Positions 1-64,000 of a stretch of 64,000 nucleotides of DNA are shown here, one piece after another. The first letter of the stretch is position 1; the number at the start of each line of letters is the position of its first letter. The stretch covers positions 2,418,001-2,482,000 of the forward strand of contig NZ_CP061947.1 in the NCBI RefSeq assembly GCF_014838715.1, in the 5' to 3' direction. The position numbers were made by a program, and so were the translations under genes. The notes below the pieces were generated by a model. That model was not told the origin of the DNA. It was given only the letters and a program-made list of their open reading frames with translations, and made no database searches. This stretch comes from Algoriphagus sp. Y33. GTDB lineage: Bacteria > Bacteroidota > Bacteroidia > Cytophagales > Cyclobacteriaceae.

Positions 1-720
1 GATTTTGCCCCGAAGAATCTTACGCTTACCAAAAGACACGTAGATAGTCTCGGTGATTTTGCTGCACTTGGTGTAAATGTTCAAACTGATAATAGCTCTG
101 CAGCCGCAAACGCCGACATCATAATCCTTGGTGTAAAACCCTACAACATCGCTCCCATTCTCAACGAAATCAAACCTTCTCTTGATCCCAAAAAACAACT
201 TATCATTTCGCTGGCCACCGGAATCACCCTTGCTGAAATGTATCAAGTAATCGAGCATCAATCTGTGGCTTTCCGGGCTATGCCAAATATTGCTGCGGAT
301 ATCCAGGAATCAGTTACCTGCATCTGTGCAGAGAATGCAAGTCCTGAGCAAATAAAACTTGTATCAGAATTATTTGATGCAATTGGGTTCACTATTCCAA
401 TTGACGAAAGTCTAATGGAAGCGGCAACGGTCCTGGGTGCTTGTGGGATTGCCTATGTACTGAGGTTTATGCGGGCAATGATTCAGGGAGGGATACAAAT
501 CGGTTTTGATTCGGTGACGGCAAGCAAGATCGTAAATCAAACCGTAAAAGGAGCAGCTGAACTGATGATTCAAAAAAACATGCATCCGGAAGCAGCGATA
601 GATAAAGTAACTACTCCGAAGGGTTGTACCATAGTAGGGTTGAATGAAATGGAACACCAGGGCTTCAGTTCGGCAATGGTTAGAGGAGTCATTGCCAGTT
701 ATGAAAAAATAGCGAAATAG
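1..720 (+). CDS. proC: Pyrroline-5-carboxylate reductase, 5' truncated by window edge
   Basis: NADPH-dependent reduction of pyrroline-5-carboxylate to proline, the last step of proline synthesis. The frame is open from base 1, giving 239 visible residues; the first internal ATG is at 238, but homologous sequence (LGVKPYNIAPIL, ISLATGITLAEM) continues upstream of it, so the true start lies outside the window. Seen: RAMPNIAADIQESV, and near the C-terminus TPKGCTIVGLNEME, which corresponds to the P5CR family signature. The N-terminal Rossmann glycine motif is off the edge. The family is usually about 265-270 aa, so roughly 30 residues are missing. No close downstream partner on this strand. Confidence 0.93.
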   Translation, partial: DFAPKNLTLTKRHVDSLGDFAALGVNVQTDNSSAAANADIIILGVKPYNIAPILNEIKPSLDPKKQLIISLATGITLAEMYQVIEHQSVAFRAMPNIAADIQESVTCICAENASPEQIKLVSELFDAIGFTIPIDESLMEAATVLGACGIAYVLRFMRAMIQGGIQIGFDSVTASKIVNQTVKGAAELMIQKNMHPEAAIDKVTTPKGCTIVGLNEMEHQGFSSAMVRGVIASYEKIAK

Positions 721-810
721 TTGATTTTTTAATGAATTATTAATTTTCAAGGAATATTAAATCTAAATCAGGAAAAATTAATATTTAATTCGATAAGAAT
801 AACTATAGGA

Positions 811-843
811 TTGTTTTTCTTTTGAATCTTTTCAGTAGATTTG
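811..843 (+). promoter_or_regulatory. Possible Bacteroidota-type promoter
   Basis: TAGATTTG at 836-843 matches the -7 consensus TAnnTTTG. TTG at 811-813 lies 22 bases upstream, slightly longer than the ideal 19-21. No convincing gene follows before the hairpin at 895-933, so this may drive a short RNA or be fortuitous. Confidence 0.3.
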
Positions 844-894
844 TCTCGGGTGATAAACAACTTTTGCTATTCCTTTTTCAATGACACGATTTTT

Positions 895-933
895 AAAGGA
901 AGGACTGTTTGGTACTTTTTCTTCCTTCCTTTT
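895..933 (+). terminator. Terminator-like hairpin downstream of proC
   Basis: Ten-base-pair stem (895-904 with 923-932, AAAGGAAGGA against TCCTTCCTTT), 18-base loop, short T run at the 3' side. It lies about 175 bases beyond the proC stop, so it could end proC or a short separate transcript. Confidence 0.45.
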
Positions 934-945
934 ATAATATCTATC

Positions 946-981
946 AAAAAAAGCCTTCTGAAAAATCAGAAGGCTTTTTTT
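946..981. terminator. Bidirectional intrinsic terminator
   Basis: Perfect 10-bp stem AGCCTTCTGA (952-961) / TCAGAAGGCT (966-975) with an AAAA loop, preceded by an A run (946-951) and followed by a T run (976-981). It can terminate transcription in both directions; its main client is the minus-strand alaS-gatB-tlpA-like operon ending at 1003. Confidence 0.9.
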
Positions 982-1002
982 GGATTTACTAACTGAGAAA
1001 AA

Positions 1003-2109
1003 TCAGTCAAAAACTTCCTCTAACTTGGCTCTCAAACTTGGACCCCGAAGATCTTTCCCAATGATTTTACCATCCGGATCGATCAAATAAGTAGCGGGAA
1101 TCGCAGAAATCTGATATAGCTCAGCAGCGGCTGAATTAAAATATTTTAAATCAGAGACTTGAGTCCAAGTCAATCCATCCTCTGCGATTGCCTCCACCCA
1201 AGCCTCTTTGGTACGGTCCAAAGACACCCCAAATACCTCAAAACCCTTTTCCTTGTATTCATTATAAAGTGCGACCACATTGGGATTTTCTTCACGGCAA
1301 GGCTTACACCAAGCCGCCCAGAAATCTATCATCACATATTTTCCGCGCAAATCAGAAAGCTTTACAGTTTCGCCTTCAGGATTCGGAAGTTCGATCTCCG
1401 GAGCAATCTGTCCCATAGAAAGCACTCTCATCTCATCCAACTGTTGCTTCAGTTGAACAATAGTTTTTGTCTCAGGATACTTCCCGTCAAGCTTGGCTAC
1501 CAAACTGTCCATAAACTGAAACTCATTCTTCGGATTTAATAGACCTATCGCAGCCAAGGATGCAAAGCTATCTCCCATACTGTTGATCACATTCTTCACT
1601 TCAGACGACTGGTTGCTTTCCAACGCCATGGCTTCAGTCTGAATCTGCTTGATTGCCTCTGTATCATTATCACTCATCGCTTGATAATATGACTCATTCA
1701 GCTGATTGACTTTTGTCTGATAATCTTCCATCAATTGTTCGATTTTCAGCATTTCTTTAGAATCCTGAGAGCCTTCAATAGCCAGACTTTCGGGATTGGA
1801 AAAATCATAGTTTACTTTGACGTCCTCTTTGTATAACGCAAGCCGGATCAGCTTTTCCCCATACATATTCAACTCGTAGAAAGTCGGAGCTTCCAAAGCA
1901 ACTTCATAGCTAAACTTACCTTTTTTATCCAACTGAAGTGTATCCAGTACTATTGGGCGACTATCCGTGAATTGGGAAAGTATTATCTCTCCGGATGGCG
2001 CATTTTCAATAGTTCCTGTGATTAATACATTTCCATCATTTGCCTGCTTCTGCCCGCAGGAGAAGAAGGATATAAGGACAAGGAAAACTACTCCGTTTAT
2101 TCTATTCAT
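1003..2109 (-). CDS. TlpA-like thioredoxin-fold lipoprotein (DUF4369 type)
   Basis: Predicted periplasmic or membrane-anchored thiol-disulfide protein. The N-terminus is a lipoprotein signal with a likely lipobox Cys at residue 18 (FFSCGQK). Residues about 25-125 resemble DUF4369, about 125-230 are charged and probably helical, and about 235-368 form an AhpC/TSA-thioredoxin fold with the redox motif WCKPC at 267-271 and a cis-Pro region AIPATY. Bacteroidota carry many such proteins; substrates are unknown (cytochrome maturation or general disulfide reduction are possible). The start lies 3 bases after the gatB stop, so it is probably the last gene of the alaS-gatB transcript, which ends at the 952-975 hairpin. 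Confidence 0.88.
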   Translation of the reverse strand: MNRINGVVFLVLISFFSCGQKQANDGNVLITGTIENAPSGEIILSQFTDSRPIVLDTLQLDKKGKFSYEVALEAPTFYELNMYGEKLIRLALYKEDVKVNYDFSNPESLAIEGSQDSKEMLKIEQLMEDYQTKVNQLNESYYQAMSDNDTEAIKQIQTEAMALESNQSSEVKNVINSMGDSFASLAAIGLLNPKNEFQFMDSLVAKLDGKYPETKTIVQLKQQLDEMRVLSMGQIAPEIELPNPEGETVKLSDLRGKYVMIDFWAAWCKPCREENPNVVALYNEYKEKGFEVFGVSLDRTKEAWVEAIAEDGLTWTQVSDLKYFNSAAAELYQISAIPATYLIDPDGKIIGKDLRGPSLRAKLEEVFD

Positions 2110-2112
2110 AGA

Positions 2113-3573
2113 TTAATTCTCTAATAATTCTGTCAATAATTTTGTGGCAACTTTGGGATCGGCCTTGCCTTGGGATTTCTTCATTACCTGCCCCATAAAC
2201 ATGCCCATCAAGCCCTTCTTGCCCGATCTGTATTCTTTTACCTTTGCTGAATTGGCAGCCAGTACCTCTTCTACCAGTGGTTTCAGAGAAGACTCATCAC
2301 TTTCTTGGATCAGGTTCATTCGCTGTGCTATTTCCAATGGACTTTCGTTGGCACTATTGAGAAGCTCAGGATATAAGTTTTGAGAAGCAGCGGTATAACT
2401 CACCTTGCCCTCATCCACCAGAGCGATCAAAGCAGCCAAAGAATCACTGCTGATGGGGAAATCAGTGAAAGAAAGAGAGAATTCATTCAGACTGGATTTG
2501 ATTGGCCCCATCATCCAGTTAGACGCTGCTTTATAGTTATTGGTTTTATTGCAAAGCTCATTGAACCAAAAAGCCATTTCCTTAGATTCTGTCAAAAATG
2601 CCGCATCGTAGTCAGGTAAACCAAACTCCTCAACAAATTTCTTGTGAAGTTCTCTAGGCAAAACCGGCATAGTAGATTTAACGGCATTCAGCCACTCATC
2701 TGATACTACCACGGGGCTTAAATCCGGTTCAGGAAAATAACGGTAATCGTTCAGATCCTCCTTGGTTCGCATACTTGCAGTAAGTCCCGTATTGGCATCG
2801 AAAGTTCTCGTTTCAGAAACAACCTCCTCCCCTGCTTCAATAAGACCGATCAGGCGCTCGTGCTCATGCTCGATCGCACGAAACACATTTCGGAAGGAAT
2901 TCATATTTTTCACTTCAACTTTTTTGCCTAACTCTTCGCTACCTTTCAGCATCACAGACACATTGGCATCACAGCGAAGAGAGCCTTCTTCCATATTGCC
3001 ATCGCAGATATCGAGGTATTTTACTAGCTTTTTCACTTCCGCAAGAAAAGCATAAGCTTCTTCCGGACTATGCATAGCAGGCTCCGTTACGATCTCTATC
3101 AGCGGTGTGCCGGCACGGTTGAAATCCACCAATGTATCAGGTTCATCGGCCAGATGAATGGATTTTCCCGCATCTTCTTCCATATGCACACGATTCAGCA
3201 GCACCTCCTTTTTGGTTCCGTCGGGAAGTTGAATCGGGACAGTTCCCCCCACACAAATCGGCCCTTTGTCCTGTGTAAGCTGATATCCTTTTGGAAGATC
3301 GGGATAGAAATAGTTTTTTCTCGCAAAGACATTGTATCTAGTAATTTCAGAATTACAAGCCAATCCCATCTTGATGGCATATGCTATCGCTTTTCTGTTG
3401 ACCTTTGGCAAAGTGCCCGGATGGCCAAGCGTAATCACTGAAATCTGAGTATTGGGTGATTTACCATACTCATTAGCATCAGCCGCAAACATTTTACTTT
3501 CGGTCATAAGCTGCGCATGCACCTCAAGTCCGATGACCAATTGATATTTATTCCTTAATTCTTCGCTTAGCAT
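2113..3573 (-). CDS. gatB: Asp-tRNA(Asn)/Glu-tRNA(Gln) amidotransferase subunit B
   Basis: Subunit B of the GatCAB amidotransferase, which converts misacylated Glu-tRNA(Gln) or Asp-tRNA(Asn) to the amide form. The 486-aa length is normal. Seen: GLEVHAQL near the N-terminus, EEGSLRCDANVS, DYRYFPEPDL, and a C-terminal GatB/YqeY-type tail (EYRSGKKGLMGMFMGQVMKKS). gatA and gatC are not in the window. Lies 15 bases downstream of alaS and 3 bases upstream of the TlpA-like gene, so it looks co-transcribed with both. Confidence 0.97.
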   Translation of the reverse strand: MLSEELRNKYQLVIGLEVHAQLMTESKMFAADANEYGKSPNTQISVITLGHPGTLPKVNRKAIAYAIKMGLACNSEITRYNVFARKNYFYPDLPKGYQLTQDKGPICVGGTVPIQLPDGTKKEVLLNRVHMEEDAGKSIHLADEPDTLVDFNRAGTPLIEIVTEPAMHSPEEAYAFLAEVKKLVKYLDICDGNMEEGSLRCDANVSVMLKGSEELGKKVEVKNMNSFRNVFRAIEHEHERLIGLIEAGEEVVSETRTFDANTGLTASMRTKEDLNDYRYFPEPDLSPVVVSDEWLNAVKSTMPVLPRELHKKFVEEFGLPDYDAAFLTESKEMAFWFNELCNKTNNYKAASNWMMGPIKSSLNEFSLSFTDFPISSDSLAALIALVDEGKVSYTAASQNLYPELLNSANESPLEIAQRMNLIQESDESSLKPLVEEVLAANSAKVKEYRSGKKGLMGMFMGQVMKKSQGKADPKVATKLLTELLEN

Positions 3574-3588
3574 CTGCGCGTGTGTTTC

Positions 3589-6222
3589 TTATTCACTTAC
3601 AAGGTACAACTCTCTGGCTTTAGCCACTGCATTTTCCAATCCGGCCAGATTCTTACCTCCGGCTGTTGCAAAAAACGGCTGGCCACCTCCACCACCTTGA
3701 ATTTCTTTTGCTAACTCCCGCACAATTTGACCTGCATTCAACCCCTTGCTCTTGATCAAATCCTCCTCTATTATTACAGCTATCTGGGGTTTGTCCTCAA
3801 TTTTGGCTGCCAAAATCACAAAAGCATTCACGGTTTCATTTTTCAGTTCATATGCAAGCTTCTTCAGCGAATCTGCATTCGGCAGTTCCACTTGCGCAAT
3901 AAGAGTATTCACTCCATCTCCTGCCACAAATTGCTTTAACAATTCAGTTTTCACCTCTGAAGCTTTTTCCAGATGGAATAGATCAATTTCTTTTTTCAGG
4001 TCATTCCGCTCTTGAAGCAAGGACTCAATTGACTTTCTCAAATCCTTCGGATTCTTCAGCAACTCCTGAATCTCTTTCACCAAGCTTTCCTGCTTGCGGA
4101 AGTAATCCTCCGCAGCTTTAGCGGTGATGGCTTCGATTCTACGGACACCAGAAGCACTGGAAACCTCCGAAATAATCTTAAACAGACCGATTTTACTTGT
4201 TTGAGGTACGTGAGTTCCTCCACAAAGTTCTACAGAGAACTCTTTATCAAAAGTGATTATACGTACAAAGTCACCGTATTTCTCCCCAAAAAGCGCAGTA
4301 GCCCCCTGTTTCTTAGCCTCTTCTATCGGCACATTTCTTTGTTCGGAAAGCGGGATATTCTGCCGGATTTTTTCATTTACGATATCCTCTACCTTCGTAA
4401 TTTCTTCATCGGATAATTTGCTGAAATGCGAGAAATCAAAGCGGAGTAGGTTCTGGTTTACCAACGAACCACGCTGCTGAATATGATCGCCCAGTACTTC
4501 TTTCAAAGCCGACTGCAGCAAATGCGTTGCTGTATGATTATTCTCAGTCAAATAGCGTTTTTCTGCATCTACTTCTGCACCGAACCTGGATTCCGGGTTC
4601 TCAGGAAGCTTTTCCACAAAATGAACAATCAAATCGTTCTCTTTTTTGGTGTCGATCACTTTGATTTTTTCAGTCTCAGAGATCAGCCATCCTGTATCCC
4701 CTACCTGTCCTCCGCTTTCTGCGTAGAATGGTGTTTTGTCCAAGACCAACTGGTATTTATCGCCTTTTTTACCAGAAGTCACACGATATTTGATGATCTG
4801 ACAATGCGCTTTTAGGAAGTCATATCCTACAAATTCAACTCCATTATCCTCATTCACAATCACCCAATCGCCGGTCTCAGATTCAGAAGCGGCACGGGAA
4901 CGTGTTTTCTGAGCTTCCATTTCTTGCGCAAATCCGCTTTCATCCAATGAAAGACCGCTTTCGCGTGCGATCAACGAAGTCAAATCCAAGGGAAAACCGA
5001 AGGTATCGTATAATTCAAAAGCTGTCTTGCCAGGAATTACATTGTCCCCTTTTTCCTTAAGCTCAGACTTAATCTGATCAAGCATTTTCAGGCCATTGTC
5101 AAGTGTACGAAGGAAGGAAGTTTCCTCCTCGAAAATCACTTTGGCGATAAACTCCTGTTGTTGCCTGACTTCCGGGAAAATCTCTCCGAAATTGTCAGCA
5201 ATAAGGTTCGTTAATTCATATAAAAATGGTTCGTGGAAGTCCAAAAATGTATATCCGTAGCGGACTGCCCTTCTCAGAATCCTACGGATAACGTAGCCGG
5301 CTTTATTATTAGATGGAAGCTGTCCGTCAGCAATGGTAAATGAAATGGCACGGATATGATCTACGATCACACGGAAAGCTATATCCGTTTGCTCATCCAA
5401 ACCATAAGTTTTACCTGATTTCTTCTCCAGAGCACTTAAAAACGGAGCAAACAAATCCGTATCGTAATTGGAAGATTTGTGCTGAATGGCCCTCACCAAT
5501 CGCTCAAATCCCATCCCGGTATCCACGTGTGTTGCAGGGAGGGATTTCAAAGATCCGTCGGAAACCCGGTTAAACTGCATAAATACCAGATTCCAAATCT
5601 CAATCACCTGCTCGTGGTCATTGTTTACCAGAGCTCTGCCTGCTATCTCAGTCCGCTCAGCATCAGGTCTTAGGTCAATGTGGATCTCCGAACATGGACC
5701 GCAAGGCCCCACGTCACCCATTTCCCAGAAATTATCTTTCTTAGAACCCATGATGATACGGTCTTCCGGCACGATGGATTTCCATAGATCATAGGCTTCC
5801 TGGTCCAAACCCAAGTTGTCTCCCTTGTCTCCTTCGAAGACAGATACATACAACCTGTCTTTTTCCAGTCCGTAAACTTCGGTCAGCAACTCCCAAGCCC
5901 ATTCGATCGCTTCCTTTTTGAAATAGTCACCAAACGACCAGTTGCCAAGCATCTCAAACATGGTGTGGTGATAGGTATCCACCCCCACTTCTTCGAGGTC
6001 ATTGTGCTTACCGCTTACACGAAGGCATTTCTGCGAATTTGCGACACGGGAATACTTGGCGATTTCATTGCCTAGAAAAGCGTCTTTAAACTGATTCATC
6101 CCGGCATTGGTAAACATCAAAGTTGGGTCATTTTTGACCACAATCGGTGATGATGGGACGTAATGATGCTGCTTGGATTGGAAAAACTCAATAAAGGTGC
6201 TCCGTATTTTCTTTGCTTCCAT
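3589..6222 (-). CDS. alaS: Alanyl-tRNA synthetase
   Basis: Charges tRNA(Ala) and edits mischarged Ser/Gly. 877 aa, full length. The N-terminal class II catalytic core contains FTNAGMNQFKDAFLG and MFEMLGNWSFGDYF. The editing domain shows the zinc-binding pair HTATH and CGGTH. The C-terminal DHHA1 region ends with GGGGGQPFFATAGG. The ATG start at 6222 gives the usual short N-terminus before the FIEFF segment. First gene of the minus-strand operon with gatB and the thioredoxin-like gene; a -7-like box lies about 60 bases upstream at 6285-6292. Confidence 0.98.
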   Translation of the reverse strand: MEAKKIRSTFIEFFQSKQHHYVPSSPIVVKNDPTLMFTNAGMNQFKDAFLGNEIAKYSRVANSQKCLRVSGKHNDLEEVGVDTYHHTMFEMLGNWSFGDYFKKEAIEWAWELLTEVYGLEKDRLYVSVFEGDKGDNLGLDQEAYDLWKSIVPEDRIIMGSKKDNFWEMGDVGPCGPCSEIHIDLRPDAERTEIAGRALVNNDHEQVIEIWNLVFMQFNRVSDGSLKSLPATHVDTGMGFERLVRAIQHKSSNYDTDLFAPFLSALEKKSGKTYGLDEQTDIAFRVIVDHIRAISFTIADGQLPSNNKAGYVIRRILRRAVRYGYTFLDFHEPFLYELTNLIADNFGEIFPEVRQQQEFIAKVIFEEETSFLRTLDNGLKMLDQIKSELKEKGDNVIPGKTAFELYDTFGFPLDLTSLIARESGLSLDESGFAQEMEAQKTRSRAASESETGDWVIVNEDNGVEFVGYDFLKAHCQIIKYRVTSGKKGDKYQLVLDKTPFYAESGGQVGDTGWLISETEKIKVIDTKKENDLIVHFVEKLPENPESRFGAEVDAEKRYLTENNHTATHLLQSALKEVLGDHIQQRGSLVNQNLLRFDFSHFSKLSDEEITKVEDIVNEKIRQNIPLSEQRNVPIEEAKKQGATALFGEKYGDFVRIITFDKEFSVELCGGTHVPQTSKIGLFKIISEVSSASGVRRIEAITAKAAEDYFRKQESLVKEIQELLKNPKDLRKSIESLLQERNDLKKEIDLFHLEKASEVKTELLKQFVAGDGVNTLIAQVELPNADSLKKLAYELKNETVNAFVILAAKIEDKPQIAVIIEEDLIKSKGLNAGQIVRELAKEIQGGGGGQPFFATAGGKNLAGLENAVAKARELYLVSE

Positions 6223-6284
6223 GAAGGTTTTGAGGCAATTAAGAATGGTATTTGGACTGTCTTGCAGCCATATATATAGGGGGA

Positions 6285-6292
6285 CAAAATTA
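6285..6292 (-). promoter_or_regulatory. Candidate -7 box for alaS
   Basis: Reading the minus strand, TAATTTTG matches TAnnTTTG and would start a transcript about 55-60 bases before the alaS ATG. No good TTG box is visible 19-21 bases upstream, so support is partial. Confidence 0.4.
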
Positions 6293-6665
6293 ATAGAATT
6301 GGCGGTGTTACCTGCATCGGGCTAATAATTTATCAACCTGAAAAATTTCCCGTAAGGGCGCAAAGGCGCAGTTTGCATTTAGTATCCTCTGAGGTTTTTG
6401 AAACTCAAAAGATTTTATAACTATGAATTTCACCCCTACTGGGTTTTATTGTACCAAATTGTACCAATTTTCAATTCAGTCTAGAATTTTTCCATCCCTT
6501 AGGGATTGAAAAAACTTTTCACAAAACGGTGGAAAACAAAAATGGCTGCCAAGTCTTCAGAAATCCCGTAAATCAAAAATCGTATTTCGTAAATCCCATC
6601 CAGCTTGTATTTCCCCTACGCTCCGAGTACTTTCATTAAAATTTTTAATAACTCAACAATCTCTC
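6293..6665. other. Non-coding divergent region between alaS and the PLP enzyme
   Basis: No convincing gene. Notable are a tandem repeat of TTGTACCAA at 6449-6457 and 6459-6467 (10-base period) and a palindrome at 6487-6513 (ATCCC/GGGAT inside TTTTTC/GAAAAA). That palindrome has T on the left and A on the right, so it is not a terminator. The rest is AT-rich filler with imperfect repeats such as cgtaaatc. Confidence 0.5.
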
Positions 6666-7772
6666 ATGAGCTACCTCAATCAACTAACATCCCCTACACT
6701 ACTTCTTGACGAAAAAATCTGCCGGGCCAATATCAAGCGGATGGCTGACAAAGCCGCCCGTCATAATATGAAATTGGTTCCTCACTTCAAAACCGCACAG
6801 TCACATCAAATCGGAGACTGGGCAAAAGAATACAACATCACTGAAGTGACTGTTTCTTCTATGAAAATGGCAGAATACCTAGCGGGACAAGGCTGGGTAA
6901 ATATCCATATTGCATTTCCCTTTAATCCCCTCGAAATCCCCAAGCTCAATAAAATTGCTTCCAAGCAATCCATTTCTGTACAACTGATCAATGCTGAAAC
7001 CACCCAAATGCTTGCGGATCAATTGGAGCATCCTGTAGGATTCTTTATTGAAATCGATGCGGGTTACGGTAGAACCGGCGTAGAAGTAAGTGATTTTGGT
7101 TTGATAGAAGAGATTTTATTGATCGCCAAAAAGTCGGACAAACTAAAGTTCAAGGGATTTTATCTACACCCCGGACATACTTATTATATGCCCGATATCC
7201 CAGCTATCTACGAGCAATCCCGGAATGCGCTGGGAATGCTCAAAAACAAATACAGCACCGAGTATCCAAATTTGGTGACAAGGATTGGAGATACTCCAGG
7301 CTGTGCCGTGATGGAGGACTTTGAAGATATTGACGAAATGGGTCCCGGTAACTTTGTGTTTTATGACTTGATGCAGGCTGAATTGGGAGGCTGTGACAAG
7401 GAAGATATTGCCGTCTGTCTTGCCGTACCCGTGGTGGATATTAAAAAAGACCGTAAGGAAATTTTAATTCACGGCGGTGGGGTCCATCTTGCTAAGGATG
7501 TTTTGGTTGGTGAAAATGGCCTGAAAAACTTCGGGGAAGTGGTCTATCTAAATGAAAATGGCTGGATTATCCCTGAAAACAAATCATTTCTTAAGAGTAT
7601 TTCCCAGGAACACGGCATTATCAAAGCCTCGGACGAACTCCTGGCAAAAGTGAAAGTCGGTGACGTTCTGGGCATCCTCCCTGTACACTCCTGTATGACA
7701 GCAGATGCCATGGGTGAATACATGACACTGGATGGAAAAATGGTTGATCATGCTGAAGGCAGCAAGCAGTAA
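6666..7772 (+). CDS. D-threonine aldolase / D-serine dehydratase-like PLP enzyme
   Basis: Fold-type III PLP enzyme of the alanine racemase N-terminal / DSD1-like family, acting on D-hydroxy amino acids (D-threonine or D-serine). 368 aa. Seen: TPTLLLDE-like opening (SPTLLLDE), the PLP lysine in PHFKT near residue 40, FYLHPGHTY, RIGDTPGC, and the C-terminal metal and PLP-domain signature HSCMTADAMG resembling the VPNHxC region of the family. Exact substrate cannot be told from sequence. Monocistronic: followed by a terminator at 7837-7866. Confidence 0.82.
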   Translation: MSYLNQLTSPTLLLDEKICRANIKRMADKAARHNMKLVPHFKTAQSHQIGDWAKEYNITEVTVSSMKMAEYLAGQGWVNIHIAFPFNPLEIPKLNKIASKQSISVQLINAETTQMLADQLEHPVGFFIEIDAGYGRTGVEVSDFGLIEEILLIAKKSDKLKFKGFYLHPGHTYYMPDIPAIYEQSRNALGMLKNKYSTEYPNLVTRIGDTPGCAVMEDFEDIDEMGPGNFVFYDLMQAELGGCDKEDIAVCLAVPVVDIKKDRKEILIHGGGVHLAKDVLVGENGLKNFGEVVYLNENGWIIPENKSFLKSISQEHGIIKASDELLAKVKVGDVLGILPVHSCMTADAMGEYMTLDGKMVDHAEGSKQ

Positions 7773-7836
7773 TCAGTTTTCAGTTGACAATTTGAAGTAA
7801 CCTGTAATCAGATAACAACTTAAAAATCCAAAAATT

Positions 7837-7866
7837 AGCCCAGACCAAAACTCTGGGCTTCTTTTT
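7837..7866 (+). terminator. Intrinsic terminator
   Basis: Eight-base-pair stem AGCCCAGA (7837-7844) / TCTGGGCT (7852-7859), 7-base loop, T-rich tail TTCTTTTT. Sits 65 bases after the PLP-enzyme stop and just before nudK. Confidence 0.85.
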
Positions 7867-7880
7867 ACCTACATCAAATC

Positions 7881-8459
7881 ATGATCAAAGACATCAAACT
7901 TTTAAAAACAGAGGTACTCTCTGACAATTGGTACACACTGCGAAAGATCACTTTTCAGTTCACCAAGAAAAATGGAGAAATCATCACTCAGGATCGTGAA
8001 GCCTATGACCGGGGAAATGGAGCTACTATTCTCTTATACAACCAAGAACAGAAAACCGTCATTCTCACTCGCCAGTTTCGCTTGCCCACCTACACCAATG
8101 GCAATGAATCAGGTATGATGATCGAGGCCTGTGCCGGGCTTTTGGATCAGGATAATCCTGAAGACTGTATCCGTAGAGAAACTGAAGAAGAAACAGGATA
8201 CTTGGTTAAGGATGTGAAAAAAGTGTTTGAAGCTTATATGTCTCCGGGTTCAGTAACCGAAATCCTACACTTCTTTATTGCCGCCTATTCCAAACATATG
8301 AAAGTCAGTGAAGGCGGTGGCGTAGATCATGAAGAAGAAAACATAGAAGTACTCGAAATGCCTTTTGAGGAAGCATTAAGTATGATAGGCACAGGAGAAA
8401 TCAAAGACGCCAAAACAATTATGCTGATTCAGTATATCCGCCTTCAGAAAATTCTATAA
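7881..8459 (+). CDS. nudK: GDP-mannose pyrophosphatase, Nudix family
   Basis: Hydrolyses GDP-mannose and related nucleotide sugars. 192 aa. The N-terminal part ([32 protein letters not shown]) matches the NudK subfamily closely. The Nudix box follows at about residues 91-113: a glycine (GLLDQ) then [10 protein letters not shown], carrying the REUXEE metal-binding core. Cytoplasmic. Stands alone behind the terminator of the PLP enzyme; ATG at 7881 agrees with the family N-terminus. Confidence 0.9.
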
Positions 8460-8530
8460 TATGATTTTCCGCAATGATGCCCGCAGCTATATTTTACTTG
8501 TTTTAAATGTCGAAAAGCTTATCTTACAGT

Positions 8531-8689
8531 ATGGAAACGATCAAAATAAAAGTTAGCAAGAAGATTCTTAATGAAGTTTTATCCCTCCTGCAGCAATTTA
8601 ACAAAAAAGAGCTTCAGGTAATTGAAAATGAGCTTGATAAAATAACTGTTTTTGGTTTGATGAAATACGAGCAAAATTTCACAAAATAA
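8531..8689 (+). CDS. Small hypothetical protein
   Basis: A 52-residue protein if started at the ATG at 8531; a 60-residue form would start at 8507. The METIKIKVSKK start is a short strand followed by an amphipathic helix (NEVLSLLQQFNKKELQVIEN), which resembles the small proteins encoded next to toxins in Bacteroidota, but no toxin gene adjoins it. Function unknown; it may be a solitary antitoxin-like relic. It lies between nudK and the SRPBCC gene, same strand. Confidence 0.45.
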   Translation: METIKIKVSKKILNEVLSLLQQFNKKELQVIENELDKITVFGLMKYEQNFTK

Positions 8690-8704
8690 TAATATCCAGC
8701 ACTC

Positions 8705-9199
8705 ATGTCCGCGCAACTCGAAATCACCCGCTATTTCAACCATTCCCAAGATGAGGTTTATAATGCTTTTACCACAACAGAAAACCTGCAGCAATGGTGG
8801 GGACCTGCAGGATTCAGTATGGAAGTAAAAACTTTTGAATTTTATCCCGAAGGCATAGTCCATTTTGTCCTTCGGAATAAAGAGGGATATGAGATGTGGG
8901 CCAAATGGGTCATTCAAGAAATTGAAGCACCTTCCAAACTTCAGTTTATCAATTCCTTTTCGAATGATGCCGGAGAAACAGCCAAAGCACCTGAAATACC
9001 CTTTGGTCCGGACTGGCCATTGGAAATGATCGTGGATCTGGAGTTTATCGAGGAAGATGGCAAAACCAGAATCGATTTGGTTTCCTTTCCCCATAATGCT
9101 TCTGATGCCTCCAACAAAGTATTCACCGAGAATATCGGAAATATGGAGCAGGGTTTTGGCGGCACTTTTGACCAATTGGAAAAGTACCTTTCGAAGTAA
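8705..9199 (+). CDS. SRPBCC / AHSA1-domain protein
   Basis: 164-aa single-domain START-like protein of the activator-of-Hsp90-ATPase homologue type. Seen: ITRYFNHSQDEVYNAFTT, the characteristic WWGP motif (QQWWGPAGF), and a C-terminal helix ending GGTFDQLEKYL. The fold makes a hydrophobic cavity for a small ligand; the ligand is not predictable. Starts 15 bases after the small hypothetical gene and ends 54 bases before the DUF2306 ATG, so an operon is plausible. Confidence 0.85.
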   Translation: MSAQLEITRYFNHSQDEVYNAFTTTENLQQWWGPAGFSMEVKTFEFYPEGIVHFVLRNKEGYEMWAKWVIQEIEAPSKLQFINSFSNDAGETAKAPEIPFGPDWPLEMIVDLEFIEEDGKTRIDLVSFPHNASDASNKVFTENIGNMEQGFGGTFDQLEKYLSK

Positions 9200-9253
9200 A
9201 ATACAGTGTTAGGATCTAATCAAACTATCGAGCGCCCTATCAATGGGCAAAGC

Positions 9254-9898
9254 ATGAAACCCATCTTCAAAAAAATCACCTGGTGGATATTTGGGCTGCT
9301 CTGCACGATAATTGGTCTCTATCCTTTACTCTATTTTACGCTGGACAGAAATTTCGGATTGTTACAATCCAAAACTGCTGAACTGCTCAGCTCTGATCTT
9401 TGGAATTTCGCTTTCTATACACATATTATTCTAGGTGGCATCGCCCTTCTGATCGGATGGACTCAATTCCCTAAAAGCTTTCGGGACAGAAACAGAAAAC
9501 TTCACAAAAGAATCGGAATGGGCTATGTCGCTACCGCATTTTTCAGCAGCCTGGCAGGAATTTATATCGGACTCTATGCCACCGGAGGATTAGTAAGTAT
9601 GCTCGGTTTCGTGATTTTGGGAGTTGTCTGGCTTATTACGACAATGATGGGATGGTTCACAGCCAAAAAGCATAGGTATGACGCACATGAAAACTGGATG
9701 ATCTTTAGCTATGCAGCATGCTTTGCGGCGGTTACGCTAAGGATTTGGCTACCTCTTTTAATCATCATGCATCAAGGAGAATTCATCCCCGCCTATCAAA
9801 TAGTTGCTTGGCTGTGTTGGGTTCCCAATATGGCTGTTGCATTTTGGATGGTTGGAAAAAGAAGATTTGTGCAGGGAATAGAATTATCAAAAGTATGA
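9254..9898 (+). CDS. DUF2306 family membrane protein
   Basis: 214 aa from the ATG at 9254; an upstream GTG at 9206 is possible, but the peptide between is polar and not family-like. About six membrane helices, beginning WWIFGLLCTIIGLYPLLYF, with conserved histidines in the second helix (YTHIILGG) and the loop RKLHKRIGMGY, and HENWMI further on. The paired membrane histidines suggest a haem- or metal-binding oxidoreductase-like core, but no function is established. Follows the SRPBCC gene on the same strand. Confidence 0.78.
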   Translation: MKPIFKKITWWIFGLLCTIIGLYPLLYFTLDRNFGLLQSKTAELLSSDLWNFAFYTHIILGGIALLIGWTQFPKSFRDRNRKLHKRIGMGYVATAFFSSLAGIYIGLYATGGLVSMLGFVILGVVWLITTMMGWFTAKKHRYDAHENWMIFSYAACFAAVTLRIWLPLLIIMHQGEFIPAYQIVAWLCWVPNMAVAFWMVGKRRFVQGIELSKV

Positions 9899-10041
9899 GA
9901 ACTGCCCAAAGCATAGCGTCACAGTAGCCAAATACGGAAAGGCTTATTCAGTACTTTTTAACCTAGCGTGGCAGGGACTAAAACCACTGTATCCATAGGT
10001 AAAAAACCTCCGTGTCTTTTGTGACTTCAATAATAGGCTAT

Positions 10042-10074
10042 AAAAAAAGCTCTGATTTTGCAATCAGAGCTTTT
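10042..10074. terminator. Intrinsic terminator, chiefly for the minus-strand secreted protein
   Basis: Nine-base-pair stem GCTCTGATT (10049-10057) / AATCAGAGC (10062-10070), 4-base loop, A run on the left and T run on the right. Reading the minus strand it follows the gene ending at 10102 and has a 7-base U tail. Confidence 0.85.
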
Positions 10075-10101
10075 GGGAAATAATTGGTTTAGTCTAGGCT
10101 G

Positions 10102-10689
10102 TTAGAAAAATAGCGTTTTACTCCTTCCCTGTCCGTCAATCACTTTCAGGTATACATCATTTGATTTCATGTTGTTGAATGAGTAATCCTTCTTAAAACC
10201 TTCTGCTTGATCAACATGCTCAGAATAGATAACCTCTCCCGATTTGGCAGAATAGACCTCCACATTGACTCCAGGCTCCGTTAATCCTATTACAGTTACA
10301 CTTACCGTATTTTCATCAACTGTTTTACCATAGGCCATTAGAGGCAAAGCTGCCGAAGGAATCGGCTCGTTGGTAGTTGCAATAGTATAGGTCACTTCCT
10401 CTTGGTTTGTTTCGATTTTTACCTTGTATTCTCCCGCCGGCAAATTATCCATATTATAAGGTACCATCAAGTTCTCGCCTTTTACTCGTACTTTTCTGCT
10501 GCTAAGGATTTTTCCGTCCTGATTCAAAATGGAAATTTTTGCACTTCCTACGCCTTCATTCAGCATCACATTGACTTTCTTATGCGTAGAATTTACGGTT
10601 GACAAAGCCCTTAGATCTTCGCTTGCGTTGGCTGCCAAAGAACTTAAAGATAATGCGCCGGCTAATGCTATTGTTAATAGAGTTTTCAT
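10102..10689 (-). CDS. Secreted protein with T9SS-tail-like repeats
   Basis: 195 aa from the ATG at 10689, which gives a clean signal peptide (MKTLLTIALAGALSLSS then LAANA as likely cleavage site); the open frame extends to 10758 but adds a non-signal extension. The mature part contains two beta-rich segments of the form KISILNQDGKILSS ... NLPAGEYKVKIET, like the C-terminal sorting or Fn3-like domains of Bacteroidota secreted proteins. No catalytic motif. Probably an extracellular structural protein; function unknown. Monocistronic, with its own terminator. Confidence 0.75.
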   Translation of the reverse strand: MKTLLTIALAGALSLSSLAANASEDLRALSTVNSTHKKVNVMLNEGVGSAKISILNQDGKILSSRKVRVKGENLMVPYNMDNLPAGEYKVKIETNQEEVTYTIATTNEPIPSAALPLMAYGKTVDENTVSVTVIGLTEPGVNVEVYSAKSGEVIYSEHVDQAEGFKKDYSFNNMKSNDVYLKVIDGQGRSKTLFF

Positions 10690-12498
<1,809 letters not shown>

Positions 12499-12520
12499 AA
12501 CTCATAGAATAGCATTCTAA

Positions 12521-12554
12521 AAAGAAGCGTGGATGTTACCTGCGCTTCTTTTTT
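12521..12554 (+). terminator. Intrinsic terminator after the esterase
   Basis: AAGAAGCG (12522-12529) pairs with CGCTTCTT (12543-12550), 13-base loop, then TTTT. Lies 24 bases past the esterase stop. Confidence 0.8.
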
Positions 12555-12721
12555 ACCAACTTACAACTTCCCTACAAGGAAATCGCCTTTAAAAATCCAA
12601 TCTGTCCCCCTCAAGGGTTAATATATTTAAAAGCAAAAGTGATTTCGCTGAGCTTCACTATCCAAACGGTGGTTAAACCGGTTCATTTTTGTATTTTCAA
12701 AACTCATTAACTCTGAGTTCG

Positions 12722-13192
12722 ATGAAAGAATCCCGCCGAATAGAAAGCCTTTTTGCAAAGCAATACAATGGAAATCCTTGGCTGGGGGTGAATATGGTAG
12801 ATAAACTCAGCCAAATCACACCCGAACAAGCCGCTCACAAATTTTCTCCCCAAGCCAATTCCATATGGGAGATTCTTAATCACATGATAGGCTGGCGAGA
12901 ACTTGTACTCCGAGGAATCCCCAAAAACAACTATTCAAGTCCAAATCATAATTTCATTCAGCCTATTACAAATACTACTAAAGAAGAGTGGCAAAAAACT
13001 CTTGCCCATTTAGAAAAATCCCAAGAGGATTGGCTGCAATACTTATCGACCTTGGATGAGATGATTTTGGGTGAAACATTTGGGGATATGAGCTACTCCT
13101 ATTACGAGTTGATTTTAGGAGTATTGCACCACGACATTTATCATTTTGGTCAAATTTCAATCCTGTTCCGATTGATAACTGAGGGAGTATAA
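12722..13192 (+). CDS. DinB family protein
   Basis: 156 aa from the ATG at 12722 (an upstream TTG at 12689 is less likely). Four-helix DinB/YfiT-like fold. The metal-binding histidines are visible in EILNHMIGWRE and, near the C-terminus, HHDIYHFGQI (HxxxH). Members are metal-dependent hydrolases or thiol transferases of unknown substrate; the gene has no informative partner. Confidence 0.85.
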   Translation: MKESRRIESLFAKQYNGNPWLGVNMVDKLSQITPEQAAHKFSPQANSIWEILNHMIGWRELVLRGIPKNNYSSPNHNFIQPITNTTKEEWQKTLAHLEKSQEDWLQYLSTLDEMILGETFGDMSYSYYELILGVLHHDIYHFGQISILFRLITEGV

Positions 13193-13528
13193 TAATCAGT
13201 AAAGACTCTTCCTCAATTGAGACTTCGTAAATAGACATAAAAAATACACTTGGGAAATAGCGCTTCCGCTTTCTGTTGCTCTCTCGTTTATCAACCCGAG
13301 CACTAGCCTGTCCGGCAGGCAAGCAACCTCGACACCAAATATCGTACAGTGAGATTGTCGCACTCCTCCGTCGTCACCGATGACGTAATTTCTACTCTCT
13401 CTGCGAAAACCTCCGTGCCTACAGCGGTTAATAATAACTTTCAGAAAATGCTCCTTGGAATATTCTATCCTTGCCTGATGATTACCATTAGCCATTAACT
13501 TTTGACAAACAATTACGTTTTCCAAGTT
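13193..13528. other. Intergenic region with interspersed repeats
   Basis: No gene seen. Contains a short palindrome GCCTG-tccgg-CAGGC (13306-13320) and the repeat unit at 13351-13386, which recurs at 41911. Confidence 0.55.
13351..13386. repeat. Interspersed repeat copy 1
   Basis: 36-base unit starting GAGATTG and ending GATGACGT. About 29 of 36 bases match the copy at 41911-41946. Similar gagattgcc...caatgacg sequences are common dispersed palindromic repeats in Bacteroidota genomes. Confidence 0.65.
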
Positions 13529-14623
13529 ATGAGAATATTTCTTTTGGCCTTTTTCTGTTTTTGCCTCGCAACAGTGAACTCCTTGGCTCAAGACATCATC
13601 TTAAAACTAAAACCTTCAGAAAAAACCTCCCAAGAAAGGAATTATACTTTCGAGCATGTTCTCGACTCCCGGGTATCAAAATCAATTGGTGAAATCTATG
13701 ATTCTGGGCGAAATAGGCATAAAGCGAACTTTGGGGAAAAATTCTCAGAAGAAGTACTTAAGTTTTTCAATGCCAAAATAATTCCTTCCCAAACTATTGA
13801 CCACCACATTACAATCAAAATCTACAATATAGACCTCAAGGAAATTTATCAAGCAGGTCGCAACTCATATAAAGGAGACCTACAATTAGGCTTGGGATTT
13901 TTTCTAACCGGCAAAGATGAACCTGTTCACTTGGTGGACTTCAACGGTAAACTTCAATACAGCAGACCCGCCTCACAAATGCATCATGCAGAAGCATCTA
14001 TCCAAAGACTATTCGAAAATAGCAGGGAATACTTTGATGCCTGGCTTGCTACCCAATACCAAAGCAACAGAGCTCTGGTCAAATCAGTCCGGCTGAATAT
14101 TATCGACCCCATAAGACCAAGCAGCAAAGACACCGTGTTTTATGATCCGGGCAGGCCATTGACTTGGGTAGATTTCACAGAAAGCCCCAACCCCAAAAGT
14201 ACTTTCAATGCCGCTATATTCAGTAGTCTTTCCATAGAAGGAAATGCAACAATTGAGGATGGGGAAATAGTACAGAATCTGGAAATTAAGGTATATATGC
14301 TGCCCAATCAATCTTGGGTGAAAAATGCCAATGGCTATGCCAGCAATCACGAGCAAAGACATTTTGACCTTACCAGAGTCACCGCCGACCGGATGATAGC
14401 AAGATTGAAAGATACAGAATTGGAGCCTGAACTATTTGAAGCAAAACTCAATACCATCTACATGGATTCCTACAGAGAAATGAATCGCCTACAGGAATTG
14501 TACGACGGCCAGACTAGACATGGCTTAAATAAAGAAATACAGGCTAGATGGAATCAGATAATCACTCAAGCATTGGCAGGAAATTGGGCGATACTCGATG
14601 AAATGCTATTGGAGGAAAAGTAA
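13529..14623 (+). CDS. Secreted DUF922-like protein
   Basis: 364 aa from the ATG at 13529, which begins a good signal peptide (RIFLLAFFCFCLATVNSLAQ); an earlier ATG at 13502 adds nine residues. The C-terminal half resembles DUF922, a predicted zinc-dependent protease-like family: PLTWVDFTESPNP opening and the HEQRHFDLT motif (HExxH-like arrangement H-E-Q-x-H) at about residue 278. The N-terminal half (about 20-180) is not recognised. Peptidase activity is an inference from the motif only. No operon partners. Confidence 0.68.
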   Translation: MRIFLLAFFCFCLATVNSLAQDIILKLKPSEKTSQERNYTFEHVLDSRVSKSIGEIYDSGRNRHKANFGEKFSEEVLKFFNAKIIPSQTIDHHITIKIYNIDLKEIYQAGRNSYKGDLQLGLGFFLTGKDEPVHLVDFNGKLQYSRPASQMHHAEASIQRLFENSREYFDAWLATQYQSNRALVKSVRLNIIDPIRPSSKDTVFYDPGRPLTWVDFTESPNPKSTFNAAIFSSLSIEGNATIEDGEIVQNLEIKVYMLPNQSWVKNANGYASNHEQRHFDLTRVTADRMIARLKDTELEPELFEAKLNTIYMDSYREMNRLQELYDGQTRHGLNKEIQARWNQIITQALAGNWAILDEMLLEEK

Positions 14624-14672
14624 GTTGACTGAAAAATCTCCAAAGTTTAATTTTCGAAAAAGTGCCTCTCCA

Positions 14673-14703
14673 TTTGCATATTTTCTAGTCATCCCTATCT
14701 TTG
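14673..14703 (+). promoter_or_regulatory. his operon promoter, exact Bacteroidota consensus
   Basis: TTTG (14673-14676), 19-base spacer, TATCTTTG (14696-14703) match TTTG-N19-TAnnTTTG exactly. Predicted transcription start near 14708, about 185 bases upstream of hisG and immediately ahead of the leader ORF. Confidence 0.8.
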
Positions 14704-14712
14704 CCAACGATA

Positions 14713-14796
14713 ATGGAAAACAGCAATAGAAATATTGATTTTTTAGCAACTGCACATCAGGGCAACTTGATGCACCATTTCCATCATTCCTCCTGA
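14713..14796 (+). CDS. Putative his operon leader peptide
   Basis: Short ORF of 27 codons that ends in MHHFHHSS and then TGA (five His codons in total, four of them in the last eight residues). It starts about 5 bases after the predicted transcription start; an alternative internal ATG at 14770 gives just MHHFHHSS. The sequence right after it can fold: ATTCCT (14786-14791, the last His/Ser codons) pairs with AGGAAT (14796-14801), and the overlapping GGAAT (14797-14801) can instead pair with ATTCC (14835-14839), followed by GCTTTT. This is the layout of a histidine attenuator: ribosome position on the His codons would decide which hairpin forms. Codon content and location are seen; regulation is inferred. 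Confidence 0.7.
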   Translation: MENSNRNIDFLATAHQGNLMHHFHHSS

Positions 14797-14845
14797 GGAA
14801 TAGTATAACACACCCGGTGAAGCCGATGATAGGGATTCCGCTTTT
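14786..14845 (+). promoter_or_regulatory. Candidate attenuator region of the his leader
   Basis: Mutually exclusive pairings: 14786-14791 with 14796-14801, or 14797-14801 with 14835-14839. The second encloses a small CGG/CCG hairpin (CGGTGAAGCCG) and is followed by GCTTTTAA. Which structure terminates and which antiterminates could not be settled by eye. Confidence 0.5.
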
Positions 14846-14892
14846 AACCAACATTTATTACATCCTTTTATTTCTTAGCGTAACTTGCCACC

Positions 14893-15753
14893 ATGGAAAA
14901 AATAATCCGTATTGCCGTACAAAAAAGCGGCAGATTATCCGAAGATTCACTCAGCCTCATCAAAGAATGCGGCATCAAATTCTATAATGGAACGGGTAAA
15001 CTCAAGTCCACTTCCACCAATTTCCCTATCGAATTCTTATTTCTTCGTGACGACGATATCCCGGGGTATGTAGCCGACGGCGTAGCTGATCTTGGAATCG
15101 TAGGTCAAAACGAAGTAGTGGAGAAAGATAAAAATGTCACTACCCTAAAAGCTTTGGGATTTTCCAAATGCAGGCTTTCCCTTGCCGTGTCCAAAGGACA
15201 ACAATACAATGGAGTGGAGTTCTTTGAAGGAAAAAGCATTGCCACCTCCTATCCCAAAATCCTTGGAGATTATCTCAAAAGTCAAAACATCAATGCAGAT
15301 ATCCACGAAATCTCCGGCTCAGTAGAAATTGCGCCCAGTATAGGCTTAGCTGAAGGAATCTGCGATATAGTCAGCTCCGGCTCCACACTGATGATGAATG
15401 GCCTGAAAGAAGTCGAAGAAATCTTCAAATCCGAGGCTGTACTGATCGCAAATAACGGCCTGGAAGATTGGAAAAAGGAAATTGCCGAAAAATTACTTTT
15501 CAGAATCAATGCTGTCCAAAAAGGTAAGAGCAGCAAATATGTGCTCTTGAACGCTCCAAATGAATCCATTGAAAAAATTATCAATCTGATTCCCGGAATG
15601 CGCAGCCCTACGATTTTACCACTTGCACAGGAAGGTTGGTCATCTGTCCATTCTGTTTTGAATGAAGATCAATTCTGGGAAAATATCGAGGAACTCAGAG
15701 CTGCCGGCGCAGAAGGCATACTAGTCGTTCCTATCGAAAAGATGATTCTTTAA
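14893..15753 (+). CDS. hisG: ATP phosphoribosyltransferase, long form
   Basis: First step of histidine synthesis, joining ATP and PRPP. 286 aa, the length of the HisG long form, which carries a C-terminal PII-like regulatory domain for histidine feedback (about residues 210-286, MRSPTILPLAQEGWSSVHSV onward) and works without HisZ. Seen: RIAVQKSGRLSEDS, the central GIVGQNEV, and the PRPP-binding segment ICDIVSSGSTLMMNGL. First structural gene after the His-rich leader; hisD follows after a 195-base gap that contains palindromic repeats. Confidence 0.97.
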   Translation: MEKIIRIAVQKSGRLSEDSLSLIKECGIKFYNGTGKLKSTSTNFPIEFLFLRDDDIPGYVADGVADLGIVGQNEVVEKDKNVTTLKALGFSKCRLSLAVSKGQQYNGVEFFEGKSIATSYPKILGDYLKSQNINADIHEISGSVEIAPSIGLAEGICDIVSSGSTLMMNGLKEVEEIFKSEAVLIANNGLEDWKKEIAEKLLFRINAVQKGKSSKYVLLNAPNESIEKIINLIPGMRSPTILPLAQEGWSSVHSVLNEDQFWENIEELRAAGAEGILVVPIEKMIL

Positions 15754-15948
15754 TCCTGCAAAATTAATTGCGCCACCATAGACCGGAAATCGAATGAAAT
15801 CGAGAATGGCTAAAGAGTCACACGGAGGAATGATTATCTGTTATGCGACCTGCCTGACGCAGGCGGGGATTCCCCGTCCGACAATCGCCGGGCATCCCGT
15901 TTCCTTCGTCACAGGACAGGTTATGCCTCTGCAAAAAAATATAAACAC
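15754..15948. repeat. Palindrome-rich spacer between hisG and hisD
   Basis: 195 bases without a gene. Includes a motif ATGAAATCGAG..ATG.C at 15794-15810 that recurs upstream of ppk2, AGGAATGATTATC at 15826-15838 that recurs upstream of cinA, hairpins GCCTG-acg-CAGGC (15852-15864) and GGGG-att-CCCC (15865-15875), and the 3' end TATAAACAC directly before the hisD ATG. It looks like a dispersed element inside an operon. Confidence 0.55.
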
Positions 15949-17244
15949 ATGAAAATCCTGGACAATCCTAACAAGGAAACTTGGAAAAAGCAGTTGGCGC
16001 GACCGACCTTTAAAACCAAGCAAATAACTAAAATCGTAAAACCGATTCTGAGAAAAGTGAAAAGAAATGGCGATAAAGCCCTTCTCAAATTCGCAATGGA
16101 ATACGATCATGTTGAATTGGAGTCATTATTTCCCAGTGAACTGGAAATCCAATCAGCTTCGGCGGCCATTTCACCGGAATTGAAAGAAGCTATTCGGGTA
16201 GCCAAATCCAATATCGAGCGATTCCACATGGCTCAGGCAACACCTGAATTGATAGATGAAGTGATGCCCGGCGTAATTTGCAAAAGAAAGAGTATCCCAA
16301 TACAAAAGGTGGGATTATATATTCCCGGGGGAACTGCCCCCCTTTTCAGTACAGTATTGATGTTGGGAATTCCTGCAGTATTGGCAGGATGCAAAGAGAT
16401 TGTGCTTTGCTCTCCTCCTAACAGAGAAGGTAACATACATCCTGCTATTCTCTATACAGCCGGATTGGTAGGGATCACCAAAATCGTGAAGGTCGGTGGA
16501 GCACAGGCAATAGCTGCCATGACCTATGGAACTGAAAGTGTACCTAGAGTGGATAAGATCTTTGGTCCCGGAAACCAATTTGTGACAGCTGCAAAACAGA
16601 TGGCGACAAAATACGGAGTGGCAATTGATATGCCTGCCGGACCTTCAGAGGTATTGGTCTATGCCGATGATTCTGCAAACCCAGCCTTTGTGGCAGCTGA
16701 CTTACTTTCTCAGGCAGAGCATGGTGTGGACAGTCAAGTCATTTTGGTCACAGATACAGAGAAATTTGCTCAACGCGTGATCAAAGAAATTGATACTCAG
16801 CTGGAAGAGTTGCCAAGAAAAGACATAGCAAAGAAAGCGTTGGAAAATTCAAGGGCAGTCATAATGGACAATATGGAAGAAGCCATGGAATTGATCAACT
16901 TCTATGCACCTGAGCACCTAATCATCAGCGTAGTGGAAGAAGAAAAAGCTGTGGACGCCGTTTATAATGCAGGCTCCGTTTTCATTGGAAACTTTACCCC
17001 CGAATCAGCCGGTGATTATGCTTCAGGCACCAATCATACCTTGCCTACCTATGGGTATGCCAGAAACTATAGCGGAGTATCTCTTGACAGTTTTGTGAAG
17101 AAAATCACCTATCAAAAAATCAGTCCTGAAGGGTTGAAAAACTTAGGGCCTACCATAGAAATCATGGCAGAAAACGAGCTGCTTTATGCTCACAAAAATG
17201 CCGTATCCATACGACTCAAACATCTCAAAAAACGGAAAAAATGA
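15949..17244 (+). CDS. hisD: Histidinol dehydrogenase
   Basis: Last two oxidation steps, histidinol to histidine, zinc and NAD dependent. 431 aa. Seen: [53 protein letters not shown] (zinc and catalytic region), [19 protein letters not shown]. Cytoplasmic. Its stop overlaps the hisC start by four bases (ATGA), implying translational coupling. Confidence 0.97.
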
Positions 17245-18308
17245 AGTTTGACTTAACCCCACTACTCAGACCGCACATCGCAAACCTTCAACCATACACA
17301 TCTGCCCGTGATGAATATACAGGCAAGGAAGGGATATTTCTGGATGCAAATGAAAACCCTTATGGCTCTGTCACAGATGAGGATTACAACCGCTATCCTG
17401 ATCCCTACCAACTCGAACTGAAGGATGAAATTGCAAAAATCAAGGGAGTAAAGCCCTCTCAAATATTCCTTGGAAACGGCTCTGACGAGGCAATTGATCT
17501 GCTTTTTCGGGCATTTTGTAATCCGGGTAAAGACAATGTGATCCTGCTGCCTCCTACTTATGGAATGTATGAAGTAAGTGCCGGAATTAACGATGTAGAA
17601 ACCCGGAAAGTCCCTTTAACTCCTGATTTCCAACTTCAGCCGGATCTCATCCTACAAGCGATAGATACGCACACTAAAATCATATTCGTCTGCTCCCCCA
17701 ATAATCCAAGCGGTAATAAAGTAAATCGGGAGGATATTCTAAGATTACTTAAAGAATTTAATGGTCTGGTGGTCGTAGACGAAGCCTACATAGATTTTAG
17801 CGACGAGCCAAGCTTTACTGACTATTTGGGCGAATATGGAAATCTGCTAGTCATGCAGACCTTTTCCAAAGCCTGGGGACTTGCTTCCCTCAGACTGGGA
17901 ATGGCATTTGCCGGCAAGAAAATGATCAAAATTCTCAACAGAATCAAACCTCCATACAATATCTCCGGGCTGACCCAAGATACGGTTTTGGCTGCCATTC
18001 AAAAGGTGGACAAGGTCAATAGAATGATTGCCGATATACTTCAAGAGCGCGAGCATTTAAAGGAAGAAATGGGCAAACTCGATTTTGTGGAGAAAATCCA
18101 CCCTTCCCATGCGAATTTTCTTTTGGTGAAAATACCCAATGCAGGTCATGTGTATGATGATCTGATTGAGGAAAAAATCATCGTCAGAAACAGATCGAAA
18201 GTGCAGCTATGTGAAGAATGTCTGAGAATCTCCGTAGGCACACGGGCAGAAAATGAATCCTTCATCCAAGCACTAAAGAAAATATACACAGAAAGCTTTA
18301 AGTTATAA
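17241..18308 (+). CDS. hisC: Histidinol-phosphate aminotransferase
   Basis: PLP-dependent conversion of imidazole-acetol phosphate to histidinol phosphate. 355 aa, fold type I. Seen: LDANENPYG, GNGSDEAIDLLFRAF, CSPNNPSGN, VVDEAYIDF, and the PLP lysine in QTFSKAWGLASLRLGMAF. Start overlaps hisD by four bases; hisB follows 3 bases after the stop. Confidence 0.97.
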   Translation: MKFDLTPLLRPHIANLQPYTSARDEYTGKEGIFLDANENPYGSVTDEDYNRYPDPYQLELKDEIAKIKGVKPSQIFLGNGSDEAIDLLFRAFCNPGKDNVILLPPTYGMYEVSAGINDVETRKVPLTPDFQLQPDLILQAIDTHTKIIFVCSPNNPSGNKVNREDILRLLKEFNGLVVVDEAYIDFSDEPSFTDYLGEYGNLLVMQTFSKAWGLASLRLGMAFAGKKMIKILNRIKPPYNISGLTQDTVLAAIQKVDKVNRMIADILQEREHLKEEMGKLDFVEKIHPSHANFLLVKIPNAGHVYDDLIEEKIIVRNRSKVQLCEECLRISVGTRAENESFIQALKKIYTESFKL

Positions 18309-18311
18309 ACC

Positions 18312-19409
18312 ATGAAGAAGAAAGTGCTTTTTATAGATCGGGACGGAACCATCATCAAAGAACCGCCCACTGATTTTCAAGTTGACAGCTTAGAGAAGTT
18401 GGAATTTTTGCCAAAGGCAATTTCCAACCTTCGCAAAATCGCCGAGGAAACTGATTTTGAATTGGTCATGGTAACCAACCAGGATGGGTTGGGCACGGAT
18501 TCTTTTCCTGAAAAAACATTCTGGCCCGCACAGTTCAAGATGCTCAAAACACTGGAACAGGAGAATATTTTCTTCAAGGAAATCCATGTGGACAAGACTT
18601 TTGAAAAAGACAATGCTCCTACCAGAAAACCAGGAACAGGACTACTGACTGCATACTTTTCCGAAGAGTACGATCTGGCCAATTCCTATGTAATCGGAGA
18701 TCGGCAGACAGATGTGAAGCTGGCAGAAAACCTTGGAGCAAAAGCTATTTTCATAGGCTCATCAGCTGAAAATGCAGCTTTGGTTACCACCGACTGGGAT
18801 GAGATCTATGAATTTCTGAAAATGCCTCCCCGTGCAGCAGAAGTAAGCCGCAAGACTTCTGAAACTGACATTTACATCAAACTGAATCTAGATGGAAACG
18901 GAAGCTGTGACATCAAAACAGGTTTGCATTTCTTTGACCATATGCTGGAGCAGCTAGGCAAACATGGCAGCACAGATCTTGAGATCAAGGTTAATGGCGA
19001 TTTGCACATAGATGAACATCACACGATAGAAGATACGGCATTGGCTCTTGGAGAGGCGTATTTAAAAGCTTTGGGAGACAAAAAAGGAATCTATCGCTAC
19101 GGTTTCCTTCTTCCTATGGATGATGTATTGGCTCAGGTAGCTATTGACTTTGGAGGCAGACCTTGGATGGTATGGGATGCGGAATTCAAGCGGGAAAAAG
19201 TAGGCGATATGCCAACTGAGATGTTCTATCATTTCTTCAAATCCTTTTCTGACACTGCCAAATGCAACTTGAATATCAAAGCAGAAGGGGATAATGAGCA
19301 TCATAAAATTGAGGCTATCTTCAAGGCATTGGCAAGAGCCATTAAGATGGCGGTAATGCGGGATGCCAGAAATATCAATCAACTTCCAAGTACCAAGGGA
19401 GTACTTTAG
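18312..19409 (+). CDS. hisB: Bifunctional histidinol-phosphatase / imidazoleglycerol-phosphate dehydratase
   Basis: Fused HisB, 365 aa. Residues 1 to about 165 form a HAD phosphatase with the nucleophile motif IDRDGT and [15 protein letters not shown]; about 175-365 form the IGP dehydratase with the manganese-binding histidine clusters [23 protein letters not shown] and [13 protein letters not shown]. This fusion is normal in Bacteroidota and enterobacteria. Last gene of the visible his operon; hisH, hisA, hisF and hisIE are not here. A strong terminator follows at 19468. Confidence 0.97.
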
Positions 19410-19467
19410 TAATCAGCTGTTTACCGGAAACCTTGCTATAAAGGAGGGAATTCCTAAAATTTCGTAG

Positions 19468-19516
19468 GGATTAGGAAAATTTCGAAAGAAATATTTTTCC
19501 TAATCCTATTTTTTTT
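19468..19516 (+). terminator. Strong intrinsic terminator after hisB
   Basis: GGATTAGGAAAA (19468-19479) pairs with TTTTCCTAATCC (19495-19506); inner TTTC/GAAA pairing with a short bulge and GAAA loop; followed by TA and eight T (19509-19516). Ends the his operon only 12 bases before the next start codon. Confidence 0.88.
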
Positions 19517-19528
19517 GTTCATTTAGTC

Positions 19529-20329
19529 ATGAAACGACTTTTACGTACCCTGACTATACTCTTATTAGTATATACAAGTAGCTCATGTTCAAGCAACATT
19601 CAAACTATTGAGCATCTTTTTAACGACAAAAAATACGATGATGTCATCTCGGATTTAAACCAATATCTTTTCTTTCATGTGACGGATGTCAAGGCACTGC
19701 ACATGCGGGCACGTTGCTATGAAGAACTTGGGGAAATCGCAAAATCAAAGGCTGATTACATGCATATCTTAACTATCGACTCTGAATACGCTCAGGCACA
19801 TGCAGGACTAGGTAAGCTGTTTTTTGAACAAAAAGATTATGAAAATGCTGAGTTGCAGCTTCTTCGCGCGGCTTCACTTGATCCCCATGACTTTGATATT
19901 CTATATCTTCTAGGCCGCAGCATGCTCATGACTGAGAAATTCCGAAAAGCAGAAGAACTCCTCCGAAAAGCCATAGAACTAAACCCTGATCATGCAAAAG
20001 TTTATTTTTACACGGGTATGGCACTTGCTTATCAGGGAGATCCTGTAGGCTGTGCAGCATCTTTTAACTCCTATGTAAACCGAGAACCTGACAACATGGT
20101 AGGCAGATATAATCGGGGATTTGCTTATATGAATGCTGGATACTTACATTGGGCTATAGAGGATTTTGATGCTGTCCTCAAAGAAAACCCAAATCATCTA
20201 GAGGCTATGGCTCATAAAGGTTTATGTATGGTCTCCATGGGCGACTCCGAGGGCTGCACCCTAGTCCAAAATGCTGCAAACAAAGGAAGTGAATATGCAA
20301 AAAGCCAACTAGAATATTGCCATTCCTAA
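19529..20329 (+). CDS. TPR-repeat lipoprotein
   Basis: 266 aa. Lipoprotein signal with Cys at residue 20 (SSSCSSN), then about six tetratricopeptide repeats, for example AQAHAGLGKLFFEQKDYENAE, VYFYTGMALAYQGD, VGRYNRGFAYMNAGYLHWAIEDF. Likely a periplasmic or outer-membrane-anchored protein-protein interaction scaffold; partner unknown. The start is 12 bases past the T run of the hisB terminator, so expression needs readthrough or a promoter within the hairpin region. Confidence 0.82.
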   Translation: MKRLLRTLTILLLVYTSSSCSSNIQTIEHLFNDKKYDDVISDLNQYLFFHVTDVKALHMRARCYEELGEIAKSKADYMHILTIDSEYAQAHAGLGKLFFEQKDYENAELQLLRAASLDPHDFDILYLLGRSMLMTEKFRKAEELLRKAIELNPDHAKVYFYTGMALAYQGDPVGCAASFNSYVNREPDNMVGRYNRGFAYMNAGYLHWAIEDFDAVLKENPNHLEAMAHKGLCMVSMGDSEGCTLVQNAANKGSEYAKSQLEYCHS

Positions 20330-20456
20330 TTTTTCATTCTTCCAAGCTACACCGACTTCCATATCCGAATAAACTAAATCACTAAGTATTTCCTTAAAAT
20401 AAGCTACTTTAACCAAAATTTATACAGTCCGTACTTCTAAAATCGGTCTTTAGGCT

Positions 20457-20464
20457 TACTTTTG
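20457..20464 (+). promoter_or_regulatory. Candidate -7 box for the glycosyltransferase
   Basis: TACTTTTG matches TAnnTTTG, 15 bases upstream of the ATG at 20479. No clear TTG box at the right distance. Confidence 0.35.
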
Positions 20465-20478
20465 GCCTTTGCTAGACC

Positions 20479-21234
20479 ATGGATCATAGAAAACTCGTCA
20501 TTATTCCCACTTTCAATGAGAAAGAAAACATTCTAGAGATGATCCAATCGGTCATGGGTCTTGTAGGTGGATTTGAACTTTTGGTAATTGACGATGGAAG
20601 CCCTGACGGTACGGGAGACCTTGTGAAAAGTAAGAAATCAGACTTCCCCGGACGACTCCACCTGATTGAGCGAGAAGGTAAGCTAGGACTGGGTACGGCA
20701 TATATTACCGGTTTCAAATGGGCGTTAGAAAGAGATTATGATTTCATTTTCGAAATGGATGCGGATTTCTCACATAATCCTGAGGATTTGATCCGACTTT
20801 ACCAAGCTTGTGCTGAAAAGCATTTTGATCTGGCAATTGGATCCAGGTATATCACAGGAGTCAATGTGGTAAACTGGCCCATGGGTAGAGTTCTGATGTC
20901 TTATTTTGCCAGCGTCTATGTGAAATTCATTACAGGACTACCTGTCAAGGATTCTACAGCCGGCTTCAAATGCTACCATAAATCAGTCTTGAAAGGGATT
21001 AAGCTTGATGAAGTAAAGTTCGTTGGCTATGCGTTTCAGATTGAGATGAAATTCACTTCATGGAAACTGGGATTCAAGCTGGTGGAAGTGCCGATCATAT
21101 TCACAGACCGTACAAAAGGAACCTCAAAAATGAGTCGCGGAATCTTCAAAGAAGCAGTATTAGGTGTGATAATGATGAAAATAAAAAGCATTATCAATCC
21201 TTATACCCTTAATCAAAACGGATTGACCGAATAG
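20479..21234 (+). CDS. Polyprenol-phosphate mannosyltransferase-like GT2 (Dpm1-like)
   Basis: 251 aa GT2 enzyme resembling dolichol/polyprenol monophosphomannose synthase: transfers a sugar from a nucleotide sugar to polyprenyl phosphate on the inner face of the membrane. Seen: VIIPTFNEKENI, VIDDGSPDGTGD, the metal-binding FEMDADFSHNPEDL, GSRYITGV, DSTAGFKCY, FTDRTKGTSKMS. No C-terminal membrane domain, as in soluble Dpm1-type enzymes. Its 3' end overlaps the convergent LolE-like gene by 26 bases. Confidence 0.88.
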   Translation: MDHRKLVIIPTFNEKENILEMIQSVMGLVGGFELLVIDDGSPDGTGDLVKSKKSDFPGRLHLIEREGKLGLGTAYITGFKWALERDYDFIFEMDADFSHNPEDLIRLYQACAEKHFDLAIGSRYITGVNVVNWPMGRVLMSYFASVYVKFITGLPVKDSTAGFKCYHKSVLKGIKLDEVKFVGYAFQIEMKFTSWKLGFKLVEVPIIFTDRTKGTSKMSRGIFKEAVLGVIMMKIKSIINPYTLNQNGLTE

Positions 21235-22426
21235 GCTCTACCTTGGATATCACCATCACAGGTATCCACAAAACTGCGGCTGTCAGCGCAACAATCCCCA
21301 AATTAATAAGAATGAATGCAGTCCAATTCCAATCAATGGGCACATAATTCATGTAATAACTTGCAGCGTCCAGAGGGATCAATCTGAATTGATCTTGCAA
21401 AAAGCCTATTCCAAGCCCTATCGCATTTCCAATGGCCATGCCACGAAACAGGATATTGATTCCATTCCAAAAAAAGATACTTCGGATTTGTTTATTCGTG
21501 GATCCGAGCGCTTTTAGCAAGCCGATCATTTGGGTGCGTTCCATAATCAAAATAAACAGAATAGCTCCCATATTGAATATTGCCACGAAGCCGATCAATC
21601 CTATAAACACATAGACGTTATTATCGAGAAGTTTAAGCCAATCGAATATTTCCAAAAACTTATCCTGGCTACTAATCAGCTTTAAGTCAAAATCCAAAAG
21701 CTCCTCTATTTTGGGAGTATATGAATCAATTTTATTCAGATCATCGACAAAAATCTCCAGGCCGCCGATCTGATCTTTAGTCCAATTGTTCAGATTTCTG
21801 ATCGTCTGCAATTCCCCGATGATGATCTTCTCATCAAAGTTTTCCAGATAAGTCTGGAAAATTCCCACTACTTCCACTCGCCTATATCGCGGTGGATCTT
21901 GGACAAAATAAAGGGTAATTTTATCCCCTACTTTCAGCAACAGCTTGTTGGCAATATGCTGACTAAGCATGACTTCATTGCTGGTGCCTTCGTCAGGAAT
22001 ACGCAGCATTCTGCCTTCAATCACATACTTCCCGAATCCCAGTATATCAAAATCCTGCCCCACTCCTTTCATCAACACGCCTTCTACCTCTTCATCACCT
22101 TTAATCAATGCGGCTTTATGGGCAAATGCCTGCACTTTGGTTATAAAAGGAAGCAGTTGATGCGTTTGGCTAAATTGGGAATTCAGCGAAAAAGGAGCCT
22201 CTTCAAAAGCATTACTCATGGTGAATCGCTGCACCTGATAGTGGCCTGTGAATCCGTACACTTTTTCAGAAACGGTACTTTGAAAACCGCCCAGTACCAT
22301 AAATGAAATAAGTGACACGGCCAGACCCAAGGCTAGGCTTCCTACTGCGATTTTATGGATGGTGGCCGAAAATCCCCCAGCTTTCTTAAAACTGATTCTT
22401 TTGGCGATGAAATAGGAAAGGTTCAA
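21209..22426 (-). CDS. LolC/LolE-type ABC transporter permease
   Basis: 405 aa FtsX-family permease. One membrane helix near the N-terminus (residues about 25-50), a large periplasmic MacB-like domain (about 50-265), then three helices (about 272-300, 325-350, 370-395). Resembles the lipoprotein-releasing permeases that move lipoproteins from the inner membrane to LolA; the ATPase (LolD) is not nearby. Divergent from namZ with a 39-base gap; converges on the glycosyltransferase with a 26-base overlap. Confidence 0.85.
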   Translation of the reverse strand: MNLSYFIAKRISFKKAGGFSATIHKIAVGSLALGLAVSLISFMVLGGFQSTVSEKVYGFTGHYQVQRFTMSNAFEEAPFSLNSQFSQTHQLLPFITKVQAFAHKAALIKGDEEVEGVLMKGVGQDFDILGFGKYVIEGRMLRIPDEGTSNEVMLSQHIANKLLLKVGDKITLYFVQDPPRYRRVEVVGIFQTYLENFDEKIIIGELQTIRNLNNWTKDQIGGLEIFVDDLNKIDSYTPKIEELLDFDLKLISSQDKFLEIFDWLKLLDNNVYVFIGLIGFVAIFNMGAILFILIMERTQMIGLLKALGSTNKQIRSIFFWNGINILFRGMAIGNAIGLGIGFLQDQFRLIPLDAASYYMNYVPIDWNWTAFILINLGIVALTAAVLWIPVMVISKVEPIRSIRFD

Positions 22427-22465
22427 AGGACTGCTTTAATTTGTTCGATTAGACCGCAAAATAGC

Positions 22466-23653
22466 ATGAAGCAAACGAAACTTACTTTCTTTATTTACTT
22501 TTTGAGTTTAACACTGCTAATTCTCTTCAATTCGTCCATTGCTTGGGCAAAACAAAGTACTCCCCTGCCCGGTGCCGAGCGCCCGGAACTCTATCTGGAT
22601 CAGCTTCAAGGAAAGAATATAGGAATAGTCGCTAACCAAACCAGTATTTTGACCCAAAGCGGGGGCAAACATGTGGTGGATTTTTTACTGGAGAAAGACA
22701 TTAAAGTAAAAAAAGTATTTGTGCCCGAGCATGGCTTTCGTGGACAGGCCGATGCCGGGGAAAAAGTTGACAATATCGTTGATTCCAAAACCGGTCTTCC
22801 TATCATTTCGCTCTATGGAAATAACAAGAAGCCCAAACCGGAGCAAATCCGGGATTTGGATATTCTGATTTTCGATCTGCAGGATGTAGGAGTTCGTTTT
22901 TACACCTATATCAGCACCATGCATTACCTCATGGAAGCTGCTGCGGAAAATGGTAAAAAGGTGATTATTTTCGACAGACCCAATCCAAACGGAAACTACA
23001 TCGCAGGGCCTGTTTTGAAAAAAGGTTTTGAAAGCTTCGTGGGAATGCATCCCATTCCCGTAGTCCACGGACTGACCGTAGGTGAGCTGGCACAAATGAT
23101 CAACGGCGAAAAATGGCTAAAAGATGGATTGCAAGCCGATTTGGTAGTCATCCCCGTTTCAGATTGGGATCATGAAAAAGCCTATAATCTTCCGGTAAAG
23201 CCATCCCCTAATCTGCCAAATGATCTGTCTGTTAAACTTTATCCCAGCACCTGCTTTTTTGAAGGGACGATAGTTTCACTTGGCAGAGGCACTCATTTCC
23301 CTTTTCAGGTTTATGGCTATCCCGATCCGAAATTCGGTGACTTCACGTTCACGCCCGTGAGCATAGACGGCATGTCCAAAAATCCTCCCCATCAGGATAA
23401 AAAATGCTATGGCAAAGATCTGAGAGGTGAATCAATGACTCACCAATTTACATTGGAGTATCTGCTGGAAGCTTATCACAAATCAGGAAAGGGGCAGGCA
23501 TTTTTCAATAACTTTTTCAATACACTGGCAGGAACGGATCAGTTGAAAAAGATGATTCTGGCAGGAAAATCAGAAGCAGAAATTTCTGCAAGTTGGGAAG
23601 AGGATCTGGCAAAGTATAAGCTACTTCGAGCCAAATACCTGATGTACAATTAA
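22466..23653 (+). CDS. Exo-beta-N-acetylmuramidase NamZ family (DUF1343)
   Basis: 395 aa from the ATG at 22466, which opens a signal peptide (KLTFFIYFLSLTLLILFNSSIAWA); the frame extends to 22355 but overlaps the divergent gene. DUF1343 motifs: GKNIGIVANQTS, VFVPEHGFRG, SLYGNNKKPKPEQI, LIFDLQDVGVRFYTYISTM, FDRPNPN, SPNLPN, FEGTIVSLGRGT. The founding NamZ removes N-acetylmuramic acid from peptidoglycan fragments, so cell-wall recycling outside the cytoplasm is the likely role. Confidence 0.88.
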   Translation: MKQTKLTFFIYFLSLTLLILFNSSIAWAKQSTPLPGAERPELYLDQLQGKNIGIVANQTSILTQSGGKHVVDFLLEKDIKVKKVFVPEHGFRGQADAGEKVDNIVDSKTGLPIISLYGNNKKPKPEQIRDLDILIFDLQDVGVRFYTYISTMHYLMEAAAENGKKVIIFDRPNPNGNYIAGPVLKKGFESFVGMHPIPVVHGLTVGELAQMINGEKWLKDGLQADLVVIPVSDWDHEKAYNLPVKPSPNLPNDLSVKLYPSTCFFEGTIVSLGRGTHFPFQVYGYPDPKFGDFTFTPVSIDGMSKNPPHQDKKCYGKDLRGESMTHQFTLEYLLEAYHKSGKGQAFFNNFFNTLAGTDQLKKMILAGKSEAEISASWEEDLAKYKLLRAKYLMYN

Positions 23654-23677
23654 GTTTGAAAAGTTTAAATCACACTA

Positions 23678-24604
23678 ATGAATAGAGACCTTAGAATCAT
23701 ATACATGGGCACACCTGAATTTGCAGTGCCCGGCTTAGAACTTTTGGTAGAAAATGGTTGGAACGTCGTAGGCGTCATCACTGCCCCGGATAAGCCCAAA
23801 GGACGTGGACAGAAGTTAATTCCTTCTCCCGTGAAGGAAGCCGCACTCAAGTTAAACTTGAATGTGCTGCAACCTACAAACCTTAAGTCTACGGAATTTC
23901 AAGAGGAACTTCGGACACTGAAAGCAGATTTGCAAATCGTAGTGGCATTCAGAATGCTTCCCGAGTCCGTGTGGAATATGCCTCCTTTGGGCACATTTAA
24001 TCTTCACGGTTCACTTCTACCCAATTACCGTGGTGCAGCTCCGATCAATTGGGCTATCATCAACGGTGATAAGGAGACCGGTGTGACTACTTTCTTCCTA
24101 AAACATGAGATCGATACCGGCAGTATTATCCATCAGGAAAAAATACCAATTCTGGAGGAAGACAACCTTGGCTCTGTCTATGAAAAATTGATGAATATTG
24201 GAGCAAAACTGGTACTCAAAACAGTAGAAGATATTGCCGATGATAAAATACAAGCTCTTCCCCAGGATGAATCCAAAGCAATTCATCATGCCCCCAAAAT
24301 ATTCAAGGAGACTTGCGAAATCGACTGGAGCAAGTCCGCAGAATCCATCCATAATTTAGTACGCGGCCTTTCCCCCTATCCCGCTGCGTGGACACGATTT
24401 GATGGTAAAATCTGCAAAATCTACAGAACCGCATTTGCTCAGGATGAAAAAACCGGCGAGGAAATCGGAGAGCTGCAGACGGATAACAAGAACTATTTGA
24501 AAGTTCAGACGGGCGAAGGAGTATTAGAGATATTGGAACTTCAGATGGAAGGCAAAAAGCGATTGAAAGTAGACGACTTACTAAGAGGATATAAATTTGC
24601 ATGA
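23678..24604 (+). CDS. fmt: Methionyl-tRNA formyltransferase
   Basis: Formylates initiator Met-tRNA. 308 aa. Seen: RIIYMGTPEFAVPGL, the catalytic region FNLHGSLLPNYRGAAPINWAI (Asn, His) and HEIDTGSII (Asp). C-terminal OB-like domain from about residue 205. Lies 24 bases after namZ on the same strand; def is not adjacent. Confidence 0.97.
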   Translation: MNRDLRIIYMGTPEFAVPGLELLVENGWNVVGVITAPDKPKGRGQKLIPSPVKEAALKLNLNVLQPTNLKSTEFQEELRTLKADLQIVVAFRMLPESVWNMPPLGTFNLHGSLLPNYRGAAPINWAIINGDKETGVTTFFLKHEIDTGSIIHQEKIPILEEDNLGSVYEKLMNIGAKLVLKTVEDIADDKIQALPQDESKAIHHAPKIFKETCEIDWSKSAESIHNLVRGLSPYPAAWTRFDGKICKIYRTAFAQDEKTGEEIGELQTDNKNYLKVQTGEGVLEILELQMEGKKRLKVDDLLRGYKFA

Positions 24605-24746
24605 TTGTCCAACACCACAGCCTACCTACCCATAACCACCGATCGTATTACAGACTTTCAGAAAAAAGTAAAAAAACTTCTTTTTTACCCTGATTTTAAG
24701 GATCTTGTATCTATTATTTCCCCATATTTTTAAAAATTAACAGCTC

Positions 24747-25673
24747 ATGAATAATCTCCTCCGAAGTTTTATCCTTTTGATTTTTATCTCTCTCCTATCC
24801 TTGTCTGTGGAAGCCCAAATCATGAAAAGGATCCAAAATGCCGCAAATCGCGGTATAGAAAAAGCTATAGAGAAAAAAGTAGAAGATGAAGCCACCAAAA
24901 TGACCGAGAGGCAGTTAGAGAAAATATTCACTGATATGTATGGAGACAGTGATGGTGGAGCTTCCGGAAGCATAGACTTAAGTAAAATCATGAAGGGCTT
25001 AGGCGAGCCGGTGGATACAGAGGGTCAGTATGATTTCTTTGGATATATTGTGCTGGAGATGACAAGCACAGATGACAAAGGGAAGCTAAGCGATCCCATA
25101 CAGTTGAAATCATATTTGGCTAAATCTTCGGATTACACCGGAATGGAATTAGTAGACCCGAAAAAACCCGAGGCCAGTACTTCTATGGTTTTTGACGTGA
25201 AAAACCAAGCTTCCATCGTGTTTCTCGAAAATAAGGGAGAAAAGTCCAGCTTTGCTTACAAAATGGATGTGGATGCAATAGATGATGCCGTCTCCGATCA
25301 CTTAGATACGTTATCCGTAGACGATGTATCGGTAGAAAAGACAGGAAGAACCAAAGATATATTAGGCTATTCCTGCGAGGAATATCACGTTAAAAATGAA
25401 GATGGAGAAGGATACTACTGGGTTACCGAGGAGGCTATAGGAGGCTATTCATCATTCTGGAGCAATAATAATCCTATGATGACCTCTAAAGCGCAAGAAA
25501 AATATGCAAAGCATTACAAAAATTTCCCCAAGGGGAATTTTATGGAGCTTACGTATAGCACAGAAGAGTCAGGTACTATTGAGATGAAGGTAATACAAAT
25601 AGACAAGTCGGCTCCCAAATCACTTACTATGTCCGAGTACCCCAGCATCATGAATTCGATGGAAGAGCAGTAA
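24747..25673 (+). CDS. Secreted DUF4412 protein
   Basis: 308 aa with a signal peptide (LLRSFILLIFISLLSLSVEAQ). A basic/acidic helical segment at about 28-65 is followed by a beta-rich DUF4412-like domain (KMDVDAIDDAVSDHL ... TKDILGYSCEEYHVKNEDG ... YYWVTEE). Periplasmic or surface exposed; function unknown. Flanked by fmt and folA on the same strand with gaps of 142 and 64 bases. Confidence 0.75.
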   Translation: MNNLLRSFILLIFISLLSLSVEAQIMKRIQNAANRGIEKAIEKKVEDEATKMTERQLEKIFTDMYGDSDGGASGSIDLSKIMKGLGEPVDTEGQYDFFGYIVLEMTSTDDKGKLSDPIQLKSYLAKSSDYTGMELVDPKKPEASTSMVFDVKNQASIVFLENKGEKSSFAYKMDVDAIDDAVSDHLDTLSVDDVSVEKTGRTKDILGYSCEEYHVKNEDGEGYYWVTEEAIGGYSSFWSNNNPMMTSKAQEKYAKHYKNFPKGNFMELTYSTEESGTIEMKVIQIDKSAPKSLTMSEYPSIMNSMEEQ

Positions 25674-25737
25674 TTCTGCATCATTTTATTTTTTCCGGTG
25701 TTCAGGCCTATTATCTTCAAGGCAAGAAGCACTTTGC

Positions 25738-26247
25738 ATGAAGATATCACTAATAGCCGCACTGGCTACCAACAATGTCATCGGTCGCAATAACGACCTG
25801 GTTTGGCGATTACCTGATGATTTCAAACGTTTTAAAGCAATAACCTCCAATCACTACATTCTGATGGGACGTAAAACGTTCGAATCCCTTGGCAAGCCTC
25901 TGCCCAACCGGACTCACATTGTCATCACCGGAAATAAAGACTACACTGTTCCTGATGGACATTACGTATTCGAAAGTGTGGAGAAAGCATTTATATTTTG
26001 TCAAAAGATGGAGGTTGACCATCTCTATGTGATAGGTGGAGGAGAGATTTATCGTCAAACATTGCCTTTGGCAGATGAGTTGGTTCTTACAGAAGTGGAA
26101 GCTACTCCAGAAGGTGACACTTATTTTCCTGAGTTCAACAGAGACAACTGGAAGGTTACATTCTCCGAATTTCATCCCTCTGACGAGCACCATCAATACG
26201 CATTCACCTACGTCAATTACGATAGAATCCATAAACACCATGTCTGA
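25738..26247 (+). CDS. folA: Dihydrofolate reductase
   Basis: NADPH-dependent reduction of dihydrofolate to tetrahydrofolate. 169 aa. Seen: ISLIAALATNNVIGRNNDLVWRLPDDFKRF split over the active site (Asp in LPDDF), ILMGRKTFESLGKPLPNR, VIGGGEIYRQTLPLADEL. Overlaps the following SDR gene by 8 bases, implying coupling. thyA is not adjacent. Confidence 0.96.
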   Translation: MKISLIAALATNNVIGRNNDLVWRLPDDFKRFKAITSNHYILMGRKTFESLGKPLPNRTHIVITGNKDYTVPDGHYVFESVEKAFIFCQKMEVDHLYVIGGGEIYRQTLPLADELVLTEVEATPEGDTYFPEFNRDNWKVTFSEFHPSDEHHQYAFTYVNYDRIHKHHV

Positions 26248-27025
26248 ACAAGTAATTTGGATCACAGGTGCTTCCTCAGGAATAGGTGAAGCATCGGTCT
26301 ATAAGTTCGTAAATGAAGGCTACCGGGTGATCCTTTCTGCCAGAAATCGAGAAGCACTGGAAAAGGTCAAAACTTCAAGCTCTCATCCGCAGAATTGTAA
26401 AGTACTTCCACTTGATTTGATTGATCAGGCTTCTTTCGAAGAAAAAACAAAAGAAGCCATAGCTGCTTTTGGACATATTGATCTAATACTTCACAATGGT
26501 GGGATAAGCCAACGCTCTCTGATTCGGGATACGCCGATCGAAGTGGACCGCAGGCTGATGGAGGTGAATTTCTTTGGCACTGTGGCACTGACGAAGGCAC
26601 TTCTCCCCCATTTCATTTCCAGGAAATCCGGACAGTTTGGTGTAATCTCATCTTTAGTCGGGAAGTTTGGTTCGCCATACAGGTCTAGTTATGCTGCTGC
26701 CAAACATGCCCTTCACGGCTTTTTTGAGTCGCTCAGATTAGAGCACTTCAATGACTCTATTGCCGTCACCATGATTTGCCCGGGATTTATCAAAACAGAT
26801 GTATCCAAAAATGCATTAACGGCTGACGGCACTCCCCTCAACGAGATGGACAAGGCACAGGAAAATGGCATGAGTGCAGAGAATTGCGCAACCGAGATTT
26901 TCAATGCCCTCAAAAGAAAAAAGGAAGAGGTCTATATCGGTGGAAAAGAGACCATGGGGATTTATCTAAAACGATTTATCCCTACAATTTTCACTAAAAT
27001 ACTTCGCAAATCTGAAGTAAGATGA
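26240..27025 (+). CDS. Short-chain dehydrogenase/reductase
   Basis: 261 aa from the ATG at 26240; the longer open frame running back to 26036 is an out-of-frame shadow of folA. Classical SDR: cofactor motif GASSGIGE, NGGIS, and active-site SYAAAK (YxxxK) with an upstream Ser (ISSLVG). The C-terminus resembles the SDR family annotated with lipid or steroid-like substrates in Bacteroidota; substrate unknown. Start overlaps folA by 8 bases. Confidence 0.9.
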   Translation: MSEQVIWITGASSGIGEASVYKFVNEGYRVILSARNREALEKVKTSSSHPQNCKVLPLDLIDQASFEEKTKEAIAAFGHIDLILHNGGISQRSLIRDTPIEVDRRLMEVNFFGTVALTKALLPHFISRKSGQFGVISSLVGKFGSPYRSSYAAAKHALHGFFESLRLEHFNDSIAVTMICPGFIKTDVSKNALTADGTPLNEMDKAQENGMSAENCATEIFNALKRKKEEVYIGGKETMGIYLKRFIPTIFTKILRKSEVR

Positions 27026-27046
27026 TGTGATGACAGTATCACACAG

Positions 27047-27073
27047 CCTGTCCCGAACTTGCTTCGGGACAGG
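27047..27073. repeat. Perfect 11-bp palindrome between SDR gene and cinA
   Basis: CCTGTCCCGAA (27047-27057), CTTGC loop, TTCGGGACAGG (27063-27073). No T run on the right, so not a standard terminator. Followed directly by AGGAATGATTATC, which is also found at 15826. Confidence 0.7.
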
Positions 27074-27150
27074 AATGATTATCGAACTTTCGAAATTCCA
27101 TAGTCTGCCCGGCTGATCGGGGCGACCTATAAAAATCAAATTGTAAACAC

Positions 27151-28401
27151 ATGAAAGTAGTCAGAGCCGAGATAATATCCATTGGTGACGAGTTGCTCTA
27201 TGGGCAAATAGTCGATACCAACAGTCATTGGATCAGTCAGGAACTTGATCTGAGGGGCGTGAAAGTAGTACGTAAAACGACTATAGGAGACGACCGAAAG
27301 GATATTCTGGCAGCATTCGCTTCTGCCGAAGCCAGAGCCGACATCATTTTAATCACCGGTGGACTTGGTCCTACGCAGGATGATCTAACCAAACCCCTGT
27401 TGGCTGAATATTTTGATTGTCCCATAGTAGAGAATACTGCAGCCGTTGAAGCAGTCACGCAATTTTTCAGGAAACGTGGTAGGGAAATCACTCCTCTTAA
27501 TATTCTTCAGGGGCATTTGCCCGCCTGCTGCACTTACGTCCCAAATGAAGTGGGAACGGCTCCAGGGATGTGGTTTGAACGCAACGGAACCTATTGGATG
27601 TCTATGCCGGGGGTGCCCCATGAAATGAAAAAGTTGATGAGAGACTTTGTCTTGCCAAAACTTCCTGAGCTATTTCCTCTCCCCGTCATCGTCCACCGCA
27701 TGGTCAAAACGGTCGGAATAGGGGAAAGTTGGCTGGCAGATTTGATTAGGGACTGGGAGAATGCACTTCCTAAATCCATTCGGCTAGCGTATTTGCCTTC
27801 GCTGGGTCACGTCAAGCTTCGTCTTACAGGCTTTGGGACAGATAAAATTACTATCGAAAACGCTATTCAGAAGCAAATAGATATGGTCTTGCCTAGCATA
27901 GAAAAATACGTATATGGTTATGATTCAGAGTCTTTGGAAATGGCTATCGGCAAGCTTTTAACCTCTAGTAAGAAAACCGTAGCTTTAGCCGAAAGCTGTT
28001 CGGGCGGCTATATTTCACATTTGGTTACCAGTATTTCCGGCAGTAGTTCGTATTTTCAGGGAGCTGTTGTTCCATATCATAACCGGTTCAAGCATGAAAT
28101 CCTCCATGTGAAGAACGACACTTTGAATACCTTTGGTGCTGTAAGTGAAGAAACAGTCCAAGAGATGGCAACAGGTGTCCGCGAATTATTCCAGTCCGAT
28201 TTTGGTTTGGCAAGTAGTGGAATAGCTGGTCCAAATGGAGGAACGGCAGAAAAACCTGTTGGTACGATTTGGATTTCCTGTGCCGGACAGGGATTTATTG
28301 AAACCAAAAAGCTTCAGCTTACTCAGGACAGGATGCTCAATATTCAACTGACCGCAATGGCAGTTTTAAACTTGCTTCGAATTTGTATTTTGGATAAATA
28401 A
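27151..28401 (+). CDS. cinA: CinA-like protein (nicotinamide-nucleotide amidase domain)
   Basis: 416 aa. N-terminal MoCF-like domain (about 1-170: AEIISIGDELLYGQIVDTNSHWI, ITGGLGPTQDDLTK, SMPGVPHEM) and C-terminal CinA deamidase domain (about 255-416: ALAESCSGGYISHLVT, SGIAGPNGGTAEKPVGT). The C-terminal enzyme converts nicotinamide mononucleotide to nicotinate mononucleotide in pyridine-nucleotide salvage; the N-terminal domain is linked to ADP-ribose pyrophosphatase activity in homologues. Preceded by the repeat-rich 125-base spacer. Confidence 0.93.
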   Translation: MKVVRAEIISIGDELLYGQIVDTNSHWISQELDLRGVKVVRKTTIGDDRKDILAAFASAEARADIILITGGLGPTQDDLTKPLLAEYFDCPIVENTAAVEAVTQFFRKRGREITPLNILQGHLPACCTYVPNEVGTAPGMWFERNGTYWMSMPGVPHEMKKLMRDFVLPKLPELFPLPVIVHRMVKTVGIGESWLADLIRDWENALPKSIRLAYLPSLGHVKLRLTGFGTDKITIENAIQKQIDMVLPSIEKYVYGYDSESLEMAIGKLLTSSKKTVALAESCSGGYISHLVTSISGSSSYFQGAVVPYHNRFKHEILHVKNDTLNTFGAVSEETVQEMATGVRELFQSDFGLASSGIAGPNGGTAEKPVGTIWISCAGQGFIETKKLQLTQDRMLNIQLTAMAVLNLLRICILDK

Positions 28402-28424
28402 CAAATAAAATTTCCATTAAAAGG

Positions 28425-28456
28425 TTTGGGATAGAGTTTTATAAAATTTAATTTTA
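28425..28456 (+). promoter_or_regulatory. Promoter for the E2 gene
   Basis: TTTG (28425-28428), 20-base spacer, TAATTTTA (28449-28456), one mismatch from TAnnTTTG. Predicted 5' leader of about 35 bases. Confidence 0.55.
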
Positions 28457-28496
28457 AAACTTGTATATAAACCCAATAAATCAATAAATCATAACC

Positions 28497-29798
28497 ATGG
28501 CGATTGTAGAAATGCTGATGCCCAAAATGGGCGAGAGTATCATAGAGGGCACAGTGCTAACTTGGCTGAAAAAAGAGGGGGATATCATCGAACAGGATGA
28601 ATCCGTTTTAGAGGTAGCTACGGACAAAGTGGATACTGAGGTTCCTTCCACCCACGCCGGAGTGCTGAAGCAGATCCTTGCCAAAGAAGGAGAAGTAATT
28701 GCGGTGGGGGCTCCAATAGCCATAATAGAAATAGCAGCAGGTAGAAAGACAGGTAAAAAGAATGGCGCCGTAGAGCCAAAAATAGACAGTAAAAAAGAAG
28801 AACTGGTGGCAGCGGCCCCTGAAAATACAGCCGCAATTTTAGCTTCGGCAGAACCCCTAGAATCCGAAAATTCCGGAGATGATAGATTCTATTCTCCTTT
28901 GGTGCAAAGCATAGCCAAGGAAGAGGGCATTTCTAAATCCGAGCTGGCCAATATACCCGGTACGGGAAAAGATGCCAGAGTAACCAAGCAAGATATGCTT
29001 AATTACTTGGAGTCCAAGACTACTGCTACTAAGCAGACATCATCTATCCCTTCTATTTCGGCCCCAAAAGCACAGGTGAGCATTTCCGGCGAAGATGAGA
29101 TCATAGAAATGGACCGCATGCGCAAGATGATAGCCCAGCGCATGATTGAATCCAAACGTATCTCAGCACATGTCACTTCTTTTGTAGAAACAGATATGAC
29201 TAATATTGTGTTGTGGCGCGAGCGAAACAAACTTGATTACAAAGCCAAATTCGGTGAGTCGATCACTTATACCCCGTTCTTTATCGAGGCTGTTGCAAAG
29301 GCTATACGGGACTTCCCTATGATCAATATCTCAGTAGATGGAGATAGAATCATCAGGAAAAAGGATATCAATGTAGGAATGGCAGTGGCATTGCCTAATG
29401 GAAATCTGATCGTACCGATCATCCGAAATGCTGACCAGTTGAATTTGGTGGGAATTTCCAAAAAAGTGAATGAGCTGGCCAATCTTGCACGAAACAATAA
29501 ACTGAATGCAGACCATCTGTCCGGAGGAACATATACTGTCTCCAATGTAGGCTCATTCGGTAATGTAATGGGAACTCCTATTATCCCTCAGCCTCAGGTA
29601 GCTATTATGGCCGTAGGTGCTATAGTGAAAAAGCCGGCGGTGGTAGAAACTCCCACAGGTGATGTGATTGCTATACGGCATAAAATGTTTCTTTCCCATT
29701 CTTATGACCATCGGGTAGTTGACGGTTCTTTGGGAGGCAGATTTGTCAAGCGTGTTTCAGATTATCTGGAAGCATTTGATATCAATACTCCTTTATAG
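28497..29798 (+). CDS. 2-oxoacid dehydrogenase E2 (dihydrolipoamide acyltransferase)
   Basis: 433 aa acyltransferase core of a 2-oxoacid dehydrogenase complex. Lipoyl domain 1-77 with the lipoylated lysine in EVATDKVDTEVP; an Ala/Glu-rich linker; peripheral subunit-binding domain at about 138-175 (YSPLVQSIAKEEGIS ... DARVTKQDML); catalytic domain from about 205 with SHSYDHRVVDGSLGG (HxxxDG). Sequence is closest to the branched-chain or general E2 type in Bacteroidota. E1 and E3 genes are absent nearby, so substrate cannot be assigned from context. Confidence 0.93.
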   Translation: MAIVEMLMPKMGESIIEGTVLTWLKKEGDIIEQDESVLEVATDKVDTEVPSTHAGVLKQILAKEGEVIAVGAPIAIIEIAAGRKTGKKNGAVEPKIDSKKEELVAAAPENTAAILASAEPLESENSGDDRFYSPLVQSIAKEEGISKSELANIPGTGKDARVTKQDMLNYLESKTTATKQTSSIPSISAPKAQVSISGEDEIIEMDRMRKMIAQRMIESKRISAHVTSFVETDMTNIVLWRERNKLDYKAKFGESITYTPFFIEAVAKAIRDFPMINISVDGDRIIRKKDINVGMAVALPNGNLIVPIIRNADQLNLVGISKKVNELANLARNNKLNADHLSGGTYTVSNVGSFGNVMGTPIIPQPQVAIMAVGAIVKKPAVVETPTGDVIAIRHKMFLSHSYDHRVVDGSLGGRFVKRVSDYLEAFDINTPL

Positions 29799-29924
29799 TG
29801 AAGGTCAAAGGAAAAAGGTGAAAGGTTAGCTTCTTTCACTCTTTTCCTTATCCAGCTTGTATCACGAAACAATAGTTGGTGAGATAATCCCAAAATTGGT
29901 ATTTGACACAGACTCCTTTTTAAT

Positions 29925-32783
29925 TCACTCTCTTGAATCCTTTCTCAGGGAATATTCCTTTATTTTTTCTGCAAGAGCCACCAAGCGAATCGGCTTAGTC
30001 AGATAATCATCCATCCCCGCTTCTGCCGCCTTTTTCCTGTCTTCATCAAATACATTGGCAGATAAGCCGACAATAAACAGCTCTCCTCTATTTCCCATCT
30101 GTCTGATTTTCTTCGCTGCCTCCAGACCATTCAGCACCGGCATCTGAACATCCATCAGGATAATATCAAACTCTTTCTGCCTTACCAGATCCAAAGCCTC
30201 TTCGCCATTTTTGGCAACCGAAAATTCGTACCCTAACTGTTCCAGCATCAACGTCATCAGCTGAAGATTAAGGTCATTGTCTTCTGCCAGCAAAATCCTC
30301 GCAGGATACTCTTCTGCCATTCCATTCCAGTTGGTTCTATTAGGCATCTCACCTGAAGGTAACTTGGCTATTACTTCAGGGGCATTTTTCAGCAGCACTG
30401 TAAAAGCGAAAATGGCTCCTTTTCCGAGCTCACTGGAAATAAGCAACTCCCCTCCCATTAATTCTACAATCTTCTTCGCAATAGCCAAGCCCAATCCGGT
30501 ACCTTGATAAGTTCTGCTGCTAGAGCTTTCCACCTGATAGAACGGATCAGTCAATTTGGGAATTTCGGCTGCGGGGATGCCAATCCCACTATCCTTGACA
30601 CTACATCTCAGGTAATTAATCTCATCTGAAAAATTTTCTAGTTCAAGTATTACCGTGACAGTACCTCCTTTAGGGGTAAATTTCACCGCATTCCCCACAA
30701 GATTCAGGATAATTTGATTGATCTTTTCCACGTCCCCCTCCATCAATTTCTTGGTCTCAGGTTCACACTTCGTAGTAAGTATCACTCCTTTCTTCTGCGC
30801 TAGTCCATAGAAAATTTGAACTTGCTTTTCCAACTCCTCAGCAGGAGAAAAAACAATAGAGTTAAGAACGATTTTGCCGGCTTCAATTTTTGAATAATCA
30901 AGTATGTCTTTGATAATATTCAATAAAGAATTTCCTGAGTTTTTGATGATTTCAAGGTACTGAAGCTGTTCGGTATCCAATTCAGTTTGATCCAGTAAGT
31001 CAATGATTCCCAAGAGTCCATTCATCGGGGTTCTTATTTCATGACTCATATTCGCCAAAAACTCAGATTTTGCTCTGCTTGCCTGATCAGCTGCATTCAT
31101 AGCCTCTACCAATCCTCTCTCCCAAATTCGCTGACCGGTTATGTCTTTTGTAATAGACATCATTCGTGTGGCATCCAGCGGAAAAAACCGAACCTCAAAG
31201 TACTGATTATCTTCATTGCTGCTGAGCTTTAAATCTACCGTTTGGATTTGCCCCGTTTTTCTCGCAAGGTTAAAAGCAAATTGTGTTTGTTCACGTTGCT
31301 GTGATGGAACCAAGTCAAAAAGGGATTGTCCTATCAAAGCGCGGTCTATTGATTTCAAAAATTCTTGATCCTTGGAATGAGAGTCCAATACTACACCATC
31401 ATTATCGTATGCAAATATGATGTCGGGTATATTATCAATGAGGTTTTGAAGGCGTTTCCCACTTTCAATCAACTCTTTTTTACTTTGGTATTGATCAGTG
31501 ATGTCTGTGCAAATACCCAGTCCCCCATTGAACCTCCCCTGTCCATCAAAGATTAATTTCTCAAAAACCCGGAGACGGACTTCCGTGCCATCAGGTTTCT
31601 CAAAATCATACTCCAAATCAATGAAGGACTTATTCTGGCTAAGCGCACTTTTGACCAATCCTTTCACATTTAAAACATCTTCATGTGTTTTGCCTTCTTT
31701 AAATGCTTCTAAAAACTCTGATTTGGGATGGCCTAGAATTTCAGCTACTTCATCGCTTACTCTGGTAATTTCACCTTTGTAATTATGAAAAAACACAAAT
31801 CCCCTAAGTTCTTTTAAGAGGATATTTTGCTGGTCAAATAACTCCGAAATTTCCTCGGCACTTTCTTGAAGTAGCTTTTGGGATACTAACCTATTTTGTA
31901 AAGAAAGCGCAAAGAAAACCACCGTACCTATAAGTAAAAGTACAAACCCTGAGAATAAAAACAGGTAAGTACTGTATAGCCCATCCATGATTGAATTTGA
32001 TTCAATCATAAATAAAAGTGCAGCACGGTGAAAAATCTCTCCAAAGTCAAAAGGATATTGAACCAAAACTCCGTAACCTGAAGTTTCCCCCAGCTTCCAC
32101 TCCACATTGTAAAGCCCTATTACTCCAACCGAAGCATCATTTTGAATCTGTTTAATAGAAACACTATCAAGTATCAAGTTGGAATCGCTCTGTCCAAAAT
32201 CAAGCTTATGCAATTCCTCCCCAAGCATCATGAATTTGCTACCGCCTTTGTTCAAGTAATAGTGGGTCACAAAATTCTTAGTAAACTTCACCGGGTTCAA
32301 TACAAAAGTAAGCTCAAATCCTTTGCCATTGCCCTTGGTAAAATACACGAAATCACGGTTTTCTTTTTCAGGAATGTCTTCATAGTATCCATTTCTAATA
32401 AAGTCATTTCTCTCAGTCCTAGTCAGATATATAGCAGAATCCCGGAGATTTACCCATACAGTATCTATCAGGCCCGGGTAGTTGTTGAATACCCTCCTAA
32501 CAGTTTTCGTTAAGTCATCCCTATAATCATTCACGTCCAAATCCTCATCTTCAAGATAGTATATCAAATCCTTGGCATTTGCTTCAAACCTATCTATTGC
32601 TATTTCTATCTCTGTAGCCGCAAGCTCCGTTTGTTTCCTTAAAAACTCGCTCCTTGATTTGGTTTCAGCATCTTTTATTGCGCTGAAAAAGCTTACTCCA
32701 AGGATAACCACCAAGATCACCAGTACGCTTCCGATAACAATAGTCAGCCAGTAATCTCTGCGATACTCAATTCTTTTATTCAT
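29925..32783 (-). CDS. Hybrid sensor histidine kinase with PAS domains and receiver
   Basis: 952 aa from the ATG at 32783 (the frame is open to 32816). Order: membrane helix about 12-36; extracytoplasmic sensor region about 37-270 with Cache-like features; second helix about 275-297; two PAS domains about 330-555; HisKA with SHEIRTPMNG; HATPase with N box NQIILNLVGNAVKF, G boxes DSGIGIPA and GTGLGLAIAKK; C-terminal receiver (LLAEDNDLN, phospho-acceptor in LMDVQMPVLNG). No HPt or DNA-binding domain in this protein, so a downstream partner elsewhere is expected. Its ATG overlaps the stop of the Cache lipoprotein gene as TGATG. Confidence 0.93.
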   Translation of the reverse strand: MNKRIEYRRDYWLTIVIGSVLVILVVILGVSFFSAIKDAETKSRSEFLRKQTELAATEIEIAIDRFEANAKDLIYYLEDEDLDVNDYRDDLTKTVRRVFNNYPGLIDTVWVNLRDSAIYLTRTERNDFIRNGYYEDIPEKENRDFVYFTKGNGKGFELTFVLNPVKFTKNFVTHYYLNKGGSKFMMLGEELHKLDFGQSDSNLILDSVSIKQIQNDASVGVIGLYNVEWKLGETSGYGVLVQYPFDFGEIFHRAALLFMIESNSIMDGLYSTYLFLFSGFVLLLIGTVVFFALSLQNRLVSQKLLQESAEEISELFDQQNILLKELRGFVFFHNYKGEITRVSDEVAEILGHPKSEFLEAFKEGKTHEDVLNVKGLVKSALSQNKSFIDLEYDFEKPDGTEVRLRVFEKLIFDGQGRFNGGLGICTDITDQYQSKKELIESGKRLQNLIDNIPDIIFAYDNDGVVLDSHSKDQEFLKSIDRALIGQSLFDLVPSQQREQTQFAFNLARKTGQIQTVDLKLSSNEDNQYFEVRFFPLDATRMMSITKDITGQRIWERGLVEAMNAADQASRAKSEFLANMSHEIRTPMNGLLGIIDLLDQTELDTEQLQYLEIIKNSGNSLLNIIKDILDYSKIEAGKIVLNSIVFSPAEELEKQVQIFYGLAQKKGVILTTKCEPETKKLMEGDVEKINQIILNLVGNAVKFTPKGGTVTVILELENFSDEINYLRCSVKDSGIGIPAAEIPKLTDPFYQVESSSSRTYQGTGLGLAIAKKIVELMGGELLISSELGKGAIFAFTVLLKNAPEVIAKLPSGEMPNRTNWNGMAEEYPARILLAEDNDLNLQLMTLMLEQLGYEFSVAKNGEEALDLVRQKEFDIILMDVQMPVLNGLEAAKKIRQMGNRGELFIVGLSANVFDEDRKKAAEAGMDDYLTKPIRLVALAEKIKEYSLRKDSRE

Positions 32784-33793
32784 CAGGATTTTAGTTGTAT
32801 CTCTATCAAATACCAATCAAGAAGTGTAAAAGGAACTGCGTACGCGGCAACAGGACTAAATTCATCTGCGAAAAAAAAGTGATTTTCCTTATCTAAGATT
32901 ATTGCATTAGCCATTTTCCTAACTTCATTGTTTTTGCTGTTGAAAAGATTAAAATCAGAAATCCGGAAATTATCAGCTAAAATTGTTTCTCTATATACAT
33001 GATTTAACAAAGGCGGAAAACTCAGTGATTCAATTGCGACAGCTTTTCCTCCAACAATATCACCTTTGCTGTTTACAATCAGGAAATCCCCTTCCTTACT
33101 TTCCAAGAACCGGCCAATAAGTTCATCTACCGTAATATCTATACCCAGTACAGCATACAATTCACCCTGCTCCGTCACAGGATGAACCAGTGAGAGAATC
33201 CAGCCTCTGCCTGCGGGATCGACATAGACCTCGGGGATCCATACAGGTCCCTTTTCAGGATTGTGCTTAAAATCTCCTTCGTAAAAAAAATTGAAACTCG
33301 TCACATCTATGTCCGGATCCAACAGGGCTTTGGAATCATAGGCGGGGAATACACGTGATACTTGGTCTACAGAGTTGTAATAAACCTGTGCCAGCATACC
33401 GTGTTTCTCAAATGTCTGATGAAACAATGAATCCATACCGTTGGTGATCAAGACATTTCGCATCGCTGCATCATAGTCCGGTGTGGTATTTAGAATTACT
33501 ACGGAACTTAGCTTTTCAGAATCTTTAGGTAAGTTGGTCGAATATCCATGGTCAAAACTGTATTTGTCCACTTCCACGTATTGCCGTAAACTATCCCGGT
33601 TTGCCAATAGAAATTCGAAATGATCCTTTAGCATAATTATCTCCTCATCTAGCCGGGACAGCTCTGACTCTATTTCAATAATGATAGACCGGTCAAACTG
33701 CAAGTTGTGCTTGCTTCTATTTCCGGAAGTTGGTTCGCAAGCACCTGATAACACAAGGAGTAATAGAAAAACACAAGGAACAATTGGTCTCAT
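32783..33793 (-). CDS. Cache-type sensor lipoprotein coupled to the kinase
   Basis: 336 aa from the ATG at 33793, which gives a lipoprotein signal (FLLLLVLSGACEP, Cys near residue 19). No further membrane helix. The body looks like a double Cache (PDC) sensor domain: WIPEVYVDPAGRGWILSLVHPV and YAVLGIDITVDELIGRF are typical of ligand-binding Cache modules. As a lipoprotein it would sit outside the cytoplasmic membrane and can signal only through a partner; TGATG overlap with the downstream hybrid kinase makes that kinase the likely partner. Pairing is inferred. Confidence 0.72.
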   Translation of the reverse strand: MRPIVPCVFLLLLVLSGACEPTSGNRSKHNLQFDRSIIIEIESELSRLDEEIIMLKDHFEFLLANRDSLRQYVEVDKYSFDHGYSTNLPKDSEKLSSVVILNTTPDYDAAMRNVLITNGMDSLFHQTFEKHGMLAQVYYNSVDQVSRVFPAYDSKALLDPDIDVTSFNFFYEGDFKHNPEKGPVWIPEVYVDPAGRGWILSLVHPVTEQGELYAVLGIDITVDELIGRFLESKEGDFLIVNSKGDIVGGKAVAIESLSFPPLLNHVYRETILADNFRISDFNLFNSKNNEVRKMANAIILDKENHFFFADEFSPVAAYAVPFTLLDWYLIEIQLKS

Positions 33794-33815
33794 GGGATTT
33801 AAGCTGATCAGGAAA

Positions 33816-34055
33816 TTATAAATTTTCCACCTCACTACGAAATGATTCACCCATTTCCTTAAATCTCAGTTTCACTTTATCAAAGAAAATCCCATTCCAA
33901 AAAATCTCCAAATCAGTTTCAGCTACAACATCCATTTCAGGGATTTTGAATGTCTGCTCCATCGGGCCTAATTCATACTTGATGATGTATTTACTATTCC
34001 AGGAGAACACACTGATGCGTATGTTCTCCTGATTGAATTCCTTTACAACTCTCAT
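33816..34055 (-). CDS. Small conserved-looking hypothetical protein
   Basis: 79 aa, soluble, alternating strand pattern (NIRISVFSWNSKYIIKYELG ... TDLEIFWNGIFFDKVKLRFKEM). ATG at 34055 begins directly after the OsmC stop (TAAATG), so the two are translated from one message. No recognised domain. The upstream OsmC partner suggests a linked expression need only. Confidence 0.65.
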   Translation of the reverse strand: MRVVKEFNQENIRISVFSWNSKYIIKYELGPMEQTFKIPEMDVVAETDLEIFWNGIFFDKVKLRFKEMGESFRSEVENL

Positions 34056-34469
34056 TTAAACTGACCTTACTTCTGAAGAAAAGGTAATATTGGACTTCAA
34101 TGATGAAGCCACTGAGCAGTATTTCTCTACCGAAAGAGCAACAACTTTGGCGAACTCTTCATCCTTGGCATCAGGAGAAACCAGAATGAATTTCAAGTGA
34201 ATATCTGTGTAAAAAGCCGGAACACCTTCATTTCTTTCCCCTTCCACTTCTACAATGAAATCAGTCACTGTTTTACGTTTTTTCTTCATCATCAAAACCG
34301 CATCTACTGATGCACAGGATCCCAATGCCGACAACAGCATATCCATCGGGGATTGCGCTTTTTTTTCTTCAGGATCGTACATATCAATCTGTACTACATT
34401 ACCTTGAGGATTGACCGCTTCATACTCATGGTCCGCTTTCATCCGAACCGTTACATTTCGTTTTGCCAT
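34056..34469 (-). CDS. OsmC/Ohr family protein
   Basis: 137 aa. OsmC fold proteins are small dimeric thiol peroxidases. Seen: the first catalytic Cys region SALGSCASVDAVLMMKKKRK and, near the C-terminus, VEKYCSVASSLKS with the second Cys. Domain type is the general OsmC branch rather than clear Ohr. Start lies 37 bases after the icmF stop; the 79-aa gene is coupled behind it. Confidence 0.88.
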   Translation of the reverse strand: MAKRNVTVRMKADHEYEAVNPQGNVVQIDMYDPEEKKAQSPMDMLLSALGSCASVDAVLMMKKKRKTVTDFIVEVEGERNEGVPAFYTDIHLKFILVSPDAKDEEFAKVVALSVEKYCSVASSLKSNITFSSEVRSV

Positions 34470-34506
34470 TTTTTCTTATTATCAATTTTTCAATCTTTCA
34501 ATCCAA

Positions 34507-37500
34507 TTACATATTCCGGCGATACTGCCCCCCTACTTCATAAAGTGAATGGGTAATCTGCCCAAGTGAACAATACTTTACGGCTTCCATTAGTTCCTCA
34601 AAAATGTTCCCGTTCTTTACCGAAACATCTTTTAAAGCCTGAAGATGTTTTACTACCATCTCCGGATTTGTCGAATGCAATGTGTGTAAGGTTTGGATCT
34701 GGGCTTCTTTTTCTTCCTTCTCAGCACGTATGACTTCGCCCGGAGTCACCGTAGGTGATCCATCCGAAGAAAGGAAAGTATTCACTCCGATAATAGGAAA
34801 TTCACCAGTATGCTTGAGCATTTCATAATGCATACTTTCTTCTTGGATTTTGCCCCGCTGATACATGGTTTCCATGGCTCCCAGCACTCCACCACGCTCA
34901 GTGATTCTGTCAAATTCCACATACACCGCCTCCTCTACCAGATCTGTCAATTCTTCTATAATAAAAGATCCCTGAATAGGATTTTCATTCTTAGTCAATC
35001 CCAATTCTTTATTGATAATCAGCTGAATAGCCATTGCTCTACGAACTGATGCTTCAGTAGGCGTCGTAATCGCCTCATCGTAGGCATTGGTATGCAGGGA
35101 ATTGCAATTATCGTAAATCGCATATAGTGCCTGAAGGGTAGTACGAATATCGTTGAAGTCAATTTCCTGTGCATGAAGTGAGCGTCCGGATGTCTGTATA
35201 TGATACTTTAGCATTTGCGAGCGCTCATTTGCTCCATATTTCAACTTCATGGCTTTAGCCCAAATTCGGCGGGCGACTCGACCGATTACCGCATATTCAG
35301 GGTCTATTCCGTTGGAGAAAAAGAAAGAAAGATTCGGTGCAAACCGGTCGATATCCATTCCGCGGCTTACATAATACTCTACATAGGTAAAGCCATTGGA
35401 CAGCGTCAACGCCAGCTGTGTAATAGGATTTGCTCCGGCTTCGGCTATATGATAACCTGAGATAGACACAGAATAGAAATTACGAATGGACTGCTCGATA
35501 AAGTATTGCTGCACATCTCCCATCAGCCTTAAGGAAAATTCAGTGGAAAAAATACAGGTATTCTGAGCCTGGTCTTCTTTCAAAATATCCGCCTGAACAG
35601 TCCCTCTTACTTTGGCAATGGTTTCGGATTTGATTTTCTGATATACTTCGACCGGCAATACTTGATCTCCTGTTACCCCCAAAAGCATTAAACCCAATCC
35701 ATTATTTCCTTCAGGAATTTTCCCATTGTATTTCGGTCTGGGAAGGTTTCTGTTTTTATAGATCAGCTCAATTTGCCCATCGATTTCTTGTGCCAGTCCA
35801 TTGTCTTTGATATATACTTCGCATTGCTGATCAATTGCCGCATTCATATAGAACGCCGTCATCGTAGCAGCAGGACCATTAATAGTCATTGAAACCGAAG
35901 TCATTGGATCTACCAAATTAAAGCCTGAGTAGAGCTTCTTTGCATCATCCAGACAGCAGACATTCACTCCCGAATTACCGATTTTACCGTAAATATCGGG
36001 ACGATAGTCAGGGTCTTCCCCATACAGTGTCACGGAGTCAAAAGCTGTGGAAAGACGCTTTGCCTCCATATCCTTGGAAACGTAGTGGAAGCGCTTGTTG
36101 GTACGCTCAGGCCCACCTTCTCCTGCAAACATTCGGGTAGGATCCTCTCCTTCTCTCTTGAACGGAAAAACTCCGGCTGTAAATGGGAACTTGCCCGGAA
36201 CATTTTCCCGCAACCCCCATTTCAATAGATCTCCCCAAGCTTCATACTTAGGCAAAGAAACCTTCGGAATTCTTGTTTCAGATAGAGAAGTCGAAAAGGT
36301 CTTAATCTTTATCTCCTTATCGCGTACTTTAAAAATATAGAAGTCTTCTCTATATTTAGCCGATTCAGAAGTCCATTCTTCCAGCCATTTCTTGTTCTTT
36401 GGATCAAATTCCAGTTCTACCTGAGCATACACTTCCTGAAGTTCTTTGACCAATCGATCCTTATCCTCCACCTTCGTATTTGCTATTGCTTCTACAGACT
36501 TTGTTATGCTATAGAGCTGCTGGGCAATTTCCCGTTGCTCCTCCACCCATACATCGTAGTTTCTATTGGTTTCAGATATTTCAGATAGATAGCGTGTTCT
36601 GGCAGGTGGAATAATATAAATTTTCTCTGAGCTACCTGAAGTCAACCCGACATCGCTATGCAGATCAGGATGGTTCTCAGCAATCTTTGAGATCAATGTC
36701 CTATACAGCTGATTCATGCCGGGATCATTGAACTGAGAGGCAATAGTACCAAAAACAGGAATATCCTCATCTTTGATTTCCCAAAGATTGTGGTTACGCT
36801 TATACTGTTTTTTCACATCCCGAATCGCATCCAAAGCACCTCTTTTGTCAAACTTATTAAGCGCTATCACATCTGCAAAATCCAGCATATCGATCTTCTC
36901 CAATTGTGAAGCAGCTCCATATTCAGGCGTCATCACATAGAGTGAAAGATCAGAATGCTCAACGATTTCTGTATCGGATTGGCCGATACCGGATGTCTCC
37001 AAAATCACCATATCAAAGCCGGCGGCTTTCACCGTATCCACGGCATCCTGTACATAGCGGGACAGTGCAAGATTAGACTGTCGGGTAGCCAGTGAACGCA
37101 TATACACACGTGGATGATGAATCGCATTCATACGTATTCTATCTCCCAGCAGTGCTCCACCTGTTTTTCGCTTTGAGGGATCAACTGATATGATGGCCAA
37201 TGTCTTATCCTCAAAATCCATTAGGAATCTTCTAACCAACTCATCCACTAGGGAAGACTTCCCCGCCCCACCGGTACCGGTGATCCCCAGAACAGGTGTT
37301 TTACAATCCTTGCTTTGCTCTCTTACTTTCTCTAAAAGAGCCGAAGAGTTATCCGGGAAATTCTCAAATGCGGAAATAGCTCGTGCGATATGCTCTTTAT
37401 TAACCACTCCAAGAGAGAATCCTTCCGGCAATTCATCCCCAACCGCAAAATCACACTGACTGACCAAGTCATTGATCATTCCCTGCAATCCCATAGCACG

Positions 37501-37884
37501 TCCGTCATCCGGTGCATAGATTCTCGTGATCCCGTAGTCATGAAGTTCTTTAATTTCCTCAGGAAGTATAGTCCCTCCCCCTCCGCCAAAAATTTTTACA
37601 TGTGCTGCTCCTTTCTCCCGAAGCAAATCATACATGTATTTGAAAAACTCCACATGTCCTCCTTGGTAAGATGTGATCGCAATAGCCTGCACATCTTCTT
37701 GGATAGCACAATCAACGATCTCCTGCACCGATCGGTTATGTCCTAAATGTATCACCTCGCATCCAGTGGACTGGATGATACGGCGCATAATATTGATCGC
37801 TGCATCATGTCCGTCAAATAGTGATGCGGCAGTAACTATTCTAATGTGGTTTTTGGGTTTATAGCTCTCAGGAATCGTAGTCAT
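34507..37884 (-). CDS. icmF: Fused isobutyryl-CoA mutase IcmF
   Basis: 1125-aa adenosylcobalamin mutase that interconverts isobutyryl-CoA and n-butyryl-CoA. Three parts: N-terminal B12-binding domain (about 10-140) with DGHDAAIN in the base-off His motif (Ala where many homologues have Ser or Gly) and [11 protein letters not shown]; central MeaI-like G-protein chaperone (about 180-420) with Walker [10 protein letters not shown] and NKFD; C-terminal mutase large domain from about 520, with [37 protein letters not shown] (the IcmF type rather than methylmalonyl-CoA mutase), and [15 protein letters not shown]. Divergent CoA-transferase next door suggests short-chain acyl-CoA metabolism. Confidence 0.95.
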
Positions 37885-38122
37885 GGAGTTGAATGGGTAT
37901 AGTTTTCAGTTTTTGGGCCATTGGGAGTCTTTCCTCGCTCCTATAGGCTCCGGTCACAAATATAGCAATTATACAGGTGCTGCACTTTTGCTACTGAATG
38001 AATAACAAAATATAATTTGGCTCATTTAGCGAATGAGTTAGTCGGCTAAACAAACTTTTCAGGAAATTTTCCGATCTTGGCTAACCAGCATTAACTATAG
38101 TTTCACCCTAATTTTTACCACA

Positions 38123-39415
38123 ATGATTACCTACGTTACCCCTGAAGTTGCCGTCTCCTCTATCCAAAGCCACCAGAGAGTTTTTATCCATGGAAGTGCC
38201 GCTACTCCGACTACGCTATTGCATGCTTTGGCTGGGAGGAAAGATGAACTTGAAGATGTGGAAATAGTCGCGATTACTACGCTGGGTGATATGCCTCTGG
38301 TGTCAGAGGAGTGTAATGGCAGCTTTTATATGAACTCCCTTTTTGTATCACAGAATGTGCGAAAAGCGGTGAATTCGGAAAATGGAGGCTACGTACCTAT
38401 TTTTTTAAGTGAAATTGGTCACTTATTCAGGCAAAATATACTTAAAATAGATGTTGCCATCGTACAGGTTTCGGAGCCCGATGCACATGGATTCTGCTCT
38501 CTGGGAACTTCCGTAGATGTGGCGAAACCTGCTGTGGAAACCGCCAGAACTGTTATAGCGCAAGTAAATAAACAAATGCCAAGAACACATGGTGATGGTC
38601 AAATACATATTTCCAAATTCCATGCTGCCATCCATGTGGATGAACCACTACCGGAAGTGGATTATGGTGAAAAGATCAGCGAAATAGAACGTAAAATAGG
38701 AAACCACTGTGCTGCACTAATTGAAGACCGTTCCACACTTCAGATGGGAATTGGGGCAATTCCTGATGCAGTGCTGGATTCCCTGAAACAGCATAAGGAC
38801 TTGGGCATCCATACAGAGATGTTTTCCAATGGGATTCTAGGACTCCTCAGATCAGGCGCTATTACCAACAGGTACAAGAAAAAACACCCGGGAAAAATCG
38901 TATCGGCTTTCGCAGCAGGCACAAAAGAACTCTATGATGCAATAAATGACAATCCCGAATTTTCATTTCATGAGGCTGCTTACGTCAACGATACGGCGGT
39001 GATCCGCAAGAACCCTAAGGTAATTTCCATCAATAGCTGCTTAGAAATGGATCTAACAGGGCAAGTATGCGCTGATTCCATTGCAAGCTACCAGTACTCA
39101 GGTGTGGGCGGTCAAATGGACTTTATGCGTGGTGCGTCCTTATCCGAAGGAGGCAAGCCCATTATGGCTATGACCTCAGCAACCCGAAAAGGCACCTCAA
39201 AAATAGTTCCTTTCCTCAAAGAAGGAGCGGGAGTAGTCACTACCAGGGCACATATGCAGTATGTGGTCACCGAATATGGAATGGTAAATCTCTATGGAAA
39301 AAATTTGAGACAGCGTGCCTACGACCTGATGAGAATCGCTCATCCCGATCATAGAGAAACCCTCGAGAAAGCTATTGTGGAGAGATTCGGAAGTTTCATC
39401 TATCCTTTTAGATAA
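38123..39415 (+). CDS. Acetyl-CoA hydrolase/transferase family (4-hydroxybutyrate CoA-transferase-like)
   Basis: 430 aa CoA-transferase family I. Seen: FIHGSAATPTTLL at the N-terminus, VSEPDAHGFCSLGTSVD, MGIGAIPDAVLDSL, the catalytic/CoA region GGQMDFMRGASLSEGGKPI, and VVTEYGMVNLYGKNLRQRA. Transfers CoA between short-chain acids; donor and acceptor not assigned. Divergent from icmF with a 238-base gap, supporting a role in short-chain acyl-CoA turnover. Confidence 0.9.
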   Translation: MITYVTPEVAVSSIQSHQRVFIHGSAATPTTLLHALAGRKDELEDVEIVAITTLGDMPLVSEECNGSFYMNSLFVSQNVRKAVNSENGGYVPIFLSEIGHLFRQNILKIDVAIVQVSEPDAHGFCSLGTSVDVAKPAVETARTVIAQVNKQMPRTHGDGQIHISKFHAAIHVDEPLPEVDYGEKISEIERKIGNHCAALIEDRSTLQMGIGAIPDAVLDSLKQHKDLGIHTEMFSNGILGLLRSGAITNRYKKKHPGKIVSAFAAGTKELYDAINDNPEFSFHEAAYVNDTAVIRKNPKVISINSCLEMDLTGQVCADSIASYQYSGVGGQMDFMRGASLSEGGKPIMAMTSATRKGTSKIVPFLKEGAGVVTTRAHMQYVVTEYGMVNLYGKNLRQRAYDLMRIAHPDHRETLEKAIVERFGSFIYPFR

Positions 39416-39441
39416 AAACCAGGCAAAATGAAGAACGGGGT

Positions 39442-39471
39442 TTTGATTTGTTTTGCTTCTCTTTAGATTAG
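39442..39471 (+). promoter_or_regulatory. Weak promoter candidate for the sugar porter
   Basis: TTTG (39442-39445), 18-base spacer, TAGATTAG (39464-39471), one mismatch from TAnnTTTG and a slightly short spacer. Confidence 0.35.
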
Positions 39472-39497
39472 CAGCTCTTTAAAACCCGAGACACCTA

Positions 39498-40844
39498 ATG
39501 TCATCTAAACAATACGCCTTTTTTCTCTCCATCACAGCCGCTTTGGGTGGCTTTTTATTTGGGTTTGATACCGCAGTGATATCCGGTGCCGAGCGGGCTA
39601 TCCAGGATGTCTGGAAATTAAACGACCTCACTCATGGGCTGGCGATTGCTATGGCACTCTATGGTACTGTGCTGGGAGCATTGTTTGGAGGAGTTCCTGC
39701 AGATAGATTTGGAAGGAAAAAGAGTTTACTCTGGATCGGGGCATTATATCTCATTTCAGCTGTAGGATCAGGGATGGCTCCGGATCCCTATTCCTTTATG
39801 TTATTCCGGTTTATTGGGGGACTGGGTGTAGGTGCATCTTCAGTGGTAGCTCCAATGTATATTTCCGAAATAGCTCCGGCCAAAAACAGAGGATTGCTTG
39901 TTGCACTTTACCAATTCAATATTGTATTCGGTATTCTTATGGCCTATTTATCTAACTATCTGATAGGCACAGCCGGTATAGCTAATGATTGGAGATGGAT
40001 GTTGGGAATGGAGGCAGTGCCTGCGTTAATTTATACTGCGATGATTTTCAGAATACCCGAAAGCCCCCGCTGGCTTATCGCCAAGTTCAACGACCAAGTA
40101 AAAGCCAGAGAAATTCTTACACGGACTGATCCCGAAGGAGTGGATGAGGCTATCCGCTTGGCAATAATTGAAGAGCAAACCATCAAGCAAAAAGGAAGTT
40201 TTTCAGCCCTATTCAGCAAAGCCTTTCTGTCCACAACCATGCTGGCTATTTTCATCGCCTTTTTCAACCAAGTCTCCGGAATCAATGCGATCATTTATTT
40301 TGCGCCACGTGTTTTCGAAATGGCCGGAATATCTACTGAGTCCGCACTTTTCTCTACCATTGGGATTGGTGTAGTGAATCTACTGGCGACTTTTATAGGA
40401 CTGTATTTGATAGATAGGATTGGTAGAAAAAAACTGATGTATATCGGCTCAGTCGGCTACATCATTTCACTTTCTCTCATGGCTTATAATTTCCTTATTG
40501 GGGGCATAGACAACTTCTGGTTGCCGATATTTGTATTTGCATTCATTACTTCGCATGCAGTAGGGCAAGGATCTGTAATATGGGTATTTATATCAGAAGT
40601 ATTTCCAAATGAACTACGCGCATATGGCCAATCCATCGGCTGCTTTACCCACTGGATTTTGGCTGCTTTAATAGCTAATGTCTTCCCTTATTTTGCCAAT
40701 CAATTTGGACCTGGATATATCTTTGCATTTTTTGCCTTGATGATGGTGTGGCAATTACTCTGGGTGAAATTTAAAATGCCGGAAACCAAAGGCCGATCTT
40801 TGGAGGAAATACAACAAGATTTACACAATACCAATGCAGCATAA
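39498..40844 (+). CDS. Sugar porter, MFS superfamily (XylE-like)
   Basis: 448 aa, 12 membrane helices, proton-coupled sugar importer. Seen: GGFLFGFDTAVISGAE, DRFGRKKS, RFIGGLGVGASSVVAPMYISE, PESPRWL, NQVSGINAIIYFAP, DRIGRKKL, PETKGRSLEEIQ. All are hallmarks of the sugar porter family. The sugar is not predictable, but the overlapping PfkB kinase gene suggests fructose or a related hexose. The last 11 bases overlap the kinase gene. Confidence 0.93.
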   Translation: MSSKQYAFFLSITAALGGFLFGFDTAVISGAERAIQDVWKLNDLTHGLAIAMALYGTVLGALFGGVPADRFGRKKSLLWIGALYLISAVGSGMAPDPYSFMLFRFIGGLGVGASSVVAPMYISEIAPAKNRGLLVALYQFNIVFGILMAYLSNYLIGTAGIANDWRWMLGMEAVPALIYTAMIFRIPESPRWLIAKFNDQVKAREILTRTDPEGVDEAIRLAIIEEQTIKQKGSFSALFSKAFLSTTMLAIFIAFFNQVSGINAIIYFAPRVFEMAGISTESALFSTIGIGVVNLLATFIGLYLIDRIGRKKLMYIGSVGYIISLSLMAYNFLIGGIDNFWLPIFVFAFITSHAVGQGSVIWVFISEVFPNELRAYGQSIGCFTHWILAALIANVFPYFANQFGPGYIFAFFALMMVWQLLWVKFKMPETKGRSLEEIQQDLHNTNAA

Positions 40845-41700
40845 AGTAGTTATTTTCGGAGAAATGCTATGGGACTGCCTGCCCTCAGGTCCTGTTCCCG
40901 GAGGTGCTCCCATGAACGTAGCACTCAATCTTCATCAGTTGGGTTTGCAATCCAGACTGATATCAGCCGTCGGAAATGACAACGCCGGTCAAGAGCTTCT
41001 TGAGTTTCTACAGACTTTCAATCTGTCCATAGCGCATATTCAAATCAATCGAGATTATAAAACTTCAAAAGTTCTAGTCGATGATGTTGATCCGGAAAAT
41101 ATCAAATATACCATAGTATCACCTGTGGCTTGGGATTTTATTCAGTGGAATGGCGAAATGGATAAAGCCGTCGCTGAGTCTGATGCTTTCGTATTTGGTA
41201 CACTGGCGGTGCGCAATGCAGAAAGTTTAACTACACTTCTTCGGTTGCTTCAACATAAAATCCTACGGGTCTTTGATGTAAATTTCCGGCCTCCATTTTA
41301 TGATTTTGAGATCATTGTAACCCTGCTGGGTTTTACGGATATTCTGAAGATCAACGAAGATGAGTTGGAGATTTTTGCAGATTATTTTGCTATAGAGCCA
41401 AGTATAGAAAGCGTATGCAATCACTTGGACCGCCATTTCCCAATGGATCTGATATGCGTCACCCAAGGATCGAAGGGTGCTATGATTTATCAAGGAGGCA
41501 ATATCATTAGCCATGAAGGTTATAAGGTACAGGTTGCTGATAGCATTGGCGCAGGCGACGCTTTCCTTTCCGGATTTATCAAAACCTACCTAGACAATCA
41601 GCCCTTAGACCAAGTCTTAGACTTCGCCTGTAAATTGGGGTCTTTCGTTGCCGGTAAAAAGGGTGGGACACCGAGGTATGAGATCTCTGATATACAATAA
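40834..41700 (+). CDS. PfkB-family carbohydrate kinase, fructokinase-like
   Basis: 288 aa ribokinase fold. Seen: GEMLWDCLPSGPVPGGAPMNVALNLHQLG split over the substrate end, and the C-terminal PfkB signature DSIGAGDAFLSGF with catalytic Asp. Phosphorylates a sugar brought in by the adjacent transporter (overlap of 11 bases). Fructose is likely by family resemblance, but not proven. Confidence 0.9.
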   Translation: MQHKVVIFGEMLWDCLPSGPVPGGAPMNVALNLHQLGLQSRLISAVGNDNAGQELLEFLQTFNLSIAHIQINRDYKTSKVLVDDVDPENIKYTIVSPVAWDFIQWNGEMDKAVAESDAFVFGTLAVRNAESLTTLLRLLQHKILRVFDVNFRPPFYDFEIIVTLLGFTDILKINEDELEIFADYFAIEPSIESVCNHLDRHFPMDLICVTQGSKGAMIYQGGNIISHEGYKVQVADSIGAGDAFLSGFIKTYLDNQPLDQVLDFACKLGSFVAGKKGGTPRYEISDIQ

Positions 41701-42005
41701 GGTATTCAGTCTCAGTTTGTAAAAAAGTGAACAGTCGTCAGGCTAAATTAGTCGGGTATTGGCTCTTGGATCCAGATTCTTTACCCATGGCTCTTGGATC
41801 TCGATACATTGAGACTATGGTGAAGGGTCAATTGGTTGTCTAATCTTCATTATTCGGCATTCATCATTCAATATTTCCGGACTCTTGAGCTTTACTGAAA
41901 ACTAACAAAAGAGATTGCCACACTCCTTCGTCGTTCGCAATGACGTCCCCAACTTTACTGAATACTGAGACTGCAAACTGATCACTAAGACTAAAATACT
42001 ACTTA
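41701..42005. other. Intergenic region with repeats
   Basis: No gene seen. GGCTCTTGGATC occurs twice (41761-41772 and 41789-41800), and the 36-base dispersed repeat lies at 41911-41946. The rest is AT-rich and resembles decayed 'ttactgaaaactaac' filler. Confidence 0.55.
41911..41946. repeat. Interspersed repeat copy 2
   Basis: GAGATTGCCACACTCC ... GCAATGACGT; about 29 of 36 bases match 13351-13386. Lies between convergent genes. Confidence 0.65.
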
Positions 42006-42398
42006 CTAAAGCTCTCCCCTAATCTTCACGGCAATCTCCGACAACTCTTCGTTGCTTAGCTTTAGCTTGGGACGGTTAAAATTAATGTCATCCATCGTTT
42101 TCAGCGGCACAAGATGCACGTGTACGTGAGGAACTTCCAATCCGATCACAGCAACACCGATTCTCGTACATTTGATCGTCTTGTCCATAGCTTTGGCTAC
42201 CCGCTGGGCAAAAAGATGTAAGCCTGACAGCACCTCCGGCTCTAGGTCAAAAATATAATCAACCTCTTGTTTTGGAACTACCAGTACATGGCCTTTGACC
42301 AACGGCATGATGTCCAGAAAAGCGATGTAGTTTTCATCTTCGGCTACAATGTGGGCCGGGATTTCTCTGTTGATGATTTTAGTGAAAATTGAATCCAT
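42006..42398 (-). CDS. HIT family protein
   Basis: 130 aa histidine-triad nucleotide-binding protein, the catalytic triad being HVHVHLVPL (HxHxHxx) at about residues 92-98. Also FTKIINREIPAHIV and VLVVPKQEV. Hydrolyses AMP-linked phosphoramidates or dinucleotides in homologues. Downstream of greA on the same strand, separated by a terminator. Confidence 0.93.
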   Translation of the reverse strand: MDSIFTKIINREIPAHIVAEDENYIAFLDIMPLVKGHVLVVPKQEVDYIFDLEPEVLSGLHLFAQRVAKAMDKTIKCTRIGVAVIGLEVPHVHVHLVPLKTMDDINFNRPKLKLSNEELSEIAVKIRGEL

Positions 42399-42404
42399 AA
42401 TCTG

Positions 42405-42438
42405 TAAAAATATAAAATCCCGACTTACGGCCGGGATT
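42405..42438 (-). terminator. Terminator after greA
   Basis: AATCCCG (42416-42422) pairs with CGGGATT (42432-42438); on the minus strand the hairpin is followed by TTTTATATTTTTACAG. Ends greA before the HIT gene, though readthrough is possible. Confidence 0.75.
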
Positions 42439-42441
42439 GAG

Positions 42442-42915
42442 TTAGAATGTAATGTCTAATATTTCGAATTGCAGTGTGCCCGCGGGTGCTTTTACTTCAG
42501 CGATTTCACCGACTTTTTTGCCTACAAGGCCTTTTCCAAAAGGAGAAGCTAGCGAAATCTTACCTGCTTTCAGATCAGCTTCTTCCTCAGAAACCAAGGT
42601 ATAGCTTACAGTCATACCATTTTTCACGTTTTTGATCTTCACAGTAGTCAAAATCCCAACTTTGGACGTGTCGAGCTGAGAGCTGTCCAGAATCCGGGCA
42701 TTCCCTACCACCGCTTCCAACTTCGCAATTTTGAGCTCCAAATGACCTTGAGCGTCCTTAGCAGCATCATATTCTGCATTTTCGCTTAGATCACCCTTGT
42801 CTCTGGCTTCAGCAATTTGGTTGGAAATATCAGTTCTTCCCTTAGTCTTAAGCATTTGAAGTTCATCCTTCAACCGCTTCAAGCCTTCTTCAGTATAGTA
42901 TTGTATTGTTCCCAT
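42442..42915 (-). CDS. greA: Transcript cleavage factor GreA
   Basis: Rescues backtracked RNA polymerase by stimulating transcript cleavage. 157 aa. N-terminal coiled coil (about 1-75) with the acidic tip DKGDLSENAEYDAAKD, C-terminal FKBP-like domain (about 80-157, SPFGKGLVGKKVGEIAEVKAP). Expressed from a consensus promoter 80-90 bases upstream with a terminator-like hairpin in the leader. Followed by a terminator and the HIT gene. Confidence 0.97.
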   Translation of the reverse strand: MGTIQYYTEEGLKRLKDELQMLKTKGRTDISNQIAEARDKGDLSENAEYDAAKDAQGHLELKIAKLEAVVGNARILDSSQLDTSKVGILTTVKIKNVKNGMTVSYTLVSEEEADLKAGKISLASPFGKGLVGKKVGEIAEVKAPAGTLQFEILDITF

Positions 42916-42929
42916 AATCTACTCTTAGT

Positions 42930-42981
42930 AAAAGCCACAAAAACAAAATAACGGTCGCAAGACGGGACCGTTACCTTGTTT
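42930..42981 (-). promoter_or_regulatory. Terminator-like hairpin in the greA 5' leader
   Basis: TAACGGTC (42949-42956) pairs with GACCGTTA (42966-42973), 9-base loop; outer AAACAA/TTGTTT (42941-42946 with 42976-42981) extends the stem past a 2x2 mismatch. On the minus strand the 8-bp core is followed by TTTTGTTTTTG. It lies between the predicted start near 42996 and the greA ATG at 42915, so it would terminate early transcripts. Confidence 0.65.
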
Positions 42982-43000
42982 TTAGCTTGTATTTGAACTA

Positions 43001-43031
43001 CAAAGATAACAAAGCTTTGAAACAAACCAAA
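43001..43031 (-). promoter_or_regulatory. greA promoter, exact Bacteroidota consensus
   Basis: On the minus strand: TTTG (43031-43028), 19-base spacer, TATCTTTG (43008-43001). Predicted transcription start near 42996, leader about 80 bases. Confidence 0.8.
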
Positions 43032-43132
43032 GCCGGAATTTCTTTCTCTTCTCCCATTTTTAACCTTTAGATGAAAACAGGTAATTCCATCAAAACTTTT
43101 GATAGAACTGATTTAATCCTCAATATGATTAT

Positions 43133-43843
43133 CTACTTGAGCCTACGCTCTTCACTTGCCAAGAGCCATTCATTTTCACCGCAAATTTCACAGGATGCCC
43201 CCTTTCCTCCTAAATGCTTCAACTCTCCGCAGTGAGTACAACAATAGTTGAATCCAATCCTAAAATCTTTACAGGGAAAAGCATATACATCAGGTAAAAT
43301 AGGCAAGCCCGGCATCACATCTTCATCAGGAAAACAAAAAACACTTAAATCTCCCGAAGTTTCCAAATATGCGAATTTCACTTGGCCAAGCTGAGATACA
43401 TGTTGCTGTCGAAGCTGGGAAAACAACTCGTCGTAAGCTAACGATTCCTTCCGAAAGGCTTTATACACAATTTTTCCGCTCTCAATCAATTTGATTGGTT
43501 TTCCTTCTACAAATTTTTCAACTTTCTCAAATCTCCCGGTAAGATAGGTTATTAATTTATAGAGACTTATGACAACTACAAAAACCAGTATAGCGGGTAG
43601 TATAGCTACGTCTTCGTAAAACATAGGATCACCTGCCGCAGAACCTAGTGAGATGATTATTGCCAGCTCGAAAACTGATAGTTGTTTTATCCCTCGTTTT
43701 CCTGACAGCCTCAGTACAAAAAGAACGATAAAGAACATTATCGTAGTGCGGAGAATAACCTCAACTAAAAATACATAAGGAATATCCTCACCTATCAACA
43801 GCCGCTTCATCTCAAATAGTTGTAATGTTTCTTGGAATTGCAT
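43133..43843 (-). CDS. DUF421 (YetF-like) membrane protein with C-terminal zinc knuckle
   Basis: 236 aa. Three membrane helices at about 25-100 (VILRTTIMFFIVLFVLRLSGKRGI ... LAIIISLGSAAGDPMFYEDVAILPAI), then the cytoplasmic YetF domain (KLIESGKIVYKAFRKESLAYDEL, LRQQHVSQLGQVKFAYLETSGDLSVF). The C-terminal about 45 residues are unusual: two CxxC pairs (THCGEL preceded by YCC, and CEICGENEW), predicted to bind zinc. Function of the family is unknown. Confidence 0.82.
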   Translation of the reverse strand: MQFQETLQLFEMKRLLIGEDIPYVFLVEVILRTTIMFFIVLFVLRLSGKRGIKQLSVFELAIIISLGSAAGDPMFYEDVAILPAILVFVVVISLYKLITYLTGRFEKVEKFVEGKPIKLIESGKIVYKAFRKESLAYDELFSQLRQQHVSQLGQVKFAYLETSGDLSVFCFPDEDVMPGLPILPDVYAFPCKDFRIGFNYCCTHCGELKHLGGKGASCEICGENEWLLASEERRLK

Positions 43844-44042
43844 ATTCTAAAACAATGGTGCCTCCTCGCGACGATGACTTTTATATCCACATCACCCTAT
43901 AGTATACAGGGTTGTGAAATCTATTATGGGTTTACCTGCGAGGCTTTTCCTTTACGAAATTGCCCTTTTAATTCAAATAAACTTTGGTAGTCAATCGCCG
44001 GTCAAGGGAGGCATCATCGTTTACTGTGTACTTTATCGTATT

Positions 44043-44426
44043 TCAATCGTCCGATTTGATTTTTCCTTGATCGTCATACACCATAGTCAGGGATTTTCTA
44101 TCGTCTGTTGTGAACGTTATCTCATAATAGGTGATGGAGTTTTCTTCAAAAATTCTCTTATCCGTGATTTTATCTACAGACAGCGCATCATCCCTGTCTA
44201 TCACTTCAATCACAGCGGATGGAAGGTCAGCAGTTTCGGACTCATCTATTGCTCCCGAAAGCAAGGTGCCATCCCGCTTCACAATATTTGTATCTGAATC
44301 ATGCGTAGTACCACTCATTTCATTTTGTGCTTCAATACTTTCTTCATAAGCATTTTCTGACTTTTCCCCGCAGGATAATGACAGAAGCACTATGGCTAAC
44401 AGGTAAATTATCGAGTTCGTTTTCAT
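44043..44426 (-). CDS. Small acidic lipoprotein
   Basis: 127 aa. Lipoprotein signal with Cys at about residue 19 (LLSLSCGEKSE). The remaining 105 residues are acidic and have a beta-rich C-terminal half (ITYYEITFTTDDRKSLTMVYDDQGKIK), reminiscent of PepSY/BON-like small periplasmic domains, but no family is clear. Its start is preceded by a long region without genes. Confidence 0.65.
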   Translation of the reverse strand: MKTNSIIYLLAIVLLSLSCGEKSENAYEESIEAQNEMSGTTHDSDTNIVKRDGTLLSGAIDESETADLPSAVIEVIDRDDALSVDKITDKRIFEENSITYYEITFTTDDRKSLTMVYDDQGKIKSDD

Positions 44427-45041
44427 GGTAAATTTAAGTTTCCAAATTCCTCAGTTTGATCAGTTTGAATCAGAGAAATTCCCTTTCGAAAAAGTTGATT
44501 CAAAATTCTGCCCACTTCAGAGATTCTATGAGCTAAAAAGACCATCCGGCTCTCAAGAAAAACACACACGGATATTGAATTCGAAATAAATAGGTAAAAA
44601 GACAGCTATTCTCTACCAACTTTCAGAATAATTCTAACCATATCTAAAATATTCATTAGAAAAACACTGTTATGCTTACATCTTTAAAAAAAACATTTTT
44701 TCGGGTTACATCAGGGAAGCAGAAAATAACTATCCGACATCATGAACCTATAAAGTCCTCATTATGATCTATATATTTCCCATTATGCGGATTCCAACCC
44801 AACGAATTGGAAAAGCTTTCGAAGAACTGTACGAAAGACATCTATTTTATTCACATTCCGATTTTCTGCAGGCAAGTAGGGAAAAGTCACATAGGATTTG
44901 GTGAACTTTAGTTTTTAGGCCGCTTCGGCCTCCCCCGTCTATGATGCAAGCCGGGGAGGGGCACCCTTCCACACCGATAAGTGGGTCTTACCGCCAGTGA
45001 AAAGAAAGGGCTGATACAACTGGGTATCATGTCGGACATAC
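44427..45041. other. Long intergenic region with a GC-rich structured segment
   Basis: 615 bases between two minus-strand genes with no supported gene. The first about 490 bases are AT-rich. A GC-rich segment at 44917-44986 contains AGGCCG-ctt-CGGCCT (44917-44931), CCTCCCC (44929-44935) pairing with GGGGAGG (44953-44959), and CCAC/GTGG (44969-44972 with 44981-44984). Confidence 0.55.
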
Positions 45042-45974
45042 CTACTGTTTAAATGTCTTTTTGATCCTCTTAGCCAATACTTTATTTATTTTCTCGTAAG
45101 ACTCATAAGTCCATCCGGCGACATGCGGGCTAAACAACACATTATCGCGGGAAGCCAGTTTCTCAAACTCAGCTTTTTGTTCAGGACTAAACTTTTGGAA
45201 TTTTTCGTTTTCCAATACATCCAGTAAGGCTCCGCGCAAAATCCCCTGATCCAAGGCTTCATTCAATGTCTTGAAACTAATCACTTCACCCCTAGCCGTG
45301 TTGATCAACCAAAAAGGTTTGGCAAAACTCTTCAACTCTTGCAGCGTGAAAAAATTTCTAGTCTCAGAAGTAAGCGGTAAATGGATACTTAGGACATCCG
45401 CTTCAGCTTTCACCTTTTCCCACATCACTTCCTGCACCAGGTCATCCCCAAAATCCATTTTGTACTTATCATAAGCCAAGATATTTACCCTAAACCCCTG
45501 AAGTCTACGTGCAAATGATTTTCCCATGTTGCCGTACCCCATGATACCAACGGTTTTGCCTGCCAACTCATGGCCACGATTACCTTCCCGATCCCATATC
45601 CCCTTTCGAACTTCCCGATCAGACTTTCCGATATTATTGAATAATGACAAAAGCATCCCTAGGGCATGTTCCGCTACCGCATCCCGATTTCCTTTGGCCG
45701 CATGAAAAAGCTTAATATTCTTTTCAGCCATATACTCCAAATCAATCTTGTCCAGACCTGCTCCTGCCCTACCGATGAATTTCAGATTGGTGGCTCGCTC
45801 CAGCAGTGCCCTGTCCATGGGAGTTTTTGAACGGATAATGAGCCCATCGTAAATATCCACGGAAGCCAAAATTTCATCGCGCGTGATTTCAGGTGAATAG
45901 ATGACTTCATGCCCTTCCTTCTGTAGCATGGGCATAATACTTTCGTGCATTTCGTCAATTATAAGGATCTTCAT
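45042..45974 (-). CDS. D-2-hydroxyacid dehydrogenase (phosphoglycerate dehydrogenase-like)
   Basis: 310 aa NAD-dependent oxidoreductase. Seen: GYGNMGKSFARRL (Rossmann glycines), HLPLTSETRNFF, catalytic Arg in NTARGE, and catalytic His in SPHVAGWT. No ACT regulatory domain, so it is the short type; serA function is possible but other 2-oxoacids are equally so. Follows mgtE with a 13-base gap, so the genes are likely co-transcribed. Confidence 0.88.
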   Translation of the reverse strand: MKILIIDEMHESIMPMLQKEGHEVIYSPEITRDEILASVDIYDGLIIRSKTPMDRALLERATNLKFIGRAGAGLDKIDLEYMAEKNIKLFHAAKGNRDAVAEHALGMLLSLFNNIGKSDREVRKGIWDREGNRGHELAGKTVGIMGYGNMGKSFARRLQGFRVNILAYDKYKMDFGDDLVQEVMWEKVKAEADVLSIHLPLTSETRNFFTLQELKSFAKPFWLINTARGEVISFKTLNEALDQGILRGALLDVLENEKFQKFSPEQKAEFEKLASRDNVLFSPHVAGWTYESYEKINKVLAKRIKKTFKQ

Positions 45975-45987
45975 TTTTTTGAAGGAA

Positions 45988-47355
45988 TTAAATATTTAGT
46001 AAAGACATGGCAACCAAAAAATAAACAGCTAACCCGATCAGGTCATTTGCTGTGGTAATAAACGGCCCTGAAGCCAATGCAGGGTTGATCCCAAGCTTGT
46101 CAAGTATAATCGGAGTAATAGTTCCCATAAAGGAAGCAAGTAAGACAACTGAAAACAGGGCTATTGATACCACCATCGCAAACGAGACTTCGGTTTTGTA
46201 AAATAACACAACCACACCAAAAACAAATGTGGCTAAGATCAATCCGTTTAGCATTGCTACCAACAATACTTTTAAAAATCTCTTGGCTAAAGAATCATCA
46301 AAAATAGATTTGCTGGCAAGAGACTGGACCACAATCGAAGAAGTTTGAATTCCCACGTTTCCGCCGGTCGCTGTGATCAGAGGGATAAAGAAGGCCAATG
46401 CTGTCACTTTACTAAGCCCTTCCTCAAAAAAACCAATAAACCCGGCACCTAGCAAGCCTCCACAAATACCTATCAGCAGCCAAGGCAATCTAGCTTTGGA
46501 AAGCTTGATCACACTATCATACTCATCCACTGTATCCGAAATACCTGTCATGGCCTGGATGTCTTCCTCGGCTTCTTCCCGGATTACATCCAAGATATCA
46601 TCCACGGTGATTCTCCCTACCAGCTTATTCTTACTGTTGACCACAGGAAGTGATTCCAAATCATACTTACGCATGACCTCAGCCACTTCCTCCTGATCCA
46701 TATAGGTGGGCACAGAGATTACTTCTTCCTCATAGATATCCTCGATCTTCGTTTCATCAGAGGCCAAAACAATTCGCTTCAGCGAAACGATCCCCATTAG
46801 TTGCTGCCTATTATTTACTACAAAAATGGAATAGATCTTACTTACATTTTCTGCCTGGCGCCGAATCTCGTTAATAGTCTGAACAACATTCCAGTTTTTA
46901 TTTGCACGGATGTACTCTTTCGCCATAATCCCCCCTGCCGTATCTTCATCATAACGCAGGAGTTCGAGAATCTGGTCAGACTTTATCTTATCCTGAAAAT
47001 GGCTGATGATATCCTCCCGCTCTCTTTCCAAAAAGAGATTGAGTATATCTGCTCCATCATCAGAATCCATCAACTCAATCAGGTTAGCCATTTCCTGAAT
47101 ATCCAGTTCCTTGAGGACTTTATGCTGATTTGTGGCTTCCAACTCGATAATAATATCCGCTGCAAATTGCGCATCCAGCACCCGCAAAACATAGATGGCT
47201 TCCTCCATGGAAAGCTCATCCAACAGGGCCGCAATATCCGCCACATTCACTCCATCCAGTGACTCCTGAATAAATTTAAAATCCTGTGAATCAATCGACT
47301 TACGGAGACTTTCTAGGTATTCTTTCGAAAGTTCAAACTGCTTAATGATTTCCAC
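45988..47355 (-). CDS. mgtE: Magnesium transporter MgtE
   Basis: 455 aa from a GTG at 47355; an in-frame TTG at 47397 would extend it by 14 residues into the rsmA gene. Start is uncertain. MgtE_N domain about 30-130 (helical), two CBS domains about 140-260 (VNNRQQLMGIVSLKRIV, VVNSKNKLVGRITVDDILDVI), then five membrane helices from about 290 (LLIGICGGLLGAGFIGFF, PLITATGGNVGIQTSS). Cytoplasmic domain senses magnesium. The GTG start overlaps the rsmA 3' end by 14 bases. Confidence 0.9.
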   Translation of the reverse strand: MEIIKQFELSKEYLESLRKSIDSQDFKFIQESLDGVNVADIAALLDELSMEEAIYVLRVLDAQFAADIIIELEATNQHKVLKELDIQEMANLIELMDSDDGADILNLFLEREREDIISHFQDKIKSDQILELLRYDEDTAGGIMAKEYIRANKNWNVVQTINEIRRQAENVSKIYSIFVVNNRQQLMGIVSLKRIVLASDETKIEDIYEEEVISVPTYMDQEEVAEVMRKYDLESLPVVNSKNKLVGRITVDDILDVIREEAEEDIQAMTGISDTVDEYDSVIKLSKARLPWLLIGICGGLLGAGFIGFFEEGLSKVTALAFFIPLITATGGNVGIQTSSIVVQSLASKSIFDDSLAKRFLKVLLVAMLNGLILATFVFGVVVLFYKTEVSFAMVVSIALFSVVLLASFMGTITPIILDKLGINPALASGPFITTANDLIGLAVYFLVAMSLLNI

Positions 47356-48127
47356 GGGAAGCTTCGATTGTTTGGGTGAGAAATATGAAATCAGCAACGT
47401 CTAATTGCTCAGCACGTAAATCCAAAATAGGATTTGAATTAAAGTCAGCAGGAAGACTAAAGGGTTTAAGACAATTTCTAAGTGTTTTTCTACGGTTGCC
47501 AAAACCCGCTTTAACTACCTGTTTAAATAGTTTTTCATTACAATCCAATTTTTCTGTCTTATTTCTGGTCAATCTAATTACTCCCGAATTGACTTTGGGA
47601 GGTGGATCGAAGACGTGCGGAGGCACAGTAAACAAATATTCTATATCGTAATATGCTTGTAGAAGCACAGACAATATTCCGTAGTCCTTATTTCCTTTCG
47701 GCGAAGCAATCCGTTCTGCAACTTCCTTTTGTAGCATACAGACCACTTCAGTCACTTGGTCTTTTACATCCAGTACTTTGAAGAAAATCTGTGAAGAAAT
47801 ATTGTAGGGGAAATTACCGGCTATGGCAAACTTGCCGGGAAATGATTCGGAAAGATTCATTTTCAGAAAATCCCCTTCAATGATTTTGTCCCCCAATTCA
47901 GGGTATTTCTTATGCAGGTAAGCAATAGATTCCCTGTCAATATCAACAAGGTGTAAATCAAGGTCCTCCTTCAAAAGAAAATCCGTAAGAACCCCCATGC
48001 CAGGCCCGATTTCCAAGACTTTGCTTACTCCATTATATCCTTTGACCGCTTGCGCTATTTGCTCCGCAATACTCAAATCGGTCAAAAAATGCTGTCCCAA
48101 GTGTTTCTTGGCTTTGACCTTTTCCAT
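47342..48127 (-). CDS. rsmA: 16S rRNA dimethyladenosine transferase
   Basis: Dimethylates two adenosines in the 3' helix of 16S rRNA. 261 aa. Seen: KKHLGQHFLTD, the SAM-binding motif LEIGPGMGVLTDFL, and the target motif NFPYNISSQIFF (NLPY type). Divergent from pdxA; a possible -7 box lies at 48162-48169. mgtE follows with overlap. Confidence 0.96.
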   Translation of the reverse strand: MEKVKAKKHLGQHFLTDLSIAEQIAQAVKGYNGVSKVLEIGPGMGVLTDFLLKEDLDLHLVDIDRESIAYLHKKYPELGDKIIEGDFLKMNLSESFPGKFAIAGNFPYNISSQIFFKVLDVKDQVTEVVCMLQKEVAERIASPKGNKDYGILSVLLQAYYDIEYLFTVPPHVFDPPPKVNSGVIRLTRNKTEKLDCNEKLFKQVVKAGFGNRRKTLRNCLKPFSLPADFNSNPILDLRAEQLDVADFIFLTQTIEASRGNH

Positions 48128-48161
48128 CGGTTAGCTCAGATAAATTTTTATAAATTGCAAC

Positions 48162-48169
48162 CAAAATTA
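48162..48169 (-). promoter_or_regulatory. Candidate -7 box for rsmA
   Basis: On the minus strand TAATTTTG matches TAnnTTTG; predicted leader about 30 bases. No clear TTG box at 19-21 bases. Confidence 0.35.
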
Positions 48170-48246
48170 AGACAATAATTCTAAAGGACTAGCTTAGATG
48201 CGCTAGCAATACCAACTCAAACAGTAAATCCAACATCCATCCTTAT

Positions 48247-49269
48247 ATGCATCAACGTAAGATCAAACCCATTATCGGAATCAGTATTGGAGACATTAAT
48301 GGAATAGGCATCGAAGTCACCATGAAAGCTTTGCTGGACAATAGAACTTACAAGTCCTTTACCCCGCTGATCTATGGACACGGTAAGGTGCTGACTTTCT
48401 ATAGGAAACAACTGGGACTGGAAGATTTTAACTTTGCGCAGATCAAAAATATTGATGAGATCCAGCATAAGCGAATTAATGTAATCAATGTTACGGACGA
48501 ATGTCCTGAGGTGATTCCCGGAGTAGAAACCCAGGAAGCCGGAAAATTCGCTTTAGATACGCTGAAAATGGCGGTAAATGACCTGAAAGAAGGAAAAATT
48601 CAAGCTTTGGTGACGGCCCCGCTTAATAAAAACAACGTAAACTCTGACACCTTTCACTTCGTAGGGCACACTGAATTCATCACCAATGAAGTAGGCGCAA
48701 AAGAAAGCCTGATGCTGATGGTATCCGAACAATTGCGGGTGGGATTGGTCACAGGTCATGTGCCTTTGGCTAAAGTGGCCGAAAATGTCACGCAAGAACG
48801 GATAATACAAAAAGCAACTATTCTTCTGAACAGTCTGGAAAATGATTTCGGGATCAATAAGCCAAAAATCGCAATCTTAGGACTGAATCCACATGCCGGT
48901 GAAGACGGACTACTGGGCGAAGAGGAAGAGCAAATCATCAAACCGGCCATTCATGCACTGAAGGATCAAAACAAAATGACCTTTGGCCCCTACCCTGCTG
49001 ATGGATTCTTTGGAATGGCACATCAAACAAAATTTGACGGGATTCTTGCCATGTATCATGATCAGGGTTTGGTTCCGTTCAAATCCATGGCCTTCAGTAC
49101 AGGCGTAAACTTCACCGCAGGCCTGCCCGTAATCCGAACATCGCCTGATCATGGCACTGCTTATAACATAGCAGGGAAAAATACGGCCGATGAAGGTTCG
49201 ATGAGAGCCGCAATTTTTCTGGCATTAGACATTATTCAACAACACAACCCGCAGGAACCGGAGGATTAA
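48247..49269 (+). CDS. pdxA: 4-hydroxythreonine-4-phosphate dehydrogenase
   Basis: NAD-dependent, metal-requiring step of pyridoxal phosphate synthesis (DXP-dependent route). 340 aa. Seen: GISIGDINGIGIEV, LVTAPLNKNNV, FHFVGHTEF (metal/phosphate His), GLNPHAGEDGLLG, MYHDQGLVPFK, RTSPDHGTAYNIAG. Divergent from rsmA. The downstream DUF177-rpmF cluster starts 110 bases later. Confidence 0.96.
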   Translation: MHQRKIKPIIGISIGDINGIGIEVTMKALLDNRTYKSFTPLIYGHGKVLTFYRKQLGLEDFNFAQIKNIDEIQHKRINVINVTDECPEVIPGVETQEAGKFALDTLKMAVNDLKEGKIQALVTAPLNKNNVNSDTFHFVGHTEFITNEVGAKESLMLMVSEQLRVGLVTGHVPLAKVAENVTQERIIQKATILLNSLENDFGINKPKIAILGLNPHAGEDGLLGEEEEQIIKPAIHALKDQNKMTFGPYPADGFFGMAHQTKFDGILAMYHDQGLVPFKSMAFSTGVNFTAGLPVIRTSPDHGTAYNIAGKNTADEGSMRAAIFLALDIIQQHNPQEPED

Positions 49270-49345
49270 GAAGGAAAACGAGAGATTTATCACATGCAAC
49301 CAAAGAATATTTCAAAATCTCTTTTATCCTTCTATAATAATTCAC

Positions 49346-49375
49346 TATTTTTGCGGTCTTAAATCGAGAGGAGGT
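49346..49375 (+). promoter_or_regulatory. -7 box and Shine-Dalgarno of the DUF177 gene
   Basis: TATTTTTG (49346-49353) matches TAnnTTTG. AGGAGGT (49369-49375) is a complete Shine-Dalgarno sequence 3 bases before the GTG start at 49379, unusual for a Bacteroidota gene. It helps fix the non-ATG start. Confidence 0.55.
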
Positions 49376-49378
49376 ATC

Positions 49379-49951
49379 GTGAAATTCTGGAGAACATTTG
49401 ATATTGAGGTCATTAAGTTCCTCGAAGGCATACACGAAATTGACTTCGAAATTGGAGATTCATTTTTCCAGCACTTCGAGGACAATGAACTTGTCAAAAA
49501 AGGAAATTTGACCGCACGGGTCATTATGAAAATCGGTCCAAATGTAATTGAAATGGATTTTCATATCTCAGGGAAAGTAATACTTACTTGCGATAGAAGT
49601 TTGGAGCCATTTGAGCAGCCGTTGGATTTTCATGAGAAGATGATCTATAAGTATGGATCTGAAGAAAAAGAAATCGACGAAAAGGTCATTATGATTACTA
49701 GGGATACCCCGAAAGTCAATGTGGCTCAGCTGATTTACGAATTTATTCTATTGGCTTTGCCATTGAAGAAAATTCACCCTGATTACAGAAACGAAATGGA
49801 TGATGAAGATTACGAAGGGGAAGGAATATATGCCTATATAGACGGGCAGAATTCTGACGACAACGGAGATGATTCAGGATCCGATGAAGATAATAATGAA
49901 GCAGTTGATCCTAGGTGGGATCTTTTAAAAAAGTTAAAAAACAAGGAATAA
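49379..49951 (+). CDS. DUF177 (YceD-like) protein
   Basis: 190 aa, GTG start. DUF177 core (FDIEVIKFLEGIHEIDFEI, DFHISGKVILTCDRSLEPFEQP) with the conserved Cys, then a very acidic tail (about 140-180, Asp/Glu/Asn-rich). Homologues act in 23S rRNA accumulation and always precede rpmF, as here. The start is set by the Shine-Dalgarno at 49369 and by family alignment to MKxxREFDIEF-type N-termini. Confidence 0.88.
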   Translation: MKFWRTFDIEVIKFLEGIHEIDFEIGDSFFQHFEDNELVKKGNLTARVIMKIGPNVIEMDFHISGKVILTCDRSLEPFEQPLDFHEKMIYKYGSEEKEIDEKVIMITRDTPKVNVAQLIYEFILLALPLKKIHPDYRNEMDDEDYEGEGIYAYIDGQNSDDNGDDSGSDEDNNEAVDPRWDLLKKLKNKE

Positions 49952-49969
49952 TCATAAACCACACATAAA

Positions 49970-50161
49970 ATGGCACATCCTAAACGAAAAATTTCGAAAA
50001 CCAGAAGAGATAAAAGAAGAACTCATTACAAATTAGAAGCTCCGGGCTTGGCTAAATGTCCTACCACAGGTGAAATGCACTTGCCACACAGAGCGTTCTG
50101 GTTGGACGGTAAATTGTACTACAAAGGACAAGTTATCATCGAAAAAGAAATCTTGGCTTAA
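49970..50161 (+). CDS. rpmF: Ribosomal protein bL32
   Basis: 63 aa, N-terminus [20 protein letters not shown] typical of bL32. Only one Cys remains of the usual zinc ribbon ([12 protein letters not shown]), so the zinc-binding site appears lost, as in many C-minus paralogues. 18 bases after the DUF177 gene; terminator at 50184. Confidence 0.96.
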
Positions 50162-50183
50162 TCAGTCAGCTGAATTTTACAAG

Positions 50184-50216
50184 AATCCATTCGTTAGTTG
50201 CGGATGGATTTTTTGT
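50184..50216 (+). terminator. Terminator after rpmF
   Basis: AATCCAT (50184-50190) / ATGGATT (50204-50210), 13-base loop, T-rich tail to 50216. Separates DUF177-rpmF from fabH. Confidence 0.75.
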
Positions 50217-50276
50217 TTTCAGCCCCGATCCAAACCGCTTGTTGTCAAGGCCATTACTTTTCATTGATGGATTTCT

Positions 50277-50308
50277 TTTGGTAGAGAATGACAATTGTAA
50301 TATTTTTG
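50277..50308 (+). promoter_or_regulatory. fabH promoter
   Basis: TTTG (50277-50280), 20-base spacer, TATTTTTG (50301-50308) match the Bacteroidota consensus. Leader of about 78 bases to the fabH ATG at 50391. Confidence 0.75.
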
Positions 50309-50390
50309 CCTTCCTTACAGGATAGAACACATCCATAACAAACAGTTAGAGATGATTTTAATTTGATCGTCTCAGCTTAAACCCAGCATA

Positions 50391-51389
50391 ATGGACAAAC
50401 TCAGAGCCATGATCACCGGAATAGAAGGTTACGTTCCGGAATACAGGTTGACTAATAAAGAACTTGAGAAGCTTGTAGAAACAAACGACGAGTGGATCGT
50501 CTCAAGAACTGGAATAAAAGAAAGAAGAATACTAAAAGGAGAAGACCAGGGCACATCAGTAATGGGAGCCGAAGCAGTAAAAGGCCTTTTAGAAAAAACA
50601 GGCACGGATCCTCTGGACGTAGATTTGATTATATGCGCCACAGTTACTCCCGACATGCCTTTTCCTGCCACGGCAAATATCATCGCAGATATAGTAGGTG
50701 CTAAAAACAGTTACAGTTTCGATATCGGAGCAGCCTGCTCCGGTTTTTTGTATGCCCTACAGATGGGAAGCCAATTCATCCAAACGGGCACTCATAAGAA
50801 GGTAATCATTGTAGGAGCCGATAAAATGTCTTCTATTGTTGATTATACGGATAGAGCTACATGTATCCTATTTGGGGATGGTGCTGGAGCAGTAATGCTT
50901 GAGCCTACTACCGAAGATCTGGGCATCGTAGACGCCATTCTTAAATCAGACGGATCAGGTGCTCCATACCTGCATATGAAAGCCGGCGGAAGCCGGCGAC
51001 CTGCCACGCATGAAACAGTAGATGCTTCGGAACACTATGCTTACCAGGAAGGCTCTACAGTATTCAAGTTTGCGGTGACCAATATGGCCGATGTAAGTGC
51101 GGAAATTATGGAAAAAAACGGCTTGACGGGTGAGGACGTCGCTTGGCTTGTTCCCCATCAGGCAAATCTTCGAATCATTAATGCTACCGCCAACCGTATG
51201 GGAATAGGTTCGGACAAAGTGATGATGAACATCGAAAAATATGGTAACACGACAGCCGCTACTATACCTCTTTGTCTTTGGGACTATGAAAGCCAACTGA
51301 AAAAAGGAGACAACTTAGTCCTTGCAGCATTTGGAGGCGGATTTACTTGGGGGGCCATTTTCCTTAAGTGGGCATACGATCCCAAATAA
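50391..51389 (+). CDS. fabH: Beta-ketoacyl-ACP synthase III
   Basis: Starts fatty-acid chains by condensing acyl-CoA with malonyl-ACP. 332 aa. Seen: [26 protein letters not shown] (catalytic Cys), VPHQANLRI (His), [12 protein letters not shown] (Asn). The Bacteroidota enzyme often uses branched-chain primers, fitting the icmF and E2 genes elsewhere, but that is inference. efp follows 32 bases later. Confidence 0.95.
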
Positions 51390-51421
51390 GTTGATTAAGA
51401 AAATAATACGATAATTATACT

Positions 51422-51985
51422 ATGGCTAGTACTGCAGATTTTAAAAACGGACTTTGTCTGGTAATGAACAATGACATCTACTCCATCGTTGAGTTTCAGC
51501 ATGTCAAACCGGGAAAAGGCCCTGCCTTTGTCAGAACAAAAATGAAGGGAATTACTTCCGGGAAAACGCTTGACAAAACGTTCAGCGCAGGAGAGAAAGT
51601 AGAAACGGCTAGAGTTGAGAAAAGACCGCATCAGTTTCTATATGCTGATGACATGGGATACAACTTTATGGACACTACCTCTTTTGAGCAGATTTCTATC
51701 GAAGAAAAGCTTATTGAACGGGCCAATCTTCTAAAAGACGGTCAATTGGTGGATATTTTGATCCATGACGAAACAGAAACCCCGCTAGCCGTGGAGCTGC
51801 CTCCGTTCGTGGAGTTGATGATCACTTACACCGAACCCGGGATCAAGGGAGATACGGCTACAAATGCGTTGAAACCCGCCACCGTCGAAACCGGTGCCAC
51901 TGTAATGGTACCGCTCTTCGTAGAGCAAGACATTTTGATCAAGGTAGACACCAGGGATGGTTCATACTCAGAAAGAGTAAAATAA
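51422..51985 (+). CDS. efp: Elongation factor P
   Basis: Relieves ribosome stalling at polyproline. 187 aa, three beta-barrel domains. Seen: [17 protein letters not shown] with Lys at the tip of the domain I loop, and the domain III signature [17 protein letters not shown]. Located in the fabH-efp-accB-accC cluster, 32 bases after fabH. Confidence 0.96.
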
Positions 51986-51988
51986 CTT

Positions 51989-52028
51989 AATTAAGCTGTG
52001 TGATTTCATTAAATTACACAGCTTAATT
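51989..52028 (+). terminator. Long hairpin between efp and accB
   Basis: 13-bp perfect stem (51989-52001 with 52016-52028: AATTAAGCTGTGT / ACACAGCTTAATT), 14-base loop. Weak T tail. Could partly terminate efp or act as a processing or stability structure. Confidence 0.5.
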
Positions 52029-52087
52029 CATTTATATCCCATTAAAATAATCATGCCTTTGGGCACCTCTAATAAATACATAGACCT

Positions 52088-52564
52088 ATGAAAGCAAAAG
52101 AGATTCAGGAGTTGATCGATTATATCTCTAATTCTGGTTTGGCGGAAGTTAAAATCAAAACTGAGGAATTTGAACTTTCTATTAAGAAATACGCAGAATC
52201 TTCTGCACCTAGGATGGTAGAAATGGCACCTGCACCTGCTCCCGCACAGACTCAGGCTCCTGCTCCTGCTCCAGTACCTACGGCTGCACCGGCAGCTCCC
52301 ACTGAACCAGCCCCCTCCAACTTAGTAGAGATCAAATCACCTATGATCGGAACTTTCTACCTTACTTCCAGCCCGGATGCAGATCCGTTTGTAGCTGTGG
52401 GAGATTCTATCAAAACCGGCGACACCGTTTGTATCATTGAAGCTATGAAACTCTTCAACGAAATAGAATCTGAAATTTCCGGTAAAATCGTCAAGATCTT
52501 GGTGAGCAATTCTACGCCTGTAGAATATGATCAGCCATTATTCCTTGTAGATCCGGCAGGTTAA
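52088..52564 (+). CDS. accB: Acetyl-CoA carboxylase biotin carboxyl carrier protein
   Basis: 158 aa. N-terminal domain, an Ala/Pro-rich linker at about 45-78, then a biotinyl domain with the biotinylated Lys in EAMKLFNEI. Carries CO2 between biotin carboxylase and carboxyltransferase. accC follows 24 bases downstream. Confidence 0.96.
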
Positions 52565-52588
52565 TTTTTTCATCAAAAACAAATAGCT

Positions 52589-53938
52589 GTGTTTAAAAAA
52601 ATACTAATCGCCAACAGAGGCGAGATTGCCTTAAGGATCATCCGTACTTGTAAGGAGATGGGGATAGAGACTGTGGCAGTTTACTCTACTGCGGATAAGG
52701 ATAGTTTGCATGTGAGGTTTGCTGATGAGGCAGTCTGCATAGGTCCTGCTCCCAGTCGTGAATCATACCTAAACATCCCCAGAATCATCGCCGCTGCCGA
52801 AATTACCAACGCAGATGCTATACATCCAGGGTATGGATTTCTTTCCGAAAATGCAGAATTCTCAAAAATCTGTGAAGAATACGGAATCAAATTTATCGGT
52901 GCCAGTGCAGAAATGATCAACCAAATGGGTGACAAGGCTACTGCCAAAGCAACCATGAAAGCGGCAGGAGTACCTACTATTCCGGGCTCTGAGGGAATCT
53001 TGACCTCCATGGAGCAAGGTGTCAAGCTTGCAAATGAAATGGGATATCCAGTCATTCTGAAAGCAACCGCCGGAGGCGGTGGTCGTGGGATGAGGATAGT
53101 AAAAGAGGAAGCCGGATTCAAAAAAGCTTGGGACGATGCGAGAATGGAATCAGGTGCTGCTTTTGGCAACGATGGTTTATATCTTGAAAAATATGTTGAA
53201 GAGCCTCGCCATATAGAAATTCAGATCATTGGAGATAGAACCGGAAAAGCCTGTCATCTTTCAGAGCGGGATTGCTCTATACAAAGGAGGCATCAGAAAT
53301 TGGTGGAAGAAACCCCATCCCCATTCATCACTGATGAGCTGCGTGAAGCCATGGGAAAAGCTGCCATCAAAGGAGCCGAAGCCATTGGCTATGAAGGTGC
53401 CGGAACAGTGGAATTTCTTGTAGATAAGCATCGCAATTTCTTCTTCATGGAAATGAATACCCGGATCCAGGTAGAGCACCCCATCACTGAGGAAGTAACA
53501 GACTTTGACTTAATCAAAGAACAAATCAAAGTTGCCGCAGGTGAATTGATTTCCGGTAGAAACTACTATCCTAAGCTCTTCGCTATGGAGTGTAGAATCA
53601 ATGCAGAAGATCCTGCCCACGGTTTCAGACCTAGTCCCGGCAAGATCCAGAACCTTCATATTCCCGGAGGACGGGGCGTGAGAATAGATTCACACGTATA
53701 TGCAGGTTATGTAATTCCTCCCAATTACGATTCCATGATAGCCAAGCTGATTGTCAGCGGCCAATCCAGAGAAGAAGTGATCGTACGAATGAAGCGTGCT
53801 TTGGAAGAATTTGTAATCGATGGCATTAAAACCACAATCCCATTCCATATCGCCTTGTTAGAAAATGAACAATTCAAGGAAGGAAACTTTACTACCAAGT
53901 TTCTGGAGGATTTTGATTTCTCGGTGATAAAGGGATAA
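52589..53938 (+). CDS. accC: Acetyl-CoA carboxylase biotin carboxylase
   Basis: 449 aa, ATP-grasp. GTG start at 52589 begins [17 protein letters not shown]. Seen: [13 protein letters not shown], glycine-rich [43 protein letters not shown]. Carboxylates biotin on AccB. End of the cluster; terminator at 53961. Carboxyltransferase genes are elsewhere. Confidence 0.97.
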
Positions 53939-53960
53939 TTCAAAATATATACATTAATAA

Positions 53961-53990
53961 AAAAAGCTGCCCATACGGACAGCTTTTTTT
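53961..53990 (+). terminator. Terminator after accC
   Basis: AAAAAGCTG (53961-53969) / CAGCTTTTT (53980-53988) with one mismatch, inner CC/GG pairs, loop ATAC, T run continuing to 53990. Confidence 0.85.
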
Positions 53991-54245
53991 GGTTTAGGTG
54001 GAGTATGGATCTGAATTTCACAGTTATTTTTAGATGGCAGTCAGACAGAATAAAAATCAAAGGATAAAGTGGTCAGGAAGAAATTTTGTCAAAGCCATCC
54101 GGTATTTATCTAAGTAGTTATGCCTCATAATACTGGTTACCTCTGTGATTAATTAATAATGGGACAAATGATAGATGTGTTTTGATGAAAAAATAACAAC
54201 CTTATGCTGCATGACTGACAATTTTTTAGCGTTATCAAATCCTAA
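53991..54245. other. Intergenic region
   Basis: No gene, promoter or repeat could be supported here. AT-rich. It separates the accC terminator from the decayed minus-strand lipoprotein. Confidence 0.5.
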
Positions 54246-54679
54246 CTAACTATCAGGGACTATGAGTCCAATAAGAGTTGATAAATTCACATAGATCACG
54301 CCTAGAGTCACAGCCGCGGATAATCCCACCACTAAAACTGTGGTAGCCGCAGCACTTGTCCGTTTGACATTGATAAACTTAATGTCACTGAGTGGGATCA
54401 GAACACAATCTAGCTCGTTACCATCATCCTTCCTCCTATAACCAGATATCCTTGCTCTATTCCGCAATAAATCAGCTTGCTCACTTGGTTGTTTGTTCCT
54501 ACTACTTTGATTTGATCTCCAAGAAAAAGGTTTTGAAGTCCCGGCAGTGTATCGCCCAATCCGGGGCATTCGATCGCATAGTTAGGCTTTAGATTAGCAG
54601 GATTTCTATACGCTTTACAGGAAAGAAGCAGTGTCAACATGGCGAATAAAGCAAAAAGTGACACTGCCTTTTTTTTCAT
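54246..54679 (-). pseudogene. Lipoprotein gene broken by a frameshift
   Basis: Two overlapping frames complete each other. The upstream frame (54410-54679) begins with a lipoprotein signal (LFAMLTLLLSCKAYRN) and reaches ...GYLVIGGR before a premature stop. The downstream frame (54246 to about 54430) continues with RKDDGNELDCVLIPLSDIKFINVKRTS and a membrane helix (TTVLVVGLSAAVTLGVIYV). The join is near GGAGGAAGGATGATGG at about 54418-54432 and needs a 1-base change. The full pattern (Cys-anchored N-terminus, IPLSDIKxIxVKR, C-terminal helix) is a common small Bacteroidota lipoprotein. Whether it is a true mutation or a sequence error cannot be told. Confidence 0.65.
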
Positions 54680-54792
54680 CCTGTTTTTGATTCAAAAATA
54701 GATTAATTCCGCACCGCAATTAGATTAATTTTTGATAGTTTGAATTTCGAATTAACCAAATATCTGAATTTGTCAAATTCCACCAAAGCATT

Positions 54793-54965
54793 TGTTCTCA
54801 GCCATTTTAGCCCTTAGCAGTTGTACTTCTCCTCAGCATAAAGATGTCCAATTAGCGGATATCGAGCAGATCAGCTACAACTTCCATATCCGACCTATTC
54901 TCTCTGACAAACCCTTTGTCTGCCACGGTCCGGGATGCCAATAAACGAGAAGCCGAACTTCTCCA
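54793..54965 (+). pseudogene. Remnant of a second PSD1 cytochrome gene, 5' part only
   Basis: About 100 bases at 54866-54961 are nearly identical to 55318-55414 of the intact PSD1 gene (GAGCAGATCAGCTACAACTT is shared). The preceding part encodes a different lipoprotein-like start (ILALSSCTSPQHKDVQLAD), so it is a paralogue and not just a tandem copy. The haem motif is damaged (KPFVCH instead of KCFVCH), and an extra G after GGTCCG shifts the frame into a stop. No 3' part remains. Confidence 0.75.
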
Positions 54966-54979
54966 AAGTATTCCTATTC

Positions 54980-55021
54980 ATTCATATAAAAGCTATCCTA
55001 TCAGACAGTTTTTATATGAAT
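54980..55021. repeat. Perfect 12-bp inverted repeat
   Basis: ATTCATATAAAA (54980-54991) and TTTTATATGAAT (55010-55021) with an 18-base loop, between the PSD1 remnant and the intact gene. May be a terminator-like or recombination-linked structure. Confidence 0.6.
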
Positions 55022-55213
55022 AATCCCACTGAATTTTTACCTCTGACCAATAAAAGTGTTTTTTTAAGATGCAATAATAATCAGCCATTATCAAATATTT
55101 CAACTAAGTCCTTCCCCTTACATCAAAAAATCAGAATAAAAATTTGGGCTTCGGGATGCCTTTAATTCAAATTATAGCTAGTTTGAGATCGATAAATTTT
55201 CCTTCAACCCAAA

Positions 55214-57526
55214 ATGCTAGCTTCTACCCTCCTGAAATACTGTATTATATGTGGCTTTTGCTTGTTAGCCTTTGGTTGCTCCAGGCAACAAGAGGGTGAT
55301 ATATACTTATCCGATACAGAGCAGATCAGCTACAACTTCCATATCCGACCTATTCTCTCTGATAAATGCTTTGTCTGTCACGGTCCGGATGCCAATAAAC
55401 GAGAAGCTGAACTTCGCCTTGATACGGAAGCAGGAGCATTTGCTGCGTTGAAAGATGATGCAAGTCAATTTGTAATCAAACCTGGAAATCCGGCAGAATC
55501 TGCTGTTTATCATAGAATCACCTCCGAAGATCCCGGAGAACTGATGCCTCCGCCGGAGTCCAATTTGGCCCTATCCGAATCGGAAATTCAACTGATCAAA
55601 AAGTGGATTGAACAGGGAGCTAATTATGAGCCTCACTGGGCTTTTGTAAAAGCAGAACGAACGAAATTGCCTGAAGAAACTGACTGGACTATCAATGAAC
55701 TAGACCGGTTTACGCTTAAGAAAATGCAGGAGAAAGGACTCTTGCCTAATCCGGAAGCCAAGCCATATGAGTTGATCAAGCGTGCAAGTCTTGATTTGAC
55801 AGGATTACCTCCAAGCCTGGAGCTTTTGGATAAGTTTGGAGATTTCAAAGGTGAACTGTCTTATGAAGATTTACTCGATGGACTATTGGAAGACCCTGGT
55901 TTTGGTGAGAAAATGGCAATTCTCTGGATGGATATTTCCAGATATTCCGATAGCTACGGCTATCAGGATGATAATATCCGGACACAGTGGCCTTACCGCG
56001 ATTGGGTAATCCATGCATTCAATGAAAACATGCCCTATGATCAATTTGTCACCTGGCAGCTTGCAGGTGATCTTTTGCCGGATGCAAGCAAAGAGCAAAT
56101 TCTGGCAACTGCCTTCAATAGAAATCATAAATACACAGAGGAAGGTGGAGTGATCGATGAGGAGTATAGAATAGAATACGTACTGGACAAAACCAACACG
56201 GTAAGCAAAGGGCTGTTAGGGATCACCATGGAATGCGCACAATGCCATGACCATAAGTATGATCCTTTCTCCCAGAAGGAATATTTTGAGCTATTTGCCT
56301 TCTTCAACAATACTCCTGAAACAGGATATCAAGGGGATGTCTCGCAGTCTAAACCTGCCAAAACCCCAATTCTCTGGGTTGATCAGGAAGATCTGTCCGG
56401 AATCATGAGTTTTATCAACCATGATGACACCACCAAATTAAGTGTTTCTGTGATGGGAGAACTGGATAAAAAGAGACCAACCTATATCCTTGATCGGGGT
56501 GTCTATGATGCACCGACGGTAGAAGTTGAGCCCTCCACTCCATCATCAATCATGGAGTTCCCTGCAGTCTTGGAGAAGAACCGTCTGGGTCTTGCACAGT
56601 GGATTACTTCCAGAGAAAACCCGTTAACAGCAAGAGTTTTTGTAAATCTGATGTGGCAAGAGATTTTCGGTCAGGGTATAGTAAAATCGGCGGGAGATTT
56701 TGGGATGCAAGGTGATCTCCCCACCCATCCGGAACTATTGGACTGGCTGGCAGTGGACTTTATGGAAAATGGCTGGGACATCAAGCGTCTGATGAAGCAA
56801 ATTCTAAGCTCTGCAACCTACAAACAGTCTTCCGTAATCACAGACAAACATCTCAATACGGATCCGGAAAATCTCTACTTAGCTAGAGCTCCCCGTTTAA
56901 GGCTTCCTGCGGAAAACATCCAGGATCTGGTGTTGGCTAGTAGTGGGTTATTAGTCAGAAAACTCGGTGGTCCAAGTGTCAAACCCTATATGCCTGAAGG
57001 AATCTGGGAGGCAGCGACTTCAGGACGGGGAGTTTTAGCTACGTATATTCAGGACAAGGGCGACAAATTGTATCGCAGAGGTTTATACAATTTCATCAAG
57101 TTAACTGTCCCTCCTCCCAAGGCAATGATATTTGATTCCAGCAACAGGGATCGATGCGAAATAGGGAGAAACAGAACAAACACCCCACTACAGGCATTGG
57201 TGATGATGAATGATCCGATGATTTTGGAAGCTTCGCGTGTCTTAGCCGGCAACATGTGGGGTGAAAACAAAAACGGAGAAAAAGCCATTACTACGGCATT
57301 CAAGCGAATTGTTTGCCGGGATATGAGCAAGGAAGAAAAGTCGATCCTGCTCTCCTACTACAGAGACCAATTAGAACGATTTAGCAAAAATCCTGATCAG
57401 ATTTTCCCCACTTTAAATGTGGGCGAGTTCCCACTGGAGGAGTCTGCTATCATTCCTGAAACTGCCGCACTCATGCAAGTAATCGTGAGTATTTATAATC
57501 TGGAAGAAACCATTACCAAAAGCTGA
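55214..57526 (+). CDS. PSD1 / planctomycete cytochrome C domain protein (DUF1549-DUF1553)
   Basis: 770 aa lipoprotein-like secreted protein (LLAFGCSRQQEGD). Residues about 40-130: PSCyt1 haem domain with KCFVCHG (CxxCH) and ELMPPPES. About 150-370: DUF1549 (DWTINELDRFTLKKMQEKGL, DLTGLPPSLE, MDISRYSDSYGYQDD, CAQCHDHKYDPFSQKEYFELFAFF). About 450-710: DUF1553 (NRLGLAQWITSRENPLTARVFVNLMWQEIFG split across, HPELLDWLA, NTPLQALVMMNDP). No LamG insertion, so it is a short form. Common in Planctomycetota, scattered in Bacteroidota; thought to be extracytoplasmic redox or polysaccharide-linked. Directly upstream (1 base) of the DUF1501 gene. Confidence 0.88.
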   Translation: MLASTLLKYCIICGFCLLAFGCSRQQEGDIYLSDTEQISYNFHIRPILSDKCFVCHGPDANKREAELRLDTEAGAFAALKDDASQFVIKPGNPAESAVYHRITSEDPGELMPPPESNLALSESEIQLIKKWIEQGANYEPHWAFVKAERTKLPEETDWTINELDRFTLKKMQEKGLLPNPEAKPYELIKRASLDLTGLPPSLELLDKFGDFKGELSYEDLLDGLLEDPGFGEKMAILWMDISRYSDSYGYQDDNIRTQWPYRDWVIHAFNENMPYDQFVTWQLAGDLLPDASKEQILATAFNRNHKYTEEGGVIDEEYRIEYVLDKTNTVSKGLLGITMECAQCHDHKYDPFSQKEYFELFAFFNNTPETGYQGDVSQSKPAKTPILWVDQEDLSGIMSFINHDDTTKLSVSVMGELDKKRPTYILDRGVYDAPTVEVEPSTPSSIMEFPAVLEKNRLGLAQWITSRENPLTARVFVNLMWQEIFGQGIVKSAGDFGMQGDLPTHPELLDWLAVDFMENGWDIKRLMKQILSSATYKQSSVITDKHLNTDPENLYLARAPRLRLPAENIQDLVLASSGLLVRKLGGPSVKPYMPEGIWEAATSGRGVLATYIQDKGDKLYRRGLYNFIKLTVPPPKAMIFDSSNRDRCEIGRNRTNTPLQALVMMNDPMILEASRVLAGNMWGENKNGEKAITTAFKRIVCRDMSKEEKSILLSYYRDQLERFSKNPDQIFPTLNVGEFPLEESAIIPETAALMQVIVSIYNLEETITKS

Positions 57527-57527
57527 T

Positions 57528-58982
57528 ATGGAAAAGGAACTATTGGAAGAAGGGCTTAATCACAACCGGAGGAAATTTCTATCCCGGCTTAGTCTCGGAG
57601 TGGGTAGCCTAGCCTTGGGGTCATTATTGGTTCCTGACCTCTTATCGGGAAAAGCTGAAGCGGAAGAAGCCATGATGAGTGCCCTTCCACATTTTGCGCC
57701 GAAGGCCAAACGGGTTATCTACCTCTTCCAAAATGGAGCCCCCAGCCAGCTGGAATCATTTGATTACAAACCTCTCTTGAATAAGCGGATGGGAGAAGAG
57801 CTCCCTGAGTCCATCCGTGGTAACCAGCGCCTTACCGGCATGACCTCAGGTCAATCCTCTTTCCCCTTGGTGGGTTCCAATTATAAATTTGATCAATACG
57901 GAGAGTCAAGAGCTTGGATATCCGAAGTATTTCCGCATACTGCCGGGATTGTGGATGATATCTGCATCGTAAAATCCATGCATACCGATGCTATCAACCA
58001 TGACCCTGCACTGACATTCTTCCAGACAGGGGCACAAGTAGGCAATCGGCCTAGTATGGGATCTTGGCTGAGCTATGGCCTGGGGAGTGAAAACAGTAAC
58101 CTTCCGGCATTTTCGGTTTTATTAAGTCGTGGACGTGGAAATGGACAGGGAGTTTACTCCAAACTATGGAGTAATGGATTCTTGGATGCAACCCACCAGG
58201 GGGTGCAGTTTTCCAACTCTGAAGATCCTGTACTCTATCTCAAGGATCCCGATTCCATGAGTCGTTCCGAACGTAGAAAAATGATCGATCAGATCGCTGC
58301 AATGAATGACTTGAGCATGCAGCAGTTCAATGATCCTGAAATCACTGCCAAAGTACAGCAGTATGAAATGGCTTACCGGATGCAAACTGCTGTTCCGGAA
58401 ATGACAGATATTTCCAAGGAACCGGAAAGTATCATCAAACTTTACGGACCGGACTGTCTGGTTCCGGGCACCTATGCTGCCAATTGCCTCTTGGCCAGAA
58501 AACTATCGGAAAGCGGCGTTCGGTTTGTTCAGCTCTATCATCAGGGCTGGGATCAGCATGGCAATTTACCCAATGAAATGCGGCTTCAGGCAGAAGATGT
58601 AGATCAGGCTTCCGCAGCACTCATTACAGATCTGAAGCAAAGAGGTTTGCTGGACGAGACCTTGGTGATCTGGGGAGGGGAATTTGGAAGAACAAATTAC
58701 TGTCAAGGTAAAATCTTGGTGGACAATTACGGCCGTGACCATCATCCCCGCGCATTTTCTATCTGGATGGCCGGTGGCGGTGTGAAGTCCGGATTGGTCT
58801 ATGGTGAGACGGATGAATTTGGCTACAACATCACAGAAAACCCTGTCCATGTGCATGATTTTCAGGCCACTGTCCTTCACCTGATGGGAATCGATCACGA
58901 GCGTATGACCTACAAGCATCTTGGACGAAGGTATAGACTGACAGATGTCTCCGGCAAAGTAGTAAAAGACTTAATTGCTTAG
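57528..58982 (+). CDS. DUF1501 protein, Tat-secreted
   Basis: 484 aa sulfatase-like alkaline-phosphatase-superfamily protein. Tat signal near the N-terminus: NRRKFLSRLSLGVGSLALGS. Seen: YLFQNGAPSQLESFDYKP, LYHQGWDQHGNLP, IWGGEFGRTNY, GRDHHPRAFSIWMAGGG. Almost always encoded beside a PSD1 protein, as here; the pair is predicted to act outside the cytoplasm. Substrate unknown. Starts one base after the PSD1 stop. Confidence 0.9.
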   Translation: MEKELLEEGLNHNRRKFLSRLSLGVGSLALGSLLVPDLLSGKAEAEEAMMSALPHFAPKAKRVIYLFQNGAPSQLESFDYKPLLNKRMGEELPESIRGNQRLTGMTSGQSSFPLVGSNYKFDQYGESRAWISEVFPHTAGIVDDICIVKSMHTDAINHDPALTFFQTGAQVGNRPSMGSWLSYGLGSENSNLPAFSVLLSRGRGNGQGVYSKLWSNGFLDATHQGVQFSNSEDPVLYLKDPDSMSRSERRKMIDQIAAMNDLSMQQFNDPEITAKVQQYEMAYRMQTAVPEMTDISKEPESIIKLYGPDCLVPGTYAANCLLARKLSESGVRFVQLYHQGWDQHGNLPNEMRLQAEDVDQASAALITDLKQRGLLDETLVIWGGEFGRTNYCQGKILVDNYGRDHHPRAFSIWMAGGGVKSGLVYGETDEFGYNITENPVHVHDFQATVLHLMGIDHERMTYKHLGRRYRLTDVSGKVVKDLIA

Positions 58983-58989
58983 AATCTAT

Positions 58990-61119
58990 ATGCCAAAGAG
59001 TTCTTCTATTAGATCCATACTGGAAAGCACCCTTTTTATTTGGATTGGTCTTACCCTAATCATGACCCTAGCGGGAAATTCGCTGGTTCTACCTGAATGG
59101 CTTCAGGTAATTGGCAGAAGCCATCCCATTTTACTGCATTTCCCCATCGTATTGCTCTTAATGGGCTTGCTTTTTTTCTGGATTCCCGGAATTGAGAAAA
59201 AGCCCGAGATTAAAGAAACAGGAGAAATCAGCTTTCTCATAGGCTGTAATTTTGCAGGAATCACAGTGATAGCAGGGCTGATTTTGGCACAGGAAGAATA
59301 CACAGGAGAGATTCTAATCTGGCATAAATGGGGAGGCTTGTTGGTTTTCGGAGGTTGTGTACTACTCTATTTTTTCAGAACCATCAAAGTAAATTTCATT
59401 CGCCTATGCAGCCTGGCTTTAGCAATAGCAATCCTGCTCACAGGGCATTGGGGAGCAGGACTGACGCATGGAGAAGATTTTCTTTTGGCTCCGGTCAGAT
59501 CCACTGAGATAGAGGTAATTCCATTGGCTGAAGCCGAAATTTTCAGGGATGTTGTTCAGCCTATTTTGCAGGCAAAATGTATCAGCTGCCACAAAGAAGG
59601 AAAAATAAAGGGAGAACTGCGAATGGATCATATCGAAGACTTGCAAAAAGGCGGAAAATCAGGCCCTTTTGCAGTTGGAGGAGATTTTGAAAAATCACTT
59701 TTAATCCAGCGGATCAACCTTCCTGAAGACGACAAGAAACACATGCCGCCGAAAAACAAAGCTCAGTTAACTGATGAAGAGTTTTTGATCTTAAGTGAGT
59801 GGGTTGCGTCTGGAGCTAGTTTCGATCAGAAACTCGTTGATCTTCCAGCAGCAAATGAGTTGTACCAATTGGCATCATTAAAATTCGCAGCAGATAAGAT
59901 CCATTCATTCGGGGCGGCAGATCCTGGAGATGTTGAAGAGTTAAATACCTCATTTCGATCTGTAAAAACTCTTTTCCCGGAATCCCCTGCCTTGGAAGTT
60001 TCCTATTTTGGGATTTCAGCTTTTCCTCCAAAATCACTTGCAGAGCTGAAAATCATAAAAGATCAAATCGTCCGGTTTAGTCTGAATAAAATGCCTTTGG
60101 CCGGAGTAGACCTTAAGTTTTTAACTGATTTCAAGCATTTGGAAGAATTACAACTGAATTTCACTGGCTTAAGTGCTGATCAGTTGAAAGTGATTTCTGA
60201 ACTCAAAACACTTAAAACACTTGCACTTTCAGGTAATACAATTGACAATGCCTCCCTTCAAAATCTCAGTAAAATGAAGTCTTTGAAAAAGCTCTATCTA
60301 TGGCAAACAGGATTGGGAAATCAGGACCGGGAAACTATCCAAAAATCACTTCCTTCTACCGAACTGTTCTTTGGCTTTGATGGAAAGGGAATAATCTACG
60401 AATTGAACAGCCCTGCTATATCCCAAGCGGATGTGATTTATCAGGACAGCTTGGAATTAACGCTTTCCCATCCTATCAAAACTGTTGAACTTCGCTATAC
60501 ACTTGACGGCACAGAACCGGACAGCATCACAAGCCCTGTTTACACCAATCCTCTTTTTGTCAAAAAAACAGGAAAAATCAGGGCACAAGCGTTTGCTGAG
60601 GGTTGGAAAGGCTCAAAGGTGGCCGAAGCTGTTTTTATGCATTCCGGAATCAAGCCTGTTGGATTTAAGCTGGTATATGAACCAAATTCTAAATATAAGG
60701 CTTCCGGTGTGGCTACACTTTTTGATCTGGAAAAAGGCCAGGCATCAAATCATGGTCAAAAATGGCTGGGTTTTCAGGATAACCCAATGGTTTTGGAAGT
60801 TGGTTTTGAAGAAAACAATAAACCCCGAGAACTCTCCATCAGCCTACTTTATAGCGAAGCGGCACATATTTTCCCTCCTTCTACTGTGGTTATTCATGGA
60901 CTGGAAAACGGGAAATGGAAGGAACTGGCAAGTGACTCTCCGGCGGTATCTTCCAATCCATTGCCTGCAAGGTCAGAATTGCTGTCATTTGAATTGGAAG
61001 ACACGAACTATGAAAAGCTAAAGATCATAGTAACCCCGCTCCCCCGCCTACCAAAATGGCACCCGGATGCAGGAAGCAAAGGTTGGGTATTTGTGGATGA
61101 GGTGATTTTCAGTAAATAA
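58990..61119 (+). CDS. Multidomain membrane cytochrome-like protein (DUF2231-like, PSCyt1, LRR, Fn3, F5/8-like)
   Basis: 709 aa from the ATG at 58990 (a TTG at 58975 overlaps the previous stop). Order: four to five membrane helices about 10-160 in a DUF2231-like region (GRSHPILLHFPIVLLLMGLLFF, HKWGGLLVFGG); PSCyt1 haem domain about 180-270 with KCISCHKEG and HMPPKNKAQLTDEE; leucine-rich-like repeats about 330-460 (HLEELQLNFTGLSADQLKVI split, LKTLALSGNTIDNASLQNL); chitobiase/Fn3-like domain (RYTLDGTEPDSITSPVYTN); C-terminal F5/8-like discoidin domain. Membrane anchor for the PSD1-DUF1501 pair is a reasonable inference. Confidence 0.82.
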   Translation: MPKSSSIRSILESTLFIWIGLTLIMTLAGNSLVLPEWLQVIGRSHPILLHFPIVLLLMGLLFFWIPGIEKKPEIKETGEISFLIGCNFAGITVIAGLILAQEEYTGEILIWHKWGGLLVFGGCVLLYFFRTIKVNFIRLCSLALAIAILLTGHWGAGLTHGEDFLLAPVRSTEIEVIPLAEAEIFRDVVQPILQAKCISCHKEGKIKGELRMDHIEDLQKGGKSGPFAVGGDFEKSLLIQRINLPEDDKKHMPPKNKAQLTDEEFLILSEWVASGASFDQKLVDLPAANELYQLASLKFAADKIHSFGAADPGDVEELNTSFRSVKTLFPESPALEVSYFGISAFPPKSLAELKIIKDQIVRFSLNKMPLAGVDLKFLTDFKHLEELQLNFTGLSADQLKVISELKTLKTLALSGNTIDNASLQNLSKMKSLKKLYLWQTGLGNQDRETIQKSLPSTELFFGFDGKGIIYELNSPAISQADVIYQDSLELTLSHPIKTVELRYTLDGTEPDSITSPVYTNPLFVKKTGKIRAQAFAEGWKGSKVAEAVFMHSGIKPVGFKLVYEPNSKYKASGVATLFDLEKGQASNHGQKWLGFQDNPMVLEVGFEENNKPRELSISLLYSEAAHIFPPSTVVIHGLENGKWKELASDSPAVSSNPLPARSELLSFELEDTNYEKLKIIVTPLPRLPKWHPDAGSKGWVFVDEVIFSK

Positions 61120-61327
61120 AAAATCAGAAACCGCATGAGTTGAACGATTTCCTGTTTCGTCAGTCTGATTATAAAGAAAACCTTCAGCTTTACCTGATAA
61201 CTGAATGAATTCCTTACTCTCTCCTTCTGATTTCATAGGAAAAAAAGGGAACTTTCTCCTGAATAATAATCTCAAGTTTCTTTACTATTGAAAGTTTCTT
61301 CTATAATTTCCTTAAAAATTTTTTTCA

Positions 61328-62095
61328 TCATTTCAATTTTTTCATTGCCCTGCTTTCAACCAACGATTTCATTTGCGCAATGGCAACTTTGTTTAAATGA
61401 ACAAGTCTTTCGCCTTGCAGTAAGCCTTGTTGAATAAGTAAGGCGTTAATACCTTCCATATTACTCAATACAACCAATTGTTCTAAATTGGTATAATCCC
61501 TGATATTTCCGCTTTTTTCAGGGTTGGCTTCCCAGCCATGTTGCGGCGGTAATGCCAAACAGAGCAACGTTCAATAAATCTGCTTCATTCGCATACACCA
61601 AGTTTGCCTGTTGTCGAGTAATTTCATTTGGAATCAGGTTTTCTTTGATTGCATCTGTATGAATACGATAATTTATTTTGGAAATGGTTCGCTGTAAGTT
61701 CCATTCCAATTGAAGGTGGTTACTTTCATCGGTTTTTAAGCGTTGAAATTCTTTTATCAGGTAAAACTTAAATTCTGTACTTAGCCAGGTAGCAAATTCA
61801 AAAGCAATATCCCGATGGGCAAAAGTGCCGCCATACCTGCCTGTTTTAGAAACAATACCAATGGCATTGGTTGTCTCAATCCGTCGTTTGGGTGTTAGGG
61901 AGAAGCTGTTTGAACCCGCCATATTTTTAATTCCATCGAATTCGATGGAATTAAAATTGGGGTTATTGAATTGCTCCCACAAGCCAATGAATTCAATGGT
62001 GCTGCGATTACGCATCCAATTTTGCAGGATGTAGTCGCTGCGCTCGGTATCCCTATGGCGGGCAATATCGGTAAGAGATATAAAATCTTCTTTAT
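61328..62095 (-). pseudogene. KilA-N domain gene, truncated at 5' end and frameshifted
   Basis: The reading frame carries KEDFISLTDIARHRDTERS, QNWMRNRSTIEF, FNSIEFDGIKNMAG and GRYGGTFAHRDIAFEFATWL, typical of KilA-N proteins, then a stop after NVALFGITAATW. A second frame (61328 to about 61560) continues with WEANPEKSGNIRDYTNLEQLV and MEGINALLIQQGL. One base change near 61548 would rejoin them. The 5' part that normally precedes this point is missing: the sequence runs straight into the 3' end of ppk2 and no start codon is available. KilA-N genes are phage- or defence-related. Confidence 0.75.
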
Positions 62096-62979
62096 CAATT
62101 CTTTTCCTGGCTGAGAATCTCTTTATATAGTTCAATATTCTGCTTGACTTTGTCGTCCAATTCAGGTTCACGGATATCCTCGAGCTGCTGCATTTGTTCC
62201 AGGATTACTTTGGCCACCAGTATGCGGGCAGCTTCCTTATTGTCAGACGGAATTACATACCATGGTGCGTGTGCTTTGGAGGTTTTGTTTATCGCCTCCT
62301 CATAGTGCTTCTGATATTCTTCCCATTTTTCCCGTTCCTTTAGATCTCCGGGAGAAAACTTCCAATTATGTTTTGCTTTATTCAGTCTTCGGAGTAATCG
62401 CTGTCTTTGTTCCTCTTTGCCCAGATGCAAATAGAATTTTAAGATAATAGTACCATTTTCACTGATCTGCTTTTCGAAATTGTTGATCTGTTCAAAACGT
62501 TTTTCCCAGAACTCCTCTTTGATATCGTCTAGCGAATTGATTCCGGGTATATTTTCGCTCAGAATATAGGATGGATGTACCCTAGTCACCAGTACATTTT
62601 CGTAATGGGTTCTGTTGAAAACCCCGTATTTCCCCCGCTGGGGAAGGGCAATGATATGCCGCCAAAGGTAATCATGCTGTAGCTCAAGGGTAGATGGGGT
62701 CTTAAAACTGTGAACCACCACCCCTCGTGGATTGAATTCCTTGAAAACCTCCCGAATTAGACTGTCCTTGCCTGCAGTATCCATCCCCTGGAGACAAATT
62801 AGTACTGAATATTTATTATGGGCATACATAATATCCTGATGCTCACTAAGCTTCTCTCTCAATTTATTCAGTGCCTTCGCCTTCTTTTTTTCGGATGCTT
62901 CCAGATCTATCGAGGTAGGTAGGTCTTTGAGGGAAATTGCAGTAGTCACCTTAAAGTCACTTATTGAAATATTTTTCAT
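62095..62979 (-). CDS. ppk2: Polyphosphate kinase 2 family
   Basis: 294 aa, phosphorylates nucleoside mono- or diphosphates with polyphosphate. Seen: LICLQGMDTAGKDSLIREVF (Walker A), GVVVHSFKTPS, PQRGKYGVFNRTHYENVLVTRVHP, and RLNKAKHNWKFSPGDLKEREKW. Single-domain, the PPK2 class with AMP or ADP specificity unresolved. Ends normally (ELYKEILSQEKN) exactly where KilA-N sequence begins. The start carries the TATAAACACATGAAA element also seen at hisD and near-identically at cinA. Confidence 0.92.
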   Translation of the reverse strand: MKNISISDFKVTTAISLKDLPTSIDLEASEKKKAKALNKLREKLSEHQDIMYAHNKYSVLICLQGMDTAGKDSLIREVFKEFNPRGVVVHSFKTPSTLELQHDYLWRHIIALPQRGKYGVFNRTHYENVLVTRVHPSYILSENIPGINSLDDIKEEFWEKRFEQINNFEKQISENGTIILKFYLHLGKEEQRQRLLRRLNKAKHNWKFSPGDLKEREKWEEYQKHYEEAINKTSKAHAPWYVIPSDNKEAARILVAKVILEQMQQLEDIREPELDDKVKQNIELYKEILSQEKN

Positions 62980-63139
62980 GTGTTTATAATTTGTTTTTCA
63001 ATGGCCACCCAGAATAGTCGGGGCAGGCTAGGGAATCTCGCTTATTTGGCATTTACGCCTCTGTAACACCTGAGTCATGCTCGATTTCATAAGTTTTGTG
63101 ATTTTGAATAGATAAAAAGTGAAATTCCAAGTTTAGAAC

Positions 63140-63157
63140 AAGATAATATTTTATCTT
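63140..63157. promoter_or_regulatory. Palindrome between ppk2 and the NagX-like gene
   Basis: AAGATAA-tatt-TTATCTT (63140-63157), perfect 7-bp dyad with a 4-base spacer, in the 227-base divergent region. Looks like a dimeric-repressor operator, but the regulator is unknown. Confidence 0.45.
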
Positions 63158-63206
63158 AACCGCACCGAAAAACCCATTCTTTTATCACTATTTCCCCAAC
63201 CTTAAG

Positions 63207-64000
63207 ATGGTTCCAAATTCTATTTCACCGGGTATAAGCAATAGATACCTAGCTCTGGATGTGCTTCGCGGCTTGACAGTAGCATTTATGATCGTAGTAA
63301 ACACTGCAGGTGATTGGAGTAATTTGTTTGCTCCCTTAGCTCATGCAAAATGGCATGGCTTCACCCCCACTGATCTGGTATTTCCTACATTTTTATTCGT
63401 TGTCGGCAATGCCATGAGCTTCTCCATGAAAAAGCTTCAGCTTATGTCCGACAAAGAATTCTTTAAAAAAGTCGGAAAAAGAACAGTGCTGATATTTCTT
63501 ATCGGATGGCTGCTCAATGCTTTTCCATTTTATGACATCTCAGAAACTGGAGCTTATAGTTTTATCGATCTAACTGAGGTTAGGCTATTTGGTGTATTGC
63601 AACGCATCGCACTATGTTACTTCTTCGCATCAATCATCCTCTTTTATGGAGGCATCAAATTAGGCTGGATTTTTAGTGGAATCGCCCTTTTCGGCTATTG
63701 GGCCATCATGTATTTCTTCGGTGATTCAGCCGATCCATATGGTCTTACAGGCAATGCTGCCATCAAATTGGACTTGGCACTCATAGGCCCGGAAAGAATG
63801 TACGGAGGTGAAGGGATCCCCTTTGATCCTGAAGGGATCTTAAGTACCCTGCCCGCCATCGTTAATGTAATCGCTGGCTATCTGGCAGGAAAAATGATAC
63901 AAAAGTTGGGCAATACCCTAGAGACTGTCAAAAAACTGCTCGCCATTGGGCTAGCCCTGATCGTCGTGAGCTACGCTTGGGACATCTTATTCCCTATAAA
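63207..64000 (+). CDS. Heparan-alpha-glucosaminide N-acetyltransferase-like (NagX/DUF5009), 3' truncated
   Basis: 264 residues visible from the ATG at 63207; the frame stays open to the window end. Multi-pass membrane protein: RYLALDVLRGLTVAFMIVVN, HGFTPTDLVFPTFLFVVGNAM, LIFLIGWLLNAFPF, RLFGVLQRIALCYFF. These are hallmarks of the HGSNAT/NagX family, which acetylates glucosamine across the membrane or supports sugar uptake. Divergent from ppk2 with a palindromic operator-like site between. Confidence 0.85.
   Translation, partial: MVPNSISPGISNRYLALDVLRGLTVAFMIVVNTAGDWSNLFAPLAHAKWHGFTPTDLVFPTFLFVVGNAMSFSMKKLQLMSDKEFFKKVGKRTVLIFLIGWLLNAFPFYDISETGAYSFIDLTEVRLFGVLQRIALCYFFASIILFYGGIKLGWIFSGIALFGYWAIMYFFGDSADPYGLTGNAAIKLDLALIGPERMYGGEGIPFDPEGILSTLPAIVNVIAGYLAGKMIQKLGNTLETVKKLLAIGLALIVVSYAWDILFPI

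Follow-up and report, generated by a model that had tools for sequence, protein, structure and literature searches.

Control of biosynthetic operons by amino acid attenuators is textbook knowledge in Proteobacteria. In the his attenuator of E. coli and Salmonella (hisL; Rfam His_leader), a short leader ORF before hisG contains a run of His codons, a hairpin lies over the end of this ORF, and ribosome stalling serves as the sensor. The E. coli trp leader holds its stop codon in the loop of a 1:2 hairpin at the end of the leader, with 2:3 and 3:4 pairings as alternatives, while leaders of the tnaC and mgtL type are leader-peptide-controlled and Rho-dependent. Among the open-access literature matches listed, with subscription papers outside this scope, there is no description of a his leader in Bacteroidota. 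The available portion of PMC9413887 treats his attenuators in Firmicutes and mentions RBS-sequestering variants, with no occurrence of "bacteroid" in that text; the available portion of PMC8305728 covers the his genes of Bacteroidota, with no occurrence of the word "leader"; and PMC4833913, in the portion available, mentions Bacteroidetes leader genes for their reinitiation distances.

The element described here precedes hisG in Algoriphagus sp. Y33, within the whole 64,000-nucleotide stretch of DNA that was analyzed (the window). Like hisL, it has leader His codons before hisG and a hairpin over the end of the ORF, and a stalled ribosome is its proposed sensor. It differs from hisL in lacking an intrinsic terminator, a conserved antiterminator (none was found) and an Rfam match, in arranging its codons as HHxHH rather than as a His run, and in its near-leaderless start. 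As in the trp 1:2 hairpin, the leader stop codon sits in the loop of a hairpin (H2), but 2:3 and 3:4 type alternatives were not found in the window element. A short ORF, a G-poor untranslated spacer and the lack of an intrinsic terminator are shared with the tnaC/mgtL type, although Rho dependence, like any structure hiding or exposing a Rho site, is putative in this element. A further likeness is to leaders of the class Bacteroidia that we term Type I (L059-L062, L092 and most of L254-L280), in which hisG is likewise preceded by a His-rich leader and, in many cases, by a TAnnTTTG box. Type I leaders, however, contain terminators such as GGCTTACC/GGTAAGCC followed by a T-run, and 14 of 26 have an upstream complement to the terminator 5' arm, whereas the window element has neither.

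The regulated gene, hisG (14893..15753, forward strand; Pfam PF01634 and PF08029), is followed on the same strand by hisD, hisC and hisB, in that order, to 19409 (PF00815, PF00155 and PF00475). HisG is 97% identical to its counterparts in A. locisalis, A. winogradskyi and A. aquimarinus, and hisB (18312-19409) encodes a fused HAD-type phosphatase and imidazoleglycerol-phosphate dehydratase. A second his cluster occupies approximately 693.7-696.1 kb of the same genome, comprising hisH, assigned by eye from approximately 693.7 kb, and then two PF00977 genes; no His leader is evident by eye upstream of this hisH.

Conservation was assessed in several partly overlapping sets. The genus set comprises 36 same-genus genomes, including that of Y33, of which 33 have a hisG match and the best 30 of these 33 were aligned. 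A broader set of 88 sequences from 86 genomes (40 from the genus and 48 others) is based on a leader pattern that matched 99 of 159 sequences; ten were removed by hand before counting (L040, L043, L045, L047, L058, L061, L064, L068, L095, L155), as was L153, in which no hisG start was found. Two genomes are represented twice (G139 by L033 and L124, G166 by L034 and L118), and three sequences that carry the element were missed by the pattern (L126, L127, L151).

A first-pass annotation of the window had pointed to an exact consensus promoter upstream of the leader ORF, and it is indeed present: a -33 element, TTTG (14673..14676), and a -7 element, TATCTTTG (14696..14703), lie on the forward strand with 19 nt separating TTG from TA, which we take to be the exact Bacteroidota promoter consensus. 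The match alone is not significant, as the -33/-7 pattern occurs six times in the 64-kb window versus 5.6 expected by chance; conservation makes it convincing, with TAnnTTTG upstream in 87 of the 88 related sequences and TTG exactly 19 nt before the box in 78. A sigma-70 promoter scan of the window does not cover this promoter type. The leader ATG falls 6-10 nt past the TAnnTTTG box in the 84 sequences of the 88 where it can be placed, and 7-9 nt past it in 29 of the 30 genus loci (the promoter of L025 is lost at a contig end), so that leader transcription would start only a few nucleotides before the ATG. The annotation regarded such a near-leaderless peptide start as unusual, yet the short 5' leader is conserved over many genera and is no anomaly.

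The leader ORF itself (14713..14796, forward strand) consists of 27 codons and a TGA, MENSNRNIDFLATAHQGNLMHHFHHSS, beginning at an ATG (14713) 9 nt past the -7 box and ending, at TGA 14794-14796, with the peptide HHFHHSS approximately 100 nt upstream of hisG. Its control codons, His21 His22 Phe23 His24 His25, occupy 14773..14787. This ORF, annotated at first pass as His-rich and ending MHHFHHSS before hisG, is confirmed by its conservation in the genus and in other genera of the family. It is present in all 30 aligned genus loci (the best 30 of 33 hisG matches), is 25-27 codons long in the 29 that are whole (L025 lacks its 5' end), and finishes in HHFHHS or HHFHHS-x, with HYFHH (L017) and HRFHH (L030) as exceptions. 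In the genus alignment, indels between the ATG and the His codons measure 3 or 6 nt (L006, L011, L020) and His codons 21 and 22 alternate between CAT and CAC, both of which fit translation. The locus combines a leader ORF with control codons for the operon's own amino acid, a promoter before that leader, and a position directly upstream of the operon, and the conservation of codons, reading frame and promoter bears out the earlier proposal of a translated His-codon leader of the his operon. Very probably the leader senses His-tRNA supply, that is, histidine shortage; this sensing role appears well supported by conservation and by analogy with the his and trp attenuators.

Comparison with relatives, as the annotation had proposed, finds the His codons, H2 and an additional hairpin, H1, all conserved, with the codons sandwiched between the two hairpins. 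H1 (14755..14772, forward strand) lies inside the ORF and adjoins the His codons on their 5' side. It covaries, six of its seven pairs being changed on both sides within the genus with 76.2% of cells paired, and the H1 region folds more stably than shuffles do (mean z -1.49 for the 40 genus and -1.29 for the 48 other sequences). H2 (14786..14801, forward strand) has the arms 14786-14791/14796-14801, ATTCCT-CCTG-AGGAAT, and holds the leader stop UGA in and at its loop. A stem of at least 6 with a loop overlapping the stop codon is found in 78 of the 88 sequences. H2 is nearly invariant within the genus, where four of seven pairs never vary and none has changes on both sides, whereas between genera its arms change in step (ATTCCTC/GAGGAAT, ATCTCTC/GAGAGAT, ATTCCTCC/GGAGGAAT). 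H3 (14816..14849, forward strand) is a two-tier stem with no U-run after it; three of its ten pairs are changed on both sides in the genus, and a hairpin lies at the same position in other genera. Across 22 sequences from other genera, 95.5% of inner-stem and 72.9% of outer-stem cells are paired, but covariation is not clearly above that of shuffles (37 of 500 score as high, to be read as counts rather than probabilities), so that outside the genus the case for H3 is one of position and pairing. When column pairs were scanned in 58 genus sequences, H2 and H3 were recovered along with low-variation helices, while H1, which is out of register in that alignment, was missed.

The first-pass annotation had left open which of these hairpins is the terminator, and the answer is probably none of the usual kind, with at best a weak one at H2. 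A tool scan of the region 14300-15300 of the window returned no intrinsic terminator between leader and first gene, and our own scan (stem of at least 5, 3 GC pairs, 6 T in 8) passes only 14 of the 88 sequences (13 of 86 genomes), 12 of them through H2 with an A/U-rich tail and 2 through H3. No U-run follows H3 in the window or in the genus alignment, and H3 was rejected as a general intrinsic terminator. In two sequences, L138 and L161, a hairpin at the H3 position has a T-rich tail and passes the scan; these may be intermediates between two his-leader designs. Five of five Type I controls pass, all chosen because a terminator had already been seen by eye.

H2 could nevertheless be a terminator in its own right, giving a minimal attenuator: stalling on the neighboring His codons would place the ribosome over the 5' arm and so keep transcription from terminating at the A/U-rich tail. 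This model has the correct sign for starvation, and it draws on the 12 sequences (one genome counted twice) in which H2 and its tail pass the scan, as well as on a mildly raised T content after H2 of 3.44 versus 2.57 per 8 nt. Against it, only 28 of the 88 have five or more T in the 8 nt after H2, several Algoriphagus tails read GATACATAC or AGATACTAC, and a ribosome at the leader stop codon would block H2 as well. We consider the model unlikely; H2 may still act as a weak terminator or pause, and intrinsic termination may operate in part of the set.

Type I leaders show what a terminator-bearing his leader looks like in this class. Two genera of the same family (g23 and g24; L059-L062, 4 genomes) and one sequence of the same order (L092) have a His-rich leader followed by a strong intrinsic terminator; because g23 and g24 retain this textbook attenuator, two designs coexist in one family. 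In L059-L062 the poly-His leader ends RGRFMF or similar, and by eye its RNA could form base pairs with the 5' arm of the terminator. HisG matches were found in 58 genomes of other orders, and among the best 26 of these 58 regions a His-rich leader was found by pattern in 24, a terminator by scan in 21, and an upstream complement of at least 6 to the terminator 5' arm by scan in 14; L254, L256, L257 and L267 also appear, by eye, to have terminators, which the scan fails to detect. By inspection, the 200 nt before hisG in L254-L280 contain a CAT-rich leader, a GGTAAG-type half-site and terminators of the kind GGCTTACC..GGTAAGCC with a T-run. Among the other-order regions examined, the canonical attenuator is the common arrangement, and the window element departs from it. 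Since g23, g24 and 21 of the 26 regions have terminators, nearly all with His-rich leaders, the window element belongs among the His attenuators and is most likely a derived, terminator-poor variant of the Bacteroidia his attenuator. Rfam has no matches in the window at gathering scores, and in six loci searched at E up to 0.5 (L258, L279, L059, L061, L092 and L099, the last being the window element) there was no match to His_leader, the only two matches, both sub-threshold, being to Thr_leader and Phe_leader in L059.

Classical attenuation would require a second structure competing with H2. The first-pass annotation proposed overlapping pairings, H2 itself and GGAAT/ATTCC (14797-14801/14835-14839); the former is conserved, while the latter, though present in the window and in nine other genus sequences, does not hold as a general switch. 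Its restriction to certain lineages (10 of the 40 genus sequences and 11 of all 88) led us to reject it, and a U-run is missing after H3 in both the window and the genus alignment. The fold of the genus alignment likewise shows no conserved new pairing or alternative fold with the H2 3' arm free. Two further candidate switches were rejected: an alternative hairpin B:A' is not significant (mean z +0.52, 87 sequences), and A':C gives a mean z of -0.45 (87 sequences) with coevolution p of 0.31, or 0.07 in a reduced set. When A':C sets were delimited by hand, 26 of 31 folded below -1 kcal/mol, again with no significant coevolution, so this pairing is suggestive only; in the automatic search for both hairpins some H3 assignments are visibly off (e.g., L145, L149). 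A long-range ACAUAUCG/CGUAUAUUG pairing near hisG, with 98.1% of cells paired in 22 sequences, was set aside for its small variation and the absence, by eye, of one arm in other genera. No conserved, mutually exclusive antiterminator was thus found, and we regard classical attenuation as originally proposed as highly improbable.

RNAalifold raised a different possibility by pairing leader UUCCAU with hisG AUGGAA, a duplex kept in all 30 genus rows with one G-U. Under such translational attenuation, the leader His/Phe codons would sequester the hisG start codon by pairing until ribosome stalling released it. On average the duplex is more favorable by 1.6 kcal/mol than duplexes with AUG-preserving shuffles of the start region (median p 0.215). 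The accessibility predicted for the hisG start, stall versus free RNA, rises by more than 0.1 in 24 of the 88 sequences and falls in 3. Swapping partners between species, however, makes no difference (-6.64 kcal/mol within versus -6.62 between species), hisG ranks only 14th of 46 window gene starts for duplex formation with this leader, and mean accessibility is 0.53 with the ribosome at the His codons and 0.53 with it at the stop, against 0.48 in free RNA. Moreover, UUUCCAU persists in genera whose hisG starts AUGAAU. The species-swap, gene-start ranking and accessibility tests led us to reject start sequestration: a conserved form relieved by stalling was not found, the signals being weak and partial, and translational attenuation is very unlikely.

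Between H2 and H3 lies a spacer (14802..14815, forward strand) that is A/U-rich, then C-rich, and G-poor, with at most one G per spacer in the 30 genus loci. Approximately 10 nt past H2, many other genera strongly keep ACATATCGCCC, in place of which Algoriphagus has an ACACCC-type sequence; among the pairings tested, none provides a partner that explains this conservation. A second conserved block, TTAGCGTAACTTG (14875..14887, forward strand), lies just ahead of hisG, reading AGCGTAA or AGTGTAA by eye in 23 of 30 genus rows and CTAAACGTATATTGC in other genera. Over alignment columns 148-165 the block appears as TTAGCGTAACTTGC in Algoriphagus and CTAAACGTATATTGCAT in other genera. It resembles the -7 box minus one base, with the exact TATATTTG in L128 and L133, and might serve either as a promoter for leaderless hisG or as an RNA element. 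A second promoter ahead of hisG was rejected, as visual inspection shows no -33 element at a fixed distance from the block. The H3 loop within the genus, and ACATATCGCCC in many genera, are conserved beyond what the tested pairings explain, which would also suit a regulatory leader whose output is mRNA stability or the binding of a protein to H3 or to conserved single-stranded sequences. Against this, the sequence of the H3 loop differs from genus to genus, and the genome of Y33 has no second copy of the element, the hisG leader being the sole significant place in a covariance search (E 1.3e-18; next 3.4); we judge such an output quite unlikely.

The element extends well beyond the genus. With a covariance model built from 13 genus sequences and E up to 0.1, a search of the family matched 80 of 295 genomes and 25 of 84 genera. 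We aligned 61 of the 81 family matches, and 58 lie upstream of hisG; the other three (L163, L164, L168; genera g111, g127, g150) do not, and because three of the 25 matched genera are thus false, 22 of the 84 genera searched have the element. In the order sample, 37 of 291 genomes and 16 of 115 genera match; eight of 11 matches in other families were inspected, of which six, all from family f13, are the same element before hisG and two (L288, L289) are not. A sequence from another order (L262) also ends HHHSS with a stop-codon hairpin. When a simple filter was applied to another sample of the order, 18 of 69 hisG upstream regions showed a His-rich ORF and 51 showed none, which speaks against generality. 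A pattern search found the leader in 69 of 80 named relatives, a set that overlaps the other genomes sampled, so that the two are not independent. Nine of the 11 pattern misses were inspected by eye, L226 and L236 being cut short upstream: HHSS is retained in Aquiflexum (L215) and Cognataquiflexum (L223), where the first His pair is degenerate, Lunatibacter and Lunatimonas have other His arrangements, and Cyclobacterium is weak. In the Lunatimonas sequences L234 and L243, a short hairpin carries the last two His codons in its loop and is closely followed by the stop.

These comparisons suggest a working model in which the hisGDCB leader acts in cis through its His codons. The ribosome would translate the 27-codon ORF, as its conservation implies. 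When charged His-tRNA is ample, the ribosome would pass HHxHH, open H2, terminate at the stop codon in the H2 loop and depart, after which transcription would stop inside the approximately 100-nt untranslated stretch before hisG. When His-tRNA is scarce, the ribosome would stall at the His codons, H2 lying at its entry side; H1 and H2 would be kept open, and transcription would reach hisG. The stop would most likely be factor-dependent (Rho-type), acting on the G-poor spacer, with a retained ribosome shielding the transcript. To this reading, a cis-acting His-codon leader in which ribosome retention versus release decides transcription into hisG, probably through a Rho-type stop, we assign a probability of roughly one half; the histidine response, its sign and the output step are inferred.

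For the output step itself, factor-dependent termination prevented by a retained ribosome has perhaps one chance in three. We favor it on three grounds: the leader has H2 at its end, the distance from leader stop to hisG is nearly constant (median 103.5 nt, interquartile range 100-109, range 86-185 in the 88-sequence set), and most relatives have no terminator of the usual kind. The rut-like composition is not distinctive: over the 60 nt preceding hisG, C minus G is 10, a value that 7 of 29 window genes (hisG included) attain. Because stalling would likewise leave RNA accessible to Rho, the sign of the response needs the assumption of a retained ribosome, and no alternative structure coupling ribosome position to output was demonstrated among those tested (B:A' and A':C).

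At the level of the family, we tentatively propose, at well under even odds, that Cyclobacteriaceae and some relatives replaced the intrinsic-terminator his attenuator of other Bacteroidia by a terminator-free sensor, in which His codons are clamped by two hairpins, the stop codon forms a hairpin loop and a near-constant 100-nt gap follows, and in which ribosome retention versus release, not alternative pairing, decides factor-dependent termination. The near-leaderless start codon, locked to its promoter over many genera, is also a clean system in which to test how initiation proceeds when a 5' leader is lacking. If the proposed reading is right, the class Bacteroidia has a widespread his attenuator together with a lineage that keeps the sensor without the canonical terminator, and would provide a natural experiment both on the readout of a stalled ribosome and on the workings of Rho and coupling in Bacteroidota.
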